A stretch of 34,717 nt of DNA from Thiotrichales bacterium (lineage in GTDB: Bacteria > Pseudomonadota > Gammaproteobacteria > UBA5335 > SLRW01), in assembly GCA_003567955.1 (NCBI GenBank), contig PWYF01000025.1, positions 1-34,717 on the forward strand. The letters are read 5' to 3'. Of this stretch, positions 1 to 34,717 are shown piece after piece (the first letter of the stretch is position 1; the number at the start of each line of letters is the position of its first letter). Both the position numbers and the translations under genes were made by a program. Below the pieces are notes generated by a model. It made no database searches, had not been told where the DNA came from, and saw only the letters and a program-made list of their open reading frames with translations.

Positions 1-47
1 AAGTGCACCACCAGAATCACATCCGCCAGTAGTGCCGCCCAGTGCAT
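1..47 (-). CDS. N-terminus of a DUF2784-like small membrane protein (truncated by window edge)
   Basis: Minus-strand ATG at 47 reads MHWAALLADVILVVH and runs off the window; resembles the start of DUF2784 proteins (LLADxVLxxH). Only 15 codons visible. Confidence 0.35.
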   Translation of the reverse strand, partial: MHWAALLADVILVVH

Positions 48-275
48 CCTGCCCTCCCCGTCAGCCTCTCGATAACCCCTCAGACAGCCGACACTCAGGG
101 GCCGTTCCCGTCACGCCCCTGCCACCCTGATAACACGGCTATTCAAACAAAAAGATGTTGTACGCGGGAATGCGGGAATGTTGTAAGCAAGAAAACCGTA
201 AAGCAGGGAGGCCGCTGTTTTAATACCTTCCCACCTTCCCACTTTCCCGCCTGCAACGCGCACGCCTTGCGTGCG

Positions 276-1121
276 CTACTTTTCCCTGAGCATGCGTTCC
301 ATCTCAATCACCCGCTTGTCCAGCGCCCGCAGGGTCTCAATGACCTCCACCCGCTCGCGGTGGGCCTTCTCCTCGCTGGCGGTGCGTTTCTCCTCTTCTT
401 CTTCCCAGTGCAGGCTCTGCATGGTGCTGACGATCAGGCCGATGAACAGGTTCAGTACCGTGAAACTGCACACCAGGATAAAGCTGACAAAGTACAGCCA
501 GGCCCAGGGGTAGACCTCCATCACCGGCCGCGCAATCCCCATGGACCAGCTCTCCAGCGTCATGACCTGGAACAGAGAGAACATCGAGGCCCCCACGGAA
601 CCGAACCACTGCGGGAAACTCTCACTGAACAGGCTGGTGCCCATCACCCCGAAAACATAGAACACCAGCAGCAGCAAAACCGCGATCCAGCCGATACCAG
701 GGATGGCCCGCAACAGTCCCTCCACCAGCGTGCGCAGGGCCGAAATCATGGACAGCAGTCGCAACACACGCAGGATACGCAAGGTACGCAGCACCGCCAG
801 CGGGCCGGAGGCCGGCACCAGCGAGATACTCACAATCAGGAAATCGAACACATTCCAGCCGCTGCGAAAGAAACGCGGCCCCCAGGCCACCAGCTTCAGT
901 CCAATCTCGACTACAAACACGCCCAGCACAAGATTGCCGATCAGGGTGATGGGGTCACCGAAACGGGCCATGATGTCAGAGGAGGTTTCCAGGCCCAGGG
1001 TGATGGCATTAATCACAATCAGCCCCACGATTGTCCAGGTCGGGACGGGGCCTTCAATCCACTCGCCCAGACGCTGGCGCCAGGGGGTTTCTGCGCTTGT
1101 ACTCACTTCGGGAATCTCCAC
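276..1121 (-). CDS. Voltage-gated sodium channel, NaChBac/NavAb-type ion transport protein
   Basis: 281 aa; S4-like RTLRILRVLRLL, pore motif TLESWSMG, six-TM pattern, acidic HWEEEEEK neck followed by a C-terminal coiled-coil-like heptad region. Confidence 0.93.
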   Translation of the reverse strand: MEIPEVSTSAETPWRQRLGEWIEGPVPTWTIVGLIVINAITLGLETSSDIMARFGDPITLIGNLVLGVFVVEIGLKLVAWGPRFFRSGWNVFDFLIVSISLVPASGPLAVLRTLRILRVLRLLSMISALRTLVEGLLRAIPGIGWIAVLLLLVFYVFGVMGTSLFSESFPQWFGSVGASMFSLFQVMTLESWSMGIARPVMEVYPWAWLYFVSFILVCSFTVLNLFIGLIVSTMQSLHWEEEEEKRTASEEKAHRERVEVIETLRALDKRVIEMERMLREK

Positions 1122-1318
1122 GTCGGGGAATAGCTTTTCATGGCGGCGCAGTATAGCGACTCACGGGCCCGCATCCGAATCTGTTATAATAATCGCCCGA
1201 TTGGCCGGGCTCCGACCACTGGCGACCGGAGCAAAAGCCCGCAACAACAGCACTTGCGGCGCTTTCCTGCGAGCCATGTCCGCCCGGCCGTAAATCCGCG
1301 GCAACAACAGGAACAACA

Positions 1319-1837
1319 GTGAGCGACAGCGACAGTTCTGCGCATACCATCCGGCCCATGCGGACCGAAGACGGCGCCAGTGTCTGGCGACTGATCCAGC
1401 GGGCCGGCACCCTTGATCTGAACTCCGCCTACCTCTACCTGTTGCTCGGCCGTTTCTACGGTGACACCTGTCTGGTGGCCACCAGCGGGGACGACGAGCA
1501 CCTGGCGGGCTTTGTGACTGCCTTTATCCCTCCGGGGCGGGATGAAACAGTATTCCTGTGGCAAATCGGCGTGGACCCTGACTTCCAGGGCCAGGGCGTG
1601 GCCGGCCGGCTTTTGCGGGCGCTGTTAAATTTGCCGGCCTGCCGCCGGGCCCGCTATCTGGAGACCACGGTCACGCCCTCAAATGACAATTCACGCGGCC
1701 TCTTCCATGCCTATGCGCGCCGGGCCAACACCGAGCTCAGCGAGCATGATTTCTTCCCCGGCGAGCTGTTCCCGGAACCGGAGCACGAGCCCGAGAAACT
1801 GTTGCGCATTGGCCCCATCGACAAACGTCCCGAATAA
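1319..1837 (+). CDS. ectA: L-2,4-diaminobutyrate N-acetyltransferase (ectoine biosynthesis)
   Basis: 172 aa, GTG start; IRPMRTEDGASVWRLI...LDLNSAYLYLLL...GFVTAFIPP...FLWQIGVDPDFQGQGVAGRLL, GNAT fold typical of EctA; followed by ectB and ectC. Confidence 0.96.
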   Translation: MSDSDSSAHTIRPMRTEDGASVWRLIQRAGTLDLNSAYLYLLLGRFYGDTCLVATSGDDEHLAGFVTAFIPPGRDETVFLWQIGVDPDFQGQGVAGRLLRALLNLPACRRARYLETTVTPSNDNSRGLFHAYARRANTELSEHDFFPGELFPEPEHEPEKLLRIGPIDKRPE

Positions 1838-1870
1838 ACTACGCATCTTCATGCAAGGAGCGTGTCAGCC

Positions 1871-3142
1871 ATGAATGTATTTGAAGAACTCGAATCAGAA
1901 GTCCGCAGCTATTGCCGGGGTTTCCCGGCCGTGTTCGAGCGTGCCAAGGACCACTGGCTGTGGGATGAAAACGGCAACCGCTATCTGGATTTCTTCGGTG
2001 GCGCCGGCGCCCTGAACTACGGCCACAACAACGAGCACATCAAGGGCAAGGTGCTCGAATACATCCAGAATGACGGCATTATCCACAGCCTGGATATGGC
2101 CTCGGTCAGCAAGCGCGAGTTCCTGGAAACCTTCAACGAGATCATCCTGGAACCGCGCAAGCTCAACTACAAGGTCCAGTTCCCCGGCCCCACCGGCACC
2201 AATGCGGTGGAAGCCGCGCTCAAGCTGGCTCGCAAGGTCACCGGCCGGGATTCTGTAATCAGCTTCACCAACGCCTTCCACGGCATGACACTGGGGGCGC
2301 TGTCGGTGACCGGCAATGCTTTCAAACGCAGCGGTGCCGGCGTACCGCTGGGCAACGCCGTGAGCATGCCTTATGACGGCTACCTGGGGGATGATACCGA
2401 CACCATCGACTACCTGGAAAAAACCCTGGAAGACGGTGGCAGCGGCATTGACCTGCCTGCCGCGGTGATCGTGGAAACCCTGCAGGGCGAAGGCGGTATC
2501 AACGTGGCCAGCTTTGAGTGGCTCAAACGCCTGGAAGACCTGTGCCGGCGCTGGGAAATCCTCTTCATCATTGATGATATCCAGTCCGGCTGCGGGCGTA
2601 CCGGTCCCTTCTTCAGCTTTGAGCCAGCTGGTCTGGACCCCGATATGGTCTGCCTGTCCAAATCCATCGGTGGGTATGGCTTCCCGCTGGCGCTGGTACT
2701 GATCAAGCCGGAGCTGGACGTGTGGGAGCCGGGCGAACACAACGGCACCTTCCGTGGCAATAACCTGGCCTTTGTGGCTTCTACCGCCGCCATGCGCCAG
2801 TACTGGCGCGATGACAGCCTCAGCCGTCAGGTCGAGGCCAATGGCGCCCGGGTGCGCGAGGCCTTCGAGAAGTTCGTCATGACCTGGCCGGATGTATTTG
2901 TCGAGGCGCGCGGCCGCGGACTGTTCCAGGGCCTGGTCTGCAACGACGCCGAGATTGCCGACAAGATCTGCGCCGAAGCTTTTGCCAATGGCATGTTGAT
3001 GGAAACCTCGGGCGCCGAAAGCGAGGTGGTCAAGTGCCTGGCGCCGCTGACCATTGATCAGGAAGGCATCGAGATGGGCCTGGAGATTCTGGAAAAGTCT
3101 ATTCGTACCGTACTCGGCAAGGACGACTCCCGCGTGGCCTGA
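1871..3142 (+). CDS. ectB: Diaminobutyrate--2-oxoglutarate transaminase
   Basis: [27 protein letters not shown]...[14 protein letters not shown]...[23 protein letters not shown]...[11 protein letters not shown], classic EctB; ORF extends to 1862 but the ATG at 1871 is the likely start. Confidence 0.97.
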
Positions 3143-3183
3143 AGCCGCGCACCGTTCATTCACCACATTTCAGGAGAATTTTT

Positions 3184-3573
3184 ATGCTGGTACGTTCACT
3201 GGAAAGCATTGTCGACACCGACCGCGACGTCTCCGGCGAAACCTGGCGCAGTCGTCGGCTGCTGCTGAAAAAGGACGGCATGGGCTTTTCCATGCACGAC
3301 ACCATCCTCCACGCCGGCACCGTGACCCGCATGTGGTACAAGAACCATCTGGAAGCGGTGTACTGCATCGAGGGCAAAGCCGAAATCGAGGAACTCGATA
3401 ACGGCACCGTGCACAAAATCGAGCCCGGCGTGATCTACGCGCTGGATCAGCATGACCGCCACGAGCTGCGGGTGCATGAAACCGTGCGCTTTGTGTGTGT
3501 GTTCAACCCGCCCTGCACCGGACGCGAGACACACGATGCGGACGGCGCCTACCCCCTGCTTGAAGACGACTGA
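3184..3573 (+). CDS. ectC: L-ectoine synthase
   Basis: 129 aa; MLVRSLESI...GMGFSMHDTILHAGTVTRMWYKNHLEAVYCIEGKAEIEEL...GVIYALDQHDRHELR...FNPPCTGRETHD, canonical EctC. Confidence 0.98.
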   Translation: MLVRSLESIVDTDRDVSGETWRSRRLLLKKDGMGFSMHDTILHAGTVTRMWYKNHLEAVYCIEGKAEIEELDNGTVHKIEPGVIYALDQHDRHELRVHETVRFVCVFNPPCTGRETHDADGAYPLLEDD

Positions 3574-3598
3574 CATCCAGTTGATGGCAGGATGAAAA

Positions 3599-3624
3599 GC
3601 CGGGCCCTGGCCCGGCTTTTTTTT
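3599..3624 (+). terminator. Intrinsic terminator downstream of ectC
   Basis: gccgggccctggcccggc hairpin followed by tttttttt. Confidence 0.85.
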
Positions 3625-3754
3625 ATGTCGGAAAAACGGTGGCAGGCAGCGCTTGAAACCGGCTCGACCATCCCCAAGATGATTGTCGTGAGAACCACTC
3701 ACACCCGTTCACAACAGAGGAGCTCAAATTTGATTGTTTGCCGGAGGTGATTGC

Positions 3755-4702
3755 ATGGTCAACGCACAGGATCTGTATCCGACCCGTATCCATGACGAAG
3801 CCCGCATACTGGATCGTGTTGATCCGGTGGTCTACTCCGACCCCGCTACTGAAGGTCCGCTGAACTATGAACAGCTCGACAGCTTCGAGAACAAGGGCTT
3901 TGTGCACGTCGAGAATTTCTTTGATGAGGACACCGTACGTGAGCTGAGCCAGGCACTTGAGCGCGCCCGTACTGAAAACACCGGCTCGGATCGTCCGGAA
4001 GTCATCCAGGAACCGGCCAGTGGCGATGTACGCTCCATATTCGCCGTACATCAACACAACCCGGTCTACCGCGAATTGAGCCGGGATCCGCGCCTGCTGC
4101 GCGCGATCTTCCAGGTACTTGGCAGCGACGCCTATATTCATCAGTCTCGCATCAACTTCAAACCCGGCTTCCGGGGCAAGGAGTTTTACTGGCATTCGGA
4201 TTTTGAAACCTGGCATGCCGAAGACGGCATGCCCCGCATGCGCGCGGTGAGCTGTCTGATCCCCATGACACCCAATGATGAATTCAATGGCGCGCTGATG
4301 CTGATTCCCGGCTCACACCGGCACTACATCAGCTGCGTGGGTCACACGCCGGAAGACAACTACAAGCGCTCACTGAAACAACAGAGCACCGGAGTCCCCG
4401 ATGATGACAGCCTGCGCTGGCTGGTGGACAAATACGGTATCGAGGCCCCGCACACGGGCCCGGGGTCGCTGTTGCTGTTTGACTGCAACGTGATGCACGG
4501 CTCCAACAGCAACATCTCGCCCTTCCCGCGCAGCAATGTGTTCTTTGTTTATAACAGCGTGCACAACACGCTGCAGCAGCCCTTTGGCGCTGACGCACCG
4601 CGCCCGGACTTCCTCGCCGAACGTCGGCCAGCAGGCCTGGGAGCGGACCGTGTCCCGGCGATGTCGAAGCGGGTGCGGGGCGCCAGCCGGGCCCGGGCCT
4701 GA
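3755..4702 (+). CDS. ectD: Ectoine 5-hydroxylase (Fe(II)/2OG dioxygenase)
   Basis: HQSRINFKPGFRGKEFYWHSDFETWHAEDGMPRMRAVSCLIPMT...PGSHRHYISCVG...FDCNVMHGSNSNISP, canonical EctD; ATG at 3755 preceded by ggaggtg. C-terminus after RPDFLAER is atypical. Confidence 0.95.
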   Translation: MVNAQDLYPTRIHDEARILDRVDPVVYSDPATEGPLNYEQLDSFENKGFVHVENFFDEDTVRELSQALERARTENTGSDRPEVIQEPASGDVRSIFAVHQHNPVYRELSRDPRLLRAIFQVLGSDAYIHQSRINFKPGFRGKEFYWHSDFETWHAEDGMPRMRAVSCLIPMTPNDEFNGALMLIPGSHRHYISCVGHTPEDNYKRSLKQQSTGVPDDDSLRWLVDKYGIEAPHTGPGSLLLFDCNVMHGSNSNISPFPRSNVFFVYNSVHNTLQQPFGADAPRPDFLAERRPAGLGADRVPAMSKRVRGASRARA

Positions 4703-4704
4703 GC

Positions 4705-5685
4705 TCAACCCAGGTCCAGAATGACCTTGCCAAAGTGGCCGCTGTTTTCCATATGACGGTGGGCGTCTGCCGCGGCATCAAGCGGGTAGACGCTGTCCAC
4801 CTGCGGCTTTAATTTGCCGGCTTCGAACAGCGGCAGGATCTCGCTGCTGAAGCGCACGGCCAGGACGATACGGCGCTCCAGCGGCAGACTGCGCATGGTC
4901 ATGGCTTGCACCGTCAGGCGTTTCATCAGCAGGCGGGTGAAATCCAGTCGATCATCCAGACCGCCGAGCAGCCCGATGACCACCATTCGGCCCTCGGGCC
5001 GCAGGGCGTCCAGGTTAGCCTGCAGCGCACCGCCGCCGAGCAGGTCCAGCACCACATCCACGCCTTCGCCGTCTGCGGCCCGGACCACCTCGGTGAGTTC
5101 CCCCTCACCGTCGACGTGGCCGATGTCCATACCCAGTGCTTGCAGTTTAGCCAGCCGCTCGGCCGAGCGGCTGGTGCCGATGCTGCGGGCATCCAGGGCA
5201 TGAATTAGCTGGATGGCCGCCTGACCCACCCCCGAGGTGGCGGCCCGCACCAGCGCCCACTGGCCCCGGCGCAGCCCGCCCTCCACGAACAGGGCGCGCC
5301 AGGCGGTCATGAATACCTCGGGAATGGCCGCCGCCTCGGTAAAGGGTATATCGGCAGGCACCGGCAATAACTCACGCTCGTGCACCACTACGTAGTCGGC
5401 ACAGGCCGCGCCCCCTGTGAGCCCCATTACCCGATCACCCACCTGTGCGCTGACGGTACGGGGGCCGAGCGCTTCCACGACACCGGCGTACTCCAGCCCG
5501 GGAATGCGCTCATCCACGCCCGGCGGCGGCGGGTAAAGCCCCCGGCGCTGCAGCAGGTCGGCACGATTGAGCCCGGCGGCATGCACCCGTATCCGCACTT
5601 CAGCACCACCCGGCTGCGGCGTGTCCACCGCTTGCAGCTCGAGCACCTCCGGTTCACCCGGCTCCCTGATCACTACAGCGCGCAT
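4705..5685 (-). CDS. NAD(P)H:quinone oxidoreductase / zinc-type alcohol dehydrogenase-like (PIG3 family)
   Basis: 326 aa; MRAVVIREPGEPEVLELQAVDTPQPGGAEVRIRVHAAGLNRADLLQRRGLYPPPPG...AATSGVGQAAIQLIHALDA, MDR superfamily. Confidence 0.93.
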   Translation of the reverse strand: MRAVVIREPGEPEVLELQAVDTPQPGGAEVRIRVHAAGLNRADLLQRRGLYPPPPGVDERIPGLEYAGVVEALGPRTVSAQVGDRVMGLTGGAACADYVVVHERELLPVPADIPFTEAAAIPEVFMTAWRALFVEGGLRRGQWALVRAATSGVGQAAIQLIHALDARSIGTSRSAERLAKLQALGMDIGHVDGEGELTEVVRAADGEGVDVVLDLLGGGALQANLDALRPEGRMVVIGLLGGLDDRLDFTRLLMKRLTVQAMTMRSLPLERRIVLAVRFSSEILPLFEAGKLKPQVDSVYPLDAAADAHRHMENSGHFGKVILDLG

Positions 5686-5704
5686 ATAATTTCCTCGGGA
5701 AATT

Positions 5705-5736
5705 ATCGTTTTATGTTTCAGGCTTTATGTTTCAGG
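5705..5736. repeat. Left arm of an imperfect 32-nt inverted repeat of short words flanking palindromic element copy 1
   Basis: atcgttttatgtttcaggctttatgtttcagg contains a tandem tttatgtttcagg pair; its reverse complement matches 6024-6055 at 26 of 32 positions. Confidence 0.7.
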
Positions 5737-5741
5737 ACGTC

Positions 5742-6011
5742 TTAAGGAAACACTGATTTATTCGTCACGCCTCAGGCCTTGCCAGCGTCCTGGTATCAAG
5801 GCGCAACTTTGCAGGCGTATCGAGAATACGTCAAAAAGTTGCAACGCAGAGACCGGGACGCTGGCAAGGCCCCGAAGGGCGGACCCTGCGGCGCCCATCT
5901 GCGGCGTTGCCGTGCTTGCAAAGGCAACCAGCCTTCGACTGCGCACGGCGCCTTGCATATGGACGCCGCAGAGCCCGCTGAGACGCGACGAATAAATCAG
6001 TGTTTCCTTAA
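5742..6011. repeat. Giant palindromic repeat element, copy 1 (long form, three-arm structure)
   Basis: Perfect 25-nt terminal inverted repeat 5742-5766 / 5987-6011; second stem 5775-5794 / 5852-5871; third 5803-5810 / 5835-5842; apical hairpin 5816-5820 / 5826-5830; extra arm 5886-5898 / 5959-5971 enclosing gttgcc/ggcaac. Shares termini and core with 24319-24494. Confidence 0.95.
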
Positions 6012-6023
6012 AATATCGTAAAA

Positions 6024-6055
6024 CCTAAAACCTTAAACCTAAAACCTAAACCGAT
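6024..6055. repeat. Right arm of the imperfect inverted repeat; tandem AAACCT-like words
   Basis: cctaaaaccttaaacctaaaacctaaaccgat; mirrored partner at 5705-5736. Confidence 0.7.
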
Positions 6056-6062
6056 TGATGCG

Positions 6063-6284
6063 TCAGTCCGCATCAATTTCAAGCAGTATCTCGTCTTCAT
6101 CAACCAGGGCACCAGACTCAACATGCACGATTTTTACCGTGCCGTCGCAGGGCGCTTCCTGCGGCACTTCCATCTTCATGGATTCCAGCACCACCAGCAC
6201 CTGTCCGGCGCTCACCTGCTCGTCCGCCTGCACGTGGATTTGCCAGACTGTTCCCGCGGTGCTGGCCTTGAGTTGTGTTGCCAT
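6063..6284 (-). CDS. Stand-alone biotinyl/lipoyl-domain protein (BCCP-like)
   Basis: 73 aa: MATQLKASTAGTVWQIHVQADEQVSAGQVLVVLESMKMEVPQEAPCDGTVKIVHVESGALVDEDEILLEIDAD; ESMKMEVP biotinylation-type motif. Confidence 0.88.
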   Translation of the reverse strand: MATQLKASTAGTVWQIHVQADEQVSAGQVLVVLESMKMEVPQEAPCDGTVKIVHVESGALVDEDEILLEIDAD

Positions 6285-6372
6285 ACCTGTCGCCTCTGAA
6301 AACCGCCCTGAAATGACAATGGCCCGCCGTAGGGCGGGCCATTGTTTCATGCTGCCATCATGCGTGGCCGCT

Positions 6373-7314
6373 TCAGCCGAGCTTTTGCTCAAGCTCCGGC
6401 ACCGCATCAAACAGATCCGCCACCAGACCGAGATCCGCCACCTCGAAGATCGGCGCTTCCTCGTCCTTGTTGATGGCGACAATGGTGCCGGCGTCCTTGA
6501 TGCCGGCCCAGTGCTGAATCGCACCGGAAATACCCACGGCAATGTAGAGCTCGGGGGCAATGATCTTGCCCGTCTGCCCGACCTGCATATCGTTGGGCAC
6601 ATAGCCGGCATCCACGGCGGCACGCGACGCGCCTACCCCGGCGTTAATCTTGTCGGCGAGCTTGTAGATGATGTCAAAGTTCTCGCCACTGCCAACACCA
6701 CGACCACCGGAAACCACACGGGGGGCTGTCTGCAGATCGGGACGATCACTTTTGTGCGTTTCTACCGACACAAAGCGGGTGTGATCGGGCAGCTCGGCGT
6801 CCACGCTGATGTCTTCAACGGAAGCCGAATTACCCTCGCCCGCGGCCTGGTAGGAGGCGGCACGCACGGTACCACACAATACCTGGTCGGACGGCGCCTC
6901 GACCGTGGTAATGGCATTGCCGGCGTAGATCGGACGCTGGAAAACATAATCGCTTTCCACTTTCATGATGTCCGACACCTGCAACACGCCCAGCAGAGCA
7001 GCCACTCGGGCCATCAGATCCTTGCCAAAAGTACTGCCCGCCACCAGCACATGCGTGTAATCGGCAGCCATTTTGACAATCTGTGGCGCCAGCATGGCGG
7101 CCAGGCAATGCTCGTTGGCCGGGTTGTCGATACGCAACACGCGACTGACACCGTCCAGCTTCGCCGCCTGGTCGGCCACACCGTTGTCACCGGAGACAAA
7201 CACAGCCACATCCAGCGCCTCGGGGCTGAAATCCGCGGCACAGGCCACGGCCTTGGGCGTGGTCGGATTGAGATTTTCGCCGTCGTGATCGGCGATCAAA
7301 AGCACCTTCGCCAT
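6373..7314 (-). CDS. etfA: Electron transfer flavoprotein alpha subunit
   Basis: 313 aa; [26 protein letters not shown]...[91 protein letters not shown]. Confidence 0.97.
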
Positions 7315-8060
7315 CAGATCAACCCCCTGTTCTTGAGTTCGGAAACCAGTTCATCGACGCTTTCCACTTTCTTGCCACCCTGGCGTTCGGGCGGCGGCGC
7401 GGTATTGGTCACTTTCAGACCCGGTGCGGCTTCCACACCCAGATCGGCCAGCGAGGTGGTGTCGATGGGCTTTTTCTTGGCCTTCATGATATCGGGCAGC
7501 TTGACGTAACGCGGCTCGTTCAGACGCAGGTCGGTGGTTACCACCGCCGGCAGGTCGACCTCAATGGTTTCCAGCCCGGCGTCCACTTCACGGGTAACCT
7601 TGGCCTTCTGGCCGTCCAGATCCACCTTCGAGGCGAATGTGGCCTGGGGGCGATCCCACAAAGCCGCCAGCATCTGACCGGTCTGGCCCTGGTCATCGTC
7701 AATGGCCTGCTTGCCCAGCAGCACCATACCGGGCTGCTCCTTGTCGGCCAGCGCCTTGAGCACCCGCGCCGCGGTCAGCGGCTGGATGTCCTCGTCGACT
7801 TCCACGTGGATGGCGCGATCGGCGCCCATGGCCAGCGCAGTACGCAACTGCTCCTGGGCCTTCTGCTCGCCGATAGTCACGGCAATAATTTCCTCGGCGT
7901 TGCCCGCTTCCTTGATGCGCAAGGCCTCTTCCATGGCAATTTCATCGAAGGGGTTCATGCTCATCTTGACGCCATCGGTCACCACGCCGGAACCGTCCGG
8001 CTTGACCTGGATGCGGACGTTGTAGTCCACCACCCGTTTCACACTCACCATCAGTTTCAT
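7314..8060 (-). CDS. etfB: Electron transfer flavoprotein beta subunit
   Basis: 248 aa; [51 protein letters not shown]...[34 protein letters not shown]. Confidence 0.97.
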
Positions 8061-8135
8061 TTCGCTTCTAGCTCCCTGGTGTCGATCAATCGTTGCTGTC
8101 GCTTGCCGGCGGGCTCGAATCCGCGCGGGCAGCGC

Positions 8136-9737
8136 TTACAGGTTCTGGTAATTGGGCCCCGAGCCACCCTCCGGCGGCACCCAGTTGATAATCTGGTAGG
8201 GATCCTTGATATCACAGGTCTTGCAGTGCACGCAGTTGGCCGAGTTGATCTGCAGGTGCAGGCCCTGTTCCTCATCCTCGACCATTTCGTACACATTGGC
8301 CGGACAAAAACGCGTGCAAGGGTTGTTGTACTCCTCGCGGCACTTGGTTACGCAGATATCGGTATCGAGCACATGCAGATGGATCGGCTGATCCTCGTCA
8401 TGATCAGTGGCGGCAAAATACACCGACTGCAGACGATCCTTGGGCGGCAGATCACGCTGGTAGAAGTCGCGCTCCGGCGGCGTGTACTCATTCACCTTCT
8501 TCAGGCTGGACCAGTCGGCGTGGTTTTCCAGTGTCCACGGCGCCAGGCCAAAGGTCACGGTTTCAAACACGGCGTTGACGATACCGGGCCACAGCCCCTT
8601 GCGGAAACCCGGGCGCATATTGCGCACGCGCTTGAGCTCCTTGCCCACGGCCGAGCCACGCAGCAAGGCGTCATAGCCTTCCGGCGAGAGTTCGTTGGCC
8701 ACCGCATGCTCGGCTGCCAGCATGCCCGAGCGCATGGCGGTATGGGTGCCCTTGATTTTGGGCACATTGAGCGTGCCGCCGCAGTCACCCACCATCAGCG
8801 CACCGGGCATTTCCATCTTGGGCATGGACTGCCAGCCGCCCTCGACAATGGCGCGGGTGCCGGCGGAAAGAATCTTGCCGCCTTCCAGCAACGGCTTGAT
8901 TTCGGGGTGGTGCTTGAGCTGCTGGAACATCTCGAAGGGCTTCAACTCGGGGTCTTCGTAATCCAGCCCCACCACATAGCCGATGGCCAGGCGGTCCTTG
9001 TCGAGGTGATAGATATAGCTGCCGCCATAAGTCATCTTGTCGGCCGGCCAGCCGAAGGTGTGCATGACCTTGCCGGCTTCCACCCGGCCCTCGGGCAACT
9101 GCCAGAGTTCCTTGAAGCCAATGCCGTAGGTCTGCGGCGACTTGCCTTCATCCAGCTTGTACTTTTTGATCAGCTGCTTGGTGACGCTGCCCCGGCAGCC
9201 TTCGGCGAATACCGTCAGCTTCGCCTTGATATCCACGCCGGGCGTATAACCGGATTTCTCCGAACCATCTTTGGCCACGCCCATGTCGCCGATACGCACA
9301 CCGACCACCTTGTCGTTCTCGAACAGGGCCTCCACGGCGGCAAAGCCGGGGTAAATCTCCACGCCCAGCTCTTCGGCCTGCGGCGCCATCCACTTGCACA
9401 CGGCGCTCAGCGAGACAATAAAATTGCCCTTGTTGTGCATCTGCGGCGGGGTCGGAAAACGCGAGCTGCCACCCTTGCGCAGTACGCGGAATTCATCGCG
9501 CTTGACCGGCACACAGATATTCGGCGGGTTGTCGCGCCAGCCCGGCAGCAGCTCGTCCAGCGGCTCGGGCTCGATCACCGCGCCGGCGAGAATCTGCGCG
9601 CCCACCTCGGAGGCTTTTTCGATCACGCAGACTTCCAGCTCTTCGTTGAGCTGCTTGAAGCGGATCGCGCTGGCCAGCCCGGCAGGGCCCGCGCCCACGA
9701 TCACCACGTCATATTCCATCACGTCACGTTCGGACAT
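8136..9737 (-). CDS. Electron transfer flavoprotein-ubiquinone oxidoreductase
   Basis: 533 aa; N-terminal VVIVGAGPAGLASAIRFKQL, C-terminal 4Fe-4S region CTRFCPANVYE...LQINSANCVHCKTCDIKDPYQIINWVPPEGGSGPNYQNL. Confidence 0.97.
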   Translation of the reverse strand: MSERDVMEYDVVIVGAGPAGLASAIRFKQLNEELEVCVIEKASEVGAQILAGAVIEPEPLDELLPGWRDNPPNICVPVKRDEFRVLRKGGSSRFPTPPQMHNKGNFIVSLSAVCKWMAPQAEELGVEIYPGFAAVEALFENDKVVGVRIGDMGVAKDGSEKSGYTPGVDIKAKLTVFAEGCRGSVTKQLIKKYKLDEGKSPQTYGIGFKELWQLPEGRVEAGKVMHTFGWPADKMTYGGSYIYHLDKDRLAIGYVVGLDYEDPELKPFEMFQQLKHHPEIKPLLEGGKILSAGTRAIVEGGWQSMPKMEMPGALMVGDCGGTLNVPKIKGTHTAMRSGMLAAEHAVANELSPEGYDALLRGSAVGKELKRVRNMRPGFRKGLWPGIVNAVFETVTFGLAPWTLENHADWSSLKKVNEYTPPERDFYQRDLPPKDRLQSVYFAATDHDEDQPIHLHVLDTDICVTKCREEYNNPCTRFCPANVYEMVEDEEQGLHLQINSANCVHCKTCDIKDPYQIINWVPPEGGSGPNYQNL

Positions 9738-9881
9738 GGAGACTCCCCTGTTTCAGGATAACTGCACCGCGATTGTCCGGCACCATGTATTCGGTTCACT
9801 GCGGCCGTGTCGGCCGGCTAAGGATGCACAGGGTACCATTGACTGACCGCCAATACCCACTGCCGGGCTCAAATCAGGCCC

Positions 9882-11660
9882 TCAAGCCAGCTCATCTGCC
9901 GGCAACGCCATCAGTTCGTCGGCGCCGGCATAAATGGCCGGCAGCAGACCATGCACGCGCGGCAGCAGGCGGCGCGCGAAAAACCGCGCCGTGGTCAGCT
10001 TGCTGCGGGCAAAGGCCGTGTCCTCGCCCTGCACGGCCCGGGCCATGCGCGCCCAGGCATAGCCCACCGCCAGCAGCGACAGCGCCTGCAGATAATCATA
10101 GGCCGCCGCACCGGCGTCATCCGGTGCGCTGCCCAGTGCCTCGCGCACCCGCTCGGTGGCCTCACGCAGCCCGTCCAGGGCTTCGCCCAGCGGCTGCACA
10201 ATGAATGCCAGCGCGTCATTGCCCTTTTCTGCGCTGATAAAGGTGGCGATGTCATCCAGATAGGTGTTGATCAGGCGGCCATTGTGCAACTTGAGCTTGC
10301 GCGCCACCAGATCCATGGCCTGGATGCCGTTAGTGCCTTCATACAGGGTGTTGATGCGGGCATCGCGCACGAACTGCTCCATGCCGTGTTCACGGATAAA
10401 GCCGTGACCACCAAAGACCTGCACGCCAGTACCGGCCAGTTCACAGCCGGCGTCGGTGAGCCAGGCCTTGCAGATGGGTGTCATCAGATCGACAAAATCC
10501 TGCGCCTTCTGGCGAGTTTCGTCGTCCGGATGATGCGCGGCCACATCGGCACTGGCCGCGGCCTCATAGGCCAGCACCCGACCGCCTTCGGTAAAGGCCT
10601 TCATGGTAAACAGCATGCGACGCACATCCGGGTGCTCGGCAATCAGCACGGTGTCGGTGGCGGCCTCGCCCTTGCGCGCCAGGGGGCGGCCCTGCTTGCG
10701 ATCCAGCGCATAGGCGATGGCGTTCTGGGTGGCGGCCTCGCAGATACCCAGGCCCTGGTTGCCCACGCCCAGGCGCGCCAGGTTCATCATGGTGAACATG
10801 TTCTGGATGCCCTGGTGCTCTTCGCCCACCAGCCAACCGACGGCGTCATCAAAATTCAGCACGCAGGTCGACGCTGCATGGATGCCCATCTTCTTTTCAA
10901 TGTTGGCGCAGTTCACCCCGTTACGCTCGCCCGGATTGCCATCGGCATCCGGCAGGAACTTGGGCACCAGAAACATGCTGATGCCTCGAATTCCGGCCGG
11001 CGCATCGGGCAGGCGCGCCAGCACCAGATGGATGATATTCTCGGCCATGTCGTGCTCACCGCCGGTAATGAAAATCTTGCCGCCATTCAAGCGGTAGCTG
11101 CCGTCACCGGCATCCTCGGCCCGGGTCTTGACCTGGGCCAGATCACTGCCGGCCTGCGGCTCGGTCAGGCACATGGTGCCGCTCCACTGACCGCTGACCA
11201 GTTTGGGCGAGTAAGTGGCCTGTAGTTCGGCCGAGCCGTGTTTTTCCAGCGCCTCGCAGGCACCGGCGGTGAGCAGCGGATACAGCGAGAAGGCGCTGTT
11301 GGCGCCGGCCATCATTTCCATCAGCACCTGCGAGAGCACAAAAGGCAGCCCCTGGCCGCCGTACTCCTCGCTCTGCGACAGGCCGGACCAGCCACCCTCG
11401 GAAAACAGTCGCCAGGCTTCGGGGAAGCCGTCGGGGGTATAGACCTGGCCGTCTTCCAGCCGGCAGCCCTGTTCATCACCACTGGCGTTAAGCGGCGCCA
11501 GACTGCCCTCGATCAGTTTGGCCGCCTCTTCCACCACGCCCCGCACGAGGTCGTCGGACACTTCACTGAAACGCTCAATGCCGGCAAGCCGCTGTTCCAT
11601 CCCGACAATACGCTCGAGCACAAATTGCATGTCCTGCACGGGGGCCTTGTAAGTCGCCAT
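9882..11660 (-). CDS. Acyl-CoA dehydrogenase (long form with C-terminal extension, DmdC/AcdH-like)
   Basis: 592 aa; MCLTEPQAGSDLAQVKTRAE...GGKIFITGGEHDMAENIIHLVLARLPDAP...QVFGGHGFIREHGMEQFVRDARINTLYEGTNGIQAMDLVARK. Confidence 0.94.
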   Translation of the reverse strand: MATYKAPVQDMQFVLERIVGMEQRLAGIERFSEVSDDLVRGVVEEAAKLIEGSLAPLNASGDEQGCRLEDGQVYTPDGFPEAWRLFSEGGWSGLSQSEEYGGQGLPFVLSQVLMEMMAGANSAFSLYPLLTAGACEALEKHGSAELQATYSPKLVSGQWSGTMCLTEPQAGSDLAQVKTRAEDAGDGSYRLNGGKIFITGGEHDMAENIIHLVLARLPDAPAGIRGISMFLVPKFLPDADGNPGERNGVNCANIEKKMGIHAASTCVLNFDDAVGWLVGEEHQGIQNMFTMMNLARLGVGNQGLGICEAATQNAIAYALDRKQGRPLARKGEAATDTVLIAEHPDVRRMLFTMKAFTEGGRVLAYEAAASADVAAHHPDDETRQKAQDFVDLMTPICKAWLTDAGCELAGTGVQVFGGHGFIREHGMEQFVRDARINTLYEGTNGIQAMDLVARKLKLHNGRLINTYLDDIATFISAEKGNDALAFIVQPLGEALDGLREATERVREALGSAPDDAGAAAYDYLQALSLLAVGYAWARMARAVQGEDTAFARSKLTTARFFARRLLPRVHGLLPAIYAGADELMALPADELA

Positions 11661-11847
11661 CTGTTATTTCGCTCCACGATTTCGGATGGGCCGGAGGAAG
11701 GTCTGGCCAGTTGACCGACATCACCTTGCGGATGCCGGAGACACGGTGGTGGCGGGAGAGTTTATAAAAAACCCCCTCATGATCCAAGCCGAAGAGACAA
11801 CCGGGGTGGCCTGATGGTCACCCCGGTCGCTGCCGGAATCAGACCGA

Positions 11848-13029
11848 TCAGGCCACTTCGAACAGGCCGGCGGCACCCATGCCGCCACCCACGCACATGG
11901 TAATCACCACGTATTTTTCGCCGCGGCGACGGGCTTCAATCAGCGCGTGGCCGGTCATGCGCGCACCGGACATGCCATAGGGATGACCGATGGAAATCGC
12001 GCCGCCATTCACATTGAGCTTCTCGTGCGGAATGCCCAGCTTGTCGCGGCAATAGACCGTCTGCACGGCAAAGGCCTCGTTGAGCTCCCACAGGCCGATG
12101 TCGTCCATCTTCAGACCGTTGCGCTTGAGCAGCTCGGGGATCGCATACACCGGACCGATGCCCATTTCATCCGGCTCCAGGCCGGAAACCACCAGGCCGC
12201 GATAGATGCCCAGCGGCTCGATGTTGCGCTGCTCGGCCAGTTTGCCGTCCATCACCACACAGGCCGAAGCACCGTCGGAGAGCTGACTGGCGTTGCCGGC
12301 AGTAATAAAGCCGCCCTCGCCCATCACCGGATCAAGCCCCTGCAGGCCTTCCAGCGTAGTCTGGGGGCGATTGCCCTCGTCTTTTTCCAGCGTCACTTCC
12401 TGCGTGCTGATCTCGCCGGTTTCCTTGTCCTTCACGCCCATGGTGGTGGGCAGAGGCACAATTTCATCATCAAACTTGCCGGCTTCCTGGGCGGCGGCGG
12501 TGCGCTGCTGGCTGGACAGGGCGTATTCGTCCTGGGCCTCGCGGCTGACCTTGTATCGCTTGGCCACCACTTCGGCGGTATCGAGCATGCTCATCCACAA
12601 CTCGGGCTTGTGCTTCATCAACCAGTCTTCGGTGAAGTGATTCACATTGAGGTTGTTCTGTACCAGGCTGATGGATTCCAGCCCGCCGGCCACCATCACC
12701 GGCACCTTGTCGACCAGCACACGCTGGGCGGCCATGGAAATAGCCTGCAGGCCGGAGGAACAAAAGCGATTGACGGTGGTGCCCGAAGTGGTCACGGGCA
12801 GGCCGGCACGAATAGCCGCCTGACGACCAACGTTGTGGCCGGTGGCGCCTTCGGGCAACCCGCAGCCAAGGATCACATCCTCGACCTCGGCCGGGTCCAC
12901 ACCGGCACGCTTGACTGCATGCTCAATCGCATGGCCGCCCAGTGTGGCGCCGTGGGTCATGTTGAACGCGCCCCGAAAGGCCTTGCCGATCGGGGTGCGG
13001 GCGGTGGAAACGATGACTGCATCACTCAT
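11848..13029 (-). CDS. Acetyl-CoA C-acyltransferase (thiolase, FadA-like)
   Basis: 393 aa; [18 protein letters not shown] active-site Cys region, [38 protein letters not shown]. Confidence 0.96.
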
Positions 13030-13055
13030 GGGATAACTCCAGCTTTTAATGAATG

Positions 13056-15140
13056 TCAGAGGCTGCCGAAACCCTTGCCTTCCTTGACCAGGCGTTCCAG
13101 CAGGGGTGACGGCGTCCAGAAGTCGTCGCCAAAACGACGGCGGTATTTCTCGATACCGGCGAGCACCTTGTCGAGGCCGACCTGGTCGGCATAGAACATC
13201 GGCCCGCCGCGATACACCGGGAAGCCGTAACCATAGATCCAGACGATATCAATATCGAGTGAGCGGGCCGCAATCCCCTCTTCCAGGATTTTCGCTCCTT
13301 CGTTGATCATGGCATACAGACAGCGCTCGAGAATTTCCTCATCGGAGATGTCCCGGCGTTCCATGCCGATTTCCTTAGAGTGCGCCACGATCAGCTGCTC
13401 GATTTCAGGATCCGGTATGGGCGTGCGACCGTCCTCGTAGCGGTAGACGCCAGCGCCGGTTTTCTGGCCGAGGCGATCCATTTCCACAATCTTGTCCAGC
13501 CAGGTGGAGTCGCGCAAATTCGGGTCACGTGTGGCCTCGCGCGCCTTGCGGATGCGATAGCCTACGTCCAGTCCGGCCAGGTCGGCCATGGCAAAGGGGC
13601 CCATGGGAAAACCGAAGTCATAGAGCACCTTGTCCACCTGCTGCGGCAGCGCGCCCTCCTCAACCAGGAAAGCAGCTTCACGGCCGCGCGGGGCCAGCAT
13701 ACGGTTACCCACAAAGCCGTCGCAGACGCCCACCAGCACGCCCACCTTGCCGATTTTCTTCGACAGCGCCATCACCGTCGCCACCACGTCATCGGCAGTG
13801 CGGTCGCCGCGCACGTTCTCCAGCAGCTTCATGACATTGGCGGGGCTGAAGAAATGCATGCCCATGACGTCCTGGGGCCGTTTGGTGGCCGAGGCGATCT
13901 CATTGACATCCAGGGTGGAGGTATTGGTCGCCAGGATGGCGCCCTCCTTGCAGATCTCATCAAGACGGCCAAAGACGTCTTTCTTGATGTCCATGGCCTC
14001 GAATACGGCCTCGATCACGATATCAACCGAAGACAGGTCTTCCATTTTCAGGCTGGGGGTAATCAGCCCCATGCGTTGTTCCATCTGTTCGCGGCTCAGG
14101 CGTCCCTTGTCGACGGTACGGGCATAGTTGCTGCGAATGGTCTCGATGCCCCGGTCCAGCGCGTCCTGCTTTGCCTCGACAATAGTCACCGGAATCCCGG
14201 CATTGGCAAAGCACATGGCAATCCCGCCGCCCATGGTGCCGGCGCCGATAATCCCGGCTGTATTGATTTCGCGGGTGGGGGTGTCTTTGGGTAACCCGGG
14301 GACACGGGCAACCTGGCGCTCGGCAAAAAACACATGCTGCTGGGCTGCCGCCTGCGGCGACAACAGCAATTCCACGAACAGCTCACGCTCGCGCTCAATG
14401 CCTTCGCTGAAGGGCAGCTCGGCCGCGGCGCGCACCGCCTTGATACAATGAAACGGGGCCAGGAAACCACGTGCCCGGTGGGCGATGGCCTTTTCAAATT
14501 GATCAAACACAGCCGGATCAGTAACCACCGGTGGCAACCCGGACAGACGCCGGATCTCGCGATTTTCGCTGACTACCTTGCGGGCAAACTCAATGCCCGC
14601 GGCGACCGGATCCTCGGCTTCGGCAACCTCGTCAACAATACCGGCTTCATGGGCCTTCGGCGCCGGCAGCGGCTCACCCGAGACGATCATCTGCAATGCG
14701 GTCTCAACCCCGGCCAGTCGTGGCAGACGCTGGGTGCCCCCTGCCCCGGGCAACAGCCCCAGCTTGACTTCGGGCAGACCGACTTTGGCCGAGGGCACGG
14801 CCAGGCGGAAATGACAGGCCAGCGCCACTTCCAGCCCGCCACCCAGGGCCGTGCCATGGATCGCGGCGATCACCGGCTTGGTCGCGGCTTCGATGGATTC
14901 GATCACATCCGTGAGGTGGGGCTCTTTCGGCGGCTGGCCGAATTCGCGGATATCCGCCCCGGCGATAAAAGTGCGCCCTTCGCAGGCGATGACGATGGCC
15001 TTGATGGCGTCATCTTCAAGCGCTTCGGTCAGGCAATCCTGAAGTCCTTCGCGCACGCCATGGCTCAGCGCATTCACCGGTGGATTATTGACCAGAAAAA
15101 GGCCGATCTCACCTTCACGTTTCAGTGTTACTGCCGACAT
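13056..15140 (-). CDS. 3-hydroxyacyl-CoA dehydrogenase / enoyl-CoA hydratase bifunctional enzyme (FadB/FadJ-like)
   Basis: 694 aa; N-terminal crotonase [21 protein letters not shown]..., central [56 protein letters not shown]. Confidence 0.96.
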
Positions 15141-15224
15141 TGAATGTCTCCCGTTACTGCCTTGATCAACGCCTCTTGCATACTCGACCGGGATGGTGAC
15201 CGGAAACTGGCGTGGCCGGGCATG

Positions 15225-16190
15225 CTAACCCCTTCCGGCGCTGTCGTCACGTGTGGCCCCAATCATATTGAGCAAGCCGTAAAGCGTTTCCAGTGCGGGG
15301 ACGGCGACGTTTTCACGTCGGGCGGCCCGCACGACATTACCCAGAATGGCTTCGATTTCCATCTCCCGGCGCTGCTCGAAATCCAGCGCCATGCTGGTCT
15401 TGTAGGGCGGCATTCGCCGGGTGCCAGCGATATGATCCTCAATCAAACCATCGCGCTGGGGGTAGCTACAGGCCGCAGCTACCGCACAAACTTCCGCCAT
15501 TGCCCGGCGAATCATTTTCTCGCCTTCGTCGGTGGCGAGCATGGCCGCGGTATCCAGCCCGCCACCGGCCACCGAAGCGGGGTTAAAGGCGGCATTCCAG
15601 ACGCATTTTTCCCAGCGCGCGCTCACTACATTATCGCTCAGGGTGCAGTTGACGCCCCCGGCCTCGAACAGCCCGGAAAGACGCCGGGCGGCATCCCCGA
15701 GACCCGCCGGATAATGCCCCAGCACAAGATGGCCATAGGCCTTGTGCCGGACCTCGGCCGGGCCGGTACGACTGACCGCGACAAAGGCCAGCGCACTGAT
15801 AATGTCATTGTCCGGGAAGGCGCTGGCATAAGGCGGCTCGATTTCCACCCCGTTCTGGATCAGCACGATCACTGTATCCGGGCCCACCGCCGGGCGAATC
15901 ATGGCCACCGGGTCGAGTGAATCCAGCACCTTGGTGCAAACCAGCAGATAGTCAGGTGGATGCCGGCAATCGCTGGCGCTGCGTAAAACCTGGCGGGGTC
16001 TGAATGACAGGTCACCCAGACTGGCGCTGTGGATATGAATACCCCGGGCAGAAACAACGTCATGGTCGGAGCGACTGATCACATCCACAGCACACCCCTG
16101 ATGGGCGAGCACGGCGCCATAAAAGCTGCCTATGGCGCCGGCGCCGGCAATCAATACTGCAGGCGCTGAAGCAGATGACTCCTGAACCAA
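15225..16190 (-). CDS. 2-dehydropantoate 2-reductase family protein (ApbA/PanE)
   Basis: 321 aa; VLIAGAGAIGSFYGAVLAHQGCAVDVISRSDHD...CTKVLDS...VIVLIQNGVEIE...WEKCVWNAAFNPASVAGGG. Confidence 0.92.
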   Translation of the reverse strand: MVQESSASAPAVLIAGAGAIGSFYGAVLAHQGCAVDVISRSDHDVVSARGIHIHSASLGDLSFRPRQVLRSASDCRHPPDYLLVCTKVLDSLDPVAMIRPAVGPDTVIVLIQNGVEIEPPYASAFPDNDIISALAFVAVSRTGPAEVRHKAYGHLVLGHYPAGLGDAARRLSGLFEAGGVNCTLSDNVVSARWEKCVWNAAFNPASVAGGGLDTAAMLATDEGEKMIRRAMAEVCAVAAACSYPQRDGLIEDHIAGTRRMPPYKTSMALDFEQRREMEIEAILGNVVRAARRENVAVPALETLYGLLNMIGATRDDSAGRG

Positions 16191-16308
16191 TGAACCTCCC
16201 GTGCCTTCGGGCAGAATCTTCAGAGCGGATAATGGTACACCAGCGTTTCCCGGGCGGTATACTCGCTAATGAAATGTCGTTGCCGTATCACACCTACGAG
16301 ATCGTGCC

Positions 16309-17055
16309 ATGACTGACCATATGGATCGTCCCGTTCGCTGGCTGAGTATTGTTGCTCTGTCACTGGCCATACTCGCCGGCCTGGCTACAGCCACAGCCGT
16401 GCTGGGTTACCGCCTGGATTGGTGGGATTTCGGTGGCGCCATGGGCTGGCTGCGCTGGAGTTTGATACTTGCGCTTGGCGGCCTGCTGGCAGGCCTTGTC
16501 ACCCTTGTCATCTCATATTTCAGGTGGCATGTGTCCGGACTGGCTTCAGGGGGCGTGGCAATCCTGCTGGCGCTGATCGTGGCCTGGCCCATGGTGGATG
16601 GCATCATCAAGGCCCGCAGTCTGCCCGTGATCCATGACATCAGCACCGACCTCGACGAGCCGCCCCCCTTCGAGGCGGTGTTGCCCCTGCGCGGGGATGC
16701 GGCCAATCCAGCGCAATATCCCGGCGTGGAAGTGGCCGCACAACAACGACAGGCCTGGCCGGAACTCGGGCCGCTGATCACCGGCACACCCCCGGACAGC
16801 GCTTTTCAGGCAGCGCTGGAAACCGCCGCTGACATGCGCTGGGAGATTGTCGCCGCGGACCCGCAACGCGGGCGTATAGAGGCCGTGGACACCACGTTCT
16901 GGTTTGGCTTCAAGGATGACATCGTCATCCGCATCCGCCCGGACAATGGCGGCAGCCGTATCGACGTACGCTCCAAATCCCGTGTCGGCCGCAGCGACCT
17001 CGGCACCAACGCCACCCGAATCAAGCACTTCCAGAGGGCGTTATTAAGTGATTAG
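16309..17055 (+). CDS. DUF1499 domain membrane protein
   Basis: 248 aa; several N-terminal TM segments, then DUF1499-like WEIVAADPQRGRIEAVDTTFWFGFKDDIVIRIRPDNGGSRIDVRSKSRVGRSDLGTNATRIKHF. Confidence 0.88.
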   Translation: MTDHMDRPVRWLSIVALSLAILAGLATATAVLGYRLDWWDFGGAMGWLRWSLILALGGLLAGLVTLVISYFRWHVSGLASGGVAILLALIVAWPMVDGIIKARSLPVIHDISTDLDEPPPFEAVLPLRGDAANPAQYPGVEVAAQQRQAWPELGPLITGTPPDSAFQAALETAADMRWEIVAADPQRGRIEAVDTTFWFGFKDDIVIRIRPDNGGSRIDVRSKSRVGRSDLGTNATRIKHFQRALLSD

Positions 17056-17071
17056 GTGGTTAAGTGATTAC
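17044..17071. repeat. Degenerate TGATTA word array (left)
   Basis: ttaagtgattaggtggttaagtgattac; includes the last codons and stop of the DUF1499 gene. Confidence 0.75.
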
Positions 17072-17139
17072 GTCGCGGGACAGCAGCTTGCCAGCCTGAT
17101 AACGCCGGTTTCGCGCTGATAGTCACTAAACAAAAAAGC
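17064..17139 (+). repeat. ~76-nt intergenic repeat element E1
   Basis: gtgattacgtcgcgggacagcagcttgccagcctgataacgccggtttcgcgctgatagtcactaaacaaaaaagc; reverse complement of E3 (17450-17525) with about 7 differences in 76. Confidence 0.9.
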
Positions 17140-17162
17140 GGGCCTCAACGGCCCGCTTTTTT
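17132..17162. terminator. Bidirectional-looking intrinsic terminator
   Basis: aaaaaa gcgggcc tcaac ggcccgc tttttt. Confidence 0.85.
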
Positions 17163-17221
17163 GTACTCCAGCCTGGCTGCGCGTGCGCAGGCGTTGCAGC
17201 TCTGCACCTCGGCTTCCCGCG

Positions 17222-17272
17222 ACTTAATCACCTAATCACATAACCACGTAATCACGTTTTAGGTGATTACGT
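17222..17272. repeat. Degenerate TGATTA/TAATCAC word array with its own hairpin arms
   Basis: cgacttaatcacctaatcacataaccacgtaatcacgttttaggtgattacgtcg; outer 14 nt pair with one mismatch. Confidence 0.8.
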
Positions 17273-17346
17273 CGCGCGATACCGGAATGCCAGCCTGATA
17301 ACACCGGTTTCGCGCTGAAATACCGCATATGGAAAAACAGAAAAGC
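17263..17346 (+). repeat. Intergenic repeat element E2 (diverged copy of E1)
   Basis: gtgattacgtcgcgcgataccggaatgccagcctgataacaccggtttcgcgctgaa..., shares gccagcctgataac(a/g)ccggtttcgcgctga with E1. Confidence 0.85.
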
Positions 17347-17350
17347 GAAA

Positions 17351-17388
17351 CATGAAGCACATGAAGCACATGAAGATCATGAAGGAAG
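17351..17388. repeat. ATGAAG word array, left arm
   Basis: catgaagcacatgaagcacatgaagatcatgaaggaag; mirrored by 17415-17446. Confidence 0.85.
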
Positions 17389-17414
17389 ATTTTGAAAGGA
17401 ATGATTAAAACCTT

Positions 17415-17446
17415 ATCTTCTTCATTTCTTCATGGTCTTCATGTTC
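17415..17446. repeat. ATGAAG word array, mirrored right arm (CTTCAT words)
   Basis: atcttcttcatttcttcatggtcttcatgttc. Confidence 0.85.
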
Positions 17447-17449
17447 AAA

Positions 17450-17525
17450 GCTTTTTTGTTTGGTGACAATCAGCGCGAAACCGGCGTTGTCAGGCTGGCA
17501 AGCTATTGTCCCGCGACATAACCAC
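17450..17525 (-). repeat. ~76-nt intergenic repeat element E3 (inverted copy of E1/E2)
   Basis: gcttttttgtttggtgacaatcagcgcgaaaccggcgttgtcaggctggcaagctattgtcccgcgacataaccac. Confidence 0.9.
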
Positions 17526-17556
17526 GTAATCACGTAATCACGTAATCACGTTTTAA
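17516..17556. repeat. TAATCACG word array (right), overlapping the ugd stop codon
   Basis: cataaccacgtaatcacgtaatcacgtaatcacgttttaa; three near-exact tandem cgtaatca units. Confidence 0.85.
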
Positions 17557-18883
17557 GTACCGGATTCCGGCCGATGGAGTAATAGCTCAGGCCTTCGGCG
17601 GTGACACGGGCAGGCTCGAAAATATTGCGGCCATCGAAGATCACGGGTTCGGCCAGGCGCGAACGGATTTCGCTGAAGTCGGGGCTGCGGAATACGTGCC
17701 ACTCGGTCACAATCACCAGCGCATCAGCACCGTCCAGGGCGCTCAGCGGGTGCTCGTAAAGCTTTAAATCCTCGCGTTCACCGTAGAGTTCCTGTGTACG
17801 TGGCATCGCCGCCGGGTCATGGGCCTGCACGCGGGCACCGGCTTCCCATAACGCTTCCATGATCACCCGGCTGGGCGCCTCGCGCATGTCATCCGTCCCC
17901 GGTTTGAAAGCCAGCCCCCACAAGGCAAAGGTTCGCCCCGCCAGTTTGCCGTCAAAATGTTCACGGATACGTTCCACCAGCCGGTGTTTCTGACGCTGGT
18001 TCACATCCTGCACGGCACGCAGGATTTTCGGTTCATGCCCGGATTCCCTGGAAATATGCTCCAGGGCACTGACATCCTTGGGAAAACACGAGCCGCCGTA
18101 GCCGGTTCCCGGATAGATGAAGTGGTAACCAATGCGCGGGTCGGAACCGATGCCCTGACGGACGTGATCGATGTCTGCCCCCACTCTTTCGGCGATGTTA
18201 GCGAACTCGTTCATCAGGCTGATCTTGGTGGCAAGCATGGCATTGGCGGCATACTTGGCGAGCTCTGCGGAACGCGCGTCCATCACAATCAGGCGATCGT
18301 TGAGGCGGTTGAAAGGCGCATACAATTCCGTCATCAGGGTGCGCGCCCGCTCGCTGTCACAGCCGACGATAATACGGTCGGGTTTCATAAAATCCTCAAC
18401 CGCCACGCCTTCCTTGAGAAATTCCGGGTTGGAGGCCACATCAAACTCAACCGTGACACCACGCTCGGCCAGCCGGGTACTGATTTCCTGACGGACACGC
18501 TCGGCGGTACCCACCGGCACCGTGGACTTGTTGATCACCAGACGGTAATCATCCATGTGCTCGCCGATGGTACGGGCCACCGCCATAACCGCGGAGAGAT
18601 CGGCGGAACCATCCTCGGCCGAGGGGGTGCCCACGGCGATAAACTGCAGTTCACCATGGGCGACGCCGGCCGCACCATCGGTGGTGAAGCGCAGATGACC
18701 ATTGTCCAGCGCATCCGCCACGATGGGGTCCAGCCCCTCCTCGCGGATGGGGACTTCTCCCTGCTCGAGGCGCCGCACGCGGTCAGCGTCAATATCCACG
18801 CAAAGCACGTAATTGCCCATACGGGCGAGACAGGCGGCGGTAACAAGACCCACATAGCCGCTACCAAAAACCGTGACGTTCAT
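17546..18883 (-). CDS. UDP-glucose 6-dehydrogenase
   Basis: [36 protein letters not shown]...[13 protein letters not shown]...[23 protein letters not shown]...[19 protein letters not shown] extends upstream to 18955 but the ATG at 18883 matches the family N-terminus. Confidence 0.96.
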
Positions 18884-18961
18884 GAGCACTCCGCTAATCC
18901 GGGAAAACGGCGATTGTAGCAGCACGGCCGCGTCGGTGGCAGCACGTCGGCACACAAAGTA

Positions 18962-21028
18962 TTACTGCCCCCGCCAGCCTACATTCACCCCCGCATGCCA
19001 GTTGCGCTCCGGTGCCGGCTCAAAGAAGCGTCCGCCGAACTGATTAATGCGGACATTGCTGTTGTACTGCTCGTCGGTGATGTTGTTGAGCCCCGCCCAG
19101 GGCTCAACATGCCACTGCCCGCTCACCCAGCGCCAGGCTGTGCGGGCATTGACCACACTGTGGCCCGAGACCCGGGTTTCATTGGCGTCATCGGCGTACA
19201 AGTGCCCGGTCATGTGGACATTCACGGCCGCCATAAATGGCTGGTCGCGGCCGACCCCGAACTCGAAGAAAGCCTGCTCCTGCGGCAAGCCGGGAATACG
19301 GTTGCCGCTGAAATCCTCACCATCCACCGCAAATTGCCGGAACTCGAAGCGCCCGGCGCTGAGCATCCCCCGAAACCAGGCGCTGCCCCCCATCGACATA
19401 TCCACGGCCAGTTCCACGCCGTCACGGGCACTGCGGCCGGCGTTGCGGAAATAATCCCGCCCGCCGGGCTCCAGCTGGAATGAAACCAGCTCATCATCCA
19501 CACGCACCACAAAACCGATCAGCTCGTAGTCCAGATTATCCGCCAGGCTGCCGCGCAGACCCAGCTCCAGGCTTTCGGCCTGCTCGGGCTCCACATCCGG
19601 ATTAAAGCCGCCACCGTCGGGGTTGGCAAACTCGGTAAAGGTCGGCGTTTCAAAGGAGGTGCCCAGATTGACAAAGGCCCGATGAGATGGCGCCAGCATC
19701 AGGCCCGTGCCGGCAAACCAGCTGGCTTCACGGAAACGGCGCTTGCCGGAATCATCGCCATCGGCCAGAAAGCGATCCTCGATTTCAAATTCTATATCGT
19801 CAAAACGCGCACCCAGGCTCAGCTCCCAGCGCGGCGTCAGTGCGGTCACGTTACGTACAAACACGCCGGACCCCAGCGCGCTCTCGATCTGGTCCAGGGT
19901 CAGATCACCCCGGTCGCCATCCTCGTTGTCGTAGCGCTGGCGATCATCACGCTGACGCTCCACATCCAGCCCCAGCACCAGTTGATTGTCGTAGCCGGCA
20001 ATACGGTCCACCCGCGTGTACTGAAAGCCGCCGCCGCCAAAATCGCGTTCGAATTCCACAATGCCGCCATTTTCAAAGGGCAGGCGATTATCGAAGCTGC
20101 GTTGCAGGTAAAAACCACGCAATTCCAGACGCTGGCGATCATCGGGTTGCAGTTCATACACCAGCCCCAGCCGCCCCTGCTCCGCCGACTGCCCGCCATC
20201 GAACTGAAGGCTCTGTGGCCGGGCCTGGCGCCGGTCCTGCCGGACCTCCTCGCGGGTCAGGGAACCCGGGTCCTGCGTATCGGGCGCATCCACATAGCTG
20301 AACAGGGCGGTCAGCGAGGAATGCGCATCGAAATCGTAACGGGCGCGGGCATTGAGGTTGCGGCGCTCGGCCTCGCTGTGATCCCGGTAACCGTCCAGGC
20401 GGAAATCCGACACGCTGGCCGCCCAGTTCCACGCGCCCTGCTGATTGCCGGCCCTCACCCCGGTGCGGCGCAGCCCGTGCTGGCCACTGGCCTGCTCCAC
20501 CTCGAATTCCCCCTCCGGGGCACCGGGCCGGGTATACAAACGCATCACGCCGCCCGAGGCATTGCCATACAACGCGCCTGCCGGGCCACGCAGTACTTCC
20601 ATGCGTTCCAGCGCAAACGGGTCGATCATGTCGACCTGGGTCTGGCCGTCCACCAGGGTTTCAGGAATATCATCCAGCAACACCCGGATCCCCCGAATGC
20701 CGAAGGGCGCCCGGGCGCCGAAACCGCGTATGGACAGTCGCACATCCTGGGAAAAGTTGTAGCGATTCTGGGCAAACACCCCCGGCACGCCCGCCAGCGC
20801 TTCATCCAGGGCAATCCCCTGGGTGGCGCGGGCGATGGTATGGGAATCCACCAGCGAGACCGAGCCCGGCAGTGCACCCACCGGCTGGCCAAGGCGTTCC
20901 CCGGTCACGGTCACCGGCGGCAAATCGGCGGCCTCCTCGGCCGCCACAACCCCGGCGGCACCGGCAAACACCAATCCGGTAGCAAGCAGTGCAGTCAGGT
21001 TTTGAGGTTTTCTTCCCGGCATGGCCAT
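18962..21028 (-). CDS. TonB-dependent outer membrane receptor
   Basis: Signal peptide (MAMPGRKPQNLTALLATGLVFAGAAGVVAAEEA), TonB-box-like LPPVTVTGERLG, plug LSIRGFGARAPFGIRGIRVLLDDIP...MEVLRGPAGALYGNASGGV, C-terminal barrel GLNNITDEQYNSNVRINQFGGRFFEPAPERNWHAGV. Confidence 0.94.
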   Translation of the reverse strand: MAMPGRKPQNLTALLATGLVFAGAAGVVAAEEAADLPPVTVTGERLGQPVGALPGSVSLVDSHTIARATQGIALDEALAGVPGVFAQNRYNFSQDVRLSIRGFGARAPFGIRGIRVLLDDIPETLVDGQTQVDMIDPFALERMEVLRGPAGALYGNASGGVMRLYTRPGAPEGEFEVEQASGQHGLRRTGVRAGNQQGAWNWAASVSDFRLDGYRDHSEAERRNLNARARYDFDAHSSLTALFSYVDAPDTQDPGSLTREEVRQDRRQARPQSLQFDGGQSAEQGRLGLVYELQPDDRQRLELRGFYLQRSFDNRLPFENGGIVEFERDFGGGGFQYTRVDRIAGYDNQLVLGLDVERQRDDRQRYDNEDGDRGDLTLDQIESALGSGVFVRNVTALTPRWELSLGARFDDIEFEIEDRFLADGDDSGKRRFREASWFAGTGLMLAPSHRAFVNLGTSFETPTFTEFANPDGGGFNPDVEPEQAESLELGLRGSLADNLDYELIGFVVRVDDELVSFQLEPGGRDYFRNAGRSARDGVELAVDMSMGGSAWFRGMLSAGRFEFRQFAVDGEDFSGNRIPGLPQEQAFFEFGVGRDQPFMAAVNVHMTGHLYADDANETRVSGHSVVNARTAWRWVSGQWHVEPWAGLNNITDEQYNSNVRINQFGGRFFEPAPERNWHAGVNVGWRGQ

Positions 21029-21032
21029 GCCC

Positions 21033-23072
21033 TCATGTTTGATTGTCAGAATTTGCCGCAGACGCAGGTGGCGCCAGCAGACTGCGCTGTCTGAGTTTGT
21101 CGATCTCGTCCCGCAACCGGGCGGCCTGCTCAAACTCCAGATCACGGGCGTGCTGGAGCATGCGCTGCTCCAGCCGGCTGATCTCTCGCAAGGCCTGGGC
21201 GGGCGACAGCTCGGGACCAAGCTCTGCAGCACCCCCGCCGGCAACACCGGTTCGCCCCCGTGGCGCACCCCCGCGCGCGCCTTCCATAATATCCGCCACG
21301 GCTTTGCGTATCCCCCGCGGGGTAATCCCGTGGGCTTCGTTGTGGGCTATCTGACGGGCGCGGCGGCGCTCGGTCTCGCCGATAGCCCGCTCCATGGAAC
21401 CGGTGATGCGATCGGCATAGAGAATCGCCCGGCCCTGGACATTGCGTGCTGCCCGGCCGATGGTCTGGATCAGGGAGCGATCGGAGCGCAAAAAGCCCTC
21501 CTTGTCAGCGTCCAGGATCGCCACCAGCGCTACCTCGGGCAGATCCAGCCCTTCGCGCAGCAGGTTAATACCGACCAGTACGTCGAATTCACCGAGGCGC
21601 AGATCACGCAGTATCTCGGTGCGCTCCACCGTATCAATATCGGAATGCATGTAGCGCACCCGAATGCCGTGTTCCTGCAAATAGTCAGTCAGATCCTCGG
21701 CCATGCGCTTGGTGAGGGTGGTGACCAGCACCCGCTGGCCGGCTTCAGCGCAGGCACGCGCTTCCGACAGCAGGTCATCGACCTGGGTGCCCGCAGGGCG
21801 CACTTCCACCTCGGGGTCGAGCAGCCCCGTCGGGCGCACCACCTGGTCGATAATCTGACCGGAGTTGGATTTCTCATAGTCCGCCGGCGTCGCCGACACA
21901 TAGATGGTCTGCGGCGCCAGAAGCTGGAATTCCTCGAAGGTCAGTGGCCGGTTATCCAGCGCCGAAGGCAGCCGGAAGCCATATTCCACCAGCGTTTGCT
22001 TGCGCGAACGATCACCCCGGTACATGCCACCCAGTTGAGGAATAGTAACGTGGCTTTCGTCAATAATCAGCAACGCTTCCGGCGGCACATAATCAAACAG
22101 GGTGGGCGGCGGTTCACCCGGCCCGCGCCCGGAGAGGTAGCGCGAATAGTTCTCAATGCCCTGGCAGTAGCCCAGCTCCAGCATCATCTCTATATCAAAG
22201 CGGGTGCGCTGTTCCAGACGCTGGGCTTCAACCAGACGATCGGCCGTGCGCAGCTCCTCCAGCCGTTGCTTGAGTTCGACCTTGATCTCGTCAATGGCGG
22301 CGAGCAGCCGCTCGCGCGGGGTCACGTAATGGGTCTTGGGGTGAATGGTCAGACGCGGTACCGCGCGCTGCACTTCGCCGGTCAGCGGGTCAAAATACGA
22401 CAGCGCCTCGATTTCATCATCAAACAACTCCACCCGCACCGCATCGCGGTCGGAATCTGCCGGATAGATATCAATGACCTCACCGCGCACCCGGTAGGTA
22501 CCGCGCACCAGCTCCACTTCGTTGCGGGTGTATTGCAGCTGCGCCAACCGTCGCAACAGTTCACGCTGGTCAATGCGCTCGCCGCGAATCAGGTGCAACA
22601 CCATGTTGAGATAGGCCTCGGGATCGCCCAGGCCGTATATCGCCGACACACTGGCGACAATAATACTGTCACTGTATTCCAGCAGCGCCTTGGTGGCCGA
22701 CAGGCGCATTTGCTCGATGTGCTCGTTGATCGAGGCATCTTTTTCAATAAAGGTGTCAGAGGCCGGCACGTAGGCTTCCGGCTGGTAGTAGTCGTAGTAG
22801 GAGACGAAATACTCGACCCGGTTATCCGGAAAGAACTCGCGAAACTCACCGTAGAGCTGAGCCGCCAGCGTCTTGTTGGGGGCCAGCACGATGGTCGGGC
22901 GCTGCACCCGCTCAATCACATTGGCGATGGTGTAGGTCTTGCCCGAGCCGGTCACGCCCAGCAGGGTCTGGTGACTGAGGCCGTCCTCAAGCCCCTGCAG
23001 CAGGGCCTCAATCGCCGCCGGCTGGTCGCCTGCCGGCTGGTATTGCGAATGCAATTTGAATGCCCTGCTCAT
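21033..23072 (-). CDS. uvrB: Excinuclease ABC subunit B
   Basis: 679 aa; [24 protein letters not shown]...[18 protein letters not shown]...[12 protein letters not shown]...[41 protein letters not shown]. Confidence 0.98.
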
Positions 23073-23137
23073 TGGTAATCCCGTGTGCCTTTCATTAAAA
23101 TGTGTCGCCCTTCGCCAACAGCCAATCGAGGTCTGCC

Positions 23138-24322
23138 TTGAATATTCGACTCTCCGAGCGTGTCCAGAGAATCAAGCCATCCCCTACCCTGGCCGTGACC
23201 GCGCGCGCCGCCGAACTGCGTGCCGCCGGACAGGATGTTATTGGTCTGGGAGCCGGAGAACCGGACTTCGATACCCCGGAGCATATCAAGCAGGCCGCCA
23301 GCGACGCACTCGCCCGCGGCGAGACCAAGTATACGCCCGTTGATGGTACCCCCGCGCTCAAGCAAGCCATCATCGACAAGCTCCAGCGCGATAACGGCCT
23401 GGCCTACCAGGCTGACCAGATTCTGGTCTCCTGTGGCGCCAAGCAGAGTTTTTTCAACCTCGCCCAGGCTCTGCTCGACAGTGGCGACGAGGTCATTGTA
23501 CCCGCGCCCTACTGGGTGTCGTACCCGGATATGGTGCTCATCGCCGATGGCAAACCGGTGGTGGTCAGCGCCGGCATGGACCAGCACTTCAAGATCACAC
23601 CGGAACAACTGGAAGCCGCGATTACCCCGCGCACCCGTCTGCTGGTGCTGAACAGCCCCTCCAACCCCACCGGCGTAGCCTATAGCCGCGCCGAGTTTCA
23701 GGCCCTGGGTGAAGTGCTCAAAAAACATCCGGATATTCTCATCGCCACTGACGATATCTATGAGTACATCCTCTGGAACGACGAGGGCTTCAGCAATATC
23801 GCCATGGCGGTGCCGGAGCTCAAGGAGCGCACCATCGTCATCAATGGTGTCTCCAAGGGCTATTCCATGACCGGCTGGCGGATCGGCTATGCGGCCGGGC
23901 CGGCCGAGCTGATCAAGGCCATGAAAAAAGTGCAGTCCCAAAGCACCTCCAACCCGGCCTCGTTGTCACAGGCAGCATCGGTGGCCGCGCTCAATGGCGA
24001 TCATGGCGAGGTTAAAAAGATGGTGGCCGCTTTCCGCGAACGCCATGACTTTGTCCACCGCCGGCTCAATGAACTGCCCGGGGTCGAATGCCTGCCCTCA
24101 GACGGCACCTTCTACGCCTTCCCTTCATTCCAGGGTGTGATTGATCGCCTGGATGATGTCGCCGACGATGTGGCGCTGGGCGAGTATCTGCTGGAGCAGG
24201 CCGGCGTCGCGCTTGTGCCCGGCTCGGCCTTCGGCCTGGACGGTCACATGCGGCTGTCCTTTGCCACCAGCATGGATAACCTGGAAAAGGCCCTGGAGCG
24301 CATCGAAAAGGCGCTCTCTTAA
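23138..24322 (+). CDS. Class I aminotransferase (aspartate aminotransferase-like)
   Basis: [50 protein letters not shown]...[13 protein letters not shown]...[20 protein letters not shown] (PLP Lys). TTG at 23138 or GTG at 23102 may be the start. Confidence 0.94.
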
Positions 24323-24494
24323 GGAAACGCTGATCAATTCGTCACGTCTCAGGATTGACCCGTGTTTTGGTATCAAGGCGCGACTTTGCAGGCGTATCGA
24401 GAATACGTCAAAAAGTCGCAACGCCGAGACCGGAACACGGGTCAATCCACGCAGGACCCGCTGAGACGCGACGAATTGATCAGCGTTTCCTTAA
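24319..24494. repeat. Giant palindromic repeat element, copy 2 (short form)
   Basis: Perfect 25-nt terminal inverted repeat ttaaggaaacgctgatcaattcgtc / gacgaattgatcagcgtttccttaa; second stem ggattgacccgtgttttggt / accggaacacgggtcaatcc; core ggcgtatcgagaatacgtcaaaaagtcgc. Same architecture as 5742-6011. Confidence 0.95.
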
Positions 24495-24547
24495 GCCACC
24501 CCGGCATTGACGCCCGCATGGGCCGCGGGTAGTATTGCCAGCGCTTT

Positions 24548-24623
24548 TCCCCGGTAGCTCAGTTGGTAGAGCGGGTGACTGTTAATCACTAGGTCGGCGG
24601 TTCGAGCCCGTCCCGGGGAGCCA
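24548..24623 (+). tRNA. tRNA-Asn (anticodon GTT), CCA encoded
   Basis: tccccggtagctcagttggtagagcgggtgactgttaatcactaggtcggcggttcgagcccgtcccggggagcca; 7-bp acceptor tccccgg/ccgggga, TpsiC ggttcgagc, anticodon loop actGTTaat. Confidence 0.97.
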
Positions 24624-24636
24624 TACACATACACTC

Positions 24637-24666
24637 AAAAGCCCGGGCAGCGCCCGGGCTTTTTTG
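24637..24666 (+). terminator. Intrinsic terminator after tRNA-Asn
   Basis: aaaa gcccgggc agc gcccgggc tttttt. Confidence 0.9.
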
Positions 24667-24752
24667 TTGATCAATACGGGCTACAATCCCCTGAACCTGG
24701 CGAGTTAAGCACTGATTTCAAGAATAAACAAACAACATTAACTATTAGTATT

Positions 24753-26768
24753 ATGTATATGAAAATATTATATTTTATTGTTGCTATTGTCTTGCTTGTA
24801 CTGGCCGTGGCGGCCTGGCCGTGGCTGGCGCTGCCCGTCACCACGGTCAATATAGAACGTCTGACGCCTCTGCCTGCCGAGGCGATTGACCAGCCGGTCG
24901 CCGGCATCGCCGAGCGTGATATCACCCCGCCGATTGGTATCCCGAAGTTTGGCTACGCTGCCTGGGCTCGTGACTCGGATGGCTTTCGTACCCGTCTGCG
25001 TGTGCGAGCCTATTATTTGCATGCGCCCGGACAGACACCCATGGCGCTGGTCACCACCGACCTGGGGGCGGGTTCCCTGGTTCTGCATCACCGGATCGCT
25101 GAACTGATTGCCCCCCACACGGACGTCCCGGCCCACGCCCTGAGCCTGCTGACCACCCACACCCACAGCGGACCGGGACAATTCCTGGATAATGATTTCT
25201 ACAACCTCAATGGCAGCAACCGACCGGGCTTTGACCCGGTGTTGACCGAATTTCTCAGCCAGCGTATTGCCGAAGCGATCATCGAGGCCCGGGAACAGCG
25301 CCGGCCGGCGCGCTTTGCCGTCGGCCAGAGCAGCGTCTATGGTTTGACTCGCAACCGTTCCCCCGAAGCCTGGGTGCGCAACCACGGTATTGACCCGGAA
25401 ACCATTGACGAGGACCTGGCACTGGGCGCGGTCAACCCGCGCCTGAGCATGCTGCGAATCGATCTGCAGGATGAAGCCGGTGAGTTCCACCCTGCCGGCG
25501 CCCTCACCGGCTTTTCCATTCACGGCACTGCCATCCCGGCCTTTACCTCGCCCTGGCACGCCGATATCTGGGCCTGGTTCGGCCGCGACGTGGAACACGG
25601 CATCCAGCGGCACTACGAGACGCCATTCAACGTACAACACGGCACCTGGATCGCTACCCATGGCGATAACAGCCCGAACTGGCAGGAGGATCGCCGTGGC
25701 GACCTGGAAGCGCAGCGCATCGGCGAGACCCTGGCCAGCCACGCCCTGGCCCTGTTCCGCAGCCTGGACGGCCAGACCCGGCCGGAGCTGGATACCGCCG
25801 TGGGTTCCCGCCAGCGGCATTTGCTGACCCGGGAGCAAAACAACAACGGTCTGTGCGAGCGGGCCATTATCGGCACCGCGGTGGTGGGTGCGGCCCGGGG
25901 CGATGAGGTTTTCCCCATTGCCTGGATACCCCCCTTCCAGCATGGTTGGCCCCGCCGGGTGTTTACCGGGGGCTGTCATGGCGTCAAGCGCTGGATGTTC
26001 TCCAAACTGCAACTGGCCATTCCCGCCGACCGCTTCCCGCATCTGGCCCTGTTTCAGGTCGTGCGCATCAATGAACTGGTGCTGGTACCGCTGCCCTGGG
26101 AAGTCACCCTTGAAAGCGGCAACCGGATTCGCGAGGCGGTCAAAGAAGCGCTGCCGGAGGGCGACTGGCGGATCGAGATCGCCAGCGTGGCCAACGGCTT
26201 TTTCGGTTATGTCACTACTCCCGAGGAATACAGTATCCAGTTCTACGAGGGCGGCCATACCATCTACGGGCCGGGGACCCTGGACTTTCTCTCCCGTCAG
26301 AGCGCAATGCTGGCGGCAGAGACCCTGGCACAGGGCGGGCTTGCCGAGCTGCCGGACCAGTGGCGCTTCGATCTCATCAAACGCTCGTACTGGCCCGAGG
26401 CTGAAGGTGAGCCGGCAGCTCGGGAACTGATCGATTCAGTGCGCTGGCAGCCCGCTGACAACACCCGCGGTGGTTACTGGGAAGCCCGCTTCCGGGGCGA
26501 AAAACCCGGCCACATGAGGCTGCACGAGCCCATGCTCGCCATGGAACAATATGACGGCAATGGCTGGGCGCCCCTGATGCAAAACGGGATCATGGTGGAT
26601 GACCAGGGCAACAGCATGCAGCTCAAACTACTCCGGGAACGCGGCGATCATGCGGAGTACGCCGTGCGCTGGTTCCCCTCTGAACCCCGCAGCGGGTCGG
26701 AAGCACGCATCCGCTTCCGGATCGGCGGGGCCGATGAAGTGCTCTACGCCGACATCCCGCCGCAATAA
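24753..26768 (+). CDS. Neutral/alkaline non-lysosomal ceramidase-like protein
   Basis: 671 aa; N-terminal TM anchor, GIAERDITPPIGIPKFGYA, LLTTHTHSGPGQF, ANGFFGYVTTPEEYSIQFYEGGHTIYGPGTLDF. Confidence 0.88.
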   Translation: MYMKILYFIVAIVLLVLAVAAWPWLALPVTTVNIERLTPLPAEAIDQPVAGIAERDITPPIGIPKFGYAAWARDSDGFRTRLRVRAYYLHAPGQTPMALVTTDLGAGSLVLHHRIAELIAPHTDVPAHALSLLTTHTHSGPGQFLDNDFYNLNGSNRPGFDPVLTEFLSQRIAEAIIEAREQRRPARFAVGQSSVYGLTRNRSPEAWVRNHGIDPETIDEDLALGAVNPRLSMLRIDLQDEAGEFHPAGALTGFSIHGTAIPAFTSPWHADIWAWFGRDVEHGIQRHYETPFNVQHGTWIATHGDNSPNWQEDRRGDLEAQRIGETLASHALALFRSLDGQTRPELDTAVGSRQRHLLTREQNNNGLCERAIIGTAVVGAARGDEVFPIAWIPPFQHGWPRRVFTGGCHGVKRWMFSKLQLAIPADRFPHLALFQVVRINELVLVPLPWEVTLESGNRIREAVKEALPEGDWRIEIASVANGFFGYVTTPEEYSIQFYEGGHTIYGPGTLDFLSRQSAMLAAETLAQGGLAELPDQWRFDLIKRSYWPEAEGEPAARELIDSVRWQPADNTRGGYWEARFRGEKPGHMRLHEPMLAMEQYDGNGWAPLMQNGIMVDDQGNSMQLKLLRERGDHAEYAVRWFPSEPRSGSEARIRFRIGGADEVLYADIPPQ

Positions 26769-26801
26769 ACCCCGGGCACGGGGCGGCATGCCCGGTTGCT
26801 G

Positions 26802-28205
26802 TCAGTGTCTGACCCGCACCCGGTAATCGAGCCGCACCGTGCTTTGCGCCGGTACGCTCACCGGCCAGTCGATGCGACTGGAACTGATGCGATCATGCTC
26901 GTGGCTTTGCGCCAGAATCAGTGTCGGGTGCTCAAAATTCTCGCTTACCCGGACAGTGACGGATTCATCCCGGGCATTGGCCAACTCGATCTGCCAGCTG
27001 ATTTCAGTTTCACGGTCACCGGTGCGCCGATAATCCGCCTGGCGTCGCGTGGCGCTGATATCGAAAGCACGGCCGGGGGACAACTCGACCCGCTGACCGG
27101 TGGGAATATTACCCATGCGACCTTCCCCCAACCACTGGGTCTGGCCTTCGCTGTCACGGGTATAAAATCGAACCACCCCGGCGGGCAACGGTTCACCGAG
27201 CCCGGAAGCAATATTACTGAATGACAGGCGCGTTTCCACGGGAGCATCGACCACCTCAGAGACCTGCCGACCGGCAGGGTACTCAGTGAGATAGGCTTTA
27301 CGCACCGGCACTTCCCGCGCTGTACTGAATGGCACCCGCAAACGCTCGCCATCAGCCAGATCGACACGTCGTGGCAGGCTGAACAGATGGAATTCGCCGA
27401 CCGCTTCACGCGAAACCGCGTCCTCTGCCGCCATTGCCCGCATTGGCTGTGGACCGCGGTCACTTGCATCCCGGGGCTCGCCTGCAAGCAATTGCACCTG
27501 AACATCCTTCCAGTCGTGACCACTGCGATTAATCAGACCGGCATGTGCCGTCAACGTCATCAGGGAGGCGGACTCATTCAGCACCGCAATATAATCTGCC
27601 TGCCAGGCCATGCCGTCGGCCCGATAACGAAGCTCCAGCAGCTCCTGTCCGTCTCGCGGCACATCCAGCGCCAGCGCCAGCGCCCACGGCCCGGGCATTT
27701 GCTGATCCGCGTTCAAGCGCATCCGCCAGGGGCTGTCAGGGCCCAGCCAGAGGATTTGATCCTCGCTTTGTACCAGTGGGTGACGGTCGGTAATGCCCAG
27801 CAGTACACCGGCGCGATCCCGCTCCCGGCTGCCACCACCGGGCGGCTCATGTACCAGCGTCACAGATTCGCCAAGGTGACGCCGCCAGAGACTGGCGCGA
27901 TCTGCCGGCACTCCGCCCCGGCGGTAGGACAGCACATCCGCGCGTTCAGTCTGTACGAACAGGGTGTCTTCTCGCAGGGTGTGCGGCAGACCGCCGAGCA
28001 TCAGAATCTGCTCGCCTGCCGTCAACCCGAGTTCACGGCGATCGCGCACCATGGCGCCACCGTCACTGTACAGCGTCAGGGAAACGTCCCGCTGTTCGTC
28101 GCCGGCGGCGTTTGAAGTCGCCTGTTCCTGGCCCCCGGAGCAAGCCGTGAGCAACAATAACAAGCCACCGGGGAGCAGCCACCGTATATCACGCAGCAGT
28201 TTCAT
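26802..28205 (-). CDS. DUF4139 domain-containing lipoprotein
   Basis: 467 aa from ATG at 28205; lipobox LLLLLTACSGG; LTLYSDGGAMVRDRRELGLTAGEQILMLGGLP, ELRYRADGMAWQADYIAVLNESASLMTLTAHAGLINRSGHDWKDVQVQLLAG. Confidence 0.85.
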   Translation of the reverse strand: MKLLRDIRWLLPGGLLLLLTACSGGQEQATSNAAGDEQRDVSLTLYSDGGAMVRDRRELGLTAGEQILMLGGLPHTLREDTLFVQTERADVLSYRRGGVPADRASLWRRHLGESVTLVHEPPGGGSRERDRAGVLLGITDRHPLVQSEDQILWLGPDSPWRMRLNADQQMPGPWALALALDVPRDGQELLELRYRADGMAWQADYIAVLNESASLMTLTAHAGLINRSGHDWKDVQVQLLAGEPRDASDRGPQPMRAMAAEDAVSREAVGEFHLFSLPRRVDLADGERLRVPFSTAREVPVRKAYLTEYPAGRQVSEVVDAPVETRLSFSNIASGLGEPLPAGVVRFYTRDSEGQTQWLGEGRMGNIPTGQRVELSPGRAFDISATRRQADYRRTGDRETEISWQIELANARDESVTVRVSENFEHPTLILAQSHEHDRISSSRIDWPVSVPAQSTVRLDYRVRVRH

Positions 28206-28325
28206 CCAGTCTTCTCCTTGTGTTGACTGCTCCGTGAGCGGAGCACGCCAATTCAACACCAGTGATGATAGGGTGATGCAAACCTGGAAACCAGTCGCCA
28301 GAGTCGATACTACCGGATCAGACCC

Positions 28326-29198
28326 ATGCAGCAACAACCGGACAACGAATTCACGCCCGGACAGCCCGTCACCCTGAGCCCGCGACTGCGGCGCATGACC
28401 GGCAATAATCCTGGCATCATGACCGGCCCGGGAACCAACACCTACCTTGTCGGCCATGAACGCATCGCGGTGATCGACCCCGGCATCGAAGATGAACAAC
28501 ACATCCAGCGCATCGCCGAACTCGGCCAGGGCCGTATTGAATGGATCCTGGTGACTCACGCCCACCCGGATCATTCTCCGGGAAGCCGCGTGCTGCAACG
28601 GCTTACCCACGCGCCGATACTGGCCTTCCCCCATACACTGACCGGCATCAGGGATCGGGATTTTCGAGCCGACAAGCCTCTGCATGATGGTGATCTGTTG
28701 CGCACAGACGAATTCACCCTGCGGGCCCTGCATACCCCCGGGCATGCTGCCGACCATCTCGCTTTTGTGCTGGAAGAAGATGCTATTCTTCTGGCCGGTG
28801 ACCAGGTGATGGATGGGGCCACCGTGGTGATTGCGCCACCCGACGGCGACATGGCGGCCTATATCAATTCACTGCGCCGGCTGCGCGAACTGGACCTGCG
28901 AGCGATTGCACCGGCCCATGGCCGCCTGCTTGAGTCACCGCAATCGGTGCTGGATGAAATCATTAACCACCGGCTGGCACGTGAGGCAATGGTGCTTGCC
29001 GCCGTCCGTGACACCGGCCTGGGGCAGATCGCCGACATGGTCAAACACATCTACACGGATGTGCCTGAAGTATTGCATCCTGTGGCTGAAGGTTCGGTAC
29101 ACGCCCATCTGCTCAAGCTTGAGGCCGAGGGCCGGGTGCGTTGTGAAAACGGCCACTGGCAGGCCACTGACCCCACACCGGGAGAACAATCCGCATGA
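28326..29198 (+). CDS. MBL-fold metallo-hydrolase (LACTB2-like)
   Basis: 290 aa; MTGPGTNTYLVG...VIDPGIEDEQHIQRI...ILVTHAHPDHSPGS...LHTPGHAADHLAFVLEEDAILLAGDQVM. Confidence 0.93.
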   Translation: MQQQPDNEFTPGQPVTLSPRLRRMTGNNPGIMTGPGTNTYLVGHERIAVIDPGIEDEQHIQRIAELGQGRIEWILVTHAHPDHSPGSRVLQRLTHAPILAFPHTLTGIRDRDFRADKPLHDGDLLRTDEFTLRALHTPGHAADHLAFVLEEDAILLAGDQVMDGATVVIAPPDGDMAAYINSLRRLRELDLRAIAPAHGRLLESPQSVLDEIINHRLAREAMVLAAVRDTGLGQIADMVKHIYTDVPEVLHPVAEGSVHAHLLKLEAEGRVRCENGHWQATDPTPGEQSA

Positions 29199-29374
29199 GA
29201 CTGGCAATACTGGGACTGGCCATTGCCCTGCTGGTGGCATGGATCGGGGTCGCTATCCGGCCATGGTACCGCAAGCTTTCCAACTTCATGCTGCTGGTCG
29301 CCGGCGGAATCATGTTCCTGCTGGTGGGCGGTTTTGCCGGCTGGTTTATATTCAATGGCGGAACTCATGGATAA
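29195..29374 (+). CDS. Small two-TM membrane protein (59 aa), translationally overlapping the MBL hydrolase
   Basis: ATGA overlap with the preceding stop; MRLAILGLAIALLVAWIGVAIRPWYRKLSNFMLLVAGGIMFLLVGGFAGWFIFNGGTHG. Just below the 60-aa cut-off of the supplied ORF track. Confidence 0.72.
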   Translation: MRLAILGLAIALLVAWIGVAIRPWYRKLSNFMLLVAGGIMFLLVGGFAGWFIFNGGTHG

Positions 29375-29564
29375 AAACGAATAAGAACAAGGTTTTGAAC
29401 ACCAGTGTTAAATTAATTATTAAAGTTCTGACATGGCCTCCGAAGCGGCATTATCATTGCCCGGATCCACGCATTCACCCGCCGTCGCGAACATCGCACA
29501 AAAACCACTTTAAAAAGCCTTTTCAGCCCTTGTGAGTCGCGGCCGTGAGTGCCATGATTCAACC

Positions 29565-31523
29565 ATGCAACCACGCGCCCTCACAACGCTTCATCTCCTG
29601 CTGGCAACACTGAGTCTGGCGCTGGTGTCGGGGCCGCTGTTTGCCACCACCACCGACAGTCACACAGCCCAGCAACGGCAGCTTTTTCTTGCCGCCGAGC
29701 AAGCCCTGATCAACGACGACCGCGCACGTTATAACGAGCTCGCGCCACGGCTCGACGACTACCCGTTACTGCCCTATTTACGCTATCGCGAGCTGCGCAG
29801 CGAGATCAGTCTGCAACGGCGTGACGACGTCCATGATTTCATTCTCGAACATGCCGATACCCCGCTGGCCTGGCAACTGCATCGGCGCTGGCTGGAGTAT
29901 CTCGCCCGCGAGCAGCACTGGGGGCTTTATGTCGCCGACTTCAGACCCGCCGCCGGGGATACTGCCCTGCGCTGTCAGTATCTATACGGGCTAATGCAGC
30001 TCGGCCATGAGACGCAGGCCCTGGCAGGCGCTGAACATCTTTGGTTAACCAGCAGCGCCAGCCCCGCCGCCTGTGATCCGTTATTTTCAGCCTGGCAACA
30101 AAGCCCGGCTTTCGATAACAGCGCCCATGTCTGGACCCGCATTGAGCTTGCCATGACGGCTAACCAGCCCGGTCTTGCCAGAAGCCTGCGCAGCCATCTG
30201 CCTGCCGAAGATCAGCCGCTGCTGGATACCTGGCTGGCACTTGACCGGCGGCCGCGGCATCCGGCCCGGCTGCCTCAGCAACACCCTGAAGCGAACCCGG
30301 ACAAGCTGCGGCGCATCGAGCGCCACCTGGTTTTGCGCTTGCTGCAGGAGGATTCAGCCCGCGCTATCAACGCATGGCGTGATTATCGCAAGCGCTGGCC
30401 GGAAGCCACGGCAGAAGACACGCACACCCATCGCCGGCTGGCACTGATTCTGGCTGTCCGCAATCACGAGGCAGCCGGTGAACTGCTCGCCGAACTGCCC
30501 GAGCGTGATGAGAACACACTGGCCTGGCAGGTTCGCTGGCATCTCTCACGCGCCGAATGGGACCAGGCCCTGGAACAGATCAAAACCATGCCCGAATCCC
30601 TGGCGGACCAGACCCGCTGGCAGTACTGGCGGGCACGGGCCCTGGAAGAACGCGGACAAGACGTGGTTGCCCGCGAGATTTACGAGTCAATTGCCGGACG
30701 GCGTAATTTTCACGCCTTTCTTGCCTCTGATCGGCTTGATCAACCCTACGCCTTTGCCGAAATACCTATGGCAGTCAGCGACGAGTCCATTGACAGACTG
30801 GCTGCAAGCCCCGCTTTTCGCCGCATTGCCGAGCTGCGTCACTTTGGTCTGGAACTGGAAAGCCGGCGTGAGTGGGAAGCCGCAGCAGCCCGACTGACCC
30901 CCGGGGAAATACCTGCGGCTGCCCATCTGGCCTTGCGCTGGGGCATGCCCGAGCGTGCCATTCGCCTGCTGGCCGAAAACGACCAGATGGATGACCTTCA
31001 TTTGCGATTCCCTGTATTGCATGCCGATCTCGTCACCAGTGAATCCAGCCGACGTCAGCTTGACCCCAGCCTGCCGCTGGCAGTGATCCGTCGCGAAAGC
31101 AGCTTTGATCCCGAGGCCATCTCGCCAGCCGGGGCCCGGGGACTGATGCAAATCATGCCCGGCACAGGCCAGCAACTGGCCGCCAGTTTCAATGAATCGC
31201 TGCGCAGCCCGGAGCTGCTGCATACGCCCGAGCGCAACCTGCGTTATGGCATCGCCTACCTGCAACGACTGTTCCATAATTTCGACGACCACCCGGCGCT
31301 GGCGCTGGGTGCCTACAATGCCGGCAGCTACAAGGTCCGCAAATGGACCCCGGCTGAGCCTGTACCGGCGGATGTCTGGATCGAGACCCTGCCCTATGCC
31401 GAAACCCGGAGTTATATTGAGGCTGTTCTGAGTTACCAGCTGATCTACCAGCGCCACCTGGGGCAACAACCCATGCGCCTGTCCGAACGCCTTACGCCCA
31501 TAGGCGGCAAATCACTGGAATAA
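29565..31523 (+). CDS. Soluble lytic murein transglycosylase (Slt70 family)
   Basis: Signal peptide; superhelical N-terminal part; catalytic domain LPLAVIRRESSFDPEAISPAGARGLMQIMPGTGQQLA...NLRYGIAYLQRLFHNFDDHPALALGAYNAGSYKVRKW...WIETLPYAETRSYIEAVLSYQLIY. ATG at 29565 preferred over 29532. Confidence 0.95.
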   Translation: MQPRALTTLHLLLATLSLALVSGPLFATTTDSHTAQQRQLFLAAEQALINDDRARYNELAPRLDDYPLLPYLRYRELRSEISLQRRDDVHDFILEHADTPLAWQLHRRWLEYLAREQHWGLYVADFRPAAGDTALRCQYLYGLMQLGHETQALAGAEHLWLTSSASPAACDPLFSAWQQSPAFDNSAHVWTRIELAMTANQPGLARSLRSHLPAEDQPLLDTWLALDRRPRHPARLPQQHPEANPDKLRRIERHLVLRLLQEDSARAINAWRDYRKRWPEATAEDTHTHRRLALILAVRNHEAAGELLAELPERDENTLAWQVRWHLSRAEWDQALEQIKTMPESLADQTRWQYWRARALEERGQDVVAREIYESIAGRRNFHAFLASDRLDQPYAFAEIPMAVSDESIDRLAASPAFRRIAELRHFGLELESRREWEAAAARLTPGEIPAAAHLALRWGMPERAIRLLAENDQMDDLHLRFPVLHADLVTSESSRRQLDPSLPLAVIRRESSFDPEAISPAGARGLMQIMPGTGQQLAASFNESLRSPELLHTPERNLRYGIAYLQRLFHNFDDHPALALGAYNAGSYKVRKWTPAEPVPADVWIETLPYAETRSYIEAVLSYQLIYQRHLGQQPMRLSERLTPIGGKSLE

Positions 31524-31549
31524 TCTTCTGTTAATAACTGGAGCCTGTC

Positions 31550-33145
31550 GTGACGCAAGACAAGACTCGAAACCCCGTGGGCTGGGGCTATATTGAAGAC
31601 GCGCCCGATGCGGCCGAACGCAAGGCCGCCCTGGATATGCTGGCGGTTTTCCTCGACGGCAAGGTCCCGGAACCCGCCGCCCCGCCGACAGCCGAAGCCA
31701 TCACCCTGACCCCCGCCCGGATTAAATTGCCAGCGGAACTGGGTGAATGGCTAAGCAATGACCACACGACGCGGCTCCTGCATGCCCTGGGCCGCAGTTT
31801 CCATGACCTCGCGCGCCTGCGCGAGCGTACCCCCCTGCCCGCCCCCGATGCGGTGGCCAGCCCGGATTCAGAGGAATCTCTGTCGCGCATTCTGGAATGG
31901 GCGGACCAGGAACGCCTGGCGGTCATCCCCTTTGGGGGTGGTTCCAGCGTGGTGGGGGGCGTGACCCCTGACAACCTCGACAGCTTCAACGGCTGTGTTT
32001 CCGTTGATTTGCAGCGCATGAGCGGGCTGGTGGAACTCGATGAGCGCTCCCGCGTGGCCGAGTTTCGTGGCGGCACGCTGGGCCCGGACGTGGACGCGGC
32101 ACTCAAACCACAGGATCTCAGCCTGCGATATTTTCCGCAGTCCTATTTCCACAGTACCGTGGGCGGCTGGGTCGCCACTCGCGGGGCCGGGCATTTCAGC
32201 ACCCTGCATGCCAAGATCGAGGACCAGGTCCAGGCCCTGCGGGTGATGCTGCCTGACGGACGCATCAGCGAAACCCGCCCCCTGCCGGCTTCCAGCGTGG
32301 GCATTGACCCCAATCGCCTGTGGTGTGGCAGCGAGGGTTTCCTGGGGATTATTACTTCCGCCCGGTTGCGCATTCATCCCCGCCCCCGCTACCGGGATAC
32401 CACCGGTATTGTCTTTGCCGATTTTGAGCAGGCCCTGGAAGCAGCGCGGGAAATCCTGCAGAGCGGCCTGTGGCCCGCGCAGTTGCGCATACTGGACCCG
32501 CTGGAACACTTGCAGAGCCGGATGATGCAGGGCCGCTCGGCCGAGGGGGCATTGATGATCCTGGGCTTTGAATCCGGCCATCTGCCCGTCGAGCACAGCA
32601 TGCAGGCCGCTCTTGCCATCACCCGTGAGCACGGCGGCACTCCCGAAACCGGCGGTGGCCAGGGTGACGGCGTCAGCGACTGGCGCCAGGCCTTTTTCCG
32701 CCAGCCCTATATCCGGGATGTGTTGATGGATTACGGCATGATTCTGGACACCTTTGAAACCGCCGTGCCCTGGTCATTGCTGCCGGATTTTTATCACAGC
32801 GTACGCGAGGCAACCCAGGCCGCCATTGACCGCCATTGCGGCCATGGCATTGTCATGGGCCGCACAACCCATGCCTATCCCGACGGCATCAGTCTGTATT
32901 TCTCTTTTTTTGCCCGCAGTCACCCGGGGGCGCTTACCGAACAGTGGCACGCCATCAAGACCGCCGCCTCGGATGCGGTCATGGCGGGCGGCGGCACCAT
33001 CAGCCATCACCACGCCATGGGGCGTGATCACAAGCCCTGGGCAAAGCAGGAAATTCCGCTGCCCTTCCGCAACGCCATTCGGGCGGCAAAAAGCAGCCTG
33101 GACCCGAATGGCATCATGAACCCCGGCCTGTGGTTTGACGACTGA
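31550..33145 (+). CDS. FAD-binding oxidoreductase, alkylglycerone-phosphate synthase (AGPS)-like
   Basis: 531 aa; RNPVGWGYIED, VIPFGGGSSVVGGVTPD, DLSLRYFPQSYFHSTVGGWVATRGAGHFSTLHAKIEDQV, GGGTISHHHAMGRDHKPW, LDPNGIMNPGLWF. Confidence 0.9.
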   Translation: MTQDKTRNPVGWGYIEDAPDAAERKAALDMLAVFLDGKVPEPAAPPTAEAITLTPARIKLPAELGEWLSNDHTTRLLHALGRSFHDLARLRERTPLPAPDAVASPDSEESLSRILEWADQERLAVIPFGGGSSVVGGVTPDNLDSFNGCVSVDLQRMSGLVELDERSRVAEFRGGTLGPDVDAALKPQDLSLRYFPQSYFHSTVGGWVATRGAGHFSTLHAKIEDQVQALRVMLPDGRISETRPLPASSVGIDPNRLWCGSEGFLGIITSARLRIHPRPRYRDTTGIVFADFEQALEAAREILQSGLWPAQLRILDPLEHLQSRMMQGRSAEGALMILGFESGHLPVEHSMQAALAITREHGGTPETGGGQGDGVSDWRQAFFRQPYIRDVLMDYGMILDTFETAVPWSLLPDFYHSVREATQAAIDRHCGHGIVMGRTTHAYPDGISLYFSFFARSHPGALTEQWHAIKTAASDAVMAGGGTISHHHAMGRDHKPWAKQEIPLPFRNAIRAAKSSLDPNGIMNPGLWFDD

Positions 33146-33274
33146 ATTCCACCGGCAAGGGCAAATCAGAACAGGGTAATATGTTGAAACTGTCCGGCTA
33201 AGACTTTATCTTTCAGAAAGCGATTTCCACACCGGCAGGTCTGGTTACAAGGATGGCCTGAAAGGAGCGAGGGC

Positions 33275-34492
33275 ATGCTCTGGAAGACGCTGGAACGCCG
33301 CATTCGTCAGGGCACATTGACGATACATTTCCCCGATGGCACCCGGCGCGTGCTGGGGTCCGGGGAGCCGGATGTGCATATCCGCATGCGCCGTAACGAT
33401 ACCCTGCGCCGCATCCTGCTTTATCCCCCGATGAACCTCGGCACCACCTATATGGATGGTGGTTGGGATCCCGAGGGCCATGACCTGAGGCCTTTCTTCC
33501 GGCTGATCATGCTGAACCTGGGCGTCGGCCCGCGGTCCCCGGCCGTGCGCAAACTGATCGCAGTGGTCCGCCGCATCGCAGAAATCAACTGGCCCTGGCG
33601 CAGCCTGCGTAATGTCAGTCATCACTATGATCTTGACCGACGCCTGTTCCGGAAATTCCTTGACAGTGATATGCAATACTCCTGTGCCTACTTCAGGCAG
33701 CCGGACGATTCCCTGGAGCAGGCCCAGACGACCAAGCGCGAGCACATCGCCCGCAAGCTGCTACTCAGCCCCGGCGCCCGGGTGCTGGATATCGGCTGTG
33801 GTTGGGGTGGCCTGGCCCTGCACCTGGCGGAACATCACGGCGCCCGGGTGACCGGCCTGACCCTGTCCCGGGAACAACTGGACCTGGCCCGCGAACGGGC
33901 GCGCGAGCGGGGTCTGGAAGACCGTGTGGAATTCCGGCTGCAGGATTACCGCCAGCATGAAGATGAATATGACGCCATTGTCAGCGTCGGTATGTTTGAA
34001 CACGTGGGCCGGCCCCAGTATCAGCAGTTTTTTGACCAGGTCGCGGCCCTGCTCAAATCCGACGGCACCGCCCTGCTTCACACCATTGGCCGCACCGGCC
34101 CGCCCACGGCCACCAATCCGTGGATTGCCCGGCATATTTTCCCCGGCGGCTATATCCCGGCCCTGTCGGAAGTCAGTAAGCGCATGGAGCGTAGCACCCT
34201 CAAACTCGCTGACCTGGAAGTGCTGCGATTACATTATGCCAACACCCTGGCGCACTGGAATGAGCGCTTCCAGCAATCACGAGGGGAGTTTGCCACGGCG
34301 CTGGGCGAGGAATTCTGTCGTATGTGGGAGTTTTATCTGCAGCTATCCGAGTCAGCTTTTCGCTGGAGTGATCTGGTGGTATTCCAGTTCCAGCTCAGCC
34401 ACCGTAACAACTCCGTGCCACTGACCCGTGATTACCTCTATCACGACAGCAACACAGCGAATGCCGGTGAAGCACGGGTGGTTTCAGCCTGA
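33275..34492 (+). CDS. Cyclopropane-fatty-acyl-phospholipid synthase family methyltransferase
   Basis: 405 aa; NVSHHYDLDRRLFRKFLDSDMQYSCAYF, ARVLDIGCGWGGLALHLAEHHGARVTGLTLSREQ, SVGMFEHVG, IFPGGYIPALSEV. Confidence 0.95.
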   Translation: MLWKTLERRIRQGTLTIHFPDGTRRVLGSGEPDVHIRMRRNDTLRRILLYPPMNLGTTYMDGGWDPEGHDLRPFFRLIMLNLGVGPRSPAVRKLIAVVRRIAEINWPWRSLRNVSHHYDLDRRLFRKFLDSDMQYSCAYFRQPDDSLEQAQTTKREHIARKLLLSPGARVLDIGCGWGGLALHLAEHHGARVTGLTLSREQLDLARERARERGLEDRVEFRLQDYRQHEDEYDAIVSVGMFEHVGRPQYQQFFDQVAALLKSDGTALLHTIGRTGPPTATNPWIARHIFPGGYIPALSEVSKRMERSTLKLADLEVLRLHYANTLAHWNERFQQSRGEFATALGEEFCRMWEFYLQLSESAFRWSDLVVFQFQLSHRNNSVPLTRDYLYHDSNTANAGEARVVSA

Positions 34493-34717
34493 GCGGGGCT
34501 GACGCAGGCATTCCACCCAGGCCGGGACCAGTGGCCCCGCCCGGCGCAGTTCCCGATCCAGCGCCGAGGCACCGGGCAACAGGGCTTCCAGTTTGTTCCA
34601 GAAACGTGGCGAGTGGTTGCGATGCAGCAGATGGCAAAGCTCGTGCATCAGCACATAACGACACAGGTGTGGTGGCAGGAAAAGCAGGCGGTAGTTAAGA
34701 CTGATCGTGCCGCGTGG
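34484..34717 (-). CDS. YgjP-like (DUF45/WLM) zinc metallopeptidase, C-terminal part (truncated by window edge)
   Basis: Minus-strand frame open to the window end: PRGTISLNYRLLFLPPHLCRYVLMHELCHLLHRNHSPRFWNKLEALLPGASALDRELRRAGPLVPAWVECLRQPRSG*; HELCH zinc motif. Confidence 0.85.
   Translation of the reverse strand, partial: PRGTISLNYRLLFLPPHLCRYVLMHELCHLLHRNHSPRFWNKLEALLPGASALDRELRRAGPLVPAWVECLRQPRSG

Follow-up and report, generated by a model that had tools for sequence, protein, structure and literature searches.

What keeps the two arms of a long palindrome paired while the bases within them are exchanged? The question is raised by positions 5742–6011 of the window, the whole 34,717-nucleotide stretch of Thiotrichales DNA analysed here, together with a second palindrome at 24319–24494. 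A preliminary description had taken the two for copies of one family differing by compensated changes, and had offered two reasons for this, a selected folded molecule or arms continually rewritten by palindrome-templated repair. Both copies are present, and alignment by hand places them in a single repeat family. Recounting by hand returned the same exchanges as before: the 25-nt outer arm differs at three positions between copies and 3/3 are matched on the opposite arm, stem 2 carries eight left-arm differences of which seven are compensated and one gives a T.G pair, and stem 3 shows one A-T to G-C exchange. The copy at 5742–6011 is full-length, whereas 24319–24494, though correctly assigned to the family, is an internal-deletion copy that has lost the mini-hairpin together with most of the third arm. 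The parts of the two copies are given below (coordinates, strand, feature).

5742–5745, no strand: left 4-bp target TTAA of copy 1 (YTAR-type), a flank; the 4-bp duplication is drawn from empty sites in relatives and from statistics
5742–5774, plus strand: left outer arm of copy 1, in which the terminal inverted repeat starts GGAAACACTGATTTATTCGTC at 5746
5775–5871, plus strand: hairpin domain 1 of copy 1, with variable stem 2 (5775–5797/5849–5871) and the conserved core CAAGGCGC..GCAACGC
5871–5879, plus strand: central mini-hairpin CCCGAAGGG of copy 1, its closing C-G pairs invariant in 31 lineages
5881–5976, plus strand: hairpin domain 3 of copy 1, CTGCGGCGTTGC..CTTG..AAGG..GCGCCTTGCA, an inverted homologue of domain 1
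5977–6011, plus strand: right outer arm of copy 1 (GCTGAGACGCGACGAATAAATCAGTGTTTCC), including the right TTAA target at 6008–6011
24319–24351, plus strand: left outer arm of copy 2, including the TTAA target at 24319–24322
24352–24448, plus strand: hairpin domain 1 of copy 2, with stem arms 24352–24374/24426–24448
24449–24460, plus strand: domain 3 remnant of copy 2; relative to full-length copies, most of domain 3 and the mini-hairpin are deleted
24461–24494, plus strand: right outer arm of copy 2, including the right TTAA target at 24491–24494

A full-length element is laid out as a TTAA flank, an outer stem of ~33 bp, domain 1, the CCCGAAGGG mini-hairpin, domain 3, and the outer stem again. 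Domain 1 is a variable ~20-bp stem enclosing a conserved core, and the core motif CAAGGCGC ... GCAACGC recurs on the opposite strand in domain 3, the part of the element that is most widely conserved. The family is not limited to two copies, as had been supposed, because the host genome (2.32 Mb in 270 contigs) contains about 40 elements with 112 BLAST matches. The terminal-arm motif matches this genome 127 times, against once with a reversed-pattern control. Full-length copies in the host genome measure 268–271 bp, and several cases besides the 24319 copy are internally deleted; judging from their sequences, three of these forms (L035, L043, and L046) could have arisen through loss of sequence between short direct repeats. 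Folding energies of −115.8 and −168.6 kcal/mol are reported for the two window copies (z about −15, 0/200 dinucleotide shuffles). As had been noted earlier, no ORF lies inside the element and no named family was recognized for it: an Rfam search returned nothing above gathering score, the matches being chance hairpins and none of them credible, and literature searches found no described family that matches it.

In the surroundings of copy 2, the TAA at 24320–24322 within its TTAA target doubles as the stop codon of the ORF at 23102–24322. An insertion at the end of a gene can be harmless, since the YTAR target itself includes TAA or TAG. A tRNA gene (Rfam RF00005) occupies window positions 24548–24620, 54 bp downstream of the same copy. 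Direct and inverted repeats also cluster elsewhere in the window, at 17039–17550, with 101-nt arms that are 88% complementary and repeat units centered on TTAAGTGATTACGT and CGTAATCACGT; this cluster is unrelated in sequence to the element.

Close matches to the element are found in the same genus and family as the host. At a strict threshold, 21 of the 387 gammaproteobacterial genomes have matches with the same architecture built on different stems, and a motif scan of species genomes matched at least 111 stretches which, among the matches listed, come from Thiogranum, Microbulbifer, Halothiobacillus, Guyparkeria, Marinobacter, Thiobacillus, Methylobacillus, Propionivibrio, Woeseiaceae, Cellvibrionaceae, and others. 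For 64 of these 111 or more stretches the bounds of an outer stem could be drawn, and the resulting elements mostly measure 263–275 bp, with ends that are usually CTAG- or TTAA-like. Taken over 57 such elements (among the matches listed), the outer 26 bp are 94% paired inside the element, and across these 57 the left arms have a median identity of 27%, which is near chance in an ungapped comparison where register shifts lower the figure. Three motif matches with no detectable outer stem, L234, L240, and L301 (among the matches listed), are probably chance or fragments; they come from Methylocystis, a Rhodobacterales strain, and a Lachnospiraceae MAG. The plasmids, phages, and viral contigs searched contained no element copies. 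The complete Guyparkeria-group genome G386 carries six copies (seven matches) compared with roughly 30–40 matches in each of two related species, a low number that could reflect lineage-specific amplification or loss.

Retention of pairing while the pairs themselves are exchanged, which had been proposed from the two window copies, is real and class-wide across lineages. Among 30 Guyparkeria elements, standard pairs make up 96.4% of cells against 83.0% in shuffles, and fall to 36–43% when partners are slid. Two-sided changes affect 43 pairs in these elements, with a score reached by 0/500 shuffles. Over 31 lineages, compensated changes are seen at 47 of 62 predicted pairs and many outer-stem positions display all four Watson–Crick types, while domain 3 shows compensated changes at 22 of 31 pairs in 16 lineages. 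Some pairs in the element are constitutively G.T.

Evidence that the element inserts as a unit comes from the joined flanks of copies in the complete Guyparkeria genome G292, which were searched against the sister species G174 and G386 and revealed empty sites with a clean join. The empty site of L109 has the target CTAG, L139 has CTAG/CTAG flanks and an empty site in a sister species, and L146 has TTAT/TTAT flanks with an empty allele reading CTAT. Of 75 copies, 20 carry the same 4-mer beside both GGAA/TTCC ends, where shuffled pairing gives 5.2 (maximum 13 of 2000), and six of these 20 are non-palindromic (examples are CTAA, TTAT, CCAG, CAAG, and TTAG). A YTAR motif stands on at least one side of 45/75 copies and near an end of 50/64 elements in other lineages (among the matches listed), and the flanking 4-mers of many copies are now mismatched. 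Together, the empty sites and the 4-bp YTAR-type duplication show insertion by cut-and-join. A TA duplication of the IS630 type was dropped because the non-palindromic flanks CTAA/CTAA, TTAT/TTAT, and CCAG/CCAG favor a duplication of 4 bp. The TTAA at both termini, previously counted as part of the repeat, is best read as duplicated target lying outside the element proper. Eight full-length copies are common to the two Guyparkeria species, so most insertion sites differ between them. Short, non-coding, and multi-copy, with terminal inverted repeats, empty-site polymorphism, and target-site duplication, the element has the characters by which a MITE is recognized. At one shared site the element lies in opposite orientation in G292 (L124) and in G174 and G386 (L129/L349), by inversion in place. 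Inversion of this kind is known from inverted repeats.

IS5 uses YTAR targets and has GGAAGG-type ends. Escherichia coli IS5A starts with TTAT followed by GGAAGGTGCGAATAAG, Pseudomonas syringae ISPsy2 has the ends CTAG followed by GGAAACTCTG and GGAAGGTCTG followed by TTAT, and an IS5-family element on an M. nauticus plasmid starts with TTAG followed by GGAGACTCTGAATAAGTC. Guyparkeria elements start with GGAAACTCTG or GGAAGGTCTG, the ISPsy2 decamers. The start of an IS5-type transposase gene in Marinobacter sp. SS21, with the end TTAG followed by GGAGACTCTGAATAAGTC, lies 230 bp from an element, and the element end there (CTAG followed by GGAGCCTCTGATTAACTC) is identical to the neighboring IS5-type end at 15 of 18 bases, the likeness of the terminal repeats to IS5-family ends spanning 10–18 bases only. 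An IS5-family element sharing the element's ends was found neither in the window's genome nor in Guyparkeria. DDE_Tnp_1 and DDE_Tnp_1_2 domains are absent from the window's genome and from the complete genome G292, and the latter contains no long element bounded by terminal-repeat pairs at transposon spacing. With no autonomous partner in these genomes, their copies may be orphaned. The closest paralogs in G292 and G174 are 6% diverged compared with 3–6% for most orthologs, so the recent sources of species-specific insertions are not seen. Two candidate partners were rejected: an IS4-family transposase near an element-like end in G002 (L316), because it has its own terminal repeat CACTGCTGTCCCA, and a DDE_Tnp_1 match in G000 (L315), because the gene is degenerate and its 2.8-kb contig shows no element ends near it.

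Constant-length copies of ~270 bp, empty sites, YTAR duplication, absence of coding, and IS5-like ends all point to an IS5-type MITE. We consider it probable that the element is a non-autonomous transposon of this type in which pairing is kept by selection on transposing lineages. It is probably moved in trans: an IS5-group transposase supplied from elsewhere would cut both inverted ends, the cut ends would be joined to a staggered 4-bp cut at CTAG- or TTAA-like sites, and copies with matching arms would be those that keep transposing.

The timing of compensation bears directly on this proposal. At the eight loci common to two Guyparkeria species, stem changes comprise 51 one-sided, 3 compensated, and 1 other. 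Guyparkeria paralogs at 6–10% divergence show 139 compensated and 460 one-sided changes (ratio 0.30), and beyond 20% divergence compensated changes exceed one-sided ones (ratio above 1.6). In the window's own family, pairs less than 6% divergent have 1 compensated change versus 21 one-sided, and those at 6–10% have 85 versus 122. Compensation is thus rare at shared loci and among close paralogs and becomes commoner with divergence, implying that it accumulates along lineages that are still transposing. The imbalance at shared loci likewise implies that pairing is maintained mainly in transposing lineages and decays after insertion. Since pairing is kept across lineages and lost at fixed loci, the covariation records selection on transposing lineages rather than in-place repair, and it is not necessarily the sign of an RNA.

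Different parts of the element may owe their pairing to different causes. The outer stem consists of the terminal inverted repeats, and since a single transposase has to accept both of them, exchanges in this stem need no folding. This reasoning fails for the inner domains, as no inner stem spans both halves of the element. In these domains a folded strand or cruciform, which might arise on single-stranded DNA as it is replicated, probably helps mobilization, and this is the reading we prefer. The earlier proposal of a selected folded molecule is therefore retained for the inner hairpin domains, where a folded single strand or cruciform is the likeliest reason, and gives way to the simpler transposase reason for the outer stem. 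More tentatively, and with considerable doubt, we suggest that some factor besides the transposase could recognize the inner domains as a conserved module, in the form of folded single-stranded DNA or a cruciform, and that this module could have let a single miniature lineage keep up with IS5-type ends as these changed across the class. If so, the element would be a structured parasite whose inherited trait is its fold rather than its sequence.

Selection for an RNA would also preserve pairing, if each copy were transcribed and the cloverleaf RNA were functional as a terminator, RNase III site, or sRNA. The very strong fold, class-wide covariation, and constitutive G.T pairs agree with this. 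In addition, stems at the eight shared loci change more slowly than unpaired sites (4.1% versus 7.2%, p=0.003) and their mismatches include G.U 20 times versus 8 for A.C (p=0.036), a pattern suggestive of some role for resident copies. However, the rare, young mismatches over all copies are balanced (G.U 58, A.C 52), and with neither strand asymmetry nor G.U excess they do not indicate an RNA; G.U/A.C counts on folding-program columns are biased toward G.U and were left out of the evidence. Resident copies also decay mostly one-sidedly, most sites do not keep their copy from one species to another, a single species of the genus carries just 6 copies against about 30–40 matches in each of its relatives, and Rfam holds no such family. 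We regard an RNA as an unlikely explanation.

Homogenization of the arms in place, by template switching inside the palindrome (quasipalindrome correction), would produce compensated changes with no need of selection. Hairpins are known to be generated and preserved by template switching (PMC8794818), and two loci agree with its action here: L149/L171, with two compensated exchanges including T-A to A-T, and L124, where the element is inverted in place relative to L129/L349. However, unbiased correction should yield compensated changes about as often as reversions, and the 51 to 3 excess of one-sided changes at the eight shared Guyparkeria sites, with 21 to 1 among the closest copies in the window's own genome, speaks against the continual rewriting that the preliminary description had envisaged. 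Post-insertion decay of pairing argues against it as well. As the general cause of pairing we find template switching very unlikely, although the few compensated changes at fixed loci may be due to it. Independent loss of pairing in further copies, which had been named as evidence against maintained structure, is seen in resident copies and not in the lineages of the family. Least credible is a REPIN-like element moved as single-stranded DNA by a RAYT (Y1 HUH transposase) that recognizes two inverted hairpins as a folded strand, for although two inverted hairpin domains do occur in the cloverleaf and REPINs are reported to show compensatory changes as well as a clover configuration (PMC3116915), the 4-bp direct target duplication indicates a staggered double-strand cut rather than HUH chemistry, the ends match those of the IS5 family, 1.36 Mb of loci gave two weak RayT matches and no convincing RAYT, and the length is 270 bp rather than about 70–100.

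An IS5-type MITE thus remains our preferred identification. Its analysis separates pairing kept at a locus, by selection or repair, from pairing kept only along mobile lineages that are still moving, two sources that are usually confounded in covariation analysis. Mobile DNA whose two ends must fit one enzyme can mimic structured RNA in tests of covariation, so screens for new RNAs ought to include a look for target duplications and empty sites. Conservation of the inner cloverleaf over many families despite replacement of its stems poses a testable question about a role for folded DNA or RNA in bacterial transposition.

Among known systems, IS5-family MITEs (presumed partners IS5 and ISPsy2) resemble the element in having no ORF, inverted ends of the GGAA/GGAG.. 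kind, a YTAR-type 4-bp target, dozens of dispersed copies, and degradation by internal deletion. In contrast to them, its ~200-bp interior consists of two inverted hairpin domains and a mini-hairpin, and the architecture and short motifs of this interior persist across Gammaproteobacteria (including the former Betaproteobacteria) while nearly all stem sequence has been replaced. Literature searches found no described MITE with a comparable structured interior.

Integron attC sites combine variable stem sequence with a conserved fold, and in this respect they are similar. Unlike them, the element has no recognized attC boxes, cassette, or integrase context, and is inserted with a target duplication. 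ERIC and Correia (NEMIS) elements are likewise intergenic palindromes, of 100–200 bp, that occur in Gamma- and Betaproteobacteria and fold in RNA (see also PMC10969869). The present element is larger than these, forms a cloverleaf, uses another target, and has no sequence match in Rfam or BLAST. It differs from REPINs in its greater length, IS5-like terminal repeats, and 4-bp target duplication, and no RAYT link was found in the 1.36 Mb of loci scanned. What it shares with REPINs and the REP-RAYT system is a pair of inverted palindromic modules in a hairpin or clover, compensatory changes, and a population of copies within the genome, and they provide the nearest precedent for compensatory change in a palindrome that is mobile (PMC3116915).
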